From Natrinema versiforme (GTDB taxonomy: Archaea > Halobacteriota > Halobacteria > Halobacteriales > Natrialbaceae): 64,000 nucleotides of DNA. The notes below the pieces were generated by a model. That model ran no database searches. It had not been told where the DNA came from and saw nothing but the letters and a program-made list of their open reading frames with translations. Below, in pieces: positions 1 to 64,000 of this stretch; positions within the stretch are counted from its first letter, which is position 1, and each line of letters opens with the position of its first letter. The stretch is from assembly GCF_005576615.1 (NCBI RefSeq), contig NZ_CP040330.1:3348001-3412000 (forward strand), in the 5' to 3' direction. A program made the translations under genes and the position numbers.

Positions 1-503
1 ACAGAATCCACACCATTGCTTGAATCATCTGAGTCGTACCGATAATCAGCTATCCATGTGAGGTCTGATTCAGACTCCATAGAGGTTGCTTGGAAACTAC
101 CGACAACCTCCTCACCACCTTCTATATTGATTAGCACAATACCCTCATTGATTTCGCAATTCGACCCTGTACACTCGTATGGTATATCGATTGAGAAGGC
201 CCCGTTACTATCAGTAGTCGTGGACCACTCGTATCCGTTGTAATCCTCGTAGAAGATTTCTTGATTAGTACCCAATCCTGCTATCTCGTAGTCCCGAAAC
301 GTAACACGAGCGTCCACGACAGGGTTACCATCTGAATCTACTATCTGGTCATCAAATGTGTGCATCTCTGCATCCTCATAGTACCCTGTATCTTGAGCTA
401 CAGCAATCCCACCAATCCCCAACAGGTTGACTATAATCGAGCCCAGGATAACCGCGATTGTGAGTTGAATGATTCTCCAGATTGCATTCTTTATACTTAT
501 CAT
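1..503 (-). CDS. Exported protein with carboxypeptidase-regulatory-like domain, partial
   Basis: An open frame runs from an ATG at 503 off the left edge of the window without a stop (at least 167 codons). The N-terminus is a long hydrophobic signal segment ending near AVAQDTG at about residue 37. It is followed by a DGNPVVDARVTF...TTDSNGAFSI pattern typical of carboxypeptidase-regulatory-like or CnaB-like beta sandwiches. It is probably a cell-surface or virion-surface protein. A TTTAA promoter element lies 23-28 nt upstream, so the transcript is probably leaderless. The C-terminus is outside the window, so a membrane anchor cannot be checked. Confidence 0.75.
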   Translation of the reverse strand, partial: MISIKNAIWRIIQLTIAVILGSIIVNLLGIGGIAVAQDTGYYEDAEMHTFDDQIVDSDGNPVVDARVTFRDYEIAGLGTNQEIFYEDYNGYEWSTTTDSNGAFSIDIPYECTGSNCEINEGIVLINIEGGEEVVGSFQATSMESESDLTWIADYRYDSDDSSNGVDS

Positions 504-520
504 ACCTAATAATTAGTCTA

Positions 521-532
521 GAAGGTTAAATT
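521..532 (-). promoter_or_regulatory. TATA-type promoter of the 1-503 gene
   Basis: On the minus strand this reads AATTTAACCTTC. Its TATA-like core lies 23-28 nt before the ATG at 503, the spacing of leaderless haloarchaeal promoters. A very similar sequence precedes the genes starting at 4159 and 10946. Confidence 0.5.
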
Positions 533-556
533 ATTTCGTATCAAAAAGGCTAATAA

Positions 557-2143
557 CTAGGGTTCGACGCCACCACTACCTCCCGACGGCCAGAAGAAAA
601 CAAAGACCAGGAGGAGGACAACGACTACGATAGCAGGTGCAGCGCCCAAGAGAGCATCTATGATGTCTCCGTACCCACTACCATCGCTACCTCCTGTACC
701 AGCGACCTCCTCATCGCCATTTGGTTCTTCCTCGAGAGTGAGCTCAAGAGTCTTATCTGTCCCGTCGATAGTCACGGTCTTGCCCACAGTGCTATACCCA
801 TCAGCAGATGCCTCAATAGCGTACTCACCATCTTCCAGTGTGAAGGAAGTAGTGTTGCCCGTCTGCTCTTGGCCATCTACTGTGACGGTTGTTTCGAGGG
901 GATTGTCGTCAGTGTCCACGGTAGAGACCTCGAGTATGTATGTGACAACCTGGAGGTCCTGAGCGACTAACTGTGCCTCTCGGTCGTTATCTGTGAGGAT
1001 AGGATATCCATCATTTGTTGCGTAATTCTCCTCTGCTGTGATGGTCTCCCATACACTCGAGAAATCAAGGAACATATTGTCAGCAGCAGATGTGCCCGTC
1101 ATCTCATCGGTTGTTAGCCCTTTAGCGTCATCCGAATCTACATTAACCACATTTGAATCATAGTATGTATATATGACCGAGCCAGCTTTATCTCCGACAA
1201 TAGGTCCTATTTGACCTGAATCAGATGCTGTAACATCGCCTGCAAAATACGAATGAGCCACGGTACCACCGTCATTCAGACCAGTAAAGCCACCAGCATC
1301 AATATTTGATGTAATACTTGCGAAACTGTATGAATTCTTAATTGTGTTCGTGTTGACGCCTGCAACACTACCAGCTGTAGCATAATCGCCTGTCGCTGTG
1401 ACTTCACCCGTCACAGAGACAGAACTAATTTCGCCTGCATTCTTTCCAGCAATAGCTCCAACTTCACCACCTGTAATGTCTACATTCTTCAAATTTAGAC
1501 TCGTTATCTGGCCATCGTTTGTCGTCACAAGCCCAACTCCAAATTCGTTCGGTTGATTAATATATAGACCGTTAATTGTGTGTCCATTACCATCAATAAC
1601 GCCAACATCAGAACCGCTAAACTCAATCGGTTTAAATCCTTTATAGATTTTCTCACTTGTTGTGTATTCAATTTCGATTTCTGCAGATGCTGACTCTTCC
1701 ACCTCAATTGTGCCGTTTTCCGCATCGACAATGGATGCGTTTAACTCAGTGCCTGAGTCTGTATCAGTTACGGATGTGAGTTCAGAAATTGGCGCGTATG
1801 TTAATTCGTACGTTCCCACATCTGTACCACTATACTCACCGATTTGTTCCGTGAAATTCTCTTGTGGATGCCAAGTCTCCGTAGAGTTTGTATCAATATC
1901 ATTCCCGAGAACGTAATGCGATGACGTATTAGCATTCACTGCCTGTAACTCATATACATCTGTAATCACGTAGGGGTCGTCTTCTGTCCCACTACCATCC
2001 ATATTTTCGAGAATGGTCGTTGTATCTGATGGAGCTGTGCTATAATCTGATTCTTGTGCGAGTGCTGTACCACTAATACCTGCGACCATAGCACTCGAGA
2101 CCAGCAAGAGCGCCATGACCATGGTTCTAAAATTTTGTACCAT
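557..2143 (-). CDS. Exported GLUG-repeat surface protein with PEGA-like domain and C-terminal anchor
   Basis: 528 residues. Residues 1-30 form a signal peptide ending GTALAQ. Residues about 180-330 carry repeated glycine-rich GLUG-type motifs (for example GGFTGLNDGG, then AHSYFAGDV), which usually form a right-handed beta solenoid. Residues 401-473 form a PEGA-like sandwich (TYILE...LEDGEYAIEAS...ELTLEEE) that also occurs in the protein at 11020-11832. A Gly/Ser linker leads to a transmembrane helix at 494-518 and a short cytoplasmic tail. This is the layout of a stalked adhesin or receptor-binding spike anchored in a membrane. It could be a virion spike or a host-surface protein made by the element; the sequence alone does not decide. 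Confidence 0.8.
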   Translation of the reverse strand: MVQNFRTMVMALLLVSSAMVAGISGTALAQESDYSTAPSDTTTILENMDGSGTEDDPYVITDVYELQAVNANTSSHYVLGNDIDTNSTETWHPQENFTEQIGEYSGTDVGTYELTYAPISELTSVTDTDSGTELNASIVDAENGTIEVEESASAEIEIEYTTSEKIYKGFKPIEFSGSDVGVIDGNGHTINGLYINQPNEFGVGLVTTNDGQITSLNLKNVDITGGEVGAIAGKNAGEISSVSVTGEVTATGDYATAGSVAGVNTNTIKNSYSFASITSNIDAGGFTGLNDGGTVAHSYFAGDVTASDSGQIGPIVGDKAGSVIYTYYDSNVVNVDSDDAKGLTTDEMTGTSAADNMFLDFSSVWETITAEENYATNDGYPILTDNDREAQLVAQDLQVVTYILEVSTVDTDDNPLETTVTVDGQEQTGNTTSFTLEDGEYAIEASADGYSTVGKTVTIDGTDKTLELTLEEEPNGDEEVAGTGGSDGSGYGDIIDALLGAAPAIVVVVLLLVFVFFWPSGGSGGVEP

Positions 2144-2376
2144 ATTGAATATATAAACTATACAATACTAAATGTCTACCGCCCGTATGCGTGTGAAAGG
2201 ATGTAGAGAATAGAAGCGGGAGATGGAATGACTCCCCGATACGGTATTCTCCTGATGGAATCTACAGGGTTGCAATCATCACCCTGTGTATATTACACTG
2301 TTCTAAAAGAGTAAATAAATTTCCTCGATTAGGTAGAATGCTAGAATCTATACGACAGGGTTCCTGAGTCACAAGT

Positions 2377-2709
2377 ATGCGCGAATGGCAAGAGGACAAT
2401 GACTTCGTGATGGAGTTTCTAGAATCTAAAGACACTATCCTAGAGGTGCAGGTAGATACAGAGTATTTCATATATCTAATAGAAACGGGGGTTACTGATG
2501 CAGACAATATCATACTCTCCTTGGAATATGATGAGAAAAATTGTCACGTAGTATTTGATGGGGAGACAGGCGATGTGCTGCAGAAGATGATAGACGATGC
2601 TATGGACTCCACCAACTCTGAATGCCTTAGAATCAGGGATAACACGACGGATAGAGTGGATATGGATTTGGATTTAGAGGACTACACACTGGTTGACGAC
2701 TATCTGTGA
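2377..2709 (+). CDS. Small acidic protein of unknown function
   Basis: 110 residues, very acidic, no cysteines paired as a metal site and no membrane segment. It is one of few rightward genes in the element and sits alone between the GLUG protein and the zinc-finger cluster. Residue composition (high Asp/Glu, few Lys) fits a real haloarchaeal cytoplasmic protein, whereas the opposite-strand frame over 2262-2513 does not. I do not recognise a family. Being a single divergent gene in a viral arm, it could be a regulator or superinfection function, but nothing in the sequence shows that. Confidence 0.55.
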   Translation: MREWQEDNDFVMEFLESKDTILEVQVDTEYFIYLIETGVTDADNIILSLEYDEKNCHVVFDGETGDVLQKMIDDAMDSTNSECLRIRDNTTDRVDMDLDLEDYTLVDDYL

Positions 2710-2851
2710 CCCCTCTCTTTCGTGTGGAATTCACACACTATACAAACTTCACGTGATTACGGTAGATTGATAACATATCTACGGAACCTGCGAAATGGGT
2801 GTGTGCCAGATAGCTGGGACATCACACACCCCCACTGTCAGAGGCACGGTC

Positions 2852-3067
2852 CTAATCAGAGGATGCAGCACACTCGGTGCAGATGAATTGATTTCCTGGA
2901 TGCTCTAATTCCTGCTCACAGCGAAGACACACATCATGCTCTCCATAGTGGTCCAGAAATCCATACTGCATCCCCTCAGGGAACCATACGTCGCACTTAG
3001 TTACTGGACAGTGTAACTCACCATCTCGCTCCTCGAGCAGGCCGATAATCTCGTCTGTGGTCATCAT
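2852..3067 (-). CDS. Small protein with zinc-ribbon cysteines
   Basis: 71 residues starting MMTTDEII. It has one CPVTKC pair in the N-terminal half and CLRC and CTEC pairs further on, with GFLDHYGEHD between, so one or two zinc ribbons are likely. The start is set by the stop of the preceding gene, which ends one base before this ATG (TAATATG), implying translational coupling. A longer frame extends upstream but overlaps the previous gene and has non-acidic composition. It is the last of three tiny genes in a leftward unit; probably nucleic-acid or protein binding, function unknown. Confidence 0.65.
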   Translation of the reverse strand: MMTTDEIIGLLEERDGELHCPVTKCDVWFPEGMQYGFLDHYGEHDVCLRCEQELEHPGNQFICTECAASSD

Positions 3068-3068
3068 A

Positions 3069-3305
3069 TTACATCCCGTCAGGATGAGTCTCGCGGTCGA
3101 TATGCAAGCCATCATCATCGCAAAGAATCCAGTACATATGCTCAGGTTCGCCATCCTCATCTTGATAAAGTCCTAACCAAAGTGTATCTGCATCCATCCG
3201 CTCGATATGTATCGTATCAACGTCGTGAGCTACATCGATATCCTCAGACGGGTTTATCGTATCAGTCTCGTAATCTCGTTCCTCGCAATCATCGTTTGAG
3301 GTCAT
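3069..3305 (-). CDS. Small acidic protein of unknown function
   Basis: 78 residues starting MTSNDDCEE (a GTG two codons upstream is an alternative start). It is strongly acidic with a C-terminal stretch LWLGLYQDEDGEPEHMYWIL. It has no recognisable domain. It lies between two small zinc-binding proteins and is coupled by a one-base gap to the downstream one, so the three are probably co-transcribed. Confidence 0.55.
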   Translation of the reverse strand: MTSNDDCEERDYETDTINPSEDIDVAHDVDTIHIERMDADTLWLGLYQDEDGEPEHMYWILCDDDGLHIDRETHPDGM

Positions 3306-3330
3306 AGTCACAGTACGTAGTGTTGGGCAT

Positions 3331-3510
3331 TCATTCTTTGCCCTCTACTGGAATAGCCTCAAGCTCGTAGACCTCCTCACACGAGTTGCATTGTACGGTG
3401 TTATCGGTTTCATCACGGGCATCGTCTAAATCCCCATGTGGATACACCTCGCCGTCACAATCATCATTAGGACACGCTAGGGCGAAGTCATCCCAGTACC
3501 AGATATCCAT
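3331..3510 (-). CDS. Tiny zinc-finger protein
   Basis: 59 residues starting MDIWYWDDF. It has two cysteine pairs, CPNDDC and CNSC, about 30 residues apart, which makes a single four-cysteine zinc ribbon likely. It is the first gene of the leftward zinc-finger cluster (3510 to 2852). A TATA-rich stretch at about 3573-3585 may be its promoter. Such small zinc ribbons are abundant in haloarchaeal viruses and plasmids and are mostly uncharacterised. Confidence 0.6.
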   Translation of the reverse strand: MDIWYWDDFALACPNDDCDGEVYPHGDLDDARDETDNTVQCNSCEEVYELEAIPVEGKE

Positions 3511-3940
3511 ACGATGTTCACCACATCTGAATGTTAGAATCCTGGGGTCAACGAGCAGTCCATATCTACTGGCTATATTATATACGGGTCTTTGACCATC
3601 CCCCTTAGGGGGTGGGGGGATGGTGAATAACCCGCTATAGTAATAGTGGACAGAATTACCACGAATCCATAGTAACTCAGAAGTCGAATATGGACTACCC
3701 GTTCATACAGAACAATAACGGTGTGCTATAGCGAATCCAGTTTTCTCGAGAGCAGTAATTTTTCTCTCTTACCCCATCTCCCTCAGATTCAAAATAGATA
3801 GCTGAGAACAGGTGTATTTCGGAAGGTCTCCACCCACCCACGACTTAGGCATCGCTACTAGGTTGATTAGCAATCAGTCTTCGTTGGCCCACCCATGCTC
3901 AAGTCACGATGTGAGACGAGAGATAGTAGCAGAGCAAGAA
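3511..3940. other. Gene-free stretch with strong hairpin
   Basis: About 430 bp without a convincing gene on either strand; only short frames under 30 codons are present. It holds a TATA-rich segment near 3575, the strong hairpin at 3595-3624 and AT-rich sequence up to 3800. As the largest non-coding interval in the element it is the best place to look for an origin or a control region. Confidence 0.5.
3595..3624. repeat. Perfect 10-bp inverted repeat with alternative inner stem
   Basis: The arms ACCATCCCCC and GGGGGATGGT pair perfectly around a 10-base loop. The loop itself begins TTAGGGGG, so CCCCC can instead pair with the nearer GGGGG. Two mutually exclusive hairpins are therefore possible. 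It could be a terminator for the leftward genes, a protein site, or part of an origin. Confidence 0.6.
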
Positions 3941-4159
3941 TCAATCGAAGAAATCTTCTCCTTCGTCCTTAGCCACATCTACATAATCTGATGCTAGTCC
4001 AGAGTACAACTTCGACGCTACCCAGAGAACGAATAGCGTTGCCAGTATCATTATTCCAGAACTCTCTGCTGCTGCTTGAGCTCCACCACTTAATCTGATA
4101 ATCGTAGACAATACGAATGCTCCCAGAAGAGCCATGCCGATTGTTTTCAGTGTTCCCAT
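3941..4159 (-). CDS. Small two-helix membrane protein
   Basis: 72 residues from MGTLKTIGMAL. Two hydrophobic helices (about residues 5-20 and 32-52) are followed by an acidic tail ending AKDEGEDFFD. I chose this start because a TTTAA promoter sits 24-29 nt upstream, giving a leaderless transcript; the longer frame upstream is not acidic and runs toward the neighbour gene. Size and topology resemble small membrane proteins of pleomorphic or filamentous haloarchaeal viruses, but no family is recognisable. Confidence 0.6.
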   Translation of the reverse strand: MGTLKTIGMALLGAFVLSTIIRLSGGAQAAAESSGIMILATLFVLWVASKLYSGLASDYVDVAKDEGEDFFD

Positions 4160-4174
4160 AGTATAAATATGTAA

Positions 4175-4189
4175 AGAAGATGTTAAATG
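4175..4189 (-). promoter_or_regulatory. TATA-type promoter of the 3941-4159 gene
   Basis: Minus-strand CATTTAACATCTTCT, with the TATA-like core 24-29 nt before the ATG at 4159. Its ATTTAACATCTT core is identical to that in front of the large membrane protein at 10946. Confidence 0.55.
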
Positions 4190-4220
4190 TGTTGTCACCA
4201 AAATCAGCAGTCTACGATTG

Positions 4221-4469
4221 TTAGAACCATTCTGGCTCGAGGTACCAGTATGGGCTATCACGTATGTGTCTCAGGAGTCCAAGCTTAGCAAGGGAGTTGA
4301 AGGTGTGTTTGATGGTATCTTCTGAAATATCCTTGTCTATGGCTTGCTGCATATCATGTGTAGTCCACCGTATCCTGTCTTGTTTCACAAGCTGTTCGAA
4401 TACCAAATCACGGTTAGTTGGAGTCACGTACGAGACCTCATCAGTCTCTGCCCCTGCGTGCGTACTCAT
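4221..4469 (-). CDS. Winged-helix DNA-binding protein
   Basis: 82 residues. After a short acidic leader, residues about 20-80 follow a winged-helix plan: helix (DLVFEQLVKQDRIRW), helix (DMQQAIDKDI), recognition helix (EDTIKHTFNSLAKLGLL) and wing ending in YWYLEPEWF. It probably regulates element genes. A TTTTAA element lies about 25-30 nt before the ATG. It is separated from the membrane hydrolase gene upstream by 39 bp, so it may have its own promoter. Confidence 0.7.
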   Translation of the reverse strand: MSTHAGAETDEVSYVTPTNRDLVFEQLVKQDRIRWTTHDMQQAIDKDISEDTIKHTFNSLAKLGLLRHIRDSPYWYLEPEWF

Positions 4470-4508
4470 ATAATATGTTTTGTATTTTAATGCTATTAAT
4501 CTATGGAA

Positions 4509-5003
4509 TTAAATACCCACGAAGAAGTAATAATAGATTGCGACGATAGTACCCACTATACCGATGACGTAGAAGAGCCAGTTCCATAGTTTTGAGTTTG
4601 AACTAATATCACCAGAATATTGCTTTTCTGAAACGGGGGCTAGTGGTTTCACCCCCATAGGTGTGTGACTGTCGAGGAAGATATGTGTGATAATAATAAC
4701 GAACCCGATGAAGAATAAATAGACAGGTGGGATACTAGCTCCTATTGCCGCTAGTGTTGGAGACATCTTCAATCCGATAATGAAGAAGATAGCTCCGAAT
4801 ATGAGAGCAAACCAGAACGTGTGTGAAAATCCTCGGTGGGTGGCCAGAGGAAAGGATTGGTCTTCATCAGGAACCATCACAAGCGGTATACCCAATATAT
4901 ACCCGATGACAGATACACGAAACAGTCCTTGGGGCAGGAGGAAGAGAAAAGATATCGCTGTCCAGACTAGCAAATACCCTCCTGTATGCCCTGATTTGTG
5001 CAT
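4509..5003 (-). CDS. Membrane-bound metal-dependent hydrolase, DUF457/YdjM type
   Basis: 164 residues with about four membrane helices. It shows HRGFSHT at about residue 55 and HIFLDSHTPMG at about 105-118, the conserved histidine/aspartate motifs of the YdjM/DUF457 membrane hydrolase family. It is slightly short for the family. The substrate is unknown for the family in archaea. It starts 4 bp after the stop of a winged-helix gene, so the two are probably an operon. Such genes occur in many haloarchaeal viruses and plasmids. Confidence 0.8.
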   Translation of the reverse strand: MHKSGHTGGYLLVWTAISFLFLLPQGLFRVSVIGYILGIPLVMVPDEDQSFPLATHRGFSHTFWFALIFGAIFFIIGLKMSPTLAAIGASIPPVYLFFIGFVIIITHIFLDSHTPMGVKPLAPVSEKQYSGDISSNSKLWNWLFYVIGIVGTIVAIYYYFFVGI

Positions 5004-5007
5004 CGTA

Positions 5008-5235
5008 TCACCGTGTAACCCGTTTAAGCATATAGCACCGCTGTGGAGAGCGTTCTAATTCTACGATGAGGTCTTCCTCCTCGAGAGCAGAAACGAGGTT
5101 CAGTGCCTTGCTCTTAGTCCAGTCAAATTTCCCAGCTATCTGGTCAACTGTTGCTGTCCCGACTCTGTGCAAATACATCAGAATCAATTTGCATCCGTCC
5201 GTCTGTGCACGCGTAAGTAAATCAGATAATTTCAT
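5008..5235 (-). CDS. Winged-helix transcription regulator
   Basis: 75 residues starting MKLSDLLTRA. Helices at CKLILMYLHRVG, TVDQIAGKF and TKSKALNLVSALEEEDLI form a MarR/ArsR-like winged helix. The start is chosen because a good ribosome-binding site (GAGGTG) lies 4 bases before this ATG; a frame start 24 bases upstream lacks one. It is co-transcribed with the downstream membrane hydrolase. The palindrome at 5282-5304 just upstream is a candidate operator for this protein. Confidence 0.75.
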   Translation of the reverse strand: MKLSDLLTRAQTDGCKLILMYLHRVGTATVDQIAGKFDWTKSKALNLVSALEEEDLIVELERSPQRCYMLKRVTR

Positions 5236-5281
5236 ACACACCTCATAATTAAATATCAAATCCTAAATGTGTATCGCGTCA

Positions 5282-5304
5282 GATGAGAATTCACAGTTCT
5301 CATC
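5282..5304. promoter_or_regulatory. Perfect 8-bp inverted repeat, candidate operator
   Basis: GATGAGAA and TTCTCATC flank a 7-base spacer, 47 bp upstream of the winged-helix start. A second imperfect inverted repeat (CCCACT / AGTGGG, 5309-5334) follows directly. The location in the gap between the 445-residue protein and the regulator fits an autoregulatory operator, or a terminator for the gene upstream. Confidence 0.45.
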
Positions 5305-5405
5305 ACCTCCCACTCTATGAGGGCATATAGTGGGGGATATGGGGGGGTGCGCATCTAGTATTGGAAATAACAAATACTGAGTGCAGAGACATAATTCAAC
5401 CTTAT

Positions 5406-6743
5406 TTATACCCTAGAGTCTTCAGGATTTAGATTGCTGAGTTTGTTATAGTTTTCCAAGTTCTCAATATCCAACAGTTGGTTCCGAATGAGTCTCTGGA
5501 ATAATGTGAGAGTTGCCTCATAATCTCTATAGAGTTCATCATTAGTAATCTTCAGGTTGTCTCCATGAATAACATATTGGCGGGAATAGGAATAGAAATA
5601 TTCGTGCGTATAATTCACCTCTTCTTCATCAGAATCAAGGTTCAGAATGGAGAATAGCTTTTGAACGCATTTCGACCAAACCCCTACTGTATTGTTATTA
5701 CCATCAGATGCTTGCGAATAGGATGTGTCATATGTTCCAGAGAACTCTGCAAGGTCTTCCGTCTCCACACAGAGTTTATTTACAAGATATCCGATTCGGT
5801 TTCTAGTCTTATAGTAGCCTGGTCCGTGGTCTGAGTGACGTTTAGCAAAAAGTTCAGTCCCACTACAAATAGAGGCCATCTTCGTATCTAGTGTACGCGT
5901 AGCATTGAGTGCGTCAAGATACCAACTAATAACCATATGGAGACGATAGGGTTCTCGATTATCTAGGTAGTCGTCATAGGCCTCATCCAAGTAATCTCGC
6001 AAGTCCGCATAAATGAAGTTTGAGTCTGTGAACGCGCAACCAATACTTCTGCGATACTTCGTGAACCATTCTTCATATCTTTCGCTGTATTCGTCACCGT
6101 CTACAGCCGTAACTCGGGCACGGAAAGGAGTTGGCTCAACCCCTTGAATAAATGATGTGAGTTCCACGACCTCCTGAATTTGCTCGAGAGCCTTTTCTAC
6201 TTGTCTTGATGGTGGTCCATTCACCTCCTGTCTGACTTCGATGGTGGCGGTTCTCAACGGTCGTTTGAATTCCTTGATGAGACCGACCCTTGTTTCTCTG
6301 TCATCTAGTGATTCCCCATATATTGACCAGTCATCTCGTTCTAATAGTGGGAGTTCTTCAACACTGTCAATGAAAGGGTTAGAGGGAAGAAAACATAACA
6401 CATCGATTTCTACGGTGACTTCTTCATTGACAATTGCATTTCCTCCAGAAGAATCAATTATAATTTCTGAGGGGCTGATACTACTTGCATAGAATTTACT
6501 AGGTTCTCCCGCAACAAATCGTCCTGACTCACTGACTGAGCATTTTAACAGTTCGACCTGAGTATTAGAATTCTTCTTCCCTTCAAAATCGTATAGGTCG
6601 TTCTCTATTGGGCCATCTACTTGAACCATCTCTGGCAGGGTAGCCTCAATAGAACCACTTTCGGTTAACCGAATATCTACATCCGCTTTGACGCCAAAAA
6701 TATCGACTTCAACCGTTTCTTCGATTATTGACTCAGAGAACAT
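5406..6743 (-). CDS. Protein of unknown function, 445 residues
   Basis: Acidic soluble protein with no signal peptide or membrane helix. The N-terminal 150 residues are rich in alternating hydrophobic/acidic strands (beta-like), and the C-terminal two thirds look helical, with several Tyr-rich stretches (THEYFYSYSRQYVIHGD). I find no Walker, nuclease or recombinase motif. It ends the leftward run that begins with the ATPase cluster, but a 101-bp gap to its upstream neighbour may contain its own promoter. In a viral context a replication or assembly role is possible; this is inference from position only. Confidence 0.7.
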   Translation of the reverse strand: MFSESIIEETVEVDIFGVKADVDIRLTESGSIEATLPEMVQVDGPIENDLYDFEGKKNSNTQVELLKCSVSESGRFVAGEPSKFYASSISPSEIIIDSSGGNAIVNEEVTVEIDVLCFLPSNPFIDSVEELPLLERDDWSIYGESLDDRETRVGLIKEFKRPLRTATIEVRQEVNGPPSRQVEKALEQIQEVVELTSFIQGVEPTPFRARVTAVDGDEYSERYEEWFTKYRRSIGCAFTDSNFIYADLRDYLDEAYDDYLDNREPYRLHMVISWYLDALNATRTLDTKMASICSGTELFAKRHSDHGPGYYKTRNRIGYLVNKLCVETEDLAEFSGTYDTSYSQASDGNNNTVGVWSKCVQKLFSILNLDSDEEEVNYTHEYFYSYSRQYVIHGDNLKITNDELYRDYEATLTLFQRLIRNQLLDIENLENYNKLSNLNPEDSRV

Positions 6744-6844
6744 CTGTTGGTTAGGCTCTGTTACTCACCCATCATAGGTGTACCGTCAGTGATTGCTCCC
6801 GATAAAGTAGCCTGCTGAGGATACACTAACTCTTGTGTGCGAGG

Positions 6845-7660
6845 TTAACTCCACCCCTCAAGTTTCTCTTCTTCAGAATCAGGTACTAACGTCTCTACAG
6901 GTTTGTCTCTCTTCTTACCACGCTTCAAAGCCTCCTCAAAGTTCATTCCTTGTTCAACCTCTATTCCTTTTCGAGAGGTGATGTGACGTGAGTGTTCTTC
7001 GTCTATGATATCGGCGTACGTAACGTAGATATCAATACTGATTTCATCAGCCCCCCATTCCTCAATCATCTGGTTAATAGCACCAGTGAAATCTACAGTC
7101 ATACTGGGTCCTCGAGAGGCGATTTCTTGCTTAAGTTGGCCTTCGAAACGTATCGAATCTTCCTTCGCTTCAAGTCCATTTTCAAGTGGTGAAGGGTCGG
7201 AACCAGTCTCAATATGAACAGGGTCATGTACACCTGCCACATCGACTTTCGCCGTTCGAGGAGCTCTACTTAGAGGAGATTTGACTGGACCGATAACAAA
7301 GTCGAGAACATGCATAGAGAAGGGAATCCAATATCCTTTATTATTCTTGAAAAATGGATAACACTGTATACCCAACTTGCGTGCGCGACCTTCGCCCACA
7401 TTAGATAGTGTTATTCTTGCTGAATTTCCAACAGCATCCAAATCACCATCTGCCTTTATCTCAGGTTGATGTTCAGCTGCCATCAGGCGGTTTTGAGATT
7501 CCATTATCGTGGTCTGCCTATCTTGTATCTCAGTCTGCTTCTTTTGGGATTTATACATGTAGTAGTACAAGACCACGAGAAATCCATAGAGACCGACTTG
7601 GAGAAGGTTAGTGACGGAGAGGTCAACCGAAATAGATTGCAAGGGCGTGACCACAGTCAT
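6845..7660 (-). CDS. N-terminally anchored membrane protein of unknown function
   Basis: About 271 residues from ATG at 7660 (a GTG three codons upstream is possible). One membrane helix lies near residues 20-38 (VGLYGFLVVLYYYMY). A short charged coiled-coil-like segment (KKQTEIQDRQTTIMESQNRL) follows, then a mainly beta domain with ARITLSNVGEGRARKLGI. The C-terminal 50 residues are charged and lysine-rich. The layout is that of a bitopic protein with its bulk on one side of the membrane. It lies 38 bp downstream of the ATPase gene, probably in the same transcript. Confidence 0.7.
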   Translation of the reverse strand: MTVVTPLQSISVDLSVTNLLQVGLYGFLVVLYYYMYKSQKKQTEIQDRQTTIMESQNRLMAAEHQPEIKADGDLDAVGNSARITLSNVGEGRARKLGIQCYPFFKNNKGYWIPFSMHVLDFVIGPVKSPLSRAPRTAKVDVAGVHDPVHIETGSDPSPLENGLEAKEDSIRFEGQLKQEIASRGPSMTVDFTGAINQMIEEWGADEISIDIYVTYADIIDEEHSRHITSRKGIEVEQGMNFEEALKRGKKRDKPVETLVPDSEEEKLEGWS

Positions 7661-7698
7661 ACACGACACCCAGACAGTGTGGAATTATAAACACTAGG

Positions 7699-9264
7699 TC
7701 AAGCATCCAATTTAGACTTGAGTCGCTGATAGTCCCTGTCACCGAGTAACTGTTCCAATTGCTCGAATTCATCCACATCTTCTTCTGTGAATCTAGTCCG
7801 TTCAGTTACCTTGGTCCAGTACTTCTCGGGGACTTGCTCAAGGAGGTCTTCATCATCAGTAGTTTCCTCGGAGGCCTCATCATGCTCGACACGACCTCGA
7901 GAATCGTCTGTTGTGTTCTGAGGAGTAGGGTTCTCGTCTATAGTTTCCTTTTCCTCAGCATCCTCCTGTAGCTCCTCAGTAGATTCTTGTGCAGCTTCTT
8001 CCTCTGCTTCCTTTCTAACCTGCTCAGCTAGCTCTGGCTCGACCTCTGGAGCGGGTGGGAGTGGAAGAGGCTCGTATTCGTCTTCGGTGTCTCGAATCTC
8101 ACCAAGGACATCCTCGTCAACATACTCCTCGTATGGAGTATCAAGCAACTCGTGTGGGTATACATCCTCGTGGGGCTCTTCTTGGTGCTTGTGTGAGTCA
8201 CAGAAGAATTCCTTCTCTTCTCCGTATTCTGTTTCGACAATTGACCCACAGCGTTCTCCTTCTTTATTTTCCCCGAAGCAAACGCTGGTCTGCCCATCAG
8301 ACCATTCCCACTCTGTCTCATCCTCAGTATCAGGGACTAATGTTGTAGGCACGGGGATTGCCCTGAGTGTCTTCATGTGTTCTTTTGGCTCTCCGTTATC
8401 TTCGAGACCTTCGTAGATTTCAGCGGTCTTCCGTCCTGTCTTGTGTACGTAGACGCAAAGTTGTCTAACCCATCTGTGAACGTCCTTTGGCACGTGGCCA
8501 ATGATGATGTAGTTGCCACCTTTCTTACGAAGGAACGTCACGAGTGGGAAGAATTGATTCTGGACCTTTTGAGCATCTCCCCCAGTACCTGAAGCGTGCT
8601 TGTTGGCTTCATCGAAGACAAAGAAGAACACCTTGTTAGGATTGCTCTCTATCCACTCATCGAGCTCGTCCATCGACCCGACATGGACGGTGTTACTGAC
8701 TCCTTTGACATTAGTGAGAACTACGCCATCCTCATTCATGAACAGCCAAAGTTCGGCAATCAGAAACGCCAAGAAAGTCTTTCCCTTCCCCTGGATACCA
8801 GTCATATAAATCTGGGTCACATCCTCCAGAGCAGTCGAGTCTGCAAAATCCATCAACCATTTCACTAGCTTCAGATTCTTAGCAGATGGTTTTTCGGCAG
8901 TAGATGTGATGTATTTTGTAATCTTCCATCTGCTACTACTATATGCTTCATCTGTAATATTGATGGTAGTATGCTTCTTAACAATGCTTTTGTATTGTTT
9001 TGTGTTCTCGAATATCTTATCGGTCCCGAGCCAATCTTTCTGATTTTCCCATGACCGCTTAGCATCCGATAAATGCCGTATGACGGTTTCATCTCGAATC
9101 TTCACGGCGAACTCATAGATGTCATTTTCCTTCGCTTCAACTTCATCTCGTAGATAAGACATTGACCGTCCTAAACCACCACTGCCGCCGCTCTCCTTAG
9201 ACATTCCGAGCATTGGCATCGCCATGAACAAAACCAGCAAGAGATTGTGTATATCGTCTATCAT
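7699..9264 (-). CDS. P-loop ATPase with C-terminal zinc-finger-like motif
   Basis: 521 residues. Residues 5-20 are hydrophobic and may tether it to the membrane. The Walker A motif is GIQGKGKT at 156-163 and the Walker B motif FFFVFDEA at 213-220, followed by a possible sensor strand YIIIGHVP at 252-259, which fits the FtsK/HerA or Zot-like assembly ATPases. A Cys-Cys-Cys-His set (C329, C339, C355, H358) suggests a small zinc finger. The last 150 residues are a long acidic, Glu-rich, disordered tail. Its start overlaps the preceding gene by 4 bp. It is likely the energy-providing assembly or packaging protein of the element, comparable in position to the VP8-like NTPase of pleolipoviruses. 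Confidence 0.8.
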   Translation of the reverse strand: MIDDIHNLLLVLFMAMPMLGMSKESGGSGGLGRSMSYLRDEVEAKENDIYEFAVKIRDETVIRHLSDAKRSWENQKDWLGTDKIFENTKQYKSIVKKHTTINITDEAYSSSRWKITKYITSTAEKPSAKNLKLVKWLMDFADSTALEDVTQIYMTGIQGKGKTFLAFLIAELWLFMNEDGVVLTNVKGVSNTVHVGSMDELDEWIESNPNKVFFFVFDEANKHASGTGGDAQKVQNQFFPLVTFLRKKGGNYIIIGHVPKDVHRWVRQLCVYVHKTGRKTAEIYEGLEDNGEPKEHMKTLRAIPVPTTLVPDTEDETEWEWSDGQTSVCFGENKEGERCGSIVETEYGEEKEFFCDSHKHQEEPHEDVYPHELLDTPYEEYVDEDVLGEIRDTEDEYEPLPLPPAPEVEPELAEQVRKEAEEEAAQESTEELQEDAEEKETIDENPTPQNTTDDSRGRVEHDEASEETTDDEDLLEQVPEKYWTKVTERTRFTEEDVDEFEQLEQLLGDRDYQRLKSKLDA

Positions 9265-10946
9265 TGTGTATCACCATCTTCATCGATAATTTCCTCTACA
9301 GATTCGAAGTCAGGTTTGTACTTCTCATCGTCATCACCATCATGTTCTTCTTCTATCTCATCATAACCTAATTCTTCTAAACTCTGGAATCCGCCTTCCA
9401 CCTTCTCGTCTAATCTATCTTCTAGAGCTTGACGTACTTTACCAAGACCTTCATAGCCCTCATCTTCTAGAGCTTGCGTTTTTGCTGCAGATATCTTTTC
9501 TGCGGTATCTTTCACGTCATCTGCATAATTTAGCTTTATATAGCTAACTTTGTCTTTAGCTAGCTGTAGCTCACTCATCAATTTGTCAATTTTCCCTTGC
9601 CACGTCCTAATCTCCTTTGGGCTTATTTTCTCAACTCGCCCGTTCCAATTGACAACCGCAACATTTGCTTCCATGTAGTACTCCTTACATTCGAATTTAT
9701 CTACACCAGGGATTGGTTGGTATAGCCACGATTTATCAACCTCCCTATACCCTTCTTCAGTCTCTAGGATAACATCTATTGACTCGAATCTCCCCTGGCT
9801 GAGTGCATACAAACCGCCTTTCCCGTTTTTAGGGTTTGTAGCGTCTATCACTTTCCTATCTTTTACGAGTAGGTATGATAGCGTCGTAGTCGCAAATATT
9901 AAAGACACTATGCTAGAATACAATATATACACTGTTGAATTCTCGAACCACTCTGGTATCAGTATATCAAACGAAAACATTGTCCAGAGATGGAATCCAT
10001 CGAGAGATGGGTATGGTATCGCAGGACTGATTGTATGTGGTCCAGCGAGGGACATAATCTTGAATAAGTATAGGAATCCCCATACTGAGAATATTCCAAT
10101 TACAATAGCTATGTTATAGTGTTTCAGCCTGATTGCTATAGTTTCGATATAATATTCTAATCCATCTTCTTTGCTGGATTCAAGGTGGTATTTTACCTTC
10201 CGCAATACCTGACTGCCTAAATCCATTCTATCAATTCTTGCTGCCCATTCTGTCGTTCTATTCTTAGATTTAACCAATCCTATTATGACTCCCGTGTTTA
10301 CTAGAACAACCATAAACACAAGGAAAAATGGGTGTGGAATATCTGGAGCGTGATTAGGTGCCCACGCAAACCTATCCACGATATAGGTCGTTATATTTCC
10401 TTCATCCAGTTCTTCCCGCTCGTCAAAACTCAGATAGACAGAGACTGATGCTCCTGTCCTTATCATATCCATAGACGGTAGAACAACGCGTGTCACCTCG
10501 TCTGGAGCAAGTTCAAAATCCTTCTCAACTCGTTTTGAACCCGACCCATCATTGGCGGCCATCACCTGCGCTATATCGTCGCCCGTGTTATGGACGATAA
10601 AGACAGTCTCGGAATTGGTTACCTTATGTTCGTAGACATCGACCCCATCAGGCAATCTAAAATCAGGGTCATTATTCTCGACTATCTCACGGTTCTCTTC
10701 CCGTAGATTCGATTCTGAATCTCCACTATCTTCGTCACTACTGTTTTCACTGTCATCCTCTCCATCGCCACTATCCTCGTTATTACTGTCGTCTGATTCT
10801 GTGTCCTCTGAATCTGGCTGGTCACCAGATGGTGTATCAGGAGTCTCAGTCGTATCCTCCTGTGCCATTACACCTGTAGGGACAGCTACCAGCAGGAGTA
10901 GTAGAAGCACAAAGAGAGGAAGAAGTTTCTTGCACTTACTTTTCAT
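9261..10946 (-). CDS. Large exported multi-helix membrane protein with coiled coil
   Basis: 561 residues. A signal peptide (residues 1-29, ending GVMAQ) leads into a 60-residue Asp/Glu/Ser linker, then an extracellular beta domain (about 85-195) ending in three or more membrane helices between about 200 and 370. A cytoplasmic domain of about 180 residues follows, with a predicted coiled coil (KIDKLMSELQLAKDKV) and a very acidic tail. It sits between the spike-like gene and the ATPase and overlaps the ATPase start by 4 bp, so the two products are probably partners at the membrane. I do not recognise a family. A leaderless-type promoter lies about 28-33 nt upstream. Confidence 0.75.
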   Translation of the reverse strand: MKSKCKKLLPLFVLLLLLLVAVPTGVMAQEDTTETPDTPSGDQPDSEDTESDDSNNEDSGDGEDDSENSSDEDSGDSESNLREENREIVENNDPDFRLPDGVDVYEHKVTNSETVFIVHNTGDDIAQVMAANDGSGSKRVEKDFELAPDEVTRVVLPSMDMIRTGASVSVYLSFDEREELDEGNITTYIVDRFAWAPNHAPDIPHPFFLVFMVVLVNTGVIIGLVKSKNRTTEWAARIDRMDLGSQVLRKVKYHLESSKEDGLEYYIETIAIRLKHYNIAIVIGIFSVWGFLYLFKIMSLAGPHTISPAIPYPSLDGFHLWTMFSFDILIPEWFENSTVYILYSSIVSLIFATTTLSYLLVKDRKVIDATNPKNGKGGLYALSQGRFESIDVILETEEGYREVDKSWLYQPIPGVDKFECKEYYMEANVAVVNWNGRVEKISPKEIRTWQGKIDKLMSELQLAKDKVSYIKLNYADDVKDTAEKISAAKTQALEDEGYEGLGKVRQALEDRLDEKVEGGFQSLEELGYDEIEEEHDGDDDEKYKPDFESVEEIIDEDGDTQ

Positions 10947-10966
10947 TTATACTACAAACTATCCAC

Positions 10967-10981
10967 TAAGATGTTAAATTA
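10967..10981 (-). promoter_or_regulatory. TATA-type promoter of the large membrane protein gene
   Basis: Minus-strand AATTTAACATCTTAG, with its TATA-like core 28-33 nt before the ATG at 10946. The core matches the promoters at 4175-4189 and, less exactly, 521-532. A second TTTAAA at 10988-10993 is an alternative. Confidence 0.5.
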
Positions 10982-11019
10982 TTGTCGTTTAAATAAGGGA
11001 GAATGAAATGCTACTTCCT

Positions 11020-11832
11020 TCAAGGCTGCGGGTCATCTCGAGCAGCACTGCCTATCGCCATGAGCCCGTATACGATGATGAGCACAAGGACAACTACGAT
11101 GATACCAGCAACCACAACACCGTATTCCGTAACGAGGTCTGTCCATGTGCTACCTGCCGTATCTACAGTATTACCAACGACACCCTCATCTTCTTCTTCA
11201 AGAGTGAGTTCAACGGATTGGTCAGAGCCGTTCATATCCACAGTCTTAGAAGCTGTGTAAGTGACATTCTCACCGTCCTCATTCTCTTCGACGTATTCAG
11301 CAGAGATAGTGTATTCACCATCCTCAACATCATACTGGACGGATTCACCTGACTTGTTACCGTCGTCAAGGGTGAAGTCCGCCGTTACAGTTTCATTGTC
11401 AAGGGTAGCAGATGCCTCTAAGATATATGTTGGCTCCTCTACTGTGAGAGTGTTGTCTGAGATGTCCCAGTTAACTTGAGTTGCGCCATCCTCATGAGTG
11501 AAGTTCTTTGACTCAGTAGGGGCGTCACCATCTGTAGAGAGGTAGTAGTCACCAGATGCATGGCCTTGGAACGTGATTGTCCCATCAGACTCTACTGTAT
11601 TTGTGTCGACCATGGAATCATCTGAAGCATCGTACAATTCTACTGTACCTTCATATGCTGTGCCGTTATCGGAGACCTCGACTGTGATGTCGCTAACATC
11701 ACTATCTGTAGTATCGTCCTGAGCCATGCTCGGTACAGCAGCACCTGCCACTGCGACCATCATGAGCATCATTATCATTGTTATACGACCTGTGTTACCG
11801 CGAATCATTGATTTGATTTTGTTTACATTCAT
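11020..11832 (-). CDS. Exported spike-like protein with PEGA-like domain and C-terminal anchor
   Basis: About 270 residues. A signal peptide ends near VPSMAQDD. Two beta-sandwich modules follow: one of about 90 residues, then a PEGA-like module (TYILEAS...VEDGEYTIS...VELTLEEE) homologous in layout to residues 401-473 of the GLUG protein. A linker precedes a C-terminal membrane helix and the short tail ARDDPQP. The ATG at 11832 has a GGTGA ribosome site 5-6 bases upstream and is preferred to a GTG at 11841, which overlaps the previous stop. Position directly after the small membrane protein parallels the VP3-VP4 pair of pleolipoviruses, though this spike is shorter than the usual 500 or so residues. 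Confidence 0.75.
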   Translation of the reverse strand: MNVNKIKSMIRGNTGRITMIMMLMMVAVAGAAVPSMAQDDTTDSDVSDITVEVSDNGTAYEGTVELYDASDDSMVDTNTVESDGTITFQGHASGDYYLSTDGDAPTESKNFTHEDGATQVNWDISDNTLTVEEPTYILEASATLDNETVTADFTLDDGNKSGESVQYDVEDGEYTISAEYVEENEDGENVTYTASKTVDMNGSDQSVELTLEEEDEGVVGNTVDTAGSTWTDLVTEYGVVVAGIIVVVLVLIIVYGLMAIGSAARDDPQP

Positions 11833-11837
11833 AGTTG

Positions 11838-12032
11838 TCACCTTGGTTCCTCGTAAGTTGTTTTTGAAGATTGATACAAACTGTATACGATGATGGTGGC
11901 GAAGAGTAGCCCCATCGACCCACCCACTATCGCTAGTGTTGAGCCTTGTAGGAGCAAGTCGAGACTAGTATTCACTGCAAGGAAGATAACCCCGACAAAC
12001 CCCACCATCAGTATTGCATTTATTATTTTCAT
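11838..12032 (-). CDS. Small two-helix membrane protein, candidate major membrane protein
   Basis: 64 residues with two membrane helices (about 5-25 and 32-53) and a short charged tail SSKTTYEEPR. It is the first gene of the leftward operon, and its stop overlaps the spike gene region. A TTTAAA box is 24-29 nt upstream of the ATG, so expression is probably leaderless and strong. Small abundant membrane proteins of this type are major virion components in pleomorphic and filamentous viruses; that role is inferred from position. Confidence 0.65.
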   Translation of the reverse strand: MKIINAILMVGFVGVIFLAVNTSLDLLLQGSTLAIVGGSMGLLFATIIVYSLYQSSKTTYEEPR

Positions 12033-12055
12033 ATCTTTGCAAGTAGATATTTATC

Positions 12056-12061
12056 TTTAAA
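12056..12061 (-). promoter_or_regulatory. TATA box of the structural operon
   Basis: TTTAAA on the minus strand, 24-29 nt before the ATG at 12032, the canonical distance for a leaderless transcript. It drives the run of genes from 12032 leftward. Confidence 0.6.
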
Positions 12062-12169
12062 CCCTAAATTTGTTAGTGTAGTAATCAGACAGAGGACACT
12101 AATCTAGTTCTATTTATGAGTCAGCAAAATCCAAACATTGAATGCTAGTCTCATTCTCCTGGGCGGTGT

Positions 12170-12418
12170 ATGCCCCAAGAAATCGAGAAGGAGCTCCGAT
12201 GGGTCAAAGAAGCACTGGCTCTTGCAGAAGAGTCTGATATCGATACGCCCGAGAACAGCAATGCAGTCCATCAGCAGGTTGTTCCAGCAGAGCACCAGCA
12301 CCTCCTCTCGTGGTCTGAGGATAGGCTCCGTACTCATCGAGACCGCCTCACCCGTGATATTCGTGATGCACAGATTACGTACGAAGAACCAGAGCACATC
12401 GTTGGAGGTGACCACTGA
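12170..12418 (+). CDS. Small helical protein of unknown function
   Basis: 82 residues starting MPQEIEKELRWVKEAL, largely helical with a likely coiled coil and an acidic, His-rich C-terminus. It is divergent from the structural operon and coupled to a tiny zinc-finger gene one base downstream. Composition is more GC-rich than the genes to the left. No family recognised; it could be an antirepressor-like or DNA-associated protein, but that is a guess. Confidence 0.6.
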   Translation: MPQEIEKELRWVKEALALAEESDIDTPENSNAVHQQVVPAEHQHLLSWSEDRLRTHRDRLTRDIRDAQITYEEPEHIVGGDH

Positions 12419-12419
12419 G

Positions 12420-12593
12420 ATGCAATCCGTAGAGTGTCCTCACTGTGGAGAGCATACGGGTGTAGATGAAGAGGAGGATATTGAGTCTACCAGTGGTATC
12501 GATACGGCCAACCCGTTTGCAGAAGAGCCTGAGAGCGAGTGTGACGAGTGCGGTAAGCTGTTTGCCTACTCTACGCGCACGGGTATCTTCTGA
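12420..12593 (+). CDS. Tiny zinc-finger protein
   Basis: 57 residues starting MQSVECPHCGEH. A CPHC pair near the N-terminus and a CDEC pair near residue 43, ending KLFAYSTRTGIF, form a four-cysteine zinc ribbon. The ATG lies one base after the TGA of the preceding gene, so translation is coupled. It is the last recognisable gene of the element before the tRNA. The remaining 260 bp to the tRNA hold no gene. Confidence 0.65.
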   Translation: MQSVECPHCGEHTGVDEEEDIESTSGIDTANPFAEEPESECDECGKLFAYSTRTGIF

Positions 12594-12856
12594 GGTTCGA
12601 CTGATTTTCTGCGTCGTCCGTTACTCCATATAGCGATAGCTCATTCATTCCATCAACATTTCTCGCCCGCGCACCTCGCGCGACATCGATGAATAGTTAG
12701 CCTCTAGGAAAATCGGTACACTAATTTCGGTTCTTCTGTAATCCCCATACGGCAGAGAGGGCGTCCATTAACCTGTTCGATTCCCATACCCACAACAGGT
12801 GTTCTTTAAAAGGAACCCACCGCCGTACGGTGATTCCTAGACGCTGGGTATCCGAA

Positions 12857-12931
12857 TGGGCCCTGACGGATTCGAACCATCGACCACTCGGTTATGAGCC
12901 GAGCGCTCTAACCAGACTGAGCTAAGGGCCC
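12857..12931 (-). tRNA. tRNA with CAT anticodon (Met, or Ile2), integration site
   Basis: The seven-base acceptor arms GGGCCCT and AGGGCCC pair fully, the anticodon loop reads CTCATAA, and the T-loop is TTCGAAT. It has no intron. Haloarchaeal elongator tRNA-Met usually has an intron, and Ile2 (agmatidine-modified CAT) tRNAs begin GGGCCC like this one, so Ile2 is a serious alternative. The 3' end faces the AT-rich element and is the probable attachment site. Confidence 0.85.
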
Positions 12932-13002
12932 GTCAATCGGGAAAAATCGTGCGCGCTAATTAACGTTTGCTGTCCGGTCCGCTCGAGAAAAACGGGACGC
13001 CG

Positions 13003-13131
13003 CTACGCGGTCAGGGCCTCGAGTGCCTCGTCGCTGAGTTCGGCCTCGAGCTCCGCCTTGCTGTGGGCGTCGAGGATGTCCTCGCGTTCCTCGGCGTCGA
13101 GTTCGGTGATGGATTCGAAGTGGTGGCACAT
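13003..13131 (-). CDS. Very small acidic protein
   Basis: 42 residues starting MCHHFESITELDAEEREDIL, helical and acidic, with a CHH group at the N-terminus. I chose this start because the sequence upstream in the same frame is arginine-rich and unlike a haloarchaeal protein. Similar tiny MCHHF/MCHHY proteins are common in haloarchaeal genomes; function unknown to me. It stands alone between two tRNA genes. Confidence 0.55.
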   Translation of the reverse strand: MCHHFESITELDAEEREDILDAHSKAELEAELSDEALEALTA

Positions 13132-13326
13132 AGCAATCGAATACACGCACGTGCGCTCAATAAAGGCTGGTTCAGGCGATCTGACTGTTCGCCTGGTGTT
13201 TCGAAACGGGGGAGAAATGCTCTCACTGCCGCGGGTCCTCGGAGGGCGATCCCTCGAGTGAGCCACGATCAGCATCTGTCATCGAGAGCACCGACTCGGA
13301 GCCGAGGTGAGCAGATAACAGTCGGG

Positions 13327-13911
13327 CTACTCACTCCCGTAATCCGCGAGCGTCTGGTCGCTCGCTCCGGTGCGGTGACGCGTCGCGAGCCCTGCGAGGT
13401 GGGGCGTCTCGGGGACGATCAGTTCCTCACAGGCGGTTTTGCAGGCGCTCTCGCTCCCGGGGAGACAGAAGACCGGCGTGTCGACGGCGATCCCCGCCGT
13501 CGCGCGCGAGGCCATCGCTCGCGTTCCGACTTCGTCCCACGAGAGCGACCGGAACAGTTCGCCAAAGCCCGGCAGTTCGCGCTCGAACAGCGACGCGGTC
13601 GCTTCGGGGGAGACGTCATCGACGGTGACGCCGGTGCCGCCGGTCGTACACACCACGTCGATGTCTTGGCGCGCGACCAGCCCCCGAACGGCGGTCCGGA
13701 TCGCCGAGTAATCGTCCCGAACCAGGACCCGTTCTCGAACCTCATGGCCTGCAGACTCGAAACACTCCTGTATGGTATCCCCGCCCGGATCGTCGGGGTC
13801 GTCTTCGCCCGCGCGCGAACTCGAGACGGTGACGATCCCGACGAAGAGGGGATCGATGATGTCGTGGCCGTGATCGTCGGTACTCCGCCGGTCGTCGGTA
13901 TCGCTGGTCAT
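13327..13911 (-). CDS. moaB: Molybdenum cofactor biosynthesis protein MoaB
   Basis: 194 residues of the MoaB/Mog family, which adenylylates molybdopterin before metal insertion. The core is present: VGIVTVSSSR at about 23, TTGGTGVT at about 89-96 (the substrate loop), and SPEAT shortly after. Size fits the family with a short acidic N-terminal extension. It stands alone between the tRNA genes. A leaderless start at 13911 is plausible. Confidence 0.92.
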   Translation of the reverse strand: MTSDTDDRRSTDDHGHDIIDPLFVGIVTVSSSRAGEDDPDDPGGDTIQECFESAGHEVRERVLVRDDYSAIRTAVRGLVARQDIDVVCTTGGTGVTVDDVSPEATASLFERELPGFGELFRSLSWDEVGTRAMASRATAGIAVDTPVFCLPGSESACKTACEELIVPETPHLAGLATRHRTGASDQTLADYGSE

Positions 13912-14038
13912 GTCCCCACGTCACTGCCGAAAGACGATAATCCCTCCCCCGATGGTGAGAGAACTCGCAGTTCGACGTGGCTGCTATCGTCGACACACAG
14001 CGGAGACAGATCGGTCTCGCTCGTAAATCAGGAAGAAG

Positions 14039-14144
14039 CGCCGAAGCCAGGACTCGAACCTGGGACAACCTCGTATCTGCGGCGGACAGGCAGTACCTGA
14101 GTCGCCGTAACAGCGAGGTGCTCTACCATCTGAGCTACTTCGGC
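14039..14144 (-). tRNA. tRNA-Asn (GTT) with a 33-nt intron
   Basis: The acceptor arms GCCGAAG and CTTCGGC pair fully and the T-loop is TTCGAGT. The anticodon stem CCTCG/CGAGG is interrupted one base after the anticodon by an intron at 14075-14107. Removing it restores the loop CTGTTAA and a 73-nt tRNA. The intron ends pair (CGGCG with CGCCG), as expected for a bulge-helix-bulge splice site. Confidence 0.9.
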
Positions 14145-14239
14145 TCATCTCGTGATAGTCGAGTGCATTTGATAGGGCTTTCGTTTTCCCTTCCCGCGGT
14201 TCGATACCCTTTCACGCACCGCTCGAGTACGCGTCCCCA

Positions 14240-15679
14240 ATGAGCGAGGAGGACGCCGAGGGCGACGAGCCCGACGATCGAGACGGTGATCGCGACCTCG
14301 AGCGGGTCGTCGCCGAGGTGCGAGCGCAGGTCACGCCCGACGCGGACGAACGCGCGCGGCTCCGCGAGGTCGCCGACCGGCTCATGGAGCGAGCCGAACA
14401 GGCGGCGACGGAACGGTGTGACGGAGCCGACGTCTTGCAGGTCGGCTCGACCGCCCGCGACACGTGGATCAGCGGCGATCGGGACATCGATATCTTCGTC
14501 CGCTTTCCGCCGGAGATCGACCGCGAAACGCTCGAGAAGTACGGCCTCGAGGTCGGCCACGCCACGCTGCCCGAGGGCCACGAGGAGTACGCCGAACATC
14601 CCTACGTCAAAGGGGAAGTCGAAGGGTTCGACATCGACGTCGTCCCCTGCTTTCGGCTCGAGTCGGCGACCGAGATCCGCTCGGCGGTCGACCGCACGCC
14701 GTTCCACACCCGATACCTCCAGCGGCGACTCGACGACGAACTCGCCGACGACGTGCGGGTCACAAAGCAGTTCCTGAAAGGGATCGGCGTCTACGGCAGC
14801 GATCTTCGGACCCGCGGGTTCAGCGGTTACCTCACCGAACTACTCGTCTGCGAGTACGGCGGGTTTCGACAGCTGCTCGAGGCCGCGGCCGACTGGCATC
14901 CACAGGTCGAGATCGATCCCGAGGGTCACGGCCGCGCACGCGAGACAGAGAATGCGGCGGCCGGCGACGCCGCCAGCCAGTTCGACGATCCCCTGGTCGT
15001 CATCGACCCCACGGACCCCGAACGCAATGTCGCCGCCGTCTGCTCGCGGGAAAACGTCGCCCGCTTCCAGCACTACGCCCGCGAGATTCTCGAAACGCCG
15101 CGGTCCGACTACTTCGAGCCCGACGAGCACGAGCCGCTGACCGAATCCGAACTACGCGCTCACCTCGAGCGGCGAGGAACCACTCCCGTCGCGGTCCGGT
15201 TCGACGCCCCCGACCTCGTCGAGGATCAGCTCTACCCACAGCTTCAGAAATCCCTCGACGGGATCACGCGAGGACTCGACGACCGCGGGTTCGATGTCTT
15301 CCGGGCGACGACGATCGCGGACGAGAGCGCCGTCGTCGTCGCCGAACTCGCGGTCAGCGAGCGTCCCGCGGTCGAGCGCCACGACGGGCCGCCGATCCAC
15401 GTCCGCGATCACGCCGAGGGGTTCTACGAGGCCTACGCGGACGACGCCGAGGCCTACGGCCCCTTCATCGAGGGCGACCGATACGTCACCGAGCGCGAGC
15501 GGGAGTTCACCAGCGCTCGCGAGTTCCTCGAGAGCGACCGGCTCTTCGATGTCGGGCTCGGCGCGCACGTCGAAACGGCCCTCGAGGACGGGTACGACGT
15601 GCTCATCGATGACGAAATCACGTCCCTCCTCGCGGAGTTCGGAACGGAACTCACGGCGTACTTCGATCCCCGACCCTGA
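14240..15679 (+). CDS. cca: CCA-adding tRNA nucleotidyltransferase
   Basis: 479 residues, archaeal class I CCA enzyme, adding or repairing the CCA tail of tRNAs. The catalytic motif is LQVGSTARDTW...RDIDIFVRF at about 74-95 with the two Asp metal ligands, and the third Asp lies in GFDIDVVPC. A FLKGIGVYGSDLRTRGFSGYLTE motif follows at about 175. Length is slightly above the family norm because of an acidic N-terminus. It starts 95 bp from the tRNA-Asn gene on the opposite strand. Confidence 0.95.
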   Translation: MSEEDAEGDEPDDRDGDRDLERVVAEVRAQVTPDADERARLREVADRLMERAEQAATERCDGADVLQVGSTARDTWISGDRDIDIFVRFPPEIDRETLEKYGLEVGHATLPEGHEEYAEHPYVKGEVEGFDIDVVPCFRLESATEIRSAVDRTPFHTRYLQRRLDDELADDVRVTKQFLKGIGVYGSDLRTRGFSGYLTELLVCEYGGFRQLLEAAADWHPQVEIDPEGHGRARETENAAAGDAASQFDDPLVVIDPTDPERNVAAVCSRENVARFQHYAREILETPRSDYFEPDEHEPLTESELRAHLERRGTTPVAVRFDAPDLVEDQLYPQLQKSLDGITRGLDDRGFDVFRATTIADESAVVVAELAVSERPAVERHDGPPIHVRDHAEGFYEAYADDAEAYGPFIEGDRYVTEREREFTSAREFLESDRLFDVGLGAHVETALEDGYDVLIDDEITSLLAEFGTELTAYFDPRP

Positions 15680-15697
15680 AAGCGGCCGGCGGGAACC

Positions 15698-16729
15698 CTA
15701 GAGGGTGTCCAGATCGACGTCGAGATCGTGTGCCTCGAGGACGTCCTCGAGCGCGGATTCCGCTTTGTCGTCGGGGTCGTCATCTGGCTCGATCGGTTCG
15801 CGGCCGTCGAAGGTCTCGTGGACGAGAGCGATGCTGTCGGCGAGGACATCGAGCCCGTAACCGCCCTCGAGGACGAACGCCAGCGCGGCGTCGGTGTCGT
15901 CGGCGAGGGTTCGAACGCGGTCGCTCATCAGGGCGTAGGCCTCCGTGGAGAGCCGGATACGGGAGATCGGATCATGGCGGTGGGCGTCGAACCCCGCGCT
16001 GATGAGGAGGAGGTCGGGATCGAACTCGGTGAGCGCGGCGGCGATCGGCCCCTCGAGGGCGGCCAGGTACTCGCTGTCGTCGGTTCCGGCCGGCATGGGA
16101 ACGTTCATCGTCGTCCCCTCGCCGTCGCCCTCGCCGGTTTCGTCGACATCGCCGGTACCGGGATAGAGCCCCTGTTCGTGCAGCGAGACGAAGAAGACAT
16201 CCTCCCGGTCGTAGAAGATATCCTGCGTGCCGTTGCCGTGGTGGACGTCCCAGTCGATGATCGCGACCCGATCGACGTCGTACGCGTCCGAGTCGAGGGC
16301 GTGCTGGGCGGCGACGGCGACGTTGTTGACGAAGCAAAACCCCATCGCGTTGTCGTAGACGGCGTGGTGACCCGGCGGGCGACCGATCGAGAAGGGCGTG
16401 TTACGGCCCGTCGCACCCTCGAGGGCCCGTTCGGCGGCCCAGCAGGCGAGGCCAGCGCTCCGGCAAGTTGCATCCCACGTTTCCTCGACGGCCGTGGTGT
16501 CGGGGTCCCAACTCCCGCCGCCGTCGGCACAGAACTCTCGGACGGACTCGAGGTACTCGCGCTCGTGGACGGCCGCCATCGTCTCGAGTTCGCAGGGGTC
16601 GGCTTCGACGTACTCGACGCCGTGTTTCTTCTTCAGCCCCTCTCGGATCGCTCGTAGCCGGTCCGGCGACTCTGGGTGGCGCGAACCGGGATCGTGTGCG
16701 AGACAGACCTCGCTGTAGCCGAACTGCAT
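15698..16729 (-). CDS. Histone deacetylase family protein
   Basis: 343 residues with the full HDAC/AcuC fold signature: GRPPGHHA at about 118-125, the zinc-binding DWDVHHGNGTQD at about 160-171, SAGFDAH at about 247 and LEGGYG near the C-terminus. Catalytic His and Asp residues are all present. It probably removes acyl groups from lysines or polyamines. It starts 4 bp after the stop of the histone gene, so the two are co-transcribed. Confidence 0.92.
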   Translation of the reverse strand: MQFGYSEVCLAHDPGSRHPESPDRLRAIREGLKKKHGVEYVEADPCELETMAAVHEREYLESVREFCADGGGSWDPDTTAVEETWDATCRSAGLACWAAERALEGATGRNTPFSIGRPPGHHAVYDNAMGFCFVNNVAVAAQHALDSDAYDVDRVAIIDWDVHHGNGTQDIFYDREDVFFVSLHEQGLYPGTGDVDETGEGDGEGTTMNVPMPAGTDDSEYLAALEGPIAAALTEFDPDLLLISAGFDAHRHDPISRIRLSTEAYALMSDRVRTLADDTDAALAFVLEGGYGLDVLADSIALVHETFDGREPIEPDDDPDDKAESALEDVLEAHDLDVDLDTL

Positions 16730-16733
16730 CTAC

Positions 16734-17165
16734 TCACTCGAACAACGAGAAGTACGTCTCGATGTCGTCGTCGGTGATCGTCCGCCGGTCGGCGTGGTGC
16801 GCGAGGATCGCGGCCGCCCGGGCGACGTTGTCCGCGTAGTCCTCGAGGATGTCGGCGAGGGCGACGCGGGCGTCCATCGAAACGCGATAGCGATCGTCGA
16901 TTTCGAGTCTGGCGATGCGGTCGACCGGGGCGACCGGCAACTCGAGATCGTCCTTGTCGACGACGCGTTCGACGCCGAAATCCTGGGCCATCAGCGTCTT
17001 GCGGCCGTCCGCCGTCGCCTCCTCGGCGGCGTCGATCGCGAGTTCGCTCCCGTGTTCCTGAATCCGCGTTGCGAGTTGCTTCGACGCGTCGGCACTCACC
17101 CGAAGATCGCCCGCGTTCCGCCGGATGATCGTATCCACCGGGGCGAACGGGAGTTCGACGTTCAT
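16734..17165 (-). CDS. Doublet archaeal histone
   Basis: 143 residues containing two histone folds in tandem. The first begins LPFAPVDTIIRRNAG and the second LPVAPVDRIARLEI, each followed by the long central helix. This end-to-end doublet is typical of haloarchaea, where a single gene supplies a pseudo-dimer. It is upstream of, and transcribed with, the deacetylase-fold gene. Confidence 0.93.
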   Translation of the reverse strand: MNVELPFAPVDTIIRRNAGDLRVSADASKQLATRIQEHGSELAIDAAEEATADGRKTLMAQDFGVERVVDKDDLELPVAPVDRIARLEIDDRYRVSMDARVALADILEDYADNVARAAAILAHHADRRTITDDDIETYFSLFE

Positions 17166-17231
17166 ATCATGATAGGCGAAGCTAACTCCCTTAACGCTTT
17201 TCCTAGACGGACGATGAGGTTGCTCGCGGCG

Positions 17232-18725
17232 TCAGAACACGTCGTTTGCCTCGAGGCGGCCGTCGCGGACGACCCCTCGGGCGGTTACCTCCTCGCCGAG
17301 CCCGACGTCGGTGTCGGTCGCGACGCTCATCGTCGTCTCGCCGTCGTCGAGAACGATCGGGTTCCCCGCTTGGACGACGACCCCGGTGAACTCGAGTTCC
17401 TCGCCGTCGGACGGGTCGTCGGAGTCCGCGTCAGCGTCCGCGCTGGCCGTCTCTGCACTGTCTGCCCCAGCGTCAGCCCCGCCGGACGACTCGGTGTCGG
17501 CAGAGTCGACCGTCGCCGATTCCGCGTCGGTCCCGTCTCCGTCACCGGCGAATGCCGACAGGCCGGCGTTCTGGTCGCTCGAGTCCTCGGCGTCGCCCTC
17601 GGAGCCGCCGGAGCCGGTCGAGTCGGATTCCAAAACGGTGATCGTCGACTGCCAGCCCGCGGAGGCCTCGAGGTCGTCCTGCCAGCCGTCCTGAATCTCG
17701 ACGTCGCCGAGCGCGACTTCGTCGCCCGGTCCCACGTCGATGTCTGCCTTGTCGCCCCAGAGCGCGACGCGGATGTCTCCGGTGGCGTCCTGGACGCGGA
17801 TGTTCCGGACCTGTCCCTCCGAGCCGTCGTCGCGGTCAAAGGTTCGCTTCGGATCCGCCGAGCGGACGACGCCCGCGATGTCGACCATCTGGTCGATCTC
17901 GAGGTTCTCGATCGGCGTGTTTTCGGGGACGTACTCGACCTCCTCGTCGACTTCCTCGACGGCGCCGCGGTTGCCGACGTGGAGTTCGAGGCTCCCGTCG
18001 CGTTCCTTGACGTAGCCGTCGATCACCTCGACGGTCGTGCCGGCCTCGAGTTCCGTGGCGAGGTCGGCCTGCTCGTCCCACAGCGTCACGCGGATGCGTC
18101 CGGTCGAATCCCCGAGGACGAGGTTCGAGACCTTCCCCTCGGAGCCGTCGTCGCGGTCGAACGTGCGGACGCTGTCGGTGTCCAGAAGCAGGCCGACGAG
18201 GTTGACGTTCGAGAGCCCGAGCGAGAGGTCGTCGACGGCGTACGTATCGGAGATTTGTACGTCGATCTCGGTGTCCGGATCGGGTTCGACGTTGTCGACG
18301 CTGACCTCGACGCCGCTAAAGCCCTCCTTGGGTCGGCCCCCGATCCGCAGGACTTGCCCCTCCTCGAGTTCCTCGATCGCGGCTTCGGCGTGTTCGTCCC
18401 AGAAGGCGGCTCGCACGGAGCCGGTCTCGTCCGCGACTTCGACGTTGACGACCTGTCCGTCCTCGTCCTCGCCGTCGCGCTCGAAGGTCCGTTTCTCGCC
18501 GATCGAGAGCACCTTGGCGACGAACTTCGCCTCTTCCATTCCGGGTTCGATATCGGCGATGCCGCCGACCTCGCTCTCGCCGACTTCGTGAGCGACGAGC
18601 ATCGCCGCCGTCTCCTCGTCCGCGAGTCCCCCCATCTGCTCGACTTTCGCCTCGACGGCCTCGCGAAACTCCTCGAGAGAAACGTCGGCCTCGAGGTCCT
18701 CATATACGCCCTCGATGTCGCTCAT
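17232..18725 (-). CDS. rpa: Replication protein A (single-stranded DNA binding, OB folds)
   Basis: About 497 residues. Three OB-fold repeats carry the recurring pattern KRTFDRDDGSEGxVxN followed by AALWDEQAD-like strands. An acidic, low-complexity Asp/Ser/Ala linker (about 365-440) precedes a fourth small OB-like C-terminal domain (EEVTARGVVRDGR). It binds single-stranded DNA in replication and repair. No zinc finger is evident, unlike the Rpa1/Rpa3 types, so it fits the stand-alone haloarchaeal RPA. The start at 18725 (MSDIEGVYEDL) matches the family better than the frame start 30 bases upstream. Confidence 0.88.
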   Translation of the reverse strand: MSDIEGVYEDLEADVSLEEFREAVEAKVEQMGGLADEETAAMLVAHEVGESEVGGIADIEPGMEEAKFVAKVLSIGEKRTFERDGEDEDGQVVNVEVADETGSVRAAFWDEHAEAAIEELEEGQVLRIGGRPKEGFSGVEVSVDNVEPDPDTEIDVQISDTYAVDDLSLGLSNVNLVGLLLDTDSVRTFDRDDGSEGKVSNLVLGDSTGRIRVTLWDEQADLATELEAGTTVEVIDGYVKERDGSLELHVGNRGAVEEVDEEVEYVPENTPIENLEIDQMVDIAGVVRSADPKRTFDRDDGSEGQVRNIRVQDATGDIRVALWGDKADIDVGPGDEVALGDVEIQDGWQDDLEASAGWQSTITVLESDSTGSGGSEGDAEDSSDQNAGLSAFAGDGDGTDAESATVDSADTESSGGADAGADSAETASADADADSDDPSDGEELEFTGVVVQAGNPIVLDDGETTMSVATDTDVGLGEEVTARGVVRDGRLEANDVF

Positions 18726-19116
18726 TCTATGCTCGTGCATGGGTAGCCCGCGCATAAGCGTTATCCATTCGGTGTCGCAGTACGGTACCGCGTTCGACGG
18801 AGGCGGCGGCCGTGTCGGTCGAATCGACTGGTCCCGACCGCACGGAAACTGCTCGTCGCGGCTGTGATTCGGTGAGACTCGAGCGGGGGAGCATACACCA
18901 CGCTGGCCGCCTCACAGTATATAAACGTCAGTACGGGCCGCGGGTCGTCACGACAGCAATTACGACGCACGCGACCGGCCGGCGGCGGTCGTGCGAGATT
19001 CCGAGACGGCGATGCGAACTCGAGCGGGCGAAACTGTCGACCGACTGCAGCGAAACCCCGTGCCGGCGGAAGCCTTTCGAAAGGGCTTTAATGTTCACCG
19101 GGGTATGAAGAGATGA
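18726..19116. other. Gene-free interval with promoters
   Basis: About 390 bp without a credible gene. TATATAAACG near 18917 is a good TATA element, and CTTTAATG at about 19086 lies roughly 30 bp before tRNA-Arg and is probably its promoter. A small RNA driven by the first element cannot be excluded. Confidence 0.4.
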
Positions 19117-19189
19117 GTCCTGATAGGGTAGTGGACTATCCTCTTGGCTTGCGGAGCCAGGGACCGGAGTTCAAATCTCCGTCAGGACG
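19117..19189 (+). tRNA. tRNA-Arg (GCG)
   Basis: Acceptor arms GTCCTGA and TCAGGAC pair fully; the anticodon loop is TTGCGGA between TTGGC/GCCAG; the T-loop is TTCAAAT. It has no intron. The 3' 21 bases reappear downstream (see the repeat at 19248-19439). Confidence 0.92.
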
Positions 19190-19247
19190 TTTCTCTTCAG
19201 CACAACACTGCGAGCGTAGCGAGCAGTTCGTACTGAAGGAACCTCTA

Positions 19248-19439
19248 ATACGGAGATTTGAGCAGACGAGTCGCAGTCCGGGAGCGAACGCAGTGAGCGA
19301 CCCGGAACGTCTCGGCGTGTTCAAATCTCCGTCAGGACGCTCACTTATCGCGGGCGCTTCGCATTGCTCAGCGCCCGCTCTCGGGTTCGGTCCTGACTGC
19401 CCAACGCTCACTTCGTTCGCGTTGGACTCCGTCAGGACG
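19248..19439 (+). repeat. tRNA-Arg 3'-end copies with hairpin spacer
   Basis: The last 21 bases of the tRNA (19169-19189) recur exactly at 19319-19339, and the last 12 or so recur at 19428-19439. The first copy is preceded by an inverted fragment of the T-arm (CGGAGATTTGA, near 19251) and a spacer with GAGCGACCCGGAACGTCTCG. The same spacer precedes the tRNA-Ile copies at 55 kb. No coding sequence is seen here. Confidence 0.75.
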
Positions 19440-19511
19440 CATCTACCGACACCAAACCGTGAGCGAAGCGAGCGGCTGATGTCATGAAACTTGTCCGCGG
19501 AAATTGGCGAA

Positions 19512-19907
19512 TCAACTCGAGCGAACCGTCCGATAGCCGTCGACGGCTTCAGTCAGGACGTAGCCGACGATCGTCACGCCGATAACGGCCCGTCCGATCG
19601 TCCTGAGTTCGATCGTTGCGATGGTCTGCTCACCGGTAACGGCGAGTGCGGCACCTGCGACGAGGAGGATGATGAGAACCGCGAGATATCGCCATCGTGC
19701 GGACGGTGGCACGTCGCTGCCCTCGTTTCGGAGCGCGAGGTACAGATGGCCGCCGCCGAGTGCGATCCCGTAGAACACGAGCAACATTGCGATCTCCACC
19801 ATGTCTGAGTTGAACTCGAGGACATACGTCACAAAACCAGCTACGAGTAACCCCACGAACGCCAGCAGTATGGCCCCGAGATAGACGACGACTTCGCGGC
19901 TGTTCAT
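19512..19907 (-). CDS. Four-helix membrane protein of unknown function
   Basis: 131 residues starting MNSREVVVYLGAIL, with about four membrane helices and short loops. The start is placed here because the frame upstream is rich in Arg and Pro and overlaps the repeat-rich interval. The last residues are VDGYRTVRSS. No family recognised; it has no obvious partner gene. Confidence 0.75.
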   Translation of the reverse strand: MNSREVVVYLGAILLAFVGLLVAGFVTYVLEFNSDMVEIAMLLVFYGIALGGGHLYLALRNEGSDVPPSARWRYLAVLIILLVAGAALAVTGEQTIATIELRTIGRAVIGVTIVGYVLTEAVDGYRTVRSS

Positions 19908-20158
19908 ATCAGAACTGAGCGTGACAGCGAATAAATAACTTCTGTCAGAGGTTTCTGCGAGGATAGCGACCGCTCGAGTACGAAACTGGGTGAGAGGAGT
20001 AAGCCCCCTTCTGTTCGTCCCGGCATTCGGCTGAGCGTCCGCGCCGCCCGCGGCGGTGCCGCGGCGCGTTCGGGCTACCACGGCGCGGACTTGCACCGGT
20101 GAGGATTCGCCGTTCCATCGCTCCTCGGCCGTCCGTGTGCGGTCGATCACGACGAACG

Positions 20159-20194
20159 TGACCCGTGGATTCGAACCGCGGTTTGATAACCGCA
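20159..20194 (-). pseudogene. tRNA 3'-end-like remnant
   Basis: On the minus strand a GCGGTT..AACCGC stem is followed by GGTTCGAATCC and a short acceptor-like end. This resembles the variable arm plus T-arm of a Ser or Leu tRNA, but no 5' half is present upstream. It could be a decayed tRNA or an attachment-site remnant; a chance hairpin cannot be excluded. Confidence 0.35.
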
Positions 20195-20383
20195 CACTGC
20201 TCGCGGCGAATGCCGCTCGCTCGGTCGGCGGTTCGCACCGCCTCACGGTTCGCGGTCCATCGGACCGCGCATCCCTCTGCGGGTTCGCTCCCCTTCCTCT
20301 CGGTCGGGTTCGCACGCATCATCGGTCGGGCCGAGACGTGTCGTTTCTGTTCCAGAGCCAGCGGTCTCCCGCTCCGGACTTGC

Positions 20384-20525
20384 GTCCGGTCACCTGCCCG
20401 AACAGGTGGGGGGACTTTCCTCGCGAGCGTGGCGCATCTCGAAGAGATGGGCCACGTTAGGTGCGTTGGGCACCTCGGAGAGGTGGCCAACGTTGTGCGC
20501 GTCGGTCACCAGCATGGGTGCCGAC
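20384..20525. repeat. Chain of hairpins, three on a 36-nt period
   Basis: Three hairpins begin at 20429, 20465 and 20501. Outer stems are GTGGC/GCCAC, GTTGG/CCAAC and GTCGG/CCGAC; inner stems are CATCTC/GAGATG, CACCTC/GAGGTG and CACC/GGTG. The bases differ but pairing is kept. A fourth, looser hairpin (GTCC...CACCTG...CAGGTG...GGAC) lies at 20384-20415. Confidence 0.65.
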
Positions 20526-20688
20526 GGCATGGTGATCGCGCCGTCGCCGGCACGACCATCGCGGCAACCGGGCTCTCTCTCCCACTCAGTATAGGCACGT
20601 GGGGCGAATAAGTCCCCCGGTCGGGACACAAAAAGCGCCGCGCAGCGAATGGAAGCGTTTTAGGACGACTATCCCCTTGTCCATCTGT

Positions 20689-21288
20689 ATGTCCCAGCGA
20701 CAGGGCGCAGACCTCTCCTACGAAGACGGTGCTCGCGCGGTCGAACTCGCGCGTGAATCCGTCGAATCCTATGTACAACACGGGCAGCGAGAACAACCGG
20801 GCAGCATGCGCGAAGCCTTCTACGAGCGGACGGGCGCGTTCGTCCGTCTCGAGTCGACTCGCGGCCGGGGGAGCCTGCGAGGCTGTGCGGGTGGCTACCG
20901 TTCGGACGACCAGCTCGGTCACGTCATCGTCGACGCGGCGATCGAGGCAGCCAGCGAGGACTCCTGTGGCTCCGAAGTGAGCCCCTCGGAGCTGCCGAAC
21001 CTGACGGTCTCGGTCTGTACCGTCAAGAACGTCATCCTGACCGATGATCCGCTCGCCGACCTCGAGCTCGGCACCCACGGCGTCGCCATCGACGGCGGCG
21101 AGGGCGGCTGGCTCTACCCGACGGTGCCGGTTCAAAACGACTGGAGCGCTCGCGAGTACCTCGATCGGACGTGCCGCAAAGCGAAGCTCGCGCCGGGCGC
21201 GTGGGAAGACGACGATGTCATCGTCACGCTGTTCGAGGGGCAGGTCTTCCGCGAGCGCGAGGCCGACGGCAGTATCGAAGAAGTCTAA
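20689..21288 (+). CDS. AMMECR1 family protein
   Basis: 199 residues of the AMMECR1 domain family. The conserved core LRGCAGGYR is at about residue 63, and VSVCTVKN and YPTVPVQN follow. The biochemical role is not firmly established for archaea; homologues are often near radical-SAM or dioxygenase genes, which is not the case here. The start at 20689 (MSQRQGAD) is chosen because the 30 codons upstream are basic and unlike the family. Confidence 0.9.
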   Translation: MSQRQGADLSYEDGARAVELARESVESYVQHGQREQPGSMREAFYERTGAFVRLESTRGRGSLRGCAGGYRSDDQLGHVIVDAAIEAASEDSCGSEVSPSELPNLTVSVCTVKNVILTDDPLADLELGTHGVAIDGGEGGWLYPTVPVQNDWSAREYLDRTCRKAKLAPGAWEDDDVIVTLFEGQVFREREADGSIEEV

Positions 21289-21483
21289 GACGCGATTCGC
21301 GACTGCGACCGTATTGCGACTCGATCTCAGCCATATCCGAAGAGCCGCGCGACTCGACTTCCCGGTACAGTACAGGTGGGAGCGGCCGGAAGAACAGGGA
21401 GTCGCCAGCCGGACCAGATCGGTTACTAATTCCCCGGGTACGATACCGATTGTTTCCCGACGGGAGACGACGGGCAGAGGCGA

Positions 21484-21726
21484 CTACCGGTGATCGGTCG
21501 TCTCCTCGAGTTTTACCTCGAGCAGGTCGTTCAGCGCTGCGAACACGTAGTGGACGGTAAACCAGAGGACCAGCAAGGCGACGAGGAGGACCAGCGGCAG
21601 GGAAAGAAACGAAGACTACGGCAACAGGACTATCGTGCAGAACCCGCCGATCGCGAAGACGATGACGAGGCGGACGGCGAGTTGAGTCGCGATCCGCGAG
21701 TAGGGAGCCTCAGGAGCGGGGTCCAT
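21484..21726 (-). pseudogene. Small two-helix membrane protein gene with in-frame TAG
   Basis: An 80-codon frame starts MDPAPEAPYSRIA, forms a first helix ending CTIVLLP, meets a TAG at 21616-21618 (codon 37), and continues in the same frame as a second helix (LPLVLLVALLVLWFTVHYVF) and a charged tail ending TTDHR. Both halves look coding and hydrophobic. A single TAC-to-TAG change would explain it. Either the gene is broken, the stop is read through, or the base is a sequencing error. Confidence 0.6.
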
Positions 21727-21818
21727 CAGCGAGTCATTGAACACGTTACAGTAAAAGGTCAACAGTTCGATGTGATTCCGTGACTGTCCCCACTCGGGTC
21801 GGCAATAGCTTCGAGTTC

Positions 21819-22979
21819 TTATGAGGGATCCCGGCCGAAATCGACCGCCTCGGCGTCCTCGAGACACCGCTCGCTCGCGTCGTCCAGATCGAACTCCCGG
21901 ACGACCTCGCCGTCGCGAACCAGCGGCTCGAGCAGGGAGTCGCCCTCGTCGGGCTCGTCGCCGTCGGCGAGCGCGACGTGGTGGCCGCCCTCGGGCGTGC
22001 GATAGACGTCTTTGACTCCGGATAGCTTGCCCCGCTTGGAGATCGGTTCGCCCTCGATTTCGACGATGTCGAGGCTGAAGTCCACCGAGTCGGCACCGGT
22101 GATGTGGCTGCCGACGCCGAAACCGTCGGCGACGTCGCGCAGGGGTCGGATCGAATCGGGACTGAGGCCGCCGCTGCAGAAGATGTCGACGTCCTCGCGG
22201 CCGCGGGCGTCGAGTTCCCAGCGGACCTCGCGGATGATGTGCCGGAAGTCGCCGCGACGGGAACTCGTGGTGTCGATGCGGACGCCGTCGAGATCCTCGC
22301 CCAGCGTCTCGGCGGCGAGCAGGCTCTCGCTTTTCTCGTCCCAGAAGGTGTCGACCAGCGCGATCCGGGGCACGTCCTCGCCGACGGCCTCGTCGAACGC
22401 CGTCCAAGCCTCGGCTTGGTTCCCCTCGCCGAAACAGAACATGAGCGCGTGGGGCATCGTCCCGCCCGCCTCGCGGTCCAGAATCTCGCCCGCCGCGACG
22501 TGAGAGAAGCCGTCGAGTCCGGCGAGCAACGCGGCTCGCTCGACGGTCGACGCGATCGAGGGGTGGACGTGGCGCGCGCCGAACGACAGGACCAGCGAGT
22601 CGGGCGCGGCCAGTCGGGCCTCGAGTGCGGCCGTCGCGAAGCCGCTTGGCTGGGAGAGAAATCCGAGCAGCGAGGTCTCGAGTTCGGCGAACTCGAGGTA
22701 CGGGCCTTCGATCCGGAGAACGGGGCCGCCGTCGAACAGTTGTCCGTCCGGGAGCGCGTCGACGTCGACGTTGCGCCCTTCGAACAGCGTCGCGACGTCT
22801 TTCACGCCGGTGAACACGTCGAAGCTGCCGGTGGGGAACTGGTCGGCGGTCACTTCGGCGACGACGTGGGGATTCTTGTCCGCGTGCTCGAGCGTGGCCC
22901 GCGTGCGCTCGAAGTAGGCGTCCGTGGCTTCCCCCGCGAGAATCGCTTCCGGGGGAACGGTTCCGAACGGATTTGACAT
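21819..22979 (-). CDS. pncB: Nicotinate phosphoribosyltransferase
   Basis: 386 residues. It joins nicotinate to PRPP for NAD salvage. The family's FGARHVHPSI strand, FCFGEGNQAEAW, TTSSRRGDF and FCSGGLSPDSI (phosphate-binding) and GVGSHIT motifs are all present. The length fits archaeal NAPRTases. It stands 3.5 kb from the nicotinamidase-like gene that would supply nicotinate. The symbol is by function; archaeal annotations vary. Confidence 0.9.
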   Translation of the reverse strand: MSNPFGTVPPEAILAGEATDAYFERTRATLEHADKNPHVVAEVTADQFPTGSFDVFTGVKDVATLFEGRNVDVDALPDGQLFDGGPVLRIEGPYLEFAELETSLLGFLSQPSGFATAALEARLAAPDSLVLSFGARHVHPSIASTVERAALLAGLDGFSHVAAGEILDREAGGTMPHALMFCFGEGNQAEAWTAFDEAVGEDVPRIALVDTFWDEKSESLLAAETLGEDLDGVRIDTTSSRRGDFRHIIREVRWELDARGREDVDIFCSGGLSPDSIRPLRDVADGFGVGSHITGADSVDFSLDIVEIEGEPISKRGKLSGVKDVYRTPEGGHHVALADGDEPDEGDSLLEPLVRDGEVVREFDLDDASERCLEDAEAVDFGRDPS

Positions 22980-23009
22980 ATCGCCGGTTTCCCGCGGGAG
23001 GCAAAAAAG

Positions 23010-24539
23010 CTACCCGTCTGCCGACGTGTGCGCCGCCGGCGTCGCCGACATCGCTCCCAGTGGCGCCGGTTCGGGCCGCGGCGAGGCAGGAGTTGGCGGG
23101 TTGGTCGCCGACTCGAGGGACGAGCGTGACTCGATCGCGGGGGTCGCTTCGGATTCGGCTGCGTGAATCCCCTCGAGGTCGTCGACTGACGGGACGCCGA
23201 CGATTTCGACCGTGTCACCGGCGACGGCGACGCGATACGCGCCGGCGAAGGGCTCGCCGTCGGGAATCCGATAGGTGCCGTCCCCGGCGGCGTCGGTCCG
23301 TTCGGCCCCGTTGTTCGCGAGAAGCTGGCGGTACGCGTCGGCGAATTCCGTCGCGTCCGCGGGGCTCTCCCAAGCGAGTCGCCAAACGTGACCGGTTCGA
23401 GCGGGGTCGTCCGCGTGTCGGTAGACGCGGATGCTATCGTCGGCCCAGCCCGCGGTCGCGGGGTGGGAGTAGTTATACTGCGAGCGCTCGGTCGTCCCCT
23501 CCGTGAGTGGCCGATCGATCACCCCGTTGGCCCAGAGCGTCGCGAACAGGGTCGCCTCGCCGATGGTTTCGGTCCGGGGCTCGCCGCCCTCGATCTCGTC
23601 GCCGTCGCTGCCGCCAGTGCCGTCGGTGATCGGCCGCCACTCGTCGCTCGAGCGGTCGGGAACGTCGACATCGATCGGGTCGGTATCGGGATAGCGGTCG
23701 GGGTGGATCAACTGGGCGGTGCTTTGGGGCGGCTCGTCGTGAGCCCGATCGATGGCGTCCCAGCCGCCGCGGTCGTAGAGATCGGCGACGAACGGCGGCC
23801 CTTCGGCGTAGGGCGCGTAAATCGAGAGGAAGAGGCCGACGTTGAACGGCCGCTGGGTGAGGGTTTCACCCGACGCCGCCGCTGGCTGGGGGTCGGACAG
23901 ACACTGCCACTCGGTCCCGCATCGCCGATCGTATCGGTCGGGGACGTAGTTCGCTTCGCCCTCGAGCAGCCCGTTTTCGGCGCGCAGGCCGTCGATCGTC
24001 TCGCTCCGGCGAGCGATGCCGAAGCGCTGGTCTTGCAGCGCGTGGGTCAGTTCGTGGACCAGCGTCCGGCGGTCGATCCGGATGTCGTCGGCGTCGTCCG
24101 CGATGATGACGATCCGATCGTTCGTGTAGTAGCCCTGCACGGAGTCGCCGTAGAGGTCGTCGAACGCTCGATTCACGTCCGTCTCGCCGTCGACGAGGAA
24201 CGCGCCGCGCCAGAGTTCATTCTCGAACGCCGACGCGTTCTCGGTCCCGGCCGTCTGGCGGTCGCGGTACTCGGCTCGATCGATCACCTCGAGGGAGACA
24301 TCGCGTTCGTACTTCAAGCCGCGAACCACCTCGATCCGGGCCATCGAGCGGTACTTGACGGCCTCGAGTTGGTCCTCGGTGAGGCCGTCGCTCGCGTCGA
24401 ACTCGAAGACGTCGTCGTGGGCGTAGTCGCCGACGTATCCGAGTTCGCGGTCGGTATCGAACCCGCTCGAGTTGCCGGGGAGCGCACAACCCGAGCAAAC
24501 GACGAGGACGAGTACCGCGAACAGTCTGACTCGACTCAT
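23010..24539 (-). CDS. Hvo_1808-type surface lipoprotein with HExxH motif
   Basis: 509 residues. The N-terminus carries a lipobox (LVVCSGCALPG), so it is probably a lipid-anchored surface protein. A gluzincin-like motif LVHELTHALQDQ lies at about residue 165-176. The overall layout matches the haloarchaeal Hvo_1808 surface-protein family. The downstream half contains YNYSHPATAGWADD and VWRLAWESP, shared with the neighbour gene. Peptidase activity is possible but unproven for the family. Confidence 0.82.
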   Translation of the reverse strand: MSRVRLFAVLVLVVCSGCALPGNSSGFDTDRELGYVGDYAHDDVFEFDASDGLTEDQLEAVKYRSMARIEVVRGLKYERDVSLEVIDRAEYRDRQTAGTENASAFENELWRGAFLVDGETDVNRAFDDLYGDSVQGYYTNDRIVIIADDADDIRIDRRTLVHELTHALQDQRFGIARRSETIDGLRAENGLLEGEANYVPDRYDRRCGTEWQCLSDPQPAAASGETLTQRPFNVGLFLSIYAPYAEGPPFVADLYDRGGWDAIDRAHDEPPQSTAQLIHPDRYPDTDPIDVDVPDRSSDEWRPITDGTGGSDGDEIEGGEPRTETIGEATLFATLWANGVIDRPLTEGTTERSQYNYSHPATAGWADDSIRVYRHADDPARTGHVWRLAWESPADATEFADAYRQLLANNGAERTDAAGDGTYRIPDGEPFAGAYRVAVAGDTVEIVGVPSVDDLEGIHAAESEATPAIESRSSLESATNPPTPASPRPEPAPLGAMSATPAAHTSADG

Positions 24540-24593
24540 TGGGTAACTCTTCGGCGGGACGGTAACATGAGCGTCGGGTGGTCGTGCGGGCGA

Positions 24594-26315
24594 TCAGTCA
24601 CGGTCGCGTGGGCCACCGCCGGTCCGGCCGCAGCCGACGACGATCCGAGTCCCCGCGCCGAGCACGGCAATCGCGAGCGCGCTCGCCACGGCCAACGGGC
24701 CGAAGCCGGGAACGGTGTCGGTCCCGGTCCCGCTCGAGTCGGTGATTTCGAGACGGTCCTCGCCCTCGGGTGCGGCACCGGCCTCGACGTTCGGCAGTTC
24801 GTCGACGGAGGGCGCGCGGACGATCGTCAGCGTCTGACCGGTTCGCTCGAGGTAGTATGCGCCGGCGTAGCCGCCGTCGTCGATCACGTAGGTGTCCTGT
24901 CGCCCGTCGACGGCGTCGGCGTCGTGGTTCTCGAGCAACTCGAGATAGCCGTTGACGAACTGCTGGGTGTCCCCGTTCGATTCCCACTGGGTTCGCCAGA
25001 CGTAGCCTGCGCGACCGGCCGCCGCGGCCGGGTCGCTCGCATTCTCGGCCTCGTCGTTCGTGTAGACGACCAGTTCGTCGCCGGCCCAGCCATTCGTGTA
25101 CGAGTGATTGTAATTATAGCTCTCGGGGCTCTGGAGGAGTTCAGTGGAGTCGATCACCGATGGCTGGTCGGAGTCGAGCGCGTCGGCGGCGAACATCGCG
25201 ACCATGCCCGCCTCGCCGACGGTGTCGTTGGCCGTCTCGCCGTCGACTCGGAGCTGTCGCCAGTCGCCGCTCGAGCGGTCGGGGACCGAGACGTTCGCCG
25301 GTTCGCGCTCCGAGCCGGGGTGGATCACCGCCGCGGTCGTCGCCGGCGGGTCGTCGTAGGCCGCGTTGACGGCCGACCAGCCCTCGCCCTGATCGCGCAG
25401 GTAGTTGACGTAGTCGGGGCCATCACTGTAGGGCTGGTAGACGCTGAAGTAGATGCCCCAGTTGATATCGAGCCCCCCGCTGCTCGGTCCGTCGACGGGC
25501 TCGAGACAGTCCCACTCGGTGCCACACCGGTGCTCGTACTCGCGTTCGACCCGGCTGGCGTCGCCCTCGACCAGCCCGTTTTTCGCGGTCTCGCCGTCTT
25601 GGGTCGTCCCCTCGAGTTGCGACAGATCGAACCGCTGGTCCTGTAAGGCGTGGACGAGCTCGTGCCCGAGCGTGAGTTCGTTCAGTTCGGGCGTGTCGGG
25701 GTTTTCGGAGACGATGACGATCTCGTCGGTCGCGGGATCGTAGTAGCCGGCGACGGCACCGCCGTAGACCGTCTCGGCCGCGTCGGTCGCCGCGGTGTCC
25801 CGGTCGACCGTAAAGAGCGCCTCGTAGCCGACGTTCTGCTCGAGGCGGTTCTCGGACGAGATGTTCGCAAAGCGGTCGCGGTTGGTCTCACGATACTCCG
25901 CGCGGGAGATGACATCGACGGAGACCCGCTCGTCGAAGGTGAGATTGCGGATTCGCTCGACGCGGGCCATCGCCCGGTAGACGACGGGATCGAGGTCGTC
26001 CTCGTCGACGACCGCGTCGGACTGGTCGTCGACTGGCAGGTCGTCGTCGTACCAGTAGCCCGCGACGTAGCCGACGGTGTCCTCGGTCGTCGGATTCGCG
26101 GGGCGATCGTCCTGGGTCGCGGCCGACGCCGTACTCGCGACCGCGGTCGAATCGGCACCGGGTACGGAAGTCGAACCCGAAGTCGCGGTGACGGAGTCAG
26201 TCTGCGTCGCAGCCGTGGTCGCCATCACCGGCCCGGCGAGGCCGCCGGTCACGAGCAGTACGGCGAGGGCCACTGCGAGGAAGGTCCCAGACGGGCGGGT
26301 GCGCATCGATCTCAT
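24594..26315 (-). CDS. Hvo_1808-type surface protein with PGF-CTERM-like anchor
   Basis: About 573 residues, paralogue of the gene just downstream. It has a signal peptide (ending near GPVMATTAATQ), the HExxH motif HELVHALQDQRF at about residue 208, and the shared YNYNHSYTNGWAGDE and YVWRTQWESNG motifs. The C-terminus TVPGFGPLAVASALAIAVLG looks like a PGF-CTERM archaeosortase signal rather than a lipobox. The start at 26315 (MRSMRTRPSG) is preferred; upstream codons look non-coding. A tandem duplication with two different anchoring modes is implied. Confidence 0.82.
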   Translation of the reverse strand: MRSMRTRPSGTFLAVALAVLLVTGGLAGPVMATTAATQTDSVTATSGSTSVPGADSTAVASTASAATQDDRPANPTTEDTVGYVAGYWYDDDLPVDDQSDAVVDEDDLDPVVYRAMARVERIRNLTFDERVSVDVISRAEYRETNRDRFANISSENRLEQNVGYEALFTVDRDTAATDAAETVYGGAVAGYYDPATDEIVIVSENPDTPELNELTLGHELVHALQDQRFDLSQLEGTTQDGETAKNGLVEGDASRVEREYEHRCGTEWDCLEPVDGPSSGGLDINWGIYFSVYQPYSDGPDYVNYLRDQGEGWSAVNAAYDDPPATTAAVIHPGSEREPANVSVPDRSSGDWRQLRVDGETANDTVGEAGMVAMFAADALDSDQPSVIDSTELLQSPESYNYNHSYTNGWAGDELVVYTNDEAENASDPAAAAGRAGYVWRTQWESNGDTQQFVNGYLELLENHDADAVDGRQDTYVIDDGGYAGAYYLERTGQTLTIVRAPSVDELPNVEAGAAPEGEDRLEITDSSGTGTDTVPGFGPLAVASALAIAVLGAGTRIVVGCGRTGGGPRDRD

Positions 26316-26436
26316 ATGGGAGGGATAGCTATCCGTACGAATGGCAGTGTAAAAAGAACGACGATTGTACCGGTGGCCGTCGCTCTCGAGTCCGGCGCGA
26401 ACGTTTTTACGATTCCGTCCGTACGACCGCCTAGAC

Positions 26437-27009
26437 ATGCGCATCGAGCCAGCCAGCACGGCAGTGGTGGTCGTCGACATGCAAAACGGATTCTGTCACC
26501 CCGAGGGCTCGCTGTACGCGCCGGGCAGCGAGGACGTCATCGAGCCGATCGCGGCCCTCGTCGAGCGCGCTCGCGACGCCGGGGCGCGGCTACTGTTTAC
26601 CCGCGACGTCCACCCGCCGGAACAGTTCGACGACGCCCACTACTACGACGAGTTCGACCAGTGGGGCGAACACGTCCTCGAGGGGTCGTGGGAGGCCGAA
26701 ATCGTCGACAAACTCCCCGTCGAGGAGGCCGACAACGTCGTCGAGAAACACACCTACGACGCGTTCTACAACACCGAACTCGAGGGCTGGCTGAACGCCC
26801 GCGGGATCGACGATCTCGTCATCTGTGGCACGCTCGCGAACGTCTGCGTGCTCCACACCGGCGGCAGCGCGGGCCTGCGGGACTTCCGCCCGATCATGGT
26901 CGAGGACTGTATCGGCGCGATCGAGGACGAGCACCGCGAGTACGCCCTCGAGCACGCCGCGTGGCTGTTCGGCGAGGTCGAACCGAGCGAGGACCTCGAG
27001 TTCGCCTGA
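26437..27009 (+). CDS. pncA: Isochorismatase-family hydrolase, probable nicotinamidase
   Basis: 190 residues. The catalytic Asp is in VVVVDMQNGF (residue 14), and the nucleophile Cys is in ICGTLANVCVLHT. TRDVHPPEQF supplies metal ligands, as in nicotinamidases. It would convert nicotinamide to nicotinate, the substrate of the phosphoribosyltransferase at 21819-22979. Other isochorismatase hydrolases share this fold, so the substrate is inferred. The start at 26437 fits the family and is preceded by a TTTTTACG promoter-like stretch. Confidence 0.8.
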   Translation: MRIEPASTAVVVVDMQNGFCHPEGSLYAPGSEDVIEPIAALVERARDAGARLLFTRDVHPPEQFDDAHYYDEFDQWGEHVLEGSWEAEIVDKLPVEEADNVVEKHTYDAFYNTELEGWLNARGIDDLVICGTLANVCVLHTGGSAGLRDFRPIMVEDCIGAIEDEHREYALEHAAWLFGEVEPSEDLEFA

Positions 27010-27217
27010 GCGGTCGCTCCGTCCCGTTCGGCTCGCATCGGTCGAAACAGCGATTGGGTCCGGATCGGCACCCGGACGAGTCCGAAGAACGCCCGGGCTC
27101 GAGTTGCAGTGTTTTACCGGATCGGCTCCAAGGACCTCCTATGACCGCGCGCCTTTCGCGACCGCTGGCACCGACGAGCCGACCGCACCTCGAGCCGACG
27201 ACGGACGGTGAACGCGA

Positions 27218-27382
27218 ATGAACAGACAGCAGCTGCGACCGATCTACATCGTGGGGATCGCGCTCAACGCGGTCGCGTTCACGTACGCCGTAGCGAACGG
27301 CACGTGGCTGTACGCCGGCGCGTTCGTGTTCGTCGCAGTCTACCTCGTATTTCGCCTCCGGATGCTGTCCGCCGATACGTAG
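27218..27382 (+). CDS. 54-residue two-helix membrane protein, copy 1
   Basis: 54 residues starting MNRQQLRPIYIVG, with two helices and the C-terminus FRLRMLSADT. A GGTGA ribosome site lies 6 bases before the ATG. A homologue of the same length begins 200 bp downstream (start NEQQLRPVYLAG, end RLRRLTADS). Function unknown; both are probably inner membrane micropeptides. Confidence 0.7.
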   Translation: MNRQQLRPIYIVGIALNAVAFTYAVANGTWLYAGAFVFVAVYLVFRLRMLSADT

Positions 27383-27585
27383 CCTCGAGCGAGCGGCCGG
27401 CTCGAGGGGTGGAGCCGTCCGCAGGGCTCGGCGGCTCGGGAGACGAATTGAGACACTGCGTCGCCCTCGAGTGAGTACTTTTTACTACCGAAGCACCGAT
27501 GCACGGGTATGGCAAAGCGGCGACCGCGGCTCGCAGCGCCGAGCGATCGACCGCGGTGGGACTCGAGGCCGTCGGAGGGAGACAC

Positions 27586-27750
27586 TTGAACGAACAACAG
27601 TTGCGACCCGTATACTTAGCGGGTATCGGAATCAGCGCGTACGCGCTCTGGTATTTCGTCACGTCCGGTTCCTCCCTCCCGGCCATCGCGTTCGGGATCG
27701 CACTTGCCGTTTTCGTGGTTCGGCTTCGACGGCTGACCGCCGATTCCTGA
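27586..27750 (+). CDS. 54-residue two-helix membrane protein, copy 2, TTG start
   Basis: 54 residues when started at TTG (27586), the same length as the paralogue at 27218. A strong ribosome site (GGAGGGAG) lies 5 bases before the TTG, and the reading NEQQLRPVYLAG aligns with NRQQLRPIYIVG of copy 1. A longer frame upstream is basic and not supported. This is an unusual case where the site decides the start. Confidence 0.68.
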   Translation: MNEQQLRPVYLAGIGISAYALWYFVTSGSSLPAIAFGIALAVFVVRLRRLTADS

Positions 27751-27943
27751 CGACCCAGCTTGTGGCGTAGCGGGATGGAACTCGAGGTTCGGATTCTCCC
27801 GGTAGATCGGAGCACGGGTTCTTCATCCAGAACTCTGACTGAGAATCAATTGGATAGCACGGTAACTGTGTGTGCGGATTGGCCGATTAGCCTTGCAAAA
27901 CCACCTGCGGGTTAGGGTAGTGGATGTCTCACCGTCTCGGCTG

Positions 27944-28162
27944 TCAGTCTGACGTTGCGGTCTCTTCTCGCGGGTGGGCTTTGACGAAGAGCGGCCACGC
28001 CAGCACCATCAGACCGACCACCAGAACGACAAATATCGTCCCGAGATACGCCGGCGGAACGGCGAGGAGGGAGAGGATGAGCGGTATAGAAATGGCAAGG
28101 ACGACAACACCCAACACGACTAGTTGCATTTCATTGTATCCGCCTGTCGGGTTCGCATTCAT
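27944..28162 (-). CDS. Small two-helix membrane protein
   Basis: 72 residues starting MNANPTGGYNEMQLVVLG, with two hydrophobic helices and a charged C-terminus HPREETATSD. It stands alone in an otherwise AT-rich gap. No family recognised. A TATA-like TTATACG lies close upstream. Confidence 0.65.
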   Translation of the reverse strand: MNANPTGGYNEMQLVVLGVVVLAISIPLILSLLAVPPAYLGTIFVVLVVGLMVLAWPLFVKAHPREETATSD

Positions 28163-28353
28163 ACGTATAACTCATCGCAATAGTATAAAATTCTTCTTAT
28201 TACCAACAAAACTTGTTCAAGAAAGTAGAGAGCAACGATTTAGTTGAATGCATGCTATGTTCCCAGCTTGTCCAGGGCGATACGTCGCTCACCCGCACTG
28301 ACCGTGACTTTCCAGGGTTACTCCGAATAAAGAAACCGTATTGCTAACGACTG

Positions 28354-28845
28354 CTACTCGGGACGGAACACGCGGTACGCGCCCTGTCCGATCGCGACGG
28401 GTTTGATCTCCCCGTCGGGGGCCGTGCTCTCGACGGTGATCTCGCTGACGCCGACGCTGCCACCGACTCGGATCACGTCCGCGGTCGCGACGAGGTCGCT
28501 CGTCGCCGGCCGGAGGTAGTTGACGTTCAGGTTGATCGTCGCGATCCGCGACGCGAAGGGGTCGTCCATGGCCGTCCGCAGCGCGAGGCCGCCGACGGTG
28601 TCGACGAGGGTGGCCGCGACGCCGCCGTGGAGATCACCCTGCTCGTCGGGCGCGGCGTTAGGCCGCGTGTTCGTCAGCTTCTCGTCGTAGGGAATCGACA
28701 TGGTCATCGTCCCGTCGCCGACGTTGTCGACGGTCGTCCCGAGCCACGAGAGGAACTCCTGGTTCTCGTCGAGGAAGTACTGGAGCATCCCCTCGAGGTC
28801 CTCGAACTCGTCGAGCGCGTCCATCGTCGGCGTGTCCTCGGCCAT
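28354..28845 (-). CDS. PaaI-type hotdog-fold thioesterase
   Basis: 163 residues. The hotdog domain of the PaaI/YbgC type is recognised by the conserved DLHGGVAATLVDTVGGLAL helix (about residues 83-101) and INLNVNYLRPA strand. Such enzymes hydrolyse acyl-CoAs or acyl-thioesters; the substrate is not evident. The N-terminus has an acidic helical extension. Confidence 0.9.
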   Translation of the reverse strand: MAEDTPTMDALDEFEDLEGMLQYFLDENQEFLSWLGTTVDNVGDGTMTMSIPYDEKLTNTRPNAAPDEQGDLHGGVAATLVDTVGGLALRTAMDDPFASRIATINLNVNYLRPATSDLVATADVIRVGGSVGVSEITVESTAPDGEIKPVAIGQGAYRVFRPE

Positions 28846-29006
28846 GGCGACCCGTCCGCCGGCGACGGTCTTGACAGCTACGTTTCCCGGCGTGTCCGTT
28901 GTCCGGCGTTCATCGACTGGACCCCGACGGCGCTACCGGCGGGGAAACTCAAACGATCGTTTCACTCTCCAGAAAGGGTTTATCGCTACCCGGCGGCCAT
29001 TCGAGT

Positions 29007-30452
29007 ATGGCAATTGACGGACACGACAGGCGAACCGTTCTGGCGCTCTCCGGTGCCTTCCTCGCGGGTGCCGCCGGATGTGCGAGCCACGAGCCAGCGG
29101 ATCGTGACAGCGGCGATCCGGCTGAGACCGACACCGATAACCCGGACACGAACGGCGGCGGATTCGACGGGTACGCGACGTCCGATTTCCCGACCGTTGA
29201 TCCCGTTACCGATCCCGAAATCGAGCCCGCCACGCTCGCCGAGCAGGTCCGGGGGAACGTCGCGTTTTCGCTTGATCTCCTCCGACAGCTCCGCGACGAC
29301 CAACCCGAGGTGAACCTGTTTTGCTCACCGTACAGCGTCTCGGTCGCGCTGGCGATGACGTACGCCGGTGCCCGCGGCGAGACGGCCGCCGAGATGGCCG
29401 ACGCGCTCCGGTGCGAACTCGAGCGCGATGACCTCCACCCGGCCTTCGGCGCGCTCGAAGCCGAATTCGAGCGGCGCAACGAGGACGGTGCGGACGTCGA
29501 CGATCCGCTCGGCGGCGAGAGTGGCGATGGGGACGCCGAGGACGCAGACGGAGACGAACTCGGCTTCCGACTCTCGAGTGCCAACTCGGTCTGGACCGAG
29601 GAGAGTTACGACTTCGACGCGGCGTATCTCGAGTTGCTCGAGACCTACTACGGGGCCGGCGAGCGGCTGGTCGACTTCAGAGGGAGTCCCGACGAAGCTC
29701 GTCGAGAGATCAATACGTGGGTCGAAGAGCGGACGAACGACCGGATCGAGGACCTCCTGCCAGAGGATTCGATCGAGCAGTCGACCCGGCTCGTCCTGAC
29801 GAACGCGGTGTACTTCCTCGCGGCCTGGAAACGCGAATTCGATCCGGACGCAACCGAACCGGCACCGTTCACGAGTCTCGACGGCAGTGAAACCGACGTC
29901 GAGATGATGCACCAGACCGCGGATTTCCAGTACGCCGAAATCGATGGCCACCAGCTCGTGGAACTCCCCTACGCCAACGGCGATACCAGCATGGTTGTCG
30001 TCCTCCCCGCCGAAGGCGAGTTCGAGACGTTCGAGGCCGACCTGTCCGTCGACCGGCTCGCGACGATGCTCGAGGCAGGCTCGAAAACCCGAGTCGACCT
30101 TGCACTCCCGAAATTCGGTATCGAGTCGAAATTCAGCCTCGTCGCCATCATGGAACAATTGGGCATGGAGCGAGCCTTCGACTCCCGCGCGGACTTCAGC
30201 GGAATGGTCGAGGGTGACAACGCGAAACTGGTCGTCGACGATATCGTCCATCAAAGCTTCGTCGACGTCGACGAGGAGGGGACCGAAGCGGCGGCCGCGA
30301 CAGCAGTCGTCGTGGAAGTGACGAGTATACCGTCTGAAACGGTCGAACTCACCGTCGATCGCCCGTTCCTGTTTTATATCCGAGATCGGCCCACCGAGAC
30401 GCCGCTGTTCGTCGGCCGCGTCGTCGACGGCGAGACGCTGCAGGACGACTGA
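29007..30452 (+). CDS. Tat-exported serpin lipoprotein
   Basis: 481 residues. The N-terminus RRTVLALSGAFLAGAAGC combines a twin-arginine and lipobox signal, so the protein is exported folded and lipid-anchored. The rest is a serpin: NLFCSPYSVSVALAMTYAGA, TNAVYFLAAWK and the reactive-loop hinge EEGTEAAAATAVVV at about residue 425. The C-terminal RPFLFYIRDRPTETPLFVGRV is the canonical serpin end. It is likely an extracellular protease inhibitor. The hinge is intact, so it is probably inhibitory. Confidence 0.93.
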   Translation: MAIDGHDRRTVLALSGAFLAGAAGCASHEPADRDSGDPAETDTDNPDTNGGGFDGYATSDFPTVDPVTDPEIEPATLAEQVRGNVAFSLDLLRQLRDDQPEVNLFCSPYSVSVALAMTYAGARGETAAEMADALRCELERDDLHPAFGALEAEFERRNEDGADVDDPLGGESGDGDAEDADGDELGFRLSSANSVWTEESYDFDAAYLELLETYYGAGERLVDFRGSPDEARREINTWVEERTNDRIEDLLPEDSIEQSTRLVLTNAVYFLAAWKREFDPDATEPAPFTSLDGSETDVEMMHQTADFQYAEIDGHQLVELPYANGDTSMVVVLPAEGEFETFEADLSVDRLATMLEAGSKTRVDLALPKFGIESKFSLVAIMEQLGMERAFDSRADFSGMVEGDNAKLVVDDIVHQSFVDVDEEGTEAAAATAVVVEVTSIPSETVELTVDRPFLFYIRDRPTETPLFVGRVVDGETLQDD

Positions 30453-30461
30453 CGGCTCGTC

Positions 30462-31355
30462 TCAGATGGCCCCGCTCGAGCGAACCCGCACTCGAACCCG
30501 CTCGCCGCGCGCGAACGACCGCTCCGGACAGATCAGCTTCGCGCCGAAGTCGCCGTCTCGAGCGCAGAACAGCGACAGTCCGGTGATCGGCTCGCCGTCG
30601 GCCGTGACGGTCACGTCGTCCCACGCGATCGTGCGACCGTCGGCGACGCCGAGGCGGTCGCCGTTCAGCGAGACGACCGTTGCGGACGACCCGTCCCGCT
30701 CCGTTGACCCGCTCTGCTCGAGCAGTCCGCCGCCGTCGTAGTGGGGGAGTCCGCCGTCGAGGACGCCGCCGCCGTCGGCTCGCACGCCGACGAATTCCGC
30801 GCCCGGATCGGGGTGGGTCGGCGCGTCGAGGACCGCGTAGGTCTCCCCAGTCGAGACGACGCGGCCGGTGCCGTCCCACTCGAGCGGGCGCACCGGAACC
30901 CCGAGCTCGATGGGGAGCGAACCCGACGCCCGATAGGGGTTCTGATCCGGCCCGCGAAACCCGACGTGGAGGTGGTTGTCGACCCAGGGGGCGAAAAAGC
31001 CCGCGCGGACGAGTCGACCCAGCGAATCGCCCCGGTCGACGTGGTCACCGGCTGCGACCGACGGCTCGACGTGGAGAACGCGGATCGTCAGCCCGGCGAA
31101 CGGGCCGGAGTCCGCCGGCTCGAGCAGGATCAGGTGGTCGTGGTCGGGCGCGTAGGGTTTCGGCGGTGCGCGGACGGTCTGGGTCTCGCGGACGGTGCCG
31201 GCGACCGGGCTCGGGGCGGCGGTCGTCCGCCCGTCGACCAGCGTGCCGGGATAGCAATCGATCGCGCAGCCGCCGTCGTGGGCGGGATACGGCGAGTTGT
31301 ACAGCGAGAAGCGCTCGTACTGGGACAGCACGGCCTCGGGGAGGGTGACGGCCAT
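30462..31355 (-). CDS. M23/duplicated-hybrid-motif type protein
   Basis: 297 residues. The N-terminal half, with HDGGCAIDCYP, PSPVAGTV, HVEPSVAAGDHVDRGDSLG and NHLHVGF, resembles LytM/M23 peptidase-like lipoyl folds, yet haloarchaea lack murein, so the catalytic role is doubtful. The remainder is beta-rich. The start at 31355 (MAVTLPEAVL) removes a basic N-terminal extension. It lies tail-to-tail with the serpin gene. Confidence 0.55.
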   Translation of the reverse strand: MAVTLPEAVLSQYERFSLYNSPYPAHDGGCAIDCYPGTLVDGRTTAAPSPVAGTVRETQTVRAPPKPYAPDHDHLILLEPADSGPFAGLTIRVLHVEPSVAAGDHVDRGDSLGRLVRAGFFAPWVDNHLHVGFRGPDQNPYRASGSLPIELGVPVRPLEWDGTGRVVSTGETYAVLDAPTHPDPGAEFVGVRADGGGVLDGGLPHYDGGGLLEQSGSTERDGSSATVVSLNGDRLGVADGRTIAWDDVTVTADGEPITGLSLFCARDGDFGAKLICPERSFARGERVRVRVRSSGAI

Positions 31356-31411
31356 TCGTTGTCGGTCTCTGGGGGCGGGAGCGTTTAGGCCCACCGGGAC
31401 CTACGGCCGCT

Positions 31412-32134
31412 ATGCGCGTTTTTCGCGGCCGGGCGTCGTCCGTCGAAGCCGATCGCGACGCGAGCCGGCGGCTGCTCTCGATCGCCGCCGGCGGCGAGCC
31501 GGCCGTCCGCGTCTGGATCCCGCACCGACAGGTCGCCTTCGGCCGCCGGGACACCCGTCTCGAGGGGTACGACCGCGCCCGCGAGGCCGCACGCGATCGC
31601 GGGCTCCCGCCGATCGAGCGCGATGTCGGCGGCCGGGCGGTCGCTTACGACGGCGAGACGACGCTGGCCTTCGCCCGCGCCGAACCGGTCGCGGACTTCC
31701 GCACCGGGTCGACGGACCGGTACGAGCGCGCTACGGCCGCTCTCGAGCGAGCGCTTCGAACGCTCGGCCTCGAGCCGAGCCGCGGCGAGCCCGACGGGTC
31801 GTTCTGCCCCGGAACGCACTCGCTGTCGGAAACGGACGCGAGCGCCGACGGGCGACGGCGGAAGCTCGTCGGCATCGCCCAGCGCGTTCGGGCCGACGCG
31901 GCGCTCGTCGCCGGGGTCGTGCTCGTTGCGAATCGAACGGAACTCGCGAGTGTGCTCGAGGCGGTTTACGACGCGCTCGGGGTGGCGCTCGATCCGGCGA
32001 CGGTCGGGACCGTCGCGGGGGCAGGCGGGCCCACTGATCCCGAGACTGTTCGGGCAGCCATCGAGGATGCCCTAATCGGCGACGCGAGCAACACGGCTGA
32101 CGTGTCTGTCAAGCACTTCGGCGACGGGCAGTAA
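31412..32134 (+). CDS. Lipoate-protein ligase/octanoyltransferase family protein
   Basis: 240 residues of the LplA/LipB fold. WIPHRQVAFGRRD, PIERDVGGRAVAY (the lysine-free RxxGG loop) and RKLVGIAQRVRADAAL place it in the family; the GIAQR core around residue 152 contains the lysine used in lipoate attachment (RRKLVGIAQ). It probably transfers lipoate or a related group to acceptor proteins; whether it activates the acid itself is not clear. Confidence 0.8.
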   Translation: MRVFRGRASSVEADRDASRRLLSIAAGGEPAVRVWIPHRQVAFGRRDTRLEGYDRAREAARDRGLPPIERDVGGRAVAYDGETTLAFARAEPVADFRTGSTDRYERATAALERALRTLGLEPSRGEPDGSFCPGTHSLSETDASADGRRRKLVGIAQRVRADAALVAGVVLVANRTELASVLEAVYDALGVALDPATVGTVAGAGGPTDPETVRAAIEDALIGDASNTADVSVKHFGDGQ

Positions 32135-32233
32135 CGACCATTCGGGTCCCAAAAACGGAGCGAGACGCCGTCTGGAACGCGCTCGAGAGTCGCCAACCGA
32201 GAGAGTTTTCGACGCGCGAGCCGGTGGGAGAAC

Positions 32234-32788
32234 ATGGGAGAGCGATTCGACAAAGTACGGGAGATCGCCACGTTCGCCGAGGCGGTCGCGGACGCCGATC
32301 GGGAACCGGTGGTCGTCGTCGCTGGCTGTGGCGCGGGAGCGACGGTCGAGGGGTTGCGCGAGCACGGCGTGACGGCCTACGGCTTCGACGCGTCGCAATC
32401 GATACTGGAAACGGCGGAGCCCGAGATTCGAGAGCGGCTGCTCGAGGCGGATATCCGCGACGAGGACCTCATCCAGTCGCTGCGCGAGGCATTCGAAATC
32501 GACGTGATAGACGTGTTCGTCACGGAGTGCATGCTGTCGTTCCTGACACTCGAGGAGGCGAGGGAGACGCTGGCCCGGATTCGCGAGACCGATGGCGTCG
32601 GGACGCTGATCCATCAGGTCCGGATAGACCCGCCCGTGGCGGCCCAAGAAGGGGAGATCGACGCGATGATCCTGCCGCCGGCGGAGTGGCAAGCGGCGTG
32701 TGATCCCGACGGCGAAGACATCTGGCGCGACGCGCTGGAACGACTCGATCTGCCGCGAACCGACGCGGAAGGCGGCGACGCGAACTGA
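32234..32788 (+). CDS. SAM-dependent methyltransferase
   Basis: 184 residues with a class I methyltransferase core: VVVVAGCGAGATVEGL (motif I) at about 26-41, YGFDASQSI (motif II) and ADIRDEDL later. The substrate is unknown. It has no operon partner on the same strand within 100 bp except the lipoate-ligase-like gene upstream. Confidence 0.82.
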   Translation: MGERFDKVREIATFAEAVADADREPVVVVAGCGAGATVEGLREHGVTAYGFDASQSILETAEPEIRERLLEADIRDEDLIQSLREAFEIDVIDVFVTECMLSFLTLEEARETLARIRETDGVGTLIHQVRIDPPVAAQEGEIDAMILPPAEWQAACDPDGEDIWRDALERLDLPRTDAEGGDAN

Positions 32789-32963
32789 TCGACGGCGGTG
32801 ACGGTTTCGTGAGGAACATCTCGGCGTCGTCGGCCGTTGTCGTCCGTTGTTTGGTACCGTCGGGTGTCCTCGAGACTCGAGTCCGACTGAGTGAGGTAAC
32901 GTTTTTCCGCTCTGCGTCGTCGCCCTCGAGTATGACGAGACGAACGCGACCGGAGGGGCTCCG

Positions 32964-33542
32964 ATGACGGCAGAGGAGTCGGAACCGGCGGAGGGTTCGG
33001 AACCGGCGGAGAGTTCGGAGCAGGCGGACGACCCGGATCCGACGGACAATCCGGAGCCGTCGGGGCCGCTGTGGGACGACCTCCTCGCGGACGCGCGGAC
33101 GATCGCCGAGGAGTACCGCGAGGACGGCTGGGACGCCGTCGTCCTCGAGCCGACGGCCGTCTCGCCGGTCGACACCGAGGAGCGGATCGGACTCGATGTC
33201 ACGGTCTCATCCGAGGCGTACGGCGTCGTCGAGGACCTCATCGAGGAAGGCAACGTCACGATCACCGCGGCCGACGTATACTACCGGCCGCTCGCGGACG
33301 AGGACAGCGACCGGCGAGTCGCGCTGACCGTCGAGCGCGATGAAGCGAGCGAGACGGCCATTTTCGTGCCGCTGGCGTACGATCTCACGGACTGCAGAGC
33401 CGTCTTCGAACGGGCGCTCGTCGAGGAGGAGCTACTGACGCACGTGACCGCGGCCGAGACGGAACGGTGGGTCAGCTTCTCCCACGACGACCCGTCGCTG
33501 TTCCTCGAGGCGGAAGACGTTCGCGCGTGGAACGCGGACTGA
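32964..33542 (+). CDS. Conserved haloarchaeal protein of unknown function
   Basis: 192 residues. An N-terminal 30 residues of Glu/Pro/Asp repeats (EPAEGSEPAESSEQ) precedes a compact alpha/beta domain (about 35-190) starting LWDDLLADARTIAEEYREDGW. No catalytic motif is visible. It is the last gene before the convergent nadC. Confidence 0.7.
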   Translation: MTAEESEPAEGSEPAESSEQADDPDPTDNPEPSGPLWDDLLADARTIAEEYREDGWDAVVLEPTAVSPVDTEERIGLDVTVSSEAYGVVEDLIEEGNVTITAADVYYRPLADEDSDRRVALTVERDEASETAIFVPLAYDLTDCRAVFERALVEEELLTHVTAAETERWVSFSHDDPSLFLEAEDVRAWNAD

Positions 33543-33548
33543 GGGGAC

Positions 33549-34364
33549 TCAGTCGCCGGTCCGGAACGACAGGTCAAGCGACGGCGCTGAGTGGGTCAGC
33601 GACCCCATCGAGATCACGTCAACGCCCGTCGCAGCGTAGTCGGGCACGTCGTCGAGAGTAATTCCGCCGCTGGCTTCGGCCAGTACCCCCTCGTAGTCGA
33701 TGACTTCTTCCACCGCCGCCTGCGTCTCCGCGGGAGACATATTGTCGAGCAAAACGATATCGGCACCGGCCTCGGCCGCCCGCGGCGCGTCGGCGACGCG
33801 CTCGACTTCCGCGTCGATCTTCGTCGCGAACGAGGTGCGGTCCGCGAAGCGTTCGATCGCCCCCTCGAGCCCCATCTCCGCGATATGGTTGTCCTTGACC
33901 ATGACCATGTGCGAGAGGTCGAGCCGATGGGTGTCGCCGCCGCCCGCGACGACGGCGCGTTTCTCGAGGTCGCGCAGACCGGGCGTGGTCTTGCGGGTCG
34001 CGGCGACGCGGACGGTCTCGCTCTCAGTGCGGGCGGCATCGACCGCCTTCCGCGTGCGCGTGGCGATTCCCGAGGCGTGACCCGCGAGGTTGACCGCGAC
34101 GCGCTCGCCCCGCAGGACCTCGCGTGCGGGTCCCTCGACGCGGAGGACATCCGCGCCGGGTTCGACGACGGTGCCGTCCTCGAGCCGCTCGACGACATCG
34201 ACGCCGAGGTAGTCGAAGACGGCCGTCGCGGCCTCGAGGCCCGCGACGACACCGGACTCCTTCGCGACGAGTCGACCCTCCGTCTCGCCGGGAACTTGAT
34301 TCGTCACGTCGTGGTGGCCGAGGTCCTCGCGGAGCCAGCGCTCGACCTGTGCGTCGGTGATCAT
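33549..34364 (-). CDS. nadC: Nicotinate-nucleotide pyrophosphorylase (carboxylating)
   Basis: 271 residues. It converts quinolinate and PRPP to nicotinate mononucleotide. The family signature AATRKTTPGLRDLEKRAVVAGGG and HMVMVKDNHI are both present, and the C-terminal GVDVISMGSLTHSA supplies the phosphate site. It is the last gene of nadA-nadB-nadC, starting 5 bp after nadB's stop. Confidence 0.95.
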   Translation of the reverse strand: MITDAQVERWLREDLGHHDVTNQVPGETEGRLVAKESGVVAGLEAATAVFDYLGVDVVERLEDGTVVEPGADVLRVEGPAREVLRGERVAVNLAGHASGIATRTRKAVDAARTESETVRVAATRKTTPGLRDLEKRAVVAGGGDTHRLDLSHMVMVKDNHIAEMGLEGAIERFADRTSFATKIDAEVERVADAPRAAEAGADIVLLDNMSPAETQAAVEEVIDYEGVLAEASGGITLDDVPDYAATGVDVISMGSLTHSAPSLDLSFRTGD

Positions 34365-34369
34365 GACAC

Positions 34370-35956
34370 TCAATCGTCCGCCGTCGGTTCGGCCGTCGAC
34401 TCGTCGCGCTCGGTCGCGACGTAGTGACAGCCGACCGATTCGGTGTTCTCGCTCGCGGCCCGCGCGATCAGCAGGGCCACGACGCTGGCGTTCCGGAGTT
34501 CGTAGAGGTCCCGCGCGGTCCGCGTGCGGACGTAGGCGTCGACTTCGCCCTTGAGCCGCCGGAGGACGGCGCTCGCGCGGGCGATCTCGTCGGGATCGCG
34601 CTCGAGGCCCAGATAGTCGTCCATCGTCCGCGTGAGCCGGGTGAACTTCTCGGCGGCGAAGCGGTCGGGAAGCGCGGGGTCGCTGTCGCGGAGTTCCGGC
34701 GCTTCGACGATCTCGGGCTCGAATCCGGTCGCATCCGTCCCTGCGCGGAGGCCCCAGACGAGGCCCTCGAGCAGGCTGGTACTGGCCAGTCGGTTCGCGC
34801 CGTGGACGCCGGTGCGGGCGCACTCGCCGACGGCGTAGAGCCGGTCGAGGCTCGTCCGCCCGCGGTCGTCGACGTCGATCCCGCCACAGAGGAAGTGCTC
34901 GCAGGGCGCGACCGGGATCGCGTCGCCCTCGATCCCGCGGTCGCGGCACTTCTCGGCGATACCCGGATACGCAGAGTCGAACTCGAGGGAACTCACGTCG
35001 AGGACGACCGCGCCGGTTTCCTCGCGTTCGGTGTCGACTGCGCGCGCAACAACGTCCCGCGGCGCGAGGTCGCCCTGCGGGTGGTACTCGTCCATGAACC
35101 GCTCGCCGTCGCTGTTACGGAGCACGGCACCCTCGCCCCGCAGGGCTTCCGAGAGCAGGAAGGGATCCTCGCCCGCATAGGCGGTCGGATGGAACTGCAC
35201 GAACTCCATGTCCGCGACATCCGCGCCGGCGAGGGCGGCCATGGCGATTCCGTCGCCGGTCGCGTCCTCGGGGTTGGTCGACCGGCCGTAGAGCGCGCCG
35301 ATTCCGCCGGTCGCCAGCACCGTCGCGCCGGCGTAGATCGGGTGCCCCACCGGTTTCTCTCGCGGGCGTCGCCCGCTCGAGCTATCCGAGGGGCGTGGCC
35401 CCTCGCGGTCGCTCACCACGCCGTGAACCCGACCCTCGGCCGTGATTAACTCGAGCGCGGCGGTATCCTGTCGGACCTCGATGCGCTCGTGGTCATCGAC
35501 GTGGTTCAGGAACGGGCGCAGAATGTGCGTGCCGGTCGCGGCGTCGACGTGAAGGATGCGGTGCTCGGAGTGGGCGGCCTCTCGCGTGTAGTCGAACGAG
35601 CCATCCTCGCCCTCGTCGAAGTCGACCCCGAGCGTGTCGACGAGTACGTCCTCGACGGCCTCGTCGGCGTTTTCGACGAGGGTCTCGACGGCCTCGGGAT
35701 CCGCGGTACCGTCGCTGGCGTCGATGATGTCCGCTTTGAGCGAGTCGGGGTTCCCGCGCGTGGTCGAGATGCCGCCTTGCGCCCAGTCGGTGCTGGCGTC
35801 GTCCGGTTTCGTCGCTTTGGTCAGGAGGCACACGTCCGCGCCCGCTCTGGCCGCCGCGAGCGCGGCCGCACAGCCCGCGATCCCGCTGCCGACGACGAGC
35901 ACGTCCGCGCGTTCGCCGTCGGTCGTCGTCTCCGTGCCGGTGGTGGTCTCGGTCAT
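34370..35956 (-). CDS. nadB: L-aspartate oxidase
   Basis: 528 residues. It oxidises aspartate to iminoaspartate for quinolinate formation. The FAD site ADVLVVGSGIAGCAAALAAA is near the N-terminus, STDWAQGGIS lies at about 59, and HPTAYAG plus RFMDEYHPQGDLAPRDVV form the active-site region. A short Ser/Arg-rich insertion (SDSSSGRRPRE) near residue 195 is unusual but in a loop. It is separated from nadA by 2 bp and from nadC by 5 bp. Confidence 0.95.
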   Translation of the reverse strand: MTETTTGTETTTDGERADVLVVGSGIAGCAAALAAARAGADVCLLTKATKPDDASTDWAQGGISTTRGNPDSLKADIIDASDGTADPEAVETLVENADEAVEDVLVDTLGVDFDEGEDGSFDYTREAAHSEHRILHVDAATGTHILRPFLNHVDDHERIEVRQDTAALELITAEGRVHGVVSDREGPRPSDSSSGRRPREKPVGHPIYAGATVLATGGIGALYGRSTNPEDATGDGIAMAALAGADVADMEFVQFHPTAYAGEDPFLLSEALRGEGAVLRNSDGERFMDEYHPQGDLAPRDVVARAVDTEREETGAVVLDVSSLEFDSAYPGIAEKCRDRGIEGDAIPVAPCEHFLCGGIDVDDRGRTSLDRLYAVGECARTGVHGANRLASTSLLEGLVWGLRAGTDATGFEPEIVEAPELRDSDPALPDRFAAEKFTRLTRTMDDYLGLERDPDEIARASAVLRRLKGEVDAYVRTRTARDLYELRNASVVALLIARAASENTESVGCHYVATERDESTAEPTADD

Positions 35957-35958
35957 GA

Positions 35959-37092
35959 TCAGATCTCGAGCATGCGATCGAGCGCGACGCCCGCGAGTTC
36001 CTTCTCCTCGGGCGCGACCTCGATCACGTTGTGTTCGCGGCCCTCGGCGAGTTCCTCGAGCACCCACGCGAGGTAGTTGGGGTCGATCTGGCGCATGGCG
36101 TTGCAGTCCATGCAGGCGTCGCCACAGAGCGGGACGACGTTCACCTCGGGGTGCCAGCGCTGGAGGTGCTTCGTGAGGTGGATCTCGGTGCCGATCGCCC
36201 ACGTGTCGCCGGGGTCGGCGTTTTCGACGGTCTCGCAGATCGTCGCGGTCGAACCGGCCTTGTCGGCGGCCTCGACGACCTCGCGGCGGCATTCGGGGTG
36301 GACGATGACCTTTGCACCGGGGTTCGCTTCGCGAACCCGCTCGATGTGGTCCTCGCGGAACCGCTCGTGGACCTGACAGTAGCCGTCCCAGAGGATGATG
36401 TCGCTCTCGGCGACCTCGTCCGCGTCTTTCCCCTCGGGGTCCCACGGGTCCCACTCGGCGATCTCGTCTTCCATCCCGAGCCGGTGGGCGGTGTTCTCAC
36501 CGAGGTGCTTGTCGGGCAGGAACAGGACCTTGTCGCCCCGCTCGAAGGCGTATTCGAACGCCTTGTGCGCGTTCGAAGAGGTACAGACGAGGCCGCCCTG
36601 ACTCGCACAGAACGCCTTCAGATCCGCGTAGGAGTTCATGTACGTGATCGGGATGATGTTCTCGTCGGGCGCGGCGGCCGTGATCTCGGCCCACGCGCTG
36701 TCGACCTGCAGGGCTTCGGCCATCCCGGCCATCGGACAGGAGGCCTCCATGCTCGGCAGGATCACCGACTGGTCGTCGTCCGTGATAATGTCCGCGCTCT
36801 CGGCCATGAACGTCACGCCGCCGAAAATCACGTACTCCGCGTCGGCCTCGGCGGCCTCCTTCGAGAGCTGGTAGGAGTCCCCGATGAAGTCCGCGTGCTC
36901 GACGATCTCGCGTCGCTGGTAGTTGTGCCCGAGGATCACCACGTCGTCGCCGAGTTCGGACAGCGCCGCCTCGATCCGGGCCGTTCGTTCGGCTTCCTCG
37001 AGATCCCGATACCGAGACGGGAGTTGTTCGAGGTTGTCGTATTTGAACAAACTCAGATCGGTTTCCAGCTCCGCCGTTTCCATTTTGACCAT
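35959..37092 (-). CDS. nadA: Quinolinate synthase
   Basis: 377 residues. It condenses iminoaspartate with dihydroxyacetone phosphate using a 4Fe-4S cluster. Cluster ligands are likely in EASCPMAG, LVCTSSNA (or CRREV) and CGDACMDCNAMRQ. ILGHNYQRREI marks the substrate site. It is the first gene of the nadABC operon; a TTGAATAACTTTTTCC-like stretch about 40-55 bp upstream could hold the promoter. Confidence 0.95.
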   Translation of the reverse strand: MVKMETAELETDLSLFKYDNLEQLPSRYRDLEEAERTARIEAALSELGDDVVILGHNYQRREIVEHADFIGDSYQLSKEAAEADAEYVIFGGVTFMAESADIITDDDQSVILPSMEASCPMAGMAEALQVDSAWAEITAAAPDENIIPITYMNSYADLKAFCASQGGLVCTSSNAHKAFEYAFERGDKVLFLPDKHLGENTAHRLGMEDEIAEWDPWDPEGKDADEVAESDIILWDGYCQVHERFREDHIERVREANPGAKVIVHPECRREVVEAADKAGSTATICETVENADPGDTWAIGTEIHLTKHLQRWHPEVNVVPLCGDACMDCNAMRQIDPNYLAWVLEELAEGREHNVIEVAPEEKELAGVALDRMLEI

Positions 37093-37296
37093 CTTACGTC
37101 ACCTGTGAGTGATCGCATATCACAGGCGACTATTGAATAACTTTTTCCTTCGAAAGGCTGGCATGGGTGAATACCACCGGCGGATAACCTAGTCGAAGGC
37201 GGAGAATCGGTTATTCGGTGGAACCAACTAGTTTGTGCTGCTGACTGTCACTCTCCCGATCACTGCCGCCTTTTCGTCGCGGGCCCTAGAGACGGT

Positions 37297-38376
37297 ATGG
37301 CACTCGAGGACTGCTTCGCAAACTTCACGCAGCGGGACTGGGAGCGGAAATCGATCGCGGGAACCGTTCGACTCGCAGTGATCGGGATCGGCGGCTTCGC
37401 CCGCCAGCGCGCGCTGCCCGCGATCGCCGACGGCACCTACTGCGAGACGACGGTGTTGGTCACGAGTTCACCGGATCGGACCACGGGCATCGCTGAAGCG
37501 CACGACGTGTCACACGTCATCGACTACGACGCCTTCCTCGCGGGCGAGCGTGCGGACGCCTACGACGGCGTCTATATCGCGACGCCCAACGCCCTGCACG
37601 GCCGGTACGCGACCGCGGCGGCCGAATTGGGTAAACACGTTATCTGCGAAAAGCCCCTCGAGACCACCCTCGAGCGCGCTCGGGAAGTGGTCGACGCCTG
37701 TGACGACGCCGGCGTGGTGCTGATGCCGGCCTACCGACTGCAGACCGAGCCGACGGTCCGTCGGACTCGAGAGCTCGTCCGCGGGGACGTGGTCGGCGAC
37801 GTGGTGCAGGTCCACGGCGGCTTTTCGCACCCGCTGCTCGAGCACGCGAGCCCCGAGACGTGGCGGCTCGACCCCGATCTGGCCGGCGGCGGCGCGTTGG
37901 TCGATCTCGGGATCTACCCGCTCAACACGACCCGGTTCGTCCTCGACTGCGAGCCCACGGGCGTCTACGCCACCAGCCACTCGAGCGGCGAGCCCTTCGA
38001 TCGGGTCGAGGAACGCGTCGCCTTCCAACTCGAGTTCGAGACCGGCGCGACGGCCTCGTGTACGGCCAGTCTCGACGCACACGCCAGCAGCCAGCTCGAG
38101 TTGGTCGGTACCGAGGGGAAGATCCACATCGAGTCGCCCTTCGGCGGCGTCGTCCCCCACGCGATGGTCGTCGAGAGCGGCGACGTGCGCACGGAGTACA
38201 CCGGACCCTCGGTCGACGAGGTCCGTGAGGAGTTCGACTACTTCGGCTACTGCGTGCTCTCCGGAACCGACCCCGAGCCCGACGGTGCGGACGGGCTCGC
38301 GGACCTGCGCGCGATCGAGGCCGCTTACGAGTCAGCCGAGACCGGGTGTCGAGTGGGACTCGAGGTGTCCTATTGA
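37297..38376 (+). CDS. gfo6: Gfo/Idh/MocA oxidoreductase, D-xylose dehydrogenase type
   Basis: 359 residues. The N-terminal Rossmann motif is AVIGIGGFARQRALPAI and the catalytic CEKPLETT motif lies at about 121; the C-terminal region holds GGGALVDLGIYPLN. The 30-residue N-terminal leader before the Rossmann fold is typical of haloarchaeal Gfo6/D-xylose 1-dehydrogenases. The sugar substrate is inferred from family resemblance. Confidence 0.82.
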   Translation: MALEDCFANFTQRDWERKSIAGTVRLAVIGIGGFARQRALPAIADGTYCETTVLVTSSPDRTTGIAEAHDVSHVIDYDAFLAGERADAYDGVYIATPNALHGRYATAAAELGKHVICEKPLETTLERAREVVDACDDAGVVLMPAYRLQTEPTVRRTRELVRGDVVGDVVQVHGGFSHPLLEHASPETWRLDPDLAGGGALVDLGIYPLNTTRFVLDCEPTGVYATSHSSGEPFDRVEERVAFQLEFETGATASCTASLDAHASSQLELVGTEGKIHIESPFGGVVPHAMVVESGDVRTEYTGPSVDEVREEFDYFGYCVLSGTDPEPDGADGLADLRAIEAAYESAETGCRVGLEVSY

Positions 38377-38403
38377 GGAACGTTTCGCGAAGAGATCAGA
38401 AAG

Positions 38404-38475
38404 AGCCTAGGCCGGGATTTGAACCCGGGCTCTCGTCCTTACCAAGGACGCGCTTTACCGCTAAGCTACCCAGGC
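38404..38475 (-). tRNA. tRNA-Thr (GGT)
   Basis: Acceptor arms GCCTGGG and CCTAGGC pair with one G-T; the anticodon loop is TTGGTAA between GTCC and GGAC; the T-loop is TTCAAAT. No intron. Confidence 0.93.
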
Positions 38476-38572
38476 GCGCACTTCTTCGTTGACCGGAGAT
38501 GTCTTTATGGGTTTCGATTCTCGCGGGCCGTGCGTCGGGTTATCGCGGTGCCGTCCCACAGTTGGCAGCGGC

Positions 38573-39334
38573 TCACGGATCGGTCGCCGACGTCGCCCGG
38601 TCGACGTGGTCCTCGAGCGAGTGCTCTCGAGCCGAGGGCTCGAGGTCACGGAGCGAGTCCTCGACTGGCGGAAACGAGGTGCCGACACCGTCTGCGAGTC
38701 CCTCGGCGACGGCGAGCAGGTGCGACGAGGGAGTTTCGCCGACGGCGACGGAGCCGGTGAGGACGGCGAGTTCGAGCACGTCGCGCTCGAGGTTAGCGTC
38801 GAGCGAGGCGGGATCGCTCCCATCGTTCGCGGCGCGCTCGGCGCGGTGGGTCTGATCGCGACCGAACGACCGGACGGTCCGGACCGCTTTGTCGGCGGCG
38901 TCGGTGCGAGCCAGCAGGTAGAAGCCGCGGGCGACGAGGATGTCGGCCGCGAGGATCGCGAGGTCGCCGTCGGTCTCGGCGTCGGTGTCAGCCGCCGTCC
39001 ACGGCTCCTCGTGGGCAAGCGACCGCGTCAGTCGCAGCCCCTCGTAGATGAGTTGGACACCGGCCGCGTGGGTGGCGACGCCGTCGAGGTCGCGGTCGGC
39101 CGCTCGCGTTCGGTTTCCGTCGTCTCCGCCGTCCCCGTCGTCGAGACCGGGGTCGTACTCGTCCTCGAGGACGCGCCCCTCGGCTGCCATCATCGCGGCG
39201 CTCTCGAGCGTGAGCGCCCCGGGGACCATCGATGCACGATCGAGGGTAGATTCGATGTAGTCGTGTAGCTGTGGTGGTTCGACGTCCGCGACGGCCTCGG
39301 CGGCGGCACGCCGACAGCTGTCGGCCTTCTCCAT
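38573..39334 (-). CDS. Helical protein of unknown function
   Basis: 253 residues starting MEKADSCRRAAAEAV, almost entirely helical. An acidic loop (about 60-80) separates an N-terminal helical bundle from one containing ILAADILVARGFYLLAR. The pattern loosely recalls prenyl-synthase-like or regulatory helical bundles of haloarchaea, but the DDxxD motifs are absent, so I give no function. The start at 39334 fits the divergent enoyl-CoA-hydratase gene upstream. Confidence 0.65.
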   Translation of the reverse strand: MEKADSCRRAAAEAVADVEPPQLHDYIESTLDRASMVPGALTLESAAMMAAEGRVLEDEYDPGLDDGDGGDDGNRTRAADRDLDGVATHAAGVQLIYEGLRLTRSLAHEEPWTAADTDAETDGDLAILAADILVARGFYLLARTDAADKAVRTVRSFGRDQTHRAERAANDGSDPASLDANLERDVLELAVLTGSVAVGETPSSHLLAVAEGLADGVGTSFPPVEDSLRDLEPSAREHSLEDHVDRATSATDP

Positions 39335-39394
39335 TAGCGGGGGGTTACGACGGGGGAGCCAAAGACCTTTGGAAACGCCCGATCGACTGCGAAC

Positions 39395-40099
39395 ATGATC
39401 GACAGCGACGCCGACGGCCCGATTCGCACCGTGACGATCGACCGTCCCGAGGCCCGAAACGCGCTCACCGTCGACGGCCTCGCGGCCCTCGAGACGGCGG
39501 TCGACGATGCCGAGGAGCCGGTGATCTACCTGCGGGGGCGCGGCCCCGCCTTTTCGGCAGGAGCCGATCTGAACGAGGTCGCGGCACTGGAAGGGGACCG
39601 CGACCGCGCGGCCGACTTCGCGCGACTGGGTCAGCGCGTCGCGCGGACCATCGAGGACTCGCCCGCGGTCGTCGTCGCCGGAATCGACGGCCCCGCACGC
39701 GGCGGCGGCCTCGAGCTCGCGCTGGCCTGTGATGTGCGGGTCGGCACGCCCGACTCGACGTACGGCGAGCCGGGGGTGGGCTTTGGCCTGTTCGGTGCGT
39801 GGGGCGGAACCGTCAGGTTGCCCCGAGTGCTGGGCGAGGGCAACGCCCTCGAGTTCGCGCTTTCGGGCCGGTCGGTCGACGCCGAGGAAGCCCTGCGAAT
39901 GGGGCTTATCTCGCGGCTCGAGGACGAGCCCCGATCGGTCGCCGAGGAGATCGCGGGGAATGCGGACGACGCGCTGGCCGCGTTGAAGCGCCGAATCCGC
40001 GACGACGGCGAGCGCGCCACACAGGAGCGACGCGAGGCCGACGCCTTCGCCGACCTCGTCGCCGCTCACGCCGACGATATCGACGCGTTACTCGAGTAA
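39395..40099 (+). CDS. Enoyl-CoA hydratase/isomerase family protein
   Basis: 234 residues of the crotonase fold: RPEARNALTVDGLAAL, the oxyanion stretch GRGPAFSAGADLNEVAAL and GPARGGGLELALACDVRVG are in place. It is slightly short for the family. Substrate unknown; it could act in fatty-acid or branched-chain degradation. Confidence 0.9.
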   Translation: MIDSDADGPIRTVTIDRPEARNALTVDGLAALETAVDDAEEPVIYLRGRGPAFSAGADLNEVAALEGDRDRAADFARLGQRVARTIEDSPAVVVAGIDGPARGGGLELALACDVRVGTPDSTYGEPGVGFGLFGAWGGTVRLPRVLGEGNALEFALSGRSVDAEEALRMGLISRLEDEPRSVAEEIAGNADDALAALKRRIRDDGERATQERREADAFADLVAAHADDIDALLE

Positions 40100-40169
40100 C
40101 GCCGCCGACTCGAGTAGCGGGAGACGGTTGAACAAAAGTAATTTATTCGCTTACACGAAGTGGACTGGT

Positions 40170-40700
40170 ATGCCCGGCCCGGTGTTTCTGGACGGCGACC
40201 GCGTCACGCTGCGACCGATCGAGGAGGACGACCTCGAGTTCCTGCAGACCCAGATCAACGACTCGCGGATCTGGCGGGCGATCGGGCGGTCCCGGCCCGT
40301 CAACGGGGAGCAGGAGCGGGAGTTCTTCGAGAACGTGGTCTGTGGCGACGACACCGTGAACTTCCTGATCGCCGCCGATTCGACGCCGATCGGAACTATC
40401 GGTCTCCACTCGATCGAGTGGGAGACCCGGAAGGCCGAGATCGGCTACTGGCTCGCACCCGACCACCACGGTCGGGGCTACGGCACCGAGGCGACGGAGC
40501 GCGTCGTTCGGTACGCCTTCGACCAGCTCGGACTCCACCGGATCGCCGCCCGCGTGTTCGAGTTCAACGAGCCGTCGAAGCGACTCCTCGAGAGCGTCGG
40601 CTTCACGCAGGAAGGGGTCCATCGCGACGGCGAATTCATCGACGGCGAGTGGCAGGATGTCTACTGGTACGGGCTACTCGAGAACGAGTGGCGGGAGTAA
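40170..40700 (+). CDS. GNAT acetyltransferase, RimJ-like
   Basis: 176 residues. The RimJ/RimL-type GNAT core is clear: VTLRPIEEDDLEFL, IGYWLAPDHHGRGYGTEAT (acetyl-CoA loop) and VFEFNEPSKRLLESVGF. It probably acetylates the amino terminus of a protein or a small molecule. The start at 40170 is chosen because a TAATTTATTCG promoter element ends about 20 nt earlier. Confidence 0.9.
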   Translation: MPGPVFLDGDRVTLRPIEEDDLEFLQTQINDSRIWRAIGRSRPVNGEQEREFFENVVCGDDTVNFLIAADSTPIGTIGLHSIEWETRKAEIGYWLAPDHHGRGYGTEATERVVRYAFDQLGLHRIAARVFEFNEPSKRLLESVGFTQEGVHRDGEFIDGEWQDVYWYGLLENEWRE

Positions 40701-40716
40701 CCGCCCGCGATCCCGA

Positions 40717-41511
40717 TCACTCGAGGGGCTCCGGTGCCGGCGGCGCGTTCCGTTTGTGCTCGCTGCGCTCGTACATCCCGCGGACCCGCTCGACGGTTTC
40801 TTCGTCGACCTCGAGCAGCCGAGCGGTCGCCGCCGCGGAGAGCGGCCCGTCGATGTGCGTCGCCAGAATCGAATCGAGGGTGTCGTAGCTGATCCCGAGT
40901 TCGTCCTCGTCGGTCTGGTCGGCCCACAGCTCCGCGGTGGCGGTCTTCGCGGCGAGTTCCTCCGAGACGCCGACGTGGCGGGCGAGCTGGCGGACCTGTC
41001 CCTTGTAGAGGTTCCCGATCGGGTGGCAGTCGACGGCCCCGTCGCCGTACTTGGTGAAGTAGCCCACGGCGGCCTCGCTGCGGTTGCCGGTCCCGAGGAC
41101 CAGCCGGCTCTCGTGGTTGGCCACGAGGTAGTTCAGGACCGCACGGACCCGGGCACGCGCGTTCCCGACCGCCTCGCGGTCGCCCTCGGCTTCCGGATAG
41201 GCAGACAGCAGCGAGTCGACGATCGGCTCGACCTCGATCACGTCGTAGGTAATCTCTAAGTCCTGTGCGACCCACTCGGCGTCGCTCATGTTCTCCTCGC
41301 TGCTGACCGTCGCCGGGAGGACGAGCCCGTGGACGTTCTCGGCTCCGAGCGCCTCGACGGCGAGCGTTCCGGTCAGCGTGCTATCGATCCCCCCCGAGAG
41401 CCCGAGGACGGCACCGTCGGCCCCCGCGGCGTCGACCTGCTCCCGAATGAAGTCGGTGATGTGTTCGCGCCGCAACTCGAGTTCCGCCTCCGAAAAGCGA
41501 AGGTCGATCAT
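40717..41511 (-). CDS. nadE: NAD+ synthetase
   Basis: 264 residues. It amidates deamido-NAD. The P-loop-like LGLSGGIDSTLTGTLAVEAL, VLGTGNRSEAAVGYFTKYGDGAVD and LYKGQVRQLARHVGV motifs identify the family. It lacks the glutaminase domain, so ammonia is the nitrogen source, as usual in archaea. The start at 41511 (MIDLRFSE) is the family norm. Confidence 0.94.
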   Translation of the reverse strand: MIDLRFSEAELELRREHITDFIREQVDAAGADGAVLGLSGGIDSTLTGTLAVEALGAENVHGLVLPATVSSEENMSDAEWVAQDLEITYDVIEVEPIVDSLLSAYPEAEGDREAVGNARARVRAVLNYLVANHESRLVLGTGNRSEAAVGYFTKYGDGAVDCHPIGNLYKGQVRQLARHVGVSEELAAKTATAELWADQTDEDELGISYDTLDSILATHIDGPLSAAATARLLEVDEETVERVRGMYERSEHKRNAPPAPEPLE

Positions 41512-41617
41512 GTGGCGGGATACGGACGGCACGACCTAATAGCCTCCCCTCTCCGGAAAAAACTGACCGGACGGTCGATTTCAGCGGCCGCTCGCGGCTC
41601 GAGACGACTCGGAAAAG

Positions 41618-41690
41618 GTCCGGGTGCGAGAATCGAACTGCGCGTCTCAGCCTCCACGGGCTGAAGGATTGCCACTACCCCAACCCGGAC
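41618..41690 (-). tRNA. tRNA-His (GTG), irregular
   Basis: The extra 5' G paired with a C at the 3' end (GTCCGGGT with ACCCGGAC) is the tRNA-His signature, and the D-arm GGGT/ATCC is normal. The anticodon arm can only be drawn as CAGCC/GGCTG with a six-base loop containing GTG and no U33 (or with an eight-base loop), and the T-stem needs a bulged base (GCGCAG against CTCGC). It may be a real but unusual gene, a decayed copy, or contain sequence errors. Confidence 0.6.
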
Positions 41691-41933
41691 ACACTGTCTT
41701 GCTGCATCTATCGCTACCACGGCGGATACGTAATATGTACGGAGAGTCTGCAGTTCTTGCAACTCGAGGCCGGGTTCTTATGCGGTGGGAAGCGAGGAGC
41801 GCTCGAGAGCGCTACGTTGAAGTGAGCGCGGCGGATAGGCACGAGTGAGAGCGAACGCGGTAAACGAGCGCCGGTGGTGAGCAGTTCCGGAGGAACTGCG
41901 ATCCTCGGCGCGCGAGGAACGAAGTGACGATGC
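41691..41933. other. Gene-free interval with hairpins and tRNA-Gly 5' duplicate
   Basis: No gene. It contains GCAGTTCC/GGAACTGC and CCTCG/CGAGG hairpins near 41880-41920. The 11-base GCGCCGGTGGT at 41868-41878 repeats the first 11 bases of the tRNA-Gly that starts at 41934. Confidence 0.45.
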
Positions 41934-42004
41934 GCGCCGGTGGTCCAGTGGTAGGACTCGAGCTTCCCAAGCTCGCGGCCCGGGTTCAATTCCCGGCCGG
42001 CGCA
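41934..42004 (+). tRNA. tRNA-Gly (CCC)
   Basis: The acceptor arms GCGCCGG and CCGGCGC pair fully; the anticodon loop is TTCCCAA between GAGC and GCTC; the T-loop is TTCAATT. No intron. Confidence 0.92.
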
Positions 42005-42093
42005 CTTCTCGAGACCTCATGCGCCGATAGCGGCGGCTGTTCGATTGATGAACGGAACGTCTCCGGTCGCGGTAGAAACGGAAGAAACCCGGG

Positions 42094-43059
42094 TTACTCG
42101 TGAATGCCCATCGCTTCGATCTGCTCTTGGTACCGGTTCCGGATCGTGACCTCGGTCACCTGCGCGACGTCCGAGACTTCGCGCTGGGTCTTCTTCTCGT
42201 TACAGAGCAGCGACGCGGCGTAGATCGCGGCCGCGGCGTAGCCAGTCGGCGACTTGCCCGAGAGCAGCCCCTTCTCGGTCGTGACGTCGATGATCTCGTT
42301 TGCCTTGACTTGGACCTCTTCGGAGAGTTCGAGCTCCGAGCAGAATCGCGGCACGTACTTCTTCGGGTTGACCGGCTCCATCTCGAGGTTGAGTTCCTGT
42401 GCGACGTAGCGATAGGTGCGGCCGATCTCCTTGCGCTCGACGCGGGAGACGGCGGCGACTTCCTCGAGCGATCGCGGGATGCCTTCCATACGGCAGGCCG
42501 CGTAGAGCGTACTGGTCGCGACGCCCTCGATCGAGCGCCCGCGGATGAGGTCCTCGTCGAGTGCGCGCCGGTAGATCACGCAGGCGACTTCCCGGACCGA
42601 GCGGGGGATCGCCAGCGAGGAGGCCATCCGGTCGGTTTCCGACAGCGCAAACTGGAGGTTTCGTTCGCCGGCGTCTTTGGTGCGGATTCGTTCCTGCCAC
42701 TTCCGCAGGCGGCGCATCTGATTGCGCTTGTCCGAGGAGATCGATCGGCCGTAGGCGTCCTGATTCTTCCAGTCGATGGAGGTCGTCAGCCCCTTGTCGT
42801 GCATCGTCTGGGTCGTCGGCGCGCCGACGCGGGACTTGTTCTGGCGCTCGGAGTGGTTGAACGCGCGCCATTCCGGCCCGTGGTCGATGTTCGTCCCTTC
42901 GACGATGAGACCGCACTGGTCGCAGACGAGTTCGCCCTGATCCTCGCTCTTGACGAGTGTGCCGCCGTCACACTCGTCACATACCCGCTCGCGCTCTGTC
43001 TCCTGTGTTTGTTCTGTCGTTTCAGGATCGCGTTCGCGCTGACGGGTGGGGCTTGCCAT
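42094..43059 (-). CDS. tfb: Transcription initiation factor TFB
   Basis: 321 residues. The N-terminal zinc ribbon is C-x2-C...C-x2-C ([18 protein letters not shown]); the B-finger region and two cyclin repeats follow, the second starting near [18 protein letters not shown]. It recruits RNA polymerase to TBP-bound promoters. Haloarchaea carry several TFBs; this one is full length. The start at 43059 (MASPTRQRE) is chosen since the eight codons before it are not conserved-looking. Confidence 0.94.
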
Positions 43060-43167
43060 TTCATGTAGATAACGATGTTGCAAGGACTTAAGGGCTCGCC
43101 ACCGAAGACGCGCGCTTCGATCGGCCTCGATTACGGTGATAGCGGCAAAATATGGCAGTTCCGCGGC

Positions 43168-44655
43168 TCAGAGATAGCCGAGGAGGGTCCCGGCCAGCAC
43201 GAGCAGCCACATCACCGTGCCGACCAGTAGCATGTCGTTGAACTTCGAACTTCGCGTCGCGCGTTTGGCCGCGCCGCCGGCGATCAGGCCGAGCGCGACG
43301 ACGACGAGCATCCGCTGGACGATGACGTCGACGGGAAGCGACGAGACGCCGAGCAGGCTGTAGTCGAGCCAGACCGCGACCGCGAGCGAGGCGGCGGCGG
43401 TGACGGCGGCGTCGAGTCGTCGCGTGAGCCCCCGTGCGAGCAGGTAGGTCGCGACGGGAATGCCGACGCCGATCACCGGGTACAGCAACGCGGCGATCTG
43501 GTGGGGCGTCAGGAACGTGGCCTGCCGCTCGAGGACGAGTCCTCCCATCCGAACGCCGAGATACAGCGCTAGGATGGTGAAGACGAGGAGGACGTGACCG
43601 GCCTCGAGTCGGGCGTAGGCGGCGGCGAGTCGGCGGCGATCAACGTCGGTCAGGCGGTCGTCGATCGCGTTCGGTGCTCGCTGGGCGATGCGGTCGCCCG
43701 TGGACTGTTCGGTCTCGTTCGACGCGCTGAGACGGCGTCTGCCGGCTCCGACGCCGACTACCGTGGGGACGACGAGCAGTCCGGCGAGGTCGACGAGCGT
43801 CGCCCAGCCGTCGGCGTCGGCGGAGTTCCTGTTGTCGAGGTAGATCCGGGTCACGTCCTCCTGGACGTCGACCCGCGGATGCTCCATGAAGTCGTTCTCG
43901 ACCTTCGTCTGGGCGTCCTGCGAGCCGTGGACGCGGTGGCGGAGCGTGAACCAGTCGAAGTGCTCCGAGTGGGTCTGCATCGCGACCCAGTCGTCGTCCT
44001 CGTTGGGACTCTCGTAGAGCCGGATGTGGTATCGCTGCCCGTAGTAGTCGCCGTCCTCGAGCTGGCGGGATTCGGTCATCCAGTAGCCGCTCTCGTTCGG
44101 GCCGGGGTCGACGTAGGCGTAGCGGGTCCCGCCGTCGGCTTGGCCCCAGTCGAGGTTGGGGAGAGAGCCCCGCGGTTCGTCCGTCGCGTCCTCGTCGGTC
44201 GCGTTCTCGGCTGAGTCGTTGGCCGCCGTTTCGTTGTCGGGTTCGGGTGCGGGTTGGTCGCCCTCGGCGGTCGCGTTGGCCGGTTGCGTTTCGTTCTCGG
44301 AGGCGTTCCCGCCGGTGAGCGAGTACGTCTCCGGGAGCGCTTCCTCCTCGGACTCGTTGATCTCCGACCAGTCGCCATCGTCAGCGTCGGTCAGTACCCG
44401 CTCGACATCAGCGAGGTCGCCGCGGACGACGACGTTGACCGGGCTTCGCTTCTGGAACCCTCGAGTGGGGCTGAGATACTCCCAGAAGCCGCTTTCCGAG
44501 TCCTCGAAGGACACGAGTTCGGGCGCTGGTTTCGTCTGGGCCGACTGCTCGGAGGCGACCTGTTCGGTCGACAGCGACAGCAACAGCGACGGCCCGCCGA
44601 CGAGTACGAAGGCGAGAACGAGCAGAACGGCTGTAATGACGATCGAACGGCGCAT
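43168..44655 (-). CDS. Exported membrane protein with acidic ectodomain and four-helix C-terminus
   Basis: 495 residues. A first helix (about 4-26) acts as a signal anchor; a 270-residue extracellular domain with an Asn/Glu/Thr-rich linker (about 110-165) follows; one helix (WATLVDLAGLLVVPTVVGV) and four more helices close the protein. The ectodomain holds RYHIRLYESP and GSQDAQTKVENDF. Family not recognised. The start at 44655 (MRRSIVITAV) is preferred. Confidence 0.7.
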   Translation of the reverse strand: MRRSIVITAVLLVLAFVLVGGPSLLLSLSTEQVASEQSAQTKPAPELVSFEDSESGFWEYLSPTRGFQKRSPVNVVVRGDLADVERVLTDADDGDWSEINESEEEALPETYSLTGGNASENETQPANATAEGDQPAPEPDNETAANDSAENATDEDATDEPRGSLPNLDWGQADGGTRYAYVDPGPNESGYWMTESRQLEDGDYYGQRYHIRLYESPNEDDDWVAMQTHSEHFDWFTLRHRVHGSQDAQTKVENDFMEHPRVDVQEDVTRIYLDNRNSADADGWATLVDLAGLLVVPTVVGVGAGRRRLSASNETEQSTGDRIAQRAPNAIDDRLTDVDRRRLAAAYARLEAGHVLLVFTILALYLGVRMGGLVLERQATFLTPHQIAALLYPVIGVGIPVATYLLARGLTRRLDAAVTAAASLAVAVWLDYSLLGVSSLPVDVIVQRMLVVVALGLIAGGAAKRATRSSKFNDMLLVGTVMWLLVLAGTLLGYL

Positions 44656-44845
44656 CTCCACGTCACTAGTGACGGAGCACACATCAAACCATGCGTTACC
44701 GTTCCGGTGTGTCCCGCTCGAAAACGGCGGCGGAGCGGGTGCCGGCCCCGATCACAGCGCCGGCCGAAATCGTCTTCGACCGCACTCGAGTCGACCAGCG
44801 GTCAGCCATCGGAACCCCGTCGATCGGATATCGAACCGCCGGCGA

Positions 44846-45274
44846 TCAGACATCGGGTCCGACGGTGGTGACGGGGACCGGAGCCTCGCGGACGACGCGC
44901 TGGGAGACGCTCCCGACGACGTTACGTTCGTATTCGTCACCGCTGGTCCCCATGACGATCAGATCGACGTCGGCGGTCTCGGCGTAGTCGACGATACGCT
45001 CGGCCGGGTTGCCGGTATCGACCGCCGTCGTCGTCTCGAGGCCGCGGTCCGCAGCGCGGGTCGCCGCGTCGTCGGCCGCCTCGCGGGCGGTCGCCTCGAG
45101 GTCGTCGCGGACGCGCTCAACGCGGTCGTCGTCGAGCACGAGGAACGCGCGGTCGTCGACGACCGAGAGGACGTGGAGGGCGGCGTCCCGCGTGGCCGCG
45201 GCGTCGATGGCGTGGGCAGCGACGGTCGCCGCGTGGTCGCTGCCGTCCGTCGGAAACAGGATCGTCTCGTACAT
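44846..45274 (-). CDS. Universal stress protein (UspA)
   Basis: 142 residues. ILFPTDGSDHAATVAAHA at the N-terminus and VMGTSGDEYERNVVGSVSQRVVREAPVPVTTV at the end (split ATP-binding motif G-x2-G-x9-G(S/T)) mark an ATP-binding UspA. Role in stress physiology is general for the family. Confidence 0.93.
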   Translation of the reverse strand: MYETILFPTDGSDHAATVAAHAIDAAATRDAALHVLSVVDDRAFLVLDDDRVERVRDDLEATAREAADDAATRAADRGLETTTAVDTGNPAERIVDYAETADVDLIVMGTSGDEYERNVVGSVSQRVVREAPVPVTTVGPDV

Positions 45275-45354
45275 TGCTGTCTATGCGATGGTCTCGAGCG
45301 GACGGCAAAAGCAGTTACCCACGTTCTTTCCGCGCGGGAATACCGGCAGCGGGC

Positions 45355-45717
45355 TTAGATGCCCGGGATGCCGAGCGCGTCGGGCGTGACGAAGCCGACC
45401 ACGGCGAGCGCATAGAGGATCCCGACCGCGACGATCCACGCGACGAACCCGATCGCGGCCGCGGAGCCCCAGCCGCCGGGATAGCGCCAGTTGATGACGC
45501 CGACCCAGATGATCAACATCAACAGGACGCCGAGGATGGGGACCCATCCGACGAAGAAGCTCGTGATCGCCCACGCGGCCGCGCCGATGAGCGCGGTCAC
45601 CGCCGCGTTCACGAAGCTCGCGTCCCTGTCTAACACCAGCCGCGCGCCCGCCAGAATCCCGATCGTTCCGACCAGTAAACTCAGGACGAAGATCAGGACG
45701 GAGTCCGCGGCAGCCAT
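45355..45717 (-). CDS. Four-helix membrane protein
   Basis: 120 residues with four hydrophobic helices and short loops, ending ALGIPGI. It lies 1 bp downstream of the amphi-Trp gene and is therefore probably co-transcribed with it. No family recognised. Confidence 0.75.
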   Translation of the reverse strand: MAAADSVLIFVLSLLVGTIGILAGARLVLDRDASFVNAAVTALIGAAAWAITSFFVGWVPILGVLLMLIIWVGVINWRYPGGWGSAAAIGFVAWIVAVGILYALAVVGFVTPDALGIPGI

Positions 45718-45718
45718 G

Positions 45719-45958
45719 TTAGGGTTTCCAGCTCAGTTCGATTTCGACTGTCTCACGGTTCCCACGGAGCATCGAGGAGCGCTCGACGGTCTCGACCGAG
45801 ACGTCGATGTTGTGGGGCGGGTTGAGCGATACGTTCTTGTTCCCGACCCTGATCGAGACCGCCTCGCTCTCGCCCTCGAACTCCGTCGCGAGCTCTTGGA
45901 GGTATGCGGCGAGTTCCTCTCGCGGCAGTGTTTCATCGGCTGTCGTCCGTTGGGCCAT
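45719..45958 (-). CDS. Amphi-Trp domain protein
   Basis: 79 residues. The C-terminal pattern ELSWKP together with LAAYLQELATEFE at the start matches the small haloarchaeal amphi-Trp family. It is the first gene of a two-gene unit with the membrane protein downstream. Function unknown. Confidence 0.8.
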   Translation of the reverse strand: MAQRTTADETLPREELAAYLQELATEFEGESEAVSIRVGNKNVSLNPPHNIDVSVETVERSSMLRGNRETVEIELSWKP

Positions 45959-46351
45959 ACCTCACTATCGGACACCTACCCGCAAAAGTATGGAGCCTGA
46001 ACATGTCGATACGTCGCTCTTACTCGATGGAATCGTACTGTAACGCTCGATTGACGGAAAAGGGGACGATGCGATTCGAGTACAGATTTCCTTGTTGACA
46101 CATTACTTACCGTGGTCTCCGACGGGTTCGTCTTCCAGAGCGGTTCGCGTGACGGACCGTCCGGGGTCTCGAGCGGTAGACCGGTCTCGCGGAAGCCGTC
46201 CGGCCAAATCGATCGCGAGACGGAGACGGCACCCTCGTGACTCGAGGGCCAGCGCTGGAGTTCCGTCTTCGGTGTCGATCCGCCCGAAAACTCCGGTGGC
46301 GCTCGCCGGACAAGCGTGGCTTTTTGACGACGGGGCGGGTAGCCGCCGACG
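45959..46351. other. Gene-free interval
   Basis: About 390 bp with no convincing gene in any frame; the long frames here are Ser/Arg-rich shadows. A short AT-rich patch near 46070-46110 may hold the NAD kinase promoter or a small RNA. I see nothing else. Confidence 0.4.
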
Positions 46352-47188
46352 ATGGACGTCGCCGTCGGCATCGTCGCCCAACGTGACAACGAGCGTGCAC
46401 AGGAACTCGCCGCCAGCCTCGTCGACGCCCTCGAGCGCGAGGGTGCCGCCGTCGTCGTCGACGAGGCGACCGGCGAGGCGGTCGAGGCGACCCCCGTTTC
46501 GGTCGCCGCGATGGCCGGTCGGGACCTCGTCGTAAGCATCGGCGGCGACGGGACGCTGTTGTTCGTCGCCCGCGAGGTCGGCTCGACGCCGATCCTCGGG
46601 GTCAATCTCGGCGAAGTGGGCTTTCTCAACGCCGTCGCACCCGCGGACGCGCTCGGCGTCGTCACCGACCTCGTGACGGAACTCGACCGAACGGGGTCCG
46701 TCGACGGCCGAGAGCTATCGCGGCTGCGGGCGACCGGTGTCGACGGGGACTGGACGCTCGAGCCCGCGCTCAACGAGATCGTCATCCACGGCCCCCGGCG
46801 GGGTCACGGCGGCGGGGCAACCGTCGAAATCGGCGTCGACGGCCAACGATACGCCGAGAGCCACGCGGACGGCGTTCTCGTGGCCACGCCGACGGGGTCG
46901 ACCGCCTACAATCTGAGCGAGGGTGGACCGCTGCTCCACCCCACGGCCGACGCGCTCGTCGTCACGCAGATGGCCGCGACCGAGCCGATGCCGCCGCTGG
47001 TGGTCGAACCGGACACCGAACTAACCCTCACCGTCACCGGGACCGACACCGCGTACGCGATCAGCGACGGGCGCAACCGACAGCGACTCGAGCCGCCGGC
47101 GACGGTCTCGGTCTCGCTCGCGACCGAGTCCGTCATGCTCGCCGGACCGCAGGCGAACTTCTTCGACGCCCTCGACAAACTCGAGTGA
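46352..47188 (+). CDS. NAD(+) kinase
   Basis: 278 residues. It phosphorylates NAD to NADP. The signature VVSIGGDGTLLFVAREV lies at about 60-76, and ATPTGSTAYNLSEGGPLLHP at about 180-200. The length is typical of archaeal enzymes. It is the seventh NAD-metabolism gene in the window. Confidence 0.93.
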   Translation: MDVAVGIVAQRDNERAQELAASLVDALEREGAAVVVDEATGEAVEATPVSVAAMAGRDLVVSIGGDGTLLFVAREVGSTPILGVNLGEVGFLNAVAPADALGVVTDLVTELDRTGSVDGRELSRLRATGVDGDWTLEPALNEIVIHGPRRGHGGGATVEIGVDGQRYAESHADGVLVATPTGSTAYNLSEGGPLLHPTADALVVTQMAATEPMPPLVVEPDTELTLTVTGTDTAYAISDGRNRQRLEPPATVSVSLATESVMLAGPQANFFDALDKLE

Positions 47189-47199
47189 GTCGGCCGCGC

Positions 47200-47868
47200 C
47201 TATCGACGCCCGCCGGAGCCGTCGCCCTCGACGAGTCGTTCTAAGTGCTCCGGCGGGACCGCGCCGCGGGCGACGTGGCCGTCCGAGAGGAAGGTCGGAA
47301 CGCCGGTGACACCCTTCTGCTGTGCTTCGGTGAACAGGTCCTCGAGTTCCGTCCGAAGGCCCTCGTCTCCAACCGCGTCGCGGATCTCGTCGGTCGGCAG
47401 ATCGATGTCGTCAGCGAGGTCGGCCAGCACGTCGACATCGCCGATATCGCGTTCGTCCTGCCACAGCGCCGTATAGATCGCCTCGTCGAACGCGGCCCAC
47501 TGCTCGGGGTACTCTTCCTTGACGTACCACGACGCGACCTGCGCGTTGAACGAGTCCACATCGGACGCCATTTCGTGGGCCATCTCGACGCCGTACTCCT
47601 CTTGGAGCCGGCGGACGTTCTGTCTGGCCTGCTCGTAGTACTGGTCGTCTTTGCCGTCGTCTCCCTCCTGATCGATCGACCCGTCGGGATTCCGTTTCCC
47701 GTGTCGCAGGTCGAAGGGATGCCACTCGACGGTCAGCGGCTCGTCGCGCCCCTCGCGGTACTGCTCGAGCGAGCGCGTCCCCAGATAGCAAAACGGGCAG
47801 ACGTAGTCGGCGTAGATTTCGATGCGGTCGGTCGTCTCCGGTGCCGATCCGGTGTCAGCGTCGGCCAT
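47200..47868 (-). CDS. DsbA-family thiol oxidoreductase, FrnE-like
   Basis: 222 residues. The active site YADYVCPFCYLGTRSL is near residue 17-32, and GVTGVPTFLSDGHVARGAVPPEHLERLV holds the cis-proline strand. The FrnE-like subfamily is often cytoplasmic; no signal peptide is seen. It convergently ends 11 bp from the NAD kinase gene. Confidence 0.9.
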   Translation of the reverse strand: MADADTGSAPETTDRIEIYADYVCPFCYLGTRSLEQYREGRDEPLTVEWHPFDLRHGKRNPDGSIDQEGDDGKDDQYYEQARQNVRRLQEEYGVEMAHEMASDVDSFNAQVASWYVKEEYPEQWAAFDEAIYTALWQDERDIGDVDVLADLADDIDLPTDEIRDAVGDEGLRTELEDLFTEAQQKGVTGVPTFLSDGHVARGAVPPEHLERLVEGDGSGGRR

Positions 47869-47994
47869 AGCGCCGCTAGGAATCCGTGACGGAAAAGTCG
47901 CCGGTCACCGGCAGTCGACGGGACGTGGCTCGAGACGAGGTGCGGACCCAGTCAGTCGCCGGGGAGGAGAGATACACCCACCGGCCATCGCCCG

Positions 47995-48762
47995 TTAGCT
48001 CTCCGACCCGGTTGCCGGCGCGTCGGCGGCGTCAGTGTCCGCGTCCGTCACGTCCGGCAGGTTCGGATCCCGGTAGGGATTGCGGCCGTAGGCCGGCAGT
48101 TCGTCCTCGAGTTGGGACTTGAGCACGCGGCGCAGCCGGTTCAGGCTCGTCGTATCCAGCCCGTAGTCGGCCGCGAGTCGCTTGAACGTCTCCTCGTCGG
48201 TGATGTCGTGAGCGCGGTACTGACCGAACAGTTCGTCCATCCGGTCGGCCGAGAGCTCCTGTGCGTCGATGTCGTCCAGCCCGAAGTACTGCTGGCGGTC
48301 GACGTCGACGACGTGGCGGATCACCACCAGCGCGACCTTCTCGATCGCGCGCTGGCTCCCGAACTCGGTGAGGTCGATCTCGTCCATCACACCGAGCGCG
48401 AGATCCCGCTGCCACGGCGTCACCTCGAGGGCGTTACACAGCGCCTGCGTGGTTCGCAGCCGGTCGAGGTGGTGGGCGCGCTCGCTGTAGCCCGGCGTCG
48501 CCGCGTGCTGTTCGTCGTGGAGGCGACGGACGCTCTCGGAGAGGTCCGCGTCGGGCGATTCCGCGCGGCCGATGACCGTCGCGCTCGGCGTGACGACGCC
48601 CCACTGGCGGACCGTCGAATCGCGCTGGACGTCCGCTCGAGAGAGCGACCCGGACCCGGGCCGGGTCTCGAGGCGGCGCTCGCGCTCGGGAGCGGGGTCG
48701 ACACCGTCCGCGGGCACGGCTCGCTCGGAATCTGGACCAGGGTCGGCACCGTCGTCTTGCAT
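47995..48762 (-). CDS. Probable RNA polymerase subunit epsilon
   Basis: 255 residues. An acidic, Pro-rich N-terminus (1-50) precedes a conserved core beginning VRQWGVVTPSATVIGRAE and continuing RLRTTQALCNALEVTPWQRDLALGVMDEIDL. This matches, from memory, the haloarchaeal proteins annotated as DNA-directed RNA polymerase subunit epsilon. The core also resembles the cyclin-like repeats of TFB. The assignment needs confirmation. Confidence 0.6.
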   Translation of the reverse strand: MQDDGADPGPDSERAVPADGVDPAPERERRLETRPGSGSLSRADVQRDSTVRQWGVVTPSATVIGRAESPDADLSESVRRLHDEQHAATPGYSERAHHLDRLRTTQALCNALEVTPWQRDLALGVMDEIDLTEFGSQRAIEKVALVVIRHVVDVDRQQYFGLDDIDAQELSADRMDELFGQYRAHDITDEETFKRLAADYGLDTTSLNRLRRVLKSQLEDELPAYGRNPYRDPNLPDVTDADTDAADAPATGSES

Positions 48763-48921
48763 CGTCTGTCGCTCGGAGAGGGAGAGTGAAAAAGGCTCGC
48801 TCCGTTCGGTACGCCAGTTCGACGGACAGACACCCTTTCTAACAGGTATCGGGGGAAACGCGTCTCGCGAGCGATACCGGGCGCTATCGCTCGCTGCTCG
48901 AGACGGGCGGTCCGCGAAAAG

Positions 48922-48962
48922 CCCTTCGTAGCTTCACCTTGTGACCAGAGGCACTTAAAGAA
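48922..48962 (+). repeat. 41-bp repeat, copy A
   Basis: First copy of CCCKTCRTAGCTWYACC + TTGTGACYAGAGRCACTTAAAGRA, ending in an ACTTAAAG TATA-like stretch. Identical to copy C. Located in the gap downstream of the epsilon-subunit gene's promoter region. Confidence 0.85.
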
Positions 48963-49067
48963 CGACCGCTCGAGTCAGTCGGCGTCGTGAGGGGGTGGGT
49001 GTTCGACCACTGCTATAGCGAGACGCGCCGCTATCCGGTCGAGACACAGTCGAGAAGGAACCGTTCT

Positions 49068-49108
49068 CCCGTCGTAGCTACACCTTGTGACCAGAGACAC
49101 TTAAAGGA
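49068..49108 (+). repeat. 41-bp repeat, copy B
   Basis: Second copy, 146 bp from copy A, with a few substitutions (AGCTAC, AGAGAC, AAAGGA). It lies 16 bp beyond the 3' end of the nucleotidyltransferase gene. Confidence 0.85.
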
Positions 49109-49124
49109 GCGACGCCGGCACGAG

Positions 49125-50045
49125 CTATCGGACCGCGGCGATCAGCTCGTCGATGAAATCGTCCAATCGGTCGGTATCCGGGCCGTCTCGAGCGTGAGTG
49201 TCGGGATCGATCGCTTTCGGCGGATGTGCGAACTTGCGGCCGACGGCGTCGCGGATCTCGGTCGCTCCCTCGCCCGCCAGTTTCCGCTCGAGCAACTCGC
49301 GAGCGCGGTCGATCCGCTCGGCGTCGAACACCGCGGGTGCCTGCTCGCGCAGGAAGGTCTCGAACTCGAGTGCGGGCAGGTCGTGTGTGCCGCGCTCGCC
49401 GGTCTCTTTGAGGTAGTAAGCGGACATAGCCGCCCGGCAGATCGTCAGGTTTCGCTTCACCGTCGGTTTGGTCTGGGTCTCACTGAACCGGTCGTCGTCG
49501 GCCGGGACCGTCATCGTCCCGTCGTCGATTTCGACGGTGTACGCCTCGTCGCTCGCCTCGCGGATCGGAAATAGCTCGTCGTCGGTGGAGACCAGATGGT
49601 GCGAAACGTACTTGCGGTAGTTGCTCGTCGCGATCCCGCGCCACGCGTGATAGAGGTCGATCGGGTTGTACGCGCGTTCGACGTAGGCCGCGAGGTCGGC
49701 GGGGTCGTACGCGAGCCGGTAGCGGATGGGACTCCGCAGCAGGTCGAGCGCGCCGTCGTTCGAGTCGGCGAGCAGGCGCGCGAACGTCCGCACGTCCCAG
49801 CCCTGATACTCGAATTCGCCGCGGTCGTCGACGAGGGTTTCGGGCGCCCCCTCGAGGTGGGCGTACCGGCGCAGATCCGTCGGCGCGAAGACGAAGCCGA
49901 CGTCGTAATCGCTGTCGGAACTCGCCGCACCCCACGCGTGGCTCCCGCGGGCGACTGCCAGCGTGACCGCGATGTCGTGTTCGCGTTCGATCACCGTCAG
50001 ATGGTCGTCGACGGTTTCGTGGACGTGGGTCGGAACGGAAGCCAT
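49125..50045 (-). CDS. RlaP-type nucleotidyltransferase
   Basis: 306 residues of the COG3541/RlaP-like polymerase-beta nucleotidyltransferase family. GSHAWGAASSDSDYDVGFVF at about 35-54 holds the DxD metal ligands, and the C-terminal helical domain (about 190-300) includes ICRAAMSAYYLKETG. RlaP proteins have been linked to RNA repair or RNA-ligase partners in bacteria; no RNA ligase is visible nearby. Copies of a 41-bp repeat lie on both sides of this gene. The start at 50045 (MASVPTHVHE) fits the family; the earlier frame start is basic. Confidence 0.82.
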   Translation of the reverse strand: MASVPTHVHETVDDHLTVIEREHDIAVTLAVARGSHAWGAASSDSDYDVGFVFAPTDLRRYAHLEGAPETLVDDRGEFEYQGWDVRTFARLLADSNDGALDLLRSPIRYRLAYDPADLAAYVERAYNPIDLYHAWRGIATSNYRKYVSHHLVSTDDELFPIREASDEAYTVEIDDGTMTVPADDDRFSETQTKPTVKRNLTICRAAMSAYYLKETGERGTHDLPALEFETFLREQAPAVFDAERIDRARELLERKLAGEGATEIRDAVGRKFAHPPKAIDPDTHARDGPDTDRLDDFIDELIAAVR

Positions 50046-50098
50046 AGCTGTGACTCGAGGGTATGGAAGTAAAACCCGAGAAGGCCGGGTGACGAATG

Positions 50099-50139
50099 CC
50101 CTTCGTAGCTTCACCTTGTGACCAGAGGCACTTAAAGAA
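50099..50139 (+). repeat. 41-bp repeat, copy C
   Basis: Third copy, identical to copy A over 41 bases. It lies 53 bp upstream of the nucleotidyltransferase start (minus strand) and 98 bp before the small membrane gene at 50238 (plus strand), so it could control either or both. Confidence 0.85.
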
Positions 50140-50237
50140 CGGTCGGCCCGCGGATGGTGTAGCCGACTAGAACATCTCAACCGATACTCGCTGTGCTTCC
50201 CATAGACATATATCTAATCCAACACACGAATGAGATA

Positions 50238-50441
50238 ATGTCTGCCCTCCGATCCGTACTGCTCGAGTGGGATCTGAACCGGATTTCGAGAATACTCGTC
50301 GCCGGACTTGCCGTCTTCCTCGCACGCCGCGTCACCGACGGGTTTCTCACCGGATTGGGTGCAACGTTGCTCTTCCTGTTCGTGCTCGCCGTCGCGTGGG
50401 AGGCAGCGAAACGGATTGTCGGTGGCTCGAGCGACTCGTGA
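50238..50441 (+). CDS. Small two-helix membrane protein
   Basis: 67 residues starting MSALRSVLLEWDLNRI, with one or two helices (about 17-50) and a Ser/Gly tail. The ATG at 50238 is chosen because the 15 codons before it are not acidic and the promoter-like repeat lies closer. It is flanked by two 41-bp repeats. Function unknown. Confidence 0.6.
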   Translation: MSALRSVLLEWDLNRISRILVAGLAVFLARRVTDGFLTGLGATLLFLFVLAVAWEAAKRIVGGSSDS

Positions 50442-50544
50442 ACCCGTTGTCGCCGGGACTGGCGCTTATTCCCAGTCGAATGAAGATCGAAACCCAGCGG
50501 CGTGACTATCGAGTGTGAGTTACTGACTGCAGAACGGCCGTCTT

Positions 50545-50585
50545 CCCGTCATAGCTTTACCTTGTGACTAGAGGCACTTAAAGAA
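50545..50585 (+). repeat. 41-bp repeat, copy D
   Basis: Fourth, most diverged copy (GTCATAGCTTTACC, GACTAGAG). It ends 99 bp before the mptA start, so its CTTAAAG could act as a TATA-like box for mptA with a leader of about 70 nt. Confidence 0.8.
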
Positions 50586-50684
50586 TCAACGGGTCGCCCG
50601 AGGCGGTATCGAGGGCGTCCCGTTCCCGAGCCAACAACTACTGGTTCCGAAAGGTTGAATCGCGCCCTCGCCTGAATGCGGGCA

Positions 50685-51611
50685 ATGAGTCATCAGTTGC
50701 CGGACGTGCAAGCGACGTCGCCCGACGTGACCGTCGGCCTGAGTCAGGTCGGCGTCACGGGCGTCGACAAACTCGTCAAGATTGCCCGCGAGGACAAGCG
50801 ACCGATCGTCCTCACCGCCGAGTTCGAGGTCTTCGTCGACCTGCCCGCGTGGCGCAAGGGCGCGGACATGAGCCGCAACATGGAGGTCATCGACGAAATT
50901 CTCGAGGACGCGACCCGCGAGGAGGCCTATCAGGTCGAAGAGGTCTGTGGCGAGGCCGCCGAACGACTGCTCGAGCGCCACGACTACACCTCGAAGGCGG
51001 AGGTCTCGATGGAGGCCGAGTTCATGCGCCGTGAACAGACCCCCGCCAGCGACCGCGAGACCCAACACACCGTCGACATCGTGGCCGCGGCGACGGCGAC
51101 CGAGGAGGGCACCCGCGAGGAGATCGGCGCGCGAGTCACCGGCATGACGGTCTGTCCCTGCTCGCAGGGGATGTCGACCGCCCGCGCAAAACAGACCCTC
51201 GAGGACTTAGGCGTCGAGGAGGAGACGATCACGGAGTTCCTCGATGAGGTGCCACAGCCGGGTCACTCCCAGCGGGGGCACGCGACGCTGACCGTCGAAG
51301 CCAGCGGCGATCCATCGGTCGATCTGAACGACATCATCGACATCGCCCGGGACTCGATGAGCGCCCGGATCTACAACCTCGCCAAGCGGCCCGACGAGGA
51401 CCACATGACCTACGCGGCCCACGCCGACGCGAAGTTCGTCGAGGACTGCGTGCGCGCGTTAGCCGAGGGCGTCGTCGACGAGTTCGATCACCTCGACGAC
51501 GACGCGGTGATTACGATGAGCCAGTCCAACGACGAGTCGATCCACCAGCACAACGCCCACGCCGAGCGCGTCGTCGAGATGGGGACGCTGCGCGAGGAAG
51601 TCGGCAACTAG
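50685..51611 (+). CDS. mptA: GTP cyclohydrolase MptA (FolE2 family)
   Basis: 308 residues. It opens the tetrahydrofolate/methanopterin-type pterin pathway from GTP. The conserved start [24 protein letters not shown] and [12 protein letters not shown] (metal-binding Cys) are present. The start at 50685 is preferred to 50676 on family match. Its stop shares the CTAG with the convergent regulator gene (51608-51611). Confidence 0.93.
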
Positions 51612-52411
51612 AACTGGAGCGGGTCCGCTTCGTCCCACCGCGGGACGAACTCGTCGTGGACGTTCGCCGCGAACTCGGGATCTTTGAGATCGATCATGCC
51701 GAAGGCCTCACCCGAGGTAAGGGGATTCGGCACCTGAATGCAGATCTCGATGCCGTCGATGATGTTGAACGAGCCCGTCACGTCGTCGTGCGTGCGAACC
51801 TCAAAGTCGTCGAGTTGCTGTAGGGTCTCCCGGTAGCGCTTGCCCACCTCTTCGGACATCGAGGCGACCATCTCGCGGGTCATCAGGAGTTTGACGGAGA
51901 CGCCGCGATCGATCGCGTCCTCGAGTTGGGCGTTGATCTCCTCGCTAACCGCCTGGATGTCCCACTGCGGGGAGGGGTGGGACGACACCATCACGATGTC
52001 GCGGTCGGCGGCCGCCAACCGCTCTAAGAGCAGGTCCATCGTCTCCTCGGGGCCGACGGCGGCAGTCCAGAACTGTTCTTCGACCGGCTCGGCCGCGTCG
52101 AGTTCGTCGGACAGATCGTCGACGATCGACTCGTACTGGTCTGCCTTCTCCTCGAGTTCGCGTTTCTTGTCCTCGAGCAAGCGATCGAGCGCCGTCGAGG
52201 GTTCGACGGCGACGTACTTCTTCGGCCGGCTCGCGGTCTGGCTCCGGACGAGGTTGTACTGTTCGATGCTGTTGAGCACGTCGTAGATCCGCCCCATCGG
52301 CACGTCGCTCGCCCGCGACAACTCCTTGGCCGTTGTGGGGCCGGTGGTAAGCAGCGAACGATAGGCTCGAGCCTCGTACTCGGAGAGCCCGAGATCCCTG
52401 AGAGTGGCCAT
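51608..52411 (-). CDS. TrmB-family transcription regulator
   Basis: 267 residues. An N-terminal winged helix ([46 protein letters not shown]) is followed by a coiled coil (about 80-110) and an effector-binding domain. TrmB-type regulators in haloarchaea control sugar and cofactor metabolism; the ligand is unknown. The start at 52411 ([11 protein letters not shown]) is the conserved one. It shares a CTAG stop with mptA. Confidence 0.9.
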
Positions 52412-52493
52412 GTCGGAACGCAACCCACTGGAGAAACATAAACGCTGTGGTAGTTTGGCGAGGAGGTGGTTTCGGCCCGTACGATGCCGAGTA

Positions 52494-54146
52494 TCAGCCG
52501 TGAATCGTCTGGACGCGTTCACTCAACTCGTCGGGAGTTTCGGCGGGAGCCGACACGTGGTCGCCGCGTTCGACCCGTGCGGTCCCCGGCTCGAGGTCGT
52601 CCGCGTCGGGGACAACGACCTTCTCGTGGTCCGCGAGTCGGAGCGCCGCGCGGTGGAGATCCGAACCGGGGTCGGCGGCCACCCGGATCACCAGCGGCCC
52701 CTCGAGCAGCCGGGAGACGGCCGTCGCGTAGCGGGCGATCTGGACGCCGAATCGGTCGCTGGCTCCGGCAAACGCCTCGAGGGTCTCCCGCGCGAAGTCG
52801 CGGTAGCGGTCGTCGCCGGTGAGAACCGCCAGATCGATCAGGGCGTCGGCGAACGCGACGTTCGCGTCGAGCGGTCGCAGCGGGCGATCACAGAGGCCGA
52901 CGCCCTCGGCGGGACCGTCGAGGAACGAGTCCTCGTCGTGGAGCCGATCGATCGTCGCCTCCGCGACGGCCCTCGCGTCCGCAATCGCGTCGGACTCGAG
53001 CGTGCTCGCAGCCGTCGTCAGCGCCGACAGCGTACGCGCCTGATTCGTCAGGAGCGGGACCGCGTCGCCGTCAGCGTCGCGTTCGACGGCCGCCTCGCGT
53101 GCGTGGGCAACGACGCCATCCTCGTCGAGCAGGTCCTCGCGGAGCGTCGCGAGCGCGCGTTCGGCGTACCGGCGGGCGCGTTCGTCGTCGGTGTAGGCGT
53201 AGTACGTGAGCAGCCCCTCGATCGCCAGCGCGTTCGGGCCGGCGAAGACGCCCCCGTCGACCGGCGGCTCGGCGGCGGCCGCCCGATCGGTCGCGTCGAG
53301 GCTGTACGCATCGTCCTCACCGGGTGCCTGACTGTTCGCGAAGGCGTCGGCCTCGTCGTTCCACAGCGTCGTCGTCAGGAACTCGACCGTTCGCTCTGCG
53401 GGGTCTCGGTACTCGTCTTTCCCGGTATGGAGATAGGCGTTGGCGAACGCGCGCACGAGTGCGCCGTTGGAGTCCAGTAGCTTCTCGCGCTGGAGTCCCG
53501 ACCAGTCGCGGTCGGTCGCGAAGCGATAGAAGCCGCCGTCGTACTCGTCTAACAGGTTCGCGCCGACCGCGTCGTACGAGCGCAGCGCCATCTCGCGGTC
53601 CCGCTTGAGCGCGAACTCGAGGGCGTCTGGCAGCGGGAATTTCGGGGTCTGTCCCCAGCCACCGGCGGTCTCGTCGTACGTGTCAGTGAGGTGGCCGAGC
53701 ATGCCCTGCTCGATCTCGGCGGTCAGCTCGCCCGCGGGCGGGTTGTCCTCCCGGAGCGGGCGCGGAACACGGGCCGCGCCGCTTCCCTTCGTCTCCCACA
53801 TGGTCCGGACGCTGTCCAGAACCTGTCGCATCCCGTCGGGGCCGAGGTAGCCCGCGCCGGTCAGAACCTTGCCGTCGGGTGCCAGAAAGACCGTCGACGG
53901 GAACCCGCCCATGTTGTACCGATCGCGGACCCGCGGGTGCCGATCCACGTCGACCCGCACGGGAACGAAGCTGTCGTTGAGGTTGGCCGCGATGCGGGGT
54001 TCCGAATAGGTCTCCTCGTCCATCTCGTGGCAGTGATCGCACCACGTCGCGGTCAGCGAGAGCAAGACGGGGCGGTCGGCCGCCGCGGCGTCCTCGAAGG
54101 CGTCCGGTCCCCAGTCGCGCCACTCGACGCGGGTCGTATCGTCCAT
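52494..54146 (-). CDS. Thioredoxin-domain protein of the YyaL/SPATA20 type
   Basis: 550 residues. The N-terminal thioredoxin-like domain (DUF255) carries the active site TATWCDHCHEMDEETY at about residue 33-48 and MGGFPSTVFLAPDG. The rest is the alpha/alpha-barrel-like region (about 150-480) typical of spermatogenesis-associated protein 20 homologues. The role is probably in thiol or glycan chemistry; unknown in archaea. The start at 54146 (MDDTTRVEW) fits the family. Confidence 0.88.
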   Translation of the reverse strand: MDDTTRVEWRDWGPDAFEDAAAADRPVLLSLTATWCDHCHEMDEETYSEPRIAANLNDSFVPVRVDVDRHPRVRDRYNMGGFPSTVFLAPDGKVLTGAGYLGPDGMRQVLDSVRTMWETKGSGAARVPRPLREDNPPAGELTAEIEQGMLGHLTDTYDETAGGWGQTPKFPLPDALEFALKRDREMALRSYDAVGANLLDEYDGGFYRFATDRDWSGLQREKLLDSNGALVRAFANAYLHTGKDEYRDPAERTVEFLTTTLWNDEADAFANSQAPGEDDAYSLDATDRAAAAEPPVDGGVFAGPNALAIEGLLTYYAYTDDERARRYAERALATLREDLLDEDGVVAHAREAAVERDADGDAVPLLTNQARTLSALTTAASTLESDAIADARAVAEATIDRLHDEDSFLDGPAEGVGLCDRPLRPLDANVAFADALIDLAVLTGDDRYRDFARETLEAFAGASDRFGVQIARYATAVSRLLEGPLVIRVAADPGSDLHRAALRLADHEKVVVPDADDLEPGTARVERGDHVSAPAETPDELSERVQTIHG

Positions 54147-54283
54147 ACCGGACCGACGAACGTGGCGAGGGTAAGCCCTTCGTTCGTACACGCCACGGCC
54201 GGTCGGCTCCGGCCTCGAGTCGTGCGACTCCGTTTCTGGAACGAGAGTAAAAGATTTTCACCGTTCGGCGACTAGATCGGACT

Positions 54284-54883
54284 ATGCTCCGGTGGATCTT
54301 CGCGCTGTTGCTCATTCCGTTTCTCGACGCCGTGTTGCTCGCGGTCGTCGTCACCCAGTTCGGCTTCCTCAGCTGGGTCGGGATGATCCTGCTCGTCGTC
54401 CTGACGGGTCTGATCGGCATGCTCCTCGTCCGCGCCGAGGGCCGGCGGACGATACGAAAGATGCAGCGGTCGATGGCCGAGGGCAAGCCACCGACCAACG
54501 AACTGCTCGACGGCGGGCTCCTGATCGCCGCCGGCGCGTTCCTGCTGACCCCCGGGCTCGTCACCGACGCCATCGGCTTCCTGCTCGCCGTTCCGATAAC
54601 GCGAATTCCGATCCGCGCCGTGCTCAAGCGCTACGTGATCGTCCCGTACGCGGACAAGAAAACCGGCGGGTTCGCCAGCGGACAGGTCTGGACGTTCGGT
54701 TTCCCGAACGAGGGCGCGTCGGGTGGAGAGACCGCCTCGAGCGGCGGCGAGACGTACGACCTCGGCGACGATGCGTACACCGTCGATGGCGAGGGCTCCG
54801 AAGACGCTTACACGATCGACTTCGGCGACGAACGCACGGACGACGCGGACGACGAACGAGACGACGATCCCCTCGCTCGGTAG
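54284..54883 (+). CDS. FxsA-family membrane protein
   Basis: 199 residues. About four helices include FALLLIPFLDAVLLAVV and LDGGLLIAAGAFLLTPGLVTDAIGF, the signature of FxsA (suppressor of F exclusion). A disordered acidic C-terminus of about 70 residues follows. The molecular role in haloarchaea is unknown. Confidence 0.88.
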   Translation: MLRWIFALLLIPFLDAVLLAVVVTQFGFLSWVGMILLVVLTGLIGMLLVRAEGRRTIRKMQRSMAEGKPPTNELLDGGLLIAAGAFLLTPGLVTDAIGFLLAVPITRIPIRAVLKRYVIVPYADKKTGGFASGQVWTFGFPNEGASGGETASSGGETYDLGDDAYTVDGEGSEDAYTIDFGDERTDDADDERDDDPLAR

Positions 54884-54960
54884 CGATTCGCACGGGTCCG
54901 AAAGAAAGAAACGCTTAAACGTCCCACCGAGCAACTATCGAGTGCGAAGGAAGGCAGTGC

Positions 54961-55034
54961 GGGCCAATAGCTCAATTAGGTTGAGCGCCACTCTGATAAG
55001 GTGGAGGCTCTCGGTTCAAATCCGAGTTGGCCCA
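54961..55034 (+). tRNA. tRNA-Ile (GAT)
   Basis: Acceptor arms GGGCCAA and TTGGCCC pair fully; the anticodon loop is CTGATAA between CCACT and GGTGG; the T-loop is TTCAAAT. CGCTTAAACG about 45 bp upstream is the likely promoter. The 3' end is repeated downstream. Confidence 0.93.
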
Positions 55035-55077
55035 TACTTTTACGACGAGCAAACCCGCGAGTCGTAAATATGGAATC

Positions 55078-55301
55078 CGACTCGGATTGAATTACGGAAG
55101 ACGCACGCTCACGAGCGAAGCGAGTGAGACCGTCTTCAGGTGGGTCAAATCCGAGTTGGCCCACTTCTCGCGGCGAACAACTTCGTGAGCCGGGAGTGTG
55201 TGCTGCCGCGAGGATTTGAATTACACGAGTCGCAGGCCCGGGAAGCGAGTGTAACGAGCGACCCGGAACGTCTCGAGGTGGTTCAAATCCGAGTTGGCCC
55301 A
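55078..55301 (+). repeat. Two tRNA-Ile 3'-end copies with hairpin spacers
   Basis: The 3' bases of the tRNA (TCAAATCCGAGTTGGCCCA) recur at 55145-55163 and, with two more bases on the left, at 55280-55301. Each copy is preceded by an inverted T-arm fragment (ACTCGGATTGAA near 55079, AGGATTTGAA near 55213), so each unit can form a long hairpin. The second spacer includes GAGCGACCCGGAACGTCTCG, shared with the tRNA-Arg repeat region. Confidence 0.75.
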
Positions 55302-56163
55302 TTTTTGTTGCGAACAACGTGAATGTAGTGAGCTGTGAGCAGCAGAGGTACACTCGCGAGCGCAGCCAGTAGGGCCGTCCGCAACCGGGTCGGTCCGATG
55401 GGAGCCCGCTCAGTTTCTGAAGAGTTTGTAGATACTCGATACTGTCAGGTCTGACTCACAGTCGTTGATATCCAATCGGGTATACCGATCAACTCCGCCA
55501 TGTCACACGTAGTGAAACTAATGTCTGGAACTCGGTTCTGATCCATACACACAGACCTATCACTATTAGGTACAATATGATTTCTATATGGTTGATATCC
55601 GAAATCGCGAAACGCACGATACAATAAGGGAACGAGTTCCATCGAAAGTCCGGGAGATCGATCGCTCCGGATCGCGTTAGACGCGGCGGTTCGCGCTTCG
55701 AGCAGACGATCAGTGAAGCCGTCTATATGTTATGTATAGGATGGAGCGGTGCATATATACCGTATTTAATAACAAAATAGAATTGGAAGGGGGATTTTCT
55801 CTAATTTTGTCCAGCAAACGATTCGCTTCGATCCTGTCCGTCTCTCCGAGAGAGCAACCGATTCAGAGGGTATTCCATCGATAAGAATTTCGACCTCGAG
55901 AGATGAAATACTGGAACAGTAGTACTGTTGCCTATATATTTGAGTAGATATTACTGACTACATACCATATTACATACTTTTCAAATCCGCAGCGCTACCA
56001 ACCGTGGACCGGTCCCGATATTCCTTCTTACTGACAGTCGATAGCAATCCGTCATAGTCCCGATGCAAGGTGATCGATTAGACAACTTCCGCTCGAGACA
56101 GTACAGACAGAACAGATCATAGATATAGGTTTTCTAACTATTCTGCTAACATTCATTGGAGAG
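55302..56163. other. AT-rich gene-free interval
   Basis: About 860 bp without a credible gene, visibly AT-richer than the neighbours. A 65-codon frame at 55445-55642 is not convincing. It lies between the tRNA-Ile end copies and the catabolic cluster. It may be the scar or edge of a decayed element, or long regulatory DNA. Confidence 0.45.
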
Positions 56164-57417
56164 TTGGTCGTCATGTGGCGTGTGACATTCCCGCTCGAGC
56201 GCAATCGGTTCGTAGGGACGATGCGAGAACAGGCCGAAATAGGTGGGACCGACAACGGCGGCCTTCATCGAGTGGCACTGAGCGACGAGGATAAAGCCGT
56301 CCGCGACTGGTTCGTAACACAACTCGAGGACGCCGGCCTCGCCGTTCGGATCGACGAGTTCGGAAATATATTCGGCCGCAGAGATGGGCGCCGGAACGTC
56401 GAGCCCGTTCTCGTCGGATCGCACCTCGACTCCCAGCCCAACGGCGGGATCTACGACGGCGCGTTAGGCGTCGTCGCCGCGCTGGAGTTCGTCCGCGAAC
56501 TGAACGAACGAGAGGTGGAGACGGAGCGTCCCGTCGAGATCGTCAACTGGACGAACGAGGAGGGATCGCGGTTCCAGCCGGTGTTACAGGGCAGCGGCGT
56601 CTGGGCCGGCGTTATCGACCTCGAGGAGGAGTACGCCAAGACTGACGAGAACGGGCGGACAGTAGAGTCGGAGCTCGAGCGGATCGGGTATAAGGGCGAC
56701 CATCCGGCGGCTCCCGCCGAAGCGTACGACTCCTATCTCGAACTCCACATCGAACAGGGACCGTCTCTCGAAGAGACCGGCGCGGATGTCGGCGTCGTCA
56801 CCGGTATCGTCGGACTCACGTGGGGCGAAGTGACTTTTCGCGGCGAGGCGAGCCACTCGGGTGCGACGCCGATGCACCACCGCAGCGACGCGCTCGTCGC
56901 GGCTTCGGATCTCGTTACGCAGGTACGTCGAATTCCCAACGCGATCGGCGAACGGACCGTCGGGACCGTCGGCTCCGTTGACGTTCAGCCGAACTCGATC
57001 AACGTCGTTCCCGGCGAGGTGACGGTCAGCTACGGGTTCCGCGATCCTGAGTCATCAGTGATCGACCGTGCCGAGAAACGCGTGCAACGAGAAGCGGCCG
57101 CCGCTGCCGACCGCGAAGGCGTCGCGTACGACCACGAGGACCGCGCGCGAGCCGAGCCCGTCTCGTTCGACGACCGGTGCGTCGACGCGGTCGAACGCGC
57201 GGCGGCGGCGCACAACTACGAGACGAGGCGGTTGTTCAGCGGCGGCGTCCACGACGCAACCCACGCTACCGAGGTGTGCGACGCCGGCATGGTGTTCGCC
57301 GTCAGCGAAGACGGTAAGAGCCACACCGAAGACGAGTTCACCAGTTGGGACGACTGTTACAGCGCCGCGAACACCCTTGCGTCGGCCGCGCTCGCGCTGG
57401 CGAACGACGACGCGTGA
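56164..57417 (+). CDS. M20-family amidase / N-carbamoyl-amino acid hydrolase
   Basis: 417 residues of the Zn-dependent M20/hydantoinase-carbamoylase family. VLVGSHLDSQPNGGIYDGALGVVAAL holds the first metal ligands, NWTNEEGSRFQPVLQGSGVW the catalytic Glu pair, and DATHATEVCDAGMVF a C-terminal ligand. The first residues (VVMWRVTF) look atypical; a GTG at 56179 may be the true start. It probably hydrolyses a carbamoyl or ureido compound. It is the first gene of the accessory cluster. Confidence 0.9.
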   Translation: MVVMWRVTFPLERNRFVGTMREQAEIGGTDNGGLHRVALSDEDKAVRDWFVTQLEDAGLAVRIDEFGNIFGRRDGRRNVEPVLVGSHLDSQPNGGIYDGALGVVAALEFVRELNEREVETERPVEIVNWTNEEGSRFQPVLQGSGVWAGVIDLEEEYAKTDENGRTVESELERIGYKGDHPAAPAEAYDSYLELHIEQGPSLEETGADVGVVTGIVGLTWGEVTFRGEASHSGATPMHHRSDALVAASDLVTQVRRIPNAIGERTVGTVGSVDVQPNSINVVPGEVTVSYGFRDPESSVIDRAEKRVQREAAAAADREGVAYDHEDRARAEPVSFDDRCVDAVERAAAAHNYETRRLFSGGVHDATHATEVCDAGMVFAVSEDGKSHTEDEFTSWDDCYSAANTLASAALALANDDA

Positions 57418-57470
57418 GTCGATAGTACCCGCGCTGTCTCGAGGTGGACGTCCCCGACCCCCCGCTCGAA

Positions 57471-58223
57471 CTAGTGCATCGCGTCGCCGCCGTCCGGGCT
57501 GAGCGTCTGTCCGGTGTAGTAGTCGCCTCCGTCGCCGGCGAGGAAAGCAGCCGTCGGTGCGATATCCTCGACCTGTCCCAGTCGGCCCATCGGGAGCTCC
57601 GCTTCCTTGTTCTCGCGCCACTCCGCGGAAATGTCGTCGAGCAGGTCGGTTTCGACCGGGCCGGGCGCGATGGCGTTGACGGTGACCGCGGGAGACACTT
57701 CCCGCGCGAGCGCCCGCGTCATCGCGATGACGCCCCCCTTCGCGGCGGAATAGTGGACCAGTTCCTCGCCGCCTTTGATTCCCAGTTGGGAGGCAACGTT
57801 GATGATCCGGCCATCTCCCTGCTCGAGCATGCCCGGCAGCGCGAATCGGGTCGTCAGGAACACGCCGCGGAGGTCGACGGCGATCGTTTCGTCCCACGTG
57901 TCGACCGACATCCCAACGAGTTCCGACTGCGTGAGGATTCCGGCATTGTTCACCAACACGTCGACGGCGCCCTCCCGCGCTTCGAACTCGTCGATCATCT
58001 CACGAACGTCGTCTTCGTCGCTGACGTCGCCCGGTAAGACGAACGCATCGCCCTCTGTCGTCTCGACGCTCTCGACGACCTCCCGGCCGTATTTCGCGGA
58101 TTCGTCCGGGTGGCGGTTGACTGCGACGGTCGCACCCGCGTCCGCTAATTCCTCGACGATGCCGCGGCCGATACCTCGGCTCCCGCCGGTAACCAACGCT
58201 GACTTGTCGCTGAGCTCTCCCAT
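57471..58223 (-). CDS. SDR-family dehydrogenase
   Basis: 250 residues. TGGSRGIGRGIVEELADAGATVAV gives the NAD(P) motif TGxxxGxG; LVNNAGI and YSAAKGG (catalytic Tyr and Lys) follow. It belongs to the FabG-like classical SDRs. The substrate is unknown. It is divergent from the ABC operon and may share its regulation. Confidence 0.93.
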   Translation of the reverse strand: MGELSDKSALVTGGSRGIGRGIVEELADAGATVAVNRHPDESAKYGREVVESVETTEGDAFVLPGDVSDEDDVREMIDEFEAREGAVDVLVNNAGILTQSELVGMSVDTWDETIAVDLRGVFLTTRFALPGMLEQGDGRIINVASQLGIKGGEELVHYSAAKGGVIAMTRALAREVSPAVTVNAIAPGPVETDLLDDISAEWRENKEAELPMGRLGQVEDIAPTAAFLAGDGGDYYTGQTLSPDGGDAMH

Positions 58224-58555
58224 TACGAGTGTCCATGCTAGTCTGTCTCTTATAGTTACGGGTCCGTCGAATCGTACCGTGCCGCTGGCACCTCCACGAG
58301 AGAAAGGCCGGCTCGAGACCCGAAACTGGCTTTCGACTCGGGTTACCGCTCCGAGTCGAGAGCAAACGGCGGCAGTCGGCGGGCGAGGCGGCGTCCGGAC
58401 GATCCATCAGGACGTTCGTTTCGATCTGTACGGTCCGCGGTAGATGCCGGAGATTCGACGTGATTGCTCTCATTGGTCTCGATCCCGCGACGAGACACCG
58501 GCAAATCTCGGCCGAATCCGATACACCCATATGGTTCGGTAATACATCACATGCT
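58224..58555. other. Intergenic interval between divergent genes
   Basis: About 330 bp with no gene. It separates the SDR and ABC operon and must contain both promoters; TTCGGTAATACATCAC just before the ABC start is the most AT-rich part. Nothing else is seen. Confidence 0.4.
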
Positions 58556-59680
58556 ATGGGCTCGACAGACATTCGATTAGAGTCGGTAGACATCTCGTTC
58601 CGGAACGAGCAGGTCCTCGAGGACGTCCATCTGGATGTCGACGAGGGGGAGTTCTGCGTCATCGTCGGTCCGAGCGGCTGCGGCAAGAGCACGCTCCTCC
58701 AGAGCATCGCCGGGCTGACGGAACCCGATCGCGGTCGCGTCTTCATCGACGGCACGGACGCGGCGGAGCTATCTGTCCAAGACCGCGAACTGGGATACGT
58801 GTTTCAGGAGTTCGAAGACGCGCTGTTCCCGCACATGACCGTCGGCGAGAACGTCGCCTTCGGCGTCCGGCAACAAGACGAGGCGGTCGACGAGGAGGAA
58901 CTCCAGCGGAAGATCGACGAGATGCTCGAGTTGCTGGCGATCGGGGACACGAAAGACGACCCGCCCTCGGAACTCAGCGGGGGGCAACAACAGCGGGTCG
59001 AGCTCGCGCGGCAGCTCATTCGCGAGTGTGACACGATGTTGCTCGACGACCCGCTCGCCGACCTCGATTACAAACTCCAGAAGCAGATGGAACTCGAGAT
59101 CCGTCGGCTCCACGAGGATCTCGGGAGTACGTTCGTCTACGTCACGCACAATCAGGACCAAGCGCTGAAATTGGCGGACAAGATCGTCGTGATGAACGAG
59201 GGTCGCATCGAACAGATCGGAACGCCGTCCGACGTGTACCACCACCCGAAAACGGCGTTCGTCGCCCGCTTCCTCGGCGACAACAACGCCGTAGACGGGG
59301 AGGTCGCCGAGACCGATTCCGACGGCTGTACCGTCGACACCGCCTTCGGCCGCGTCGCGGCGGAGAACGTCAACGACGCGGCGAGCGGCGATACGGGGCT
59401 CCTACAGATCCGCCCGGTCAACGTCGCGATCGGCGACGACGCGGTCGGCCTCGATAACGAGTTCGAGGCGACCCCGATGGGGAGTACGTACATGGGCGAG
59501 ACGACGGAGATCGCCGTCTCGATCGAGGAGAACGACTTCTACGCCATCGTTCCCGGAAAGGCCGAGGTCGGCGAGTACGACGAGACGGTTCGAGTCGGCT
59601 GGGACCGTGAGGATGCACAGTTCTTCACCGAAATGAGCGTCACCGAGACCGAAACCGCCAGCGATATTCTGAAACTATGA
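58556..59680 (+). CDS. ABC transporter ATP-binding protein, CUT1/PotA type, first
   Basis: 374 residues. Walker A GPSGCGKST, the signature LSGGQQQRVELARQL, Walker B MLLDDPLADLD and a C-terminal TOBE-like domain (about 280-370) place it with the sugar/polyamine PotA-like ATPases. The start at 58556 (MGSTDIRLES) is preferred to the 32-codon extension. It overlaps the next ATPase by 4 bp. Walker B has DD rather than DE, which should be noted. Confidence 0.92.
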   Translation: MGSTDIRLESVDISFRNEQVLEDVHLDVDEGEFCVIVGPSGCGKSTLLQSIAGLTEPDRGRVFIDGTDAAELSVQDRELGYVFQEFEDALFPHMTVGENVAFGVRQQDEAVDEEELQRKIDEMLELLAIGDTKDDPPSELSGGQQQRVELARQLIRECDTMLLDDPLADLDYKLQKQMELEIRRLHEDLGSTFVYVTHNQDQALKLADKIVVMNEGRIEQIGTPSDVYHHPKTAFVARFLGDNNAVDGEVAETDSDGCTVDTAFGRVAAENVNDAASGDTGLLQIRPVNVAIGDDAVGLDNEFEATPMGSTYMGETTEIAVSIEENDFYAIVPGKAEVGEYDETVRVGWDREDAQFFTEMSVTETETASDILKL

Positions 59681-60861
59681 CCGTAGCACAAAACGCGATG
59701 TCCGCGGCCGAGTCGACGGAAACCGACACGATACTCGAGGTAAACGATCTGACGAAGGTGTACCCCGACGGGACCGTCGCCGTCGAGGACATCAGCTTCG
59801 AGATCGAACGGGGCGACTTCTGCGTCCTGATCGGTCCGAGCGGCTGCGGGAAGTCCACGACGCTTCACTCGCTGGTCGGCCGGTTCCCGATCACCGAGGG
59901 CGAAGTGATCCTCGCGGGCGAGGACATCACTCACGCGGAAACCCATCAGCGCGACATCGGCCTCGTCTTTCAGGACTTCCAGCTGTTCCCTCACCTGACG
60001 GTCGAAGAGAACATCAGGTACGGGCTCGAGCAACTCGGTCTCCCCGAGGACGAGCAGACCGAGCGCGTCGACGAGATGGTCGAGATCATGCGGCTCGACG
60101 AGATGCGCGACCGGTCGCCTGAGGAGCTCTCGGCCGGGCAGAAACAACGGGTGGCGCTGTCGCGAAGCCTCGTGTTAGAGCCCCAGCTACTGTTGCTCGA
60201 CGAGCCGCTCGGCGACATGGACTACAAGCTTCAAAAGCGCATGGAGCGGGAGCTGCTCCGGATCCACCGGGAGATGGACACGACATTCGTCTACGTGACC
60301 CACGACCAGACGCAGGCGATGCGGCTGGCCGACCAGATCATCGTCATGAACGACGGGAAGATCGAACACTCTGGCTCGACCGACGAGGTCTACAACGCGC
60401 CGAACACCGCGTTCGTCTCCACGTTCGTCGGGGACTCGAACGTGTTCACCGGCGAGCTGGTCGATATCAGCGACGACGGCACTCGAGCCACGCTCCAGAC
60501 CCCCTTCGGCGCGTTCACCGCGTCGACGGCGAACCTCCACTCCGCGCCCGACTCGCTTTTGGGCGAGCAGATTCCGTTCTCGGTGCGCCCGCAGTACCTC
60601 GAGATCGGCGCGGACGGCGAGAACGTGCTCGCGTGTGACACCAATGACGTCATCCACCAGCCCGGAGCCGGGACGCAGGTCCTGCTCACGGCGACGAACG
60701 ACGCCGGGGAGACCACGGAACTACAGTTGAAAAGCCACGAGATCATCGATGTCGAAACCGATACCGTCGACATCACGTGGCGGCCCGAACACGCCACGCT
60801 CCTCGAGCAGATCAGCGTCTTGCCCGACGTCGACCTCAGCGAGGACGTCTTGGGAGAATAA
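59677..60861 (+). CDS. ABC transporter ATP-binding protein, CUT1/PotA type, second
   Basis: 394 residues, paralogue of the first. It has Walker A GPSGCGKST, a less usual signature LSAGQKQRVALSRSL, Walker B LLLDEPLGDMD and a C-terminal TOBE-like domain. Overlap with the previous stop (ATGA) implies coupled translation. The two proteins could form an asymmetric ATPase heterodimer driving a two-permease transporter; only one permease is in view. Confidence 0.92.
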   Translation: MTVAQNAMSAAESTETDTILEVNDLTKVYPDGTVAVEDISFEIERGDFCVLIGPSGCGKSTTLHSLVGRFPITEGEVILAGEDITHAETHQRDIGLVFQDFQLFPHLTVEENIRYGLEQLGLPEDEQTERVDEMVEIMRLDEMRDRSPEELSAGQKQRVALSRSLVLEPQLLLLDEPLGDMDYKLQKRMERELLRIHREMDTTFVYVTHDQTQAMRLADQIIVMNDGKIEHSGSTDEVYNAPNTAFVSTFVGDSNVFTGELVDISDDGTRATLQTPFGAFTASTANLHSAPDSLLGEQIPFSVRPQYLEIGADGENVLACDTNDVIHQPGAGTQVLLTATNDAGETTELQLKSHEIIDVETDTVDITWRPEHATLLEQISVLPDVDLSEDVLGE

Positions 60862-60942
60862 CGGAGTCGTCTCGGTCGCGTCTCTATTTCTCATTCGCGG
60901 CGATCGTCCGGCGAGCCGTCGCCAATATCGTAAGCGATCGCG

Positions 60943-61725
60943 CTATCGAGCGGTCCAGCCACCGTCGACGGAGAGAACGTGACCGGTTACGAAGTCGCTC
61001 CGGTCGCTCGCGAGGAACAGCGCCGCGTCCGCGATGTCCTCGGGTTCGCCGAAGCGCGGCCACGGGGTCCGGTTTTCCCAGTCCTCGAGCAGGTCTTCAT
61101 CGGTTTCGCGCCACTCGTGATTCTGTGCGGTCTTGATGATTCCGGGTGCCAGTGCGTTGACGTTGACCTCGTCGTCGGCGTAGTCGAGTGACAGCTGTCG
61201 CGTGACGTTCGCGACGCCGCCCTTCGAGGCGCAGTACGCCGCGCTGTTTTCGCCGCCGACGAGGCCGTAGATCGACGCGAGATTGATGATCTTCGCGTTG
61301 TCGCTGTCCCGGAGCGCGGGTATCGCCGCCCGCGTGAGGAGGAACGTCCCGCCGAGGTTGACGTCGATAATGTCGTTCCACGCCTCGTCCGGCGTCTCGT
61401 GGGCCTGATACTGGTGATAGATCCCGGCGTTATTGACGAGGATGTCCAGTCCGCCGTACTCGGAGACGGCGGTTTCGACCGCCGCTTCCGCGTCGTCGGC
61501 GCTCGAGACGTCGGTTTCGACGAACGTCGCGTCCGCACCCGCTTCCTCGAGTTTCTCGAACACCGGTCGTTCGTCCTCGAGTTTCGGTTCTTTGCGGATG
61601 TCCGCGACAACGACATTCGCACCTTGTCGGCCGAATTCCGCCGCGATGGCGTTTCCGATGCCGGAGCTCGCTCCGGTAACCAATGCTGTCCGTCCGTGTA
61701 ACCGTTGTGAGGCCATTACACCCAT
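60943..61725 (-). CDS. SDR-family dehydrogenase, second
   Basis: 260 residues. TGASSGIGNAIAAEFGRQG, LVNNAGIYHQ and YCASKGG supply the cofactor and catalytic motifs. It resembles 3-oxoacyl or polyol dehydrogenases. It lies tail-to-tail with the second ABC ATPase gene. Substrate unknown. Confidence 0.93.
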   Translation of the reverse strand: MGVMASQRLHGRTALVTGASSGIGNAIAAEFGRQGANVVVADIRKEPKLEDERPVFEKLEEAGADATFVETDVSSADDAEAAVETAVSEYGGLDILVNNAGIYHQYQAHETPDEAWNDIIDVNLGGTFLLTRAAIPALRDSDNAKIINLASIYGLVGGENSAAYCASKGGVANVTRQLSLDYADDEVNVNALAPGIIKTAQNHEWRETDEDLLEDWENRTPWPRFGEPEDIADAALFLASDRSDFVTGHVLSVDGGWTAR

Positions 61726-61841
61726 ACCTCAGTAGTTCGATAATAATAATGGTATCGATGCCGCCGGTCCGATCGGCTGCAGCCCTGCCGCTGCCCGCGT
61801 GCTTCGAACGGTCACTGCGAGCGCGGCACTAACTCCGTCGG

Positions 61842-62810
61842 TCACTCCGCCGGAAATTGCTCTAGCGGGTCGGCCGTGGCCGTCAGTGCGAGTGCGAGTT
61901 TGATTCGCGCCTTCTGTGCGGAGAGGTCGCCGGCGAACCCGACGCCCTGTTGGCGCAACGTCTCGCCGCCGCCCGGGTTGCCGTAGACGGGGGCCGTGGC
62001 TCCGCCGAGACAGCGCGAGGCAACGACGACCGGGACGCCCGCGTCGAGCGCGTCGGCGATCGCGTCGCTGAGGGCTGCGGTCGTGTTACCGAGACCGGTG
62101 CCTTCGATAACGAGGCCGTCGACGCCGGCATCGACCGCCTCGTCGACGGGATCGCGCGGACAGTCGGCGTAGCTCGGAACGATCCGGACCGCCGCGTCCG
62201 GCACGACGGGGTCGAAGAGCGCGTTCGCCTCGGGCGGCGAGTAGTGAAACCGGAAGCCGCCGTGATCGAGCGAGGCGACCGGCCCCGAGTCGGGCGACCG
62301 GAACGTATCGAGGCGGCTCGTGTGGGCCTTCGTGACGGACCGCGCCTCGTGGAGTTGCTCGTCGAAGGCGACATAGGAGCCGCCGGCCGCCTGCACCGCG
62401 TCGTGGTCCGCGGCTCGGACCGCGGTAACGATGTTCGCGGGCCCGTCGGGACTGATTTCGTCGGGTCGGCGCTGTGCGCCTGTGAACACGATCGGAGTGT
62501 CGCCGCCCAGAGTCTGGTCGGCGAAAAACGCCGACTCCTCTAAGGTGTCCGTTCCGTGAGTTACGACGATCGCGTCTGCACCCGCCGAGATCGCCGCCTC
62601 GGCTCGCCTGACGATCGTCACCATCGTCTCGAAGTCCATGGTGAAACTCGGAATCTGTGCGACCTGTTCGACCGAGACGGACGCGTAGTCGTCAATCTCG
62701 GGAATGTCCGCGAGCAGTTCGGACCCCTGCTTGTCCGGCTTGGCACCGTCATCCTTGCCGGTGCTTGCGATCGTGCCACCTGTGCTGAGTATATGAACGT
62801 TTGAATTCAT
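61842..62810 (-). CDS. L-asparaginase family amidohydrolase
   Basis: 322 residues. The first Thr motif STGGTIASTG is near the N-terminus and VTHGTDTLEESAFF holds the second Thr-Asp pair. The C-terminal VIEGTGLGNTTAALSDAI is as in type I/II asparaginases. It would release ammonia from Asn, Gln or a related amide. Together with the carbamoylase it suggests an amide-nitrogen catabolic cluster. Confidence 0.92.
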   Translation of the reverse strand: MNSNVHILSTGGTIASTGKDDGAKPDKQGSELLADIPEIDDYASVSVEQVAQIPSFTMDFETMVTIVRRAEAAISAGADAIVVTHGTDTLEESAFFADQTLGGDTPIVFTGAQRRPDEISPDGPANIVTAVRAADHDAVQAAGGSYVAFDEQLHEARSVTKAHTSRLDTFRSPDSGPVASLDHGGFRFHYSPPEANALFDPVVPDAAVRIVPSYADCPRDPVDEAVDAGVDGLVIEGTGLGNTTAALSDAIADALDAGVPVVVASRCLGGATAPVYGNPGGGETLRQQGVGFAGDLSAQKARIKLALALTATADPLEQFPAE

Positions 62811-62901
62811 GCTATCTGTGGGATGATATTTGCTGCACCTAATCGTTTCGAAGCGAGAAGCGAGAGCGGACGGAAGTGGGAGTGGAGATCGGAGACATCG
62901 G

Positions 62902-63735
62902 TTAGTTTGCCGTATTGCGGATGACGAGCCAGCCGGCGATGAGCAGGAGGACCGTCGAGAAGACTGTCGTCACGCTGCCGAGGGCGAACAGTTCCGGCGT
63001 GGCCCGATCGGCTGACGCCACCGAGAACACCTGAATCGGCATCGTCGTTTCCCGGCCGACGAGCAACAGCCCTCGCTCGGCTTCGTTGTACGAGAGCGTG
63101 AACGCGAACACCGCCGCCCCGAGCACCGTCGGCAGAATCTGCGGCAGGACGACCTTGCGAAAGCTGGTGAGCTTGCTGGCACCCATCACCTGCGCCGCCC
63201 GCTCGTTTTCCCGCAGGTTCGGCGGGAAGCCGGCGAGCAACACGATCACGGCAAAGGGGAGCGTCCAGACGACGTGGACCGGAATCGCGAGCATGAGCCC
63301 CCGGTTGAGCTGAAACACCTGTGTCAGCAGTAGCAGCGTGCCGACGCCGTACGTGATCCCCGGCGTGATGATGCCGAGAATAATGAGATACAACATCCCG
63401 CGCTGCCCCCAGAAATCGTACCGGTACGCGAGGGCGGTCGCCGTCGCGAGTAGCGTCGTGATTACGGTCACGACCAGCGCGAGCTGGATCGACCGGGAAA
63501 TCGCACTCCACATCGTGCCGTTCGCGAACAGGGACTCGTAGGCCTCGAGCGTAAAGCCGGCGAAGGGCGCCGTCACACCGCCGGTGTTAAACGAAAACAC
63601 CAGCAGGGAGATGATCGGAGCGTAGATGTAGATCGCCATCAGGACGAAGTACGCCGTTACTAGTCGCTTGGTATTGAGCCGATTCAGCAGCCCCGTTACT
63701 GTAGATCCGTCTGTTGAACTCTGGCGAGTAGCCAT
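62902..63735 (-). CDS. ABC transporter permease, PotC-like
   Basis: 277 residues with six membrane helices. The EAA-type coupling loop NERAAQVMGASKLTSFRKVVLPQILP lies at about residue 186-210, as in PotC/ModB-like binding-protein-dependent permeases. The start at 63735 (MATRQSSTDG) is preferred over the longer frame. It is the likely partner of the ATPases at 58.5-60.9 kb, although it lies on the opposite strand. Confidence 0.9.
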   Translation of the reverse strand: MATRQSSTDGSTVTGLLNRLNTKRLVTAYFVLMAIYIYAPIISLLVFSFNTGGVTAPFAGFTLEAYESLFANGTMWSAISRSIQLALVVTVITTLLATATALAYRYDFWGQRGMLYLIILGIITPGITYGVGTLLLLTQVFQLNRGLMLAIPVHVVWTLPFAVIVLLAGFPPNLRENERAAQVMGASKLTSFRKVVLPQILPTVLGAAVFAFTLSYNEAERGLLLVGRETTMPIQVFSVASADRATPELFALGSVTTVFSTVLLLIAGWLVIRNTAN

Positions 63736-63859
63736 CACCCAATGTGGTACCCCATCACACATAAAACATGGTTTTTTACGGGACGGCCTCGCCTGCTGGC
63801 GACTTCGTCGCCGCTGCAACAACAGTCATAAGGCTCGAAAACCGATTTCAGATCAGATC

Positions 63860-64000
63860 ATGTCCCTAGACGAAAGTGAGATTTCTTTTCCGCAAGCAAA
63901 CATCGCAGCGATCAAAGGGATCGCAGGTGTTCTCGCTCCGTCGCTCGGCCCCGTGTCACACGACAAGTTCATCGGGGAACGGACCGCCTCGCAGGGGGCG
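63860..64000 (+). CDS. TCP-1/thermosome-like chaperonin, partial
   Basis: 47 codons run from ATG to the right edge with no stop. GIAGVLAPSLGPVSHDKFI resembles the N-terminal ATP-site region of group II chaperonins (thermosome: LRPTLGPKGMDKML). Some key residues differ, so it may be a diverged chaperonin-like paralogue rather than a core thermosome subunit. It faces the ABC permease gene head-to-head. Confidence 0.65.
   Translation, partial: MSLDESEISFPQANIAAIKGIAGVLAPSLGPVSHDKFIGERTASQGA

Follow-up and report, generated by a model that had tools for sequence, protein, structure and literature searches.

Tail-hairpin units behind tRNA genes of Halobacteria resemble an undescribed family of tiny gene-less cassettes

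Described systems with related features

Integrons carry cassette arrays that are defined by attI and attC sites and the gene intI, and their recombination sites have the ends RYYYAAC and GTTRRRY. Behind a tRNA in the E. coli tyrT operon, the rtT repeats (Rfam RtT) form tandem units, each with approximately 19 nt of the tRNA 3' end; to our knowledge, they occur at this one tRNA locus in enterobacteria and have neither an inverted copy nor a core common to many tRNAs. REP/RAYT palindromes and the MITEs derived from IS200/IS605 are short non-coding hairpins that are present in many copies per genome and show conserved mismatches. In archaea, proviruses and islands that depend on tyrosine recombinases are associated with attachment-site duplications at tRNA genes (PMC3119063, PMC8371274).

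The units reported here were analysed starting from a 64,000-nt stretch of the Natrinema versiforme genome (contig NZ_CP040330.1, positions 3,348,001 to 3,412,000), which is called the window below. All units have one build: a T-rich stretch with a hairpin (H1) is followed by the T-loop and T-stem of the tRNA, copied in inverted orientation (TAIL', typically GGATTTGAAY), then by a core hairpin with the conserved internal loop AGWCGCAG / GAMCGTCT, and finally by a direct copy of tRNA nt 53-73 (TAIL), with a T-rich stretch after each TAIL. Including one tail, a unit is approximately 70-250 nt long, and its interior of 51-228 nt (median 109) is too small for an integrase gene.

Like the attachment-site duplications of proviruses and islands, the units carry the tRNA 3' end as a direct repeat downstream of an intact gene, with tRNA function retained. 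However, approximately 110 nt instead of kilobases separate the tails, no integrase gene is included, the tRNA end is copied in inverted orientation, too, a hairpin core is shared, and arrays exist at about half of the tRNAs. Among the features that characterize islands, a direct repeat at both ends and a precise empty site in relatives were found, but neither an encoded integrase nor other genes. With integron arrays the units have in common a fixed platform, polarity, an imperfect hairpin resembling a recombination site, unrelated neighbours and distal decay; they differ in that no ORF and no intI were seen, the platform is a tRNA tail, the arms copy the host gene, and the ends TTTGAAC / GTTCAAA or TTCGAAC / GTTCGAA do not fit the integron consensus. 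The rtT repeats are likewise tandem, tail-bearing and situated behind a tRNA, whereas our units occur at many tRNAs, contain an inverted copy and a shared core, and lack an Rfam match. As in REP/RAYT palindromes and IS200/IS605-derived MITEs, short multicopy non-coding hairpins are involved, but those elements lie dispersed in intergenic DNA and copy no target, whereas the units sit at gene 3' ends with a 21-nt target copy.

Units in the window and throughout the Halobacteria

Two tRNA genes of the window, for tRNA-Ile and tRNA-Arg, are followed by units with the parts listed here in window coordinates.

54961..55034, + strand: tRNA-Ile (GAT), host gene (ARAGORN, Rfam); the copied tail, nt 53-73, lies at 55014-55034 (repeats)
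55035..55068, + strand: Ile unit 1, T-rich start and hairpin H1 with the stem TTTTACGAC / GTCGTAAA (fold, inverted repeat)
55069..55091, + strand: Ile unit 1, TAIL', the T-arm/tail of tRNA-Ile inverted (TATGG..ACTCGGATTGAA; inverted repeat with 55019-55046)
55092..55142, + strand: Ile unit 1, core hairpin TTACGGAAGACGCA...GACCGTCTTCAGGTG (match of covariance model R1 at G000:C2:3403077-3403163, E 1.5e-12)
55143..55163, + strand: Ile unit 1, TAIL, direct copy of tRNA-Ile nt 53-73 with 1 mismatch (repeats, tail-copy search)
55164..55202, + strand: Ile unit 2, T-rich start, H1-type sequence and linker
55203..55220, + strand: Ile unit 2, TAIL' (..GAGGATTTGAA; inverted repeat)
55221..55280, + strand: Ile unit 2, core hairpin TTACACGAGTCGCAGG...GAACGTCTCGAGGTG, common to the Arg unit (82% to Arg unit; R1, E 5.7e-14)
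55281..55301, + strand: Ile unit 2, TAIL, exact direct copy of tRNA-Ile nt 53-73 (repeats, tail-copy search)
55302..55408, + strand: third, decayed Ile unit with H1-type TTTTTGTTGCGAACAACG... and a degenerate tail (inspection; exact end uncertain)
19117..19189, + strand: tRNA-Arg (GCG), host gene, with its tail at 19169-19189
19190..19249, + strand: Arg unit, T-rich start, H1 and linker
19250..19262, + strand: Arg unit, TAIL' ACGGAGATTTGAG (inverted repeats)
19263..19318, + strand: Arg unit, core hairpin AGACGAGTCGCAGTCCGGGAG...GAACGTCTCGGCGT (R1, E 6.4e-14)
19319..19339, + strand: Arg unit, TAIL, exact direct copy of tRNA-Arg nt 53-73 (direct repeat)
19427..19439, + strand: partial extra tRNA-Arg tail CTCCGTCAGGACG, probably a decayed unit (direct repeat)

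The original prediction, that one spacer module occurs twice and is joined each time to the local tRNA 3' end in direct and inverted orientation, agrees with the sequence in its coordinates and orientations, and the near-sameness of the two spacers was recovered in a DNA search, in which the Ile unit as query matched the Arg unit (whole unit, 19190-19339) with 82% identity and an E value of 1e-9. As direct repeats, the last 21-23 nt of tRNA-Ile recur at 55142-55164, where the 21-nt tail has 1 mismatch, and without mismatch at 55280-55302, and a tail with 7 mismatches was counted further out, near 55487. For the Arg unit, the repeat analysis places the inverted arm at 19250-19261. The third Ile unit is followed by the flank CTCAGTTTCTGA, which by inspection is also present in the empty sites of relatives. 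Two further RNA genes of the window may be mentioned: the gene of the archaeal RNase P RNA (19992-20440, minus strand; Rfam) lies approximately 650 nt past the tRNA-Arg unit, and at 14039-14144 (minus strand) Rfam reports a tRNA missed by ARAGORN, the length of which (106 nt) suggests an intron.

The pattern extends genome-wide and class-wide, beyond the two cases noticed originally. We located the tRNA genes genome-wide and searched their surroundings for the last 21 nt of each tRNA. Downstream copies with at most 5 mismatches were found at approximately 20 chromosomal tRNAs, with 1-3 copies per unit-bearing tRNA, about 80-300 nt downstream and in the same sense as the tRNA; upstream of chromosomal tRNAs, the same threshold gave no copies except within the own array of a duplicated tRNA, so that the downstream copies far exceed a chance occurrence. 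When matches of the covariance model are counted in, approximately 22 tRNA genes have units, whereby the numbers of tRNA genes and units vary with the threshold. R1 gave 34 matches in this genome at E<1e-3, two of which represent the opposite strand of palindromic units, and all but one are located behind tRNA genes. Overall, the family comprises approximately 35 copies in the genome and occupies about half of the chromosomal tRNA genes. Across genomes sampled from the phylum, R1 matched in 71/72 Halobacteriales genomes and in none of 224 genomes outside this order, where few candidates were scored per genome and weak matches could be missed. An exact scan for the pattern GACCGTCTTCN5GTTCAAATC in one genome of each of 84,980 species (GTDB-wide) returned 111 stretches, 108 of them in Halobacteria from at least 7 families; the remaining three are regarded as chance rather than family members, because R1 finds nothing in them. 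Among 116 pattern matches, 96 have a tRNA on the same strand within 700 nt upstream, and 9 lie at the edge of the locus. Viral contigs gave no units, only chance pattern matches to which R1 does not respond.

Because R1 includes the tail, the core alone was searched for in addition. With this tail-free pattern, a tRNA precedes 8/9 hairpin-type cores of the N. versiforme genome, the remaining one being an orphan unit (L098), which excludes that the spacer is as frequent away from tRNA genes as behind them. In three other genomes, 16/21 cores were found behind a tRNA, one of them via a tRNA 3' part missed by ARAGORN. The other five comprise two cores behind truncated tRNA tails, one behind an apparent aspS gene and two (L357, L358) with no recognisable host end.

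The borders of the copied segment are sharp. In 281 copies, the identity to the host tRNA is 0.90-0.99 across nt 53-73 and 0.24-0.44 at positions -5 to -2, outside the 5' edge; the selection of these copies at no more than 5 mismatches inflates the inside values but leaves the contrast at the edge unaffected. Position -1 reaches 0.73, its base being frequently G in both copy and tRNA, and past nt 73, within the T-rich stretch, identity is 0.3-0.6. Exact TAIL copies were present in 186/278 units. TAIL' tracks the local tRNA as well: the A or G at T-loop position 4 agrees in 0.95 of cases vs 0.68 with random partners, and the local T-stem is matched at 0.59 vs 0.37 in the control, while the local acceptor strand is hardly followed. 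In contrast to these local arms, near-identical cores (93-98%) exist behind different tRNAs and in different genera and families. Hence, the arms are a property of the site, and the core is a property of the family. Such copies of tRNA 3' ends could also call to mind the primer-binding site of tRNA-primed reverse transcription, but this does not fit, because the copy stops at the discriminator base without CCA.

Some related observations concern loci at the margin of this distribution. On a 492-kb contig outside the window (G000:C3:23121-25911, minus strand), approximately 14 tRNA-like genes are packed in less than 3 kb without tail units, which resembles a tRNA array of a plasmid or virus. 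At three loci (L151, L268, L278), tRNA-Gly-like 3' halves (CTTCCAAGCTCATGGCCCGGGTTC...) with no recognisable 5' half precede units. Moreover, a second repeated module, CACTTTTTCCGAGGGGCTGC...CTTGGGGAAAAAGACC, was seen near tRNA units at L123, L125 and L140 (G035) and, in a similar form, at L107 and L108 (G027).

Pairing of the hairpin and the transcript reading

The pairing of the hairpin is well conserved. In an alignment of 26 units (A1), 85% of the cells pair, whereas sliding the partners leaves no more than 42%, and both sides have changed in 20/27 pairs. A larger alignment of 143 distinct matches, nearly all from other genomes, gave 88% pairing cells and changes on both sides in 23/27 pairs, with double changes in 499 cells vs 173 in shuffles, whereby this alignment was fitted to the R1 model and contains some opposite-strand matches. 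These alignments exclude that the hairpin is unpaired in relatives, as pairing is kept through compensatory change. A single-base gap opposite T60 of the tRNA recurs and accounts for 21/43 single deletions. Tandem G-A is found in many of the hairpins, which was noticed when a K-turn or K-loop was considered.

This covariation is strong and speaks for the main rival to cassettes, a structured RNA domain in tRNA trailers. According to this rival, which we consider doubtful, read-through from the tRNA gene would produce H1 and the TAIL'-core-TAIL hairpin, which would act in termination, in 3' processing or as a small RNA. The tail copy would be retained for its role in building the hairpin stem. 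A transcript would explain that the units are always found downstream and in the sense of the tRNA and that each tail is followed by a T-rich stretch, and it is consistent with the slower decay of the stem part of the copy, which in first units has 0.015 mismatches per site, compared to 0.041 in the acceptor part. Other results argue against an RNA function. The element is dispensable, since within one genus the number of clear units behind tRNA-Ile ranges from 0 to 2. Mutations in tail copies are mostly uncompensated, with 24 partners following the tRNA and 13 following the copy. G-U pairs show no consistent excess over A-C mismatches: the numbers are 11 vs 11 in the core and 8 vs 16 in the apical part, compared to 14 vs 5 in core plus apical part of A1, and the ratio of 159 vs 69 in the arms is driven by few fixed positions. 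Finally, the units belong to no Rfam family; searches at the gathering score in the window and at E<=5 at the Ile locus returned only tRNA and one sub-threshold match on the opposite strand of the tRNA.

Neither these G-U counts nor the structure lend support to the second part of the original prediction, a transcribed hairpin with a tRNA-like 3' half that could be recognised by processing enzymes. A 7-bp acceptor stem was not found in the copy, where ungapped complementarity at acceptor positions is 0.26-0.38 vs 0.19-0.31 in the control; some units retain only the outermost acceptor pairs, and the acceptor strand of the copy is almost unpaired. The first part of that prediction, a mini-element targeting tRNA ends, is well supported, so that the interpretation as a whole stands in part.

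Arrays, displaced units and possible mobility

We favour, at roughly an even chance, the view that the units form a family of short cassettes without genes, spread across the class, which enter or recombine at the 3' ends of genes, above all of tRNA genes. This reading is backed by the common anatomy, the conserved pairing, the near-exclusive location at tRNA 3' ends, the exact local tails, the shared cores, the polar arrays and one filled/empty pair that is precise to the base. A cassette would consist of H1, TAIL' and the core hairpin and be bounded on both sides by one 21-nt tRNA tail (nt 53-73). Because the same tail stands on both sides, it could enter or leave without harm to the tRNA, as is the case for attachment sites of integrases. 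New cassettes would join beside the tRNA and displace older ones outward, where their tails decay. Movement would depend on a site-specific recombinase or on an equivalent linked to replication, which would recognise the conserved hairpin as a structure in DNA; the most plausible candidate is a tyrosine recombinase that acts at the T-loop/tail. The polarity of the arrays would then have the same cause as in integron arrays.

The composition of the arrays is consistent with stepwise growth. Adjacent cores resemble each other no more than randomly paired ones do (0.589 vs 0.600), and near-identical tandem neighbours are found in only 6/73 cases, which indicates that most arrays have not grown by tandem duplication. 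The tail nearest to the tRNA is better preserved than the far-end tail in 31 cases and worse in 7, with 34 ties (two-sided sign test approximately 1e-4, own calculation), which fits stepwise addition beside the tRNA.

At tRNA-Ile, 25 genomes of the genus, in all of which the upstream DNA was matched, carry from 0 to 2 clear units. The filled/empty pair stems from this comparison: one unit is present at locus L180 but absent from L169 and L183, and downstream the loci are homologous from the first base past the tail onward. Mapped on a tree of RNA polymerase (beta region), presence and absence need approximately 6 changes (gains or losses), at least 4 of which are forced by well-supported branches; the pattern could be mostly losses through the direct repeats, which counts against cassettes. 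The same holds for the H1 types, which by inspection recur genus-wide in varied order and with varied core combinations and therefore point to old resident arrays with loss and shuffling.

Such arrays could have been shaped by ordinary homologous recombination, unequal crossing-over and gene conversion only, with cores swapped via the shared ends GATTTGAA/TTCAAATC and no dedicated mobility, an explanation which we regard as unlikely. It would account for the common H1 types and their different orders at tRNA-Ile across the genus, for precise losses through direct repeats and for the few near-identical tandem units; also the similarity of cores, which is somewhat higher within than between genomes in two of three genomes, is in line with it. 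But, it leaves unexplained how the first units with their sharp boundaries at nt 53 and 73 originated, why neighbouring cores are unrelated, and why a unit of the same build exists behind a protein gene. Cassettes face a related difficulty: a whole unit moving to another tRNA would bring the wrong tail, and hence the sharing of cores between tRNAs needs an extra step, for example gene conversion.

The unit behind a protein gene (L352; G314:C1:692400-694100) follows a gene whose product end, judged from its translation, reads as aspartyl-tRNA synthetase, presumably aspS. It lies at approximately 690-910 on the minus strand and has the conserved core, and the 3' end of the gene is copied directly and apparently also inverted. 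Our own count gave 25/29 matching positions between the copy and the 3' end of the gene, and a tool alignment gave 17/20 for its core. Hence, sequences other than those of tRNAs can be copied at the site, and by analogy to attachment sites in 3' ends of protein genes this unit may be taken to favour cassettes. An orphan unit on the minus strand (L098; G000:C2:3039000-3041500) has significant local direct and inverted arm copies, while no tRNA was found nearby. The two cores L357 and L358 (G028) share similar G+C-rich flanks and have neither tail copies nor a recognisable host gene end.

Other units away from intact tRNAs adjoin integrase genes at the far end of integrated elements, which also favours cassettes. 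In Haloarculaceae, three units (L215, L218, L259) lie 170-530 nt past a tyrosine recombinase gene and a truncated tRNA-Ala tail, and the recombinases of the two loci tested belong to Pfam Phage_integrase; at L365, inspection revealed a similar gene end with a truncated tRNA-Tyr tail. In our reading, the integration of an element into the tRNA moved these units to the far end of that element. Integrase genes were observed only beside such displaced units. No recombinase has been linked to units at intact tRNAs, beside which no systematic search was made, and no excised circle is known; both count against cassettes.

The neighbourhood of displaced units and integrase genes could also suggest that the units are scars or attachment arms of many independent proviruses and integrative elements using tRNA 3' ends. 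Archaeal integrases indeed favour tRNA 3' ends, and the SNJ2, pR1SE and HSTV2 integrase families are confined to Halobacteria (PMC8371274). Nevertheless, such an origin is very improbable, given interiors that cannot hold an integrase gene, the same conserved core at so many tRNAs in nearly every Halobacteriales genome, the viral contigs without units, and the displaced units themselves, which carry only approximately 10-14 nt of tail on the integrase side compared to the 21-nt repeat of the units.

As a more far-reaching version of the cassette reading, we tentatively consider it possible that Halobacteria have a class-wide integron-like system, in which 3' ends of tRNAs and rarely of protein genes would be platforms for gene-less hairpin cassettes, moved by a putative recombinase and with arms re-templated from the local gene.

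Our literature search, which covered the field incompletely, returned attachment-site duplications of proviruses and unrelated work but no published description of tail-hairpin units, so that these look like an undescribed family of tiny gene-less cassettes at tRNA gene ends. A conserved structured element that stands behind about half of the tRNA genes of one haloarchaeon and occurs throughout an archaeal class has thus apparently no name. If it is RNA, it would be a common domain of haloarchaeal tRNA transcripts and bear on the annotation of tRNA ends, small RNAs and partial tRNAs. Mobility would make it a recombining unit of very small size, in which the origin and retargeting of tRNA attachment sites could be studied in a natural setting; arms templated anew by the local gene would mean that a mobile element adapts to its site in a novel manner. 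On either reading, the tRNA-tail duplications of haloarchaea should not be taken simply for provirus scars.
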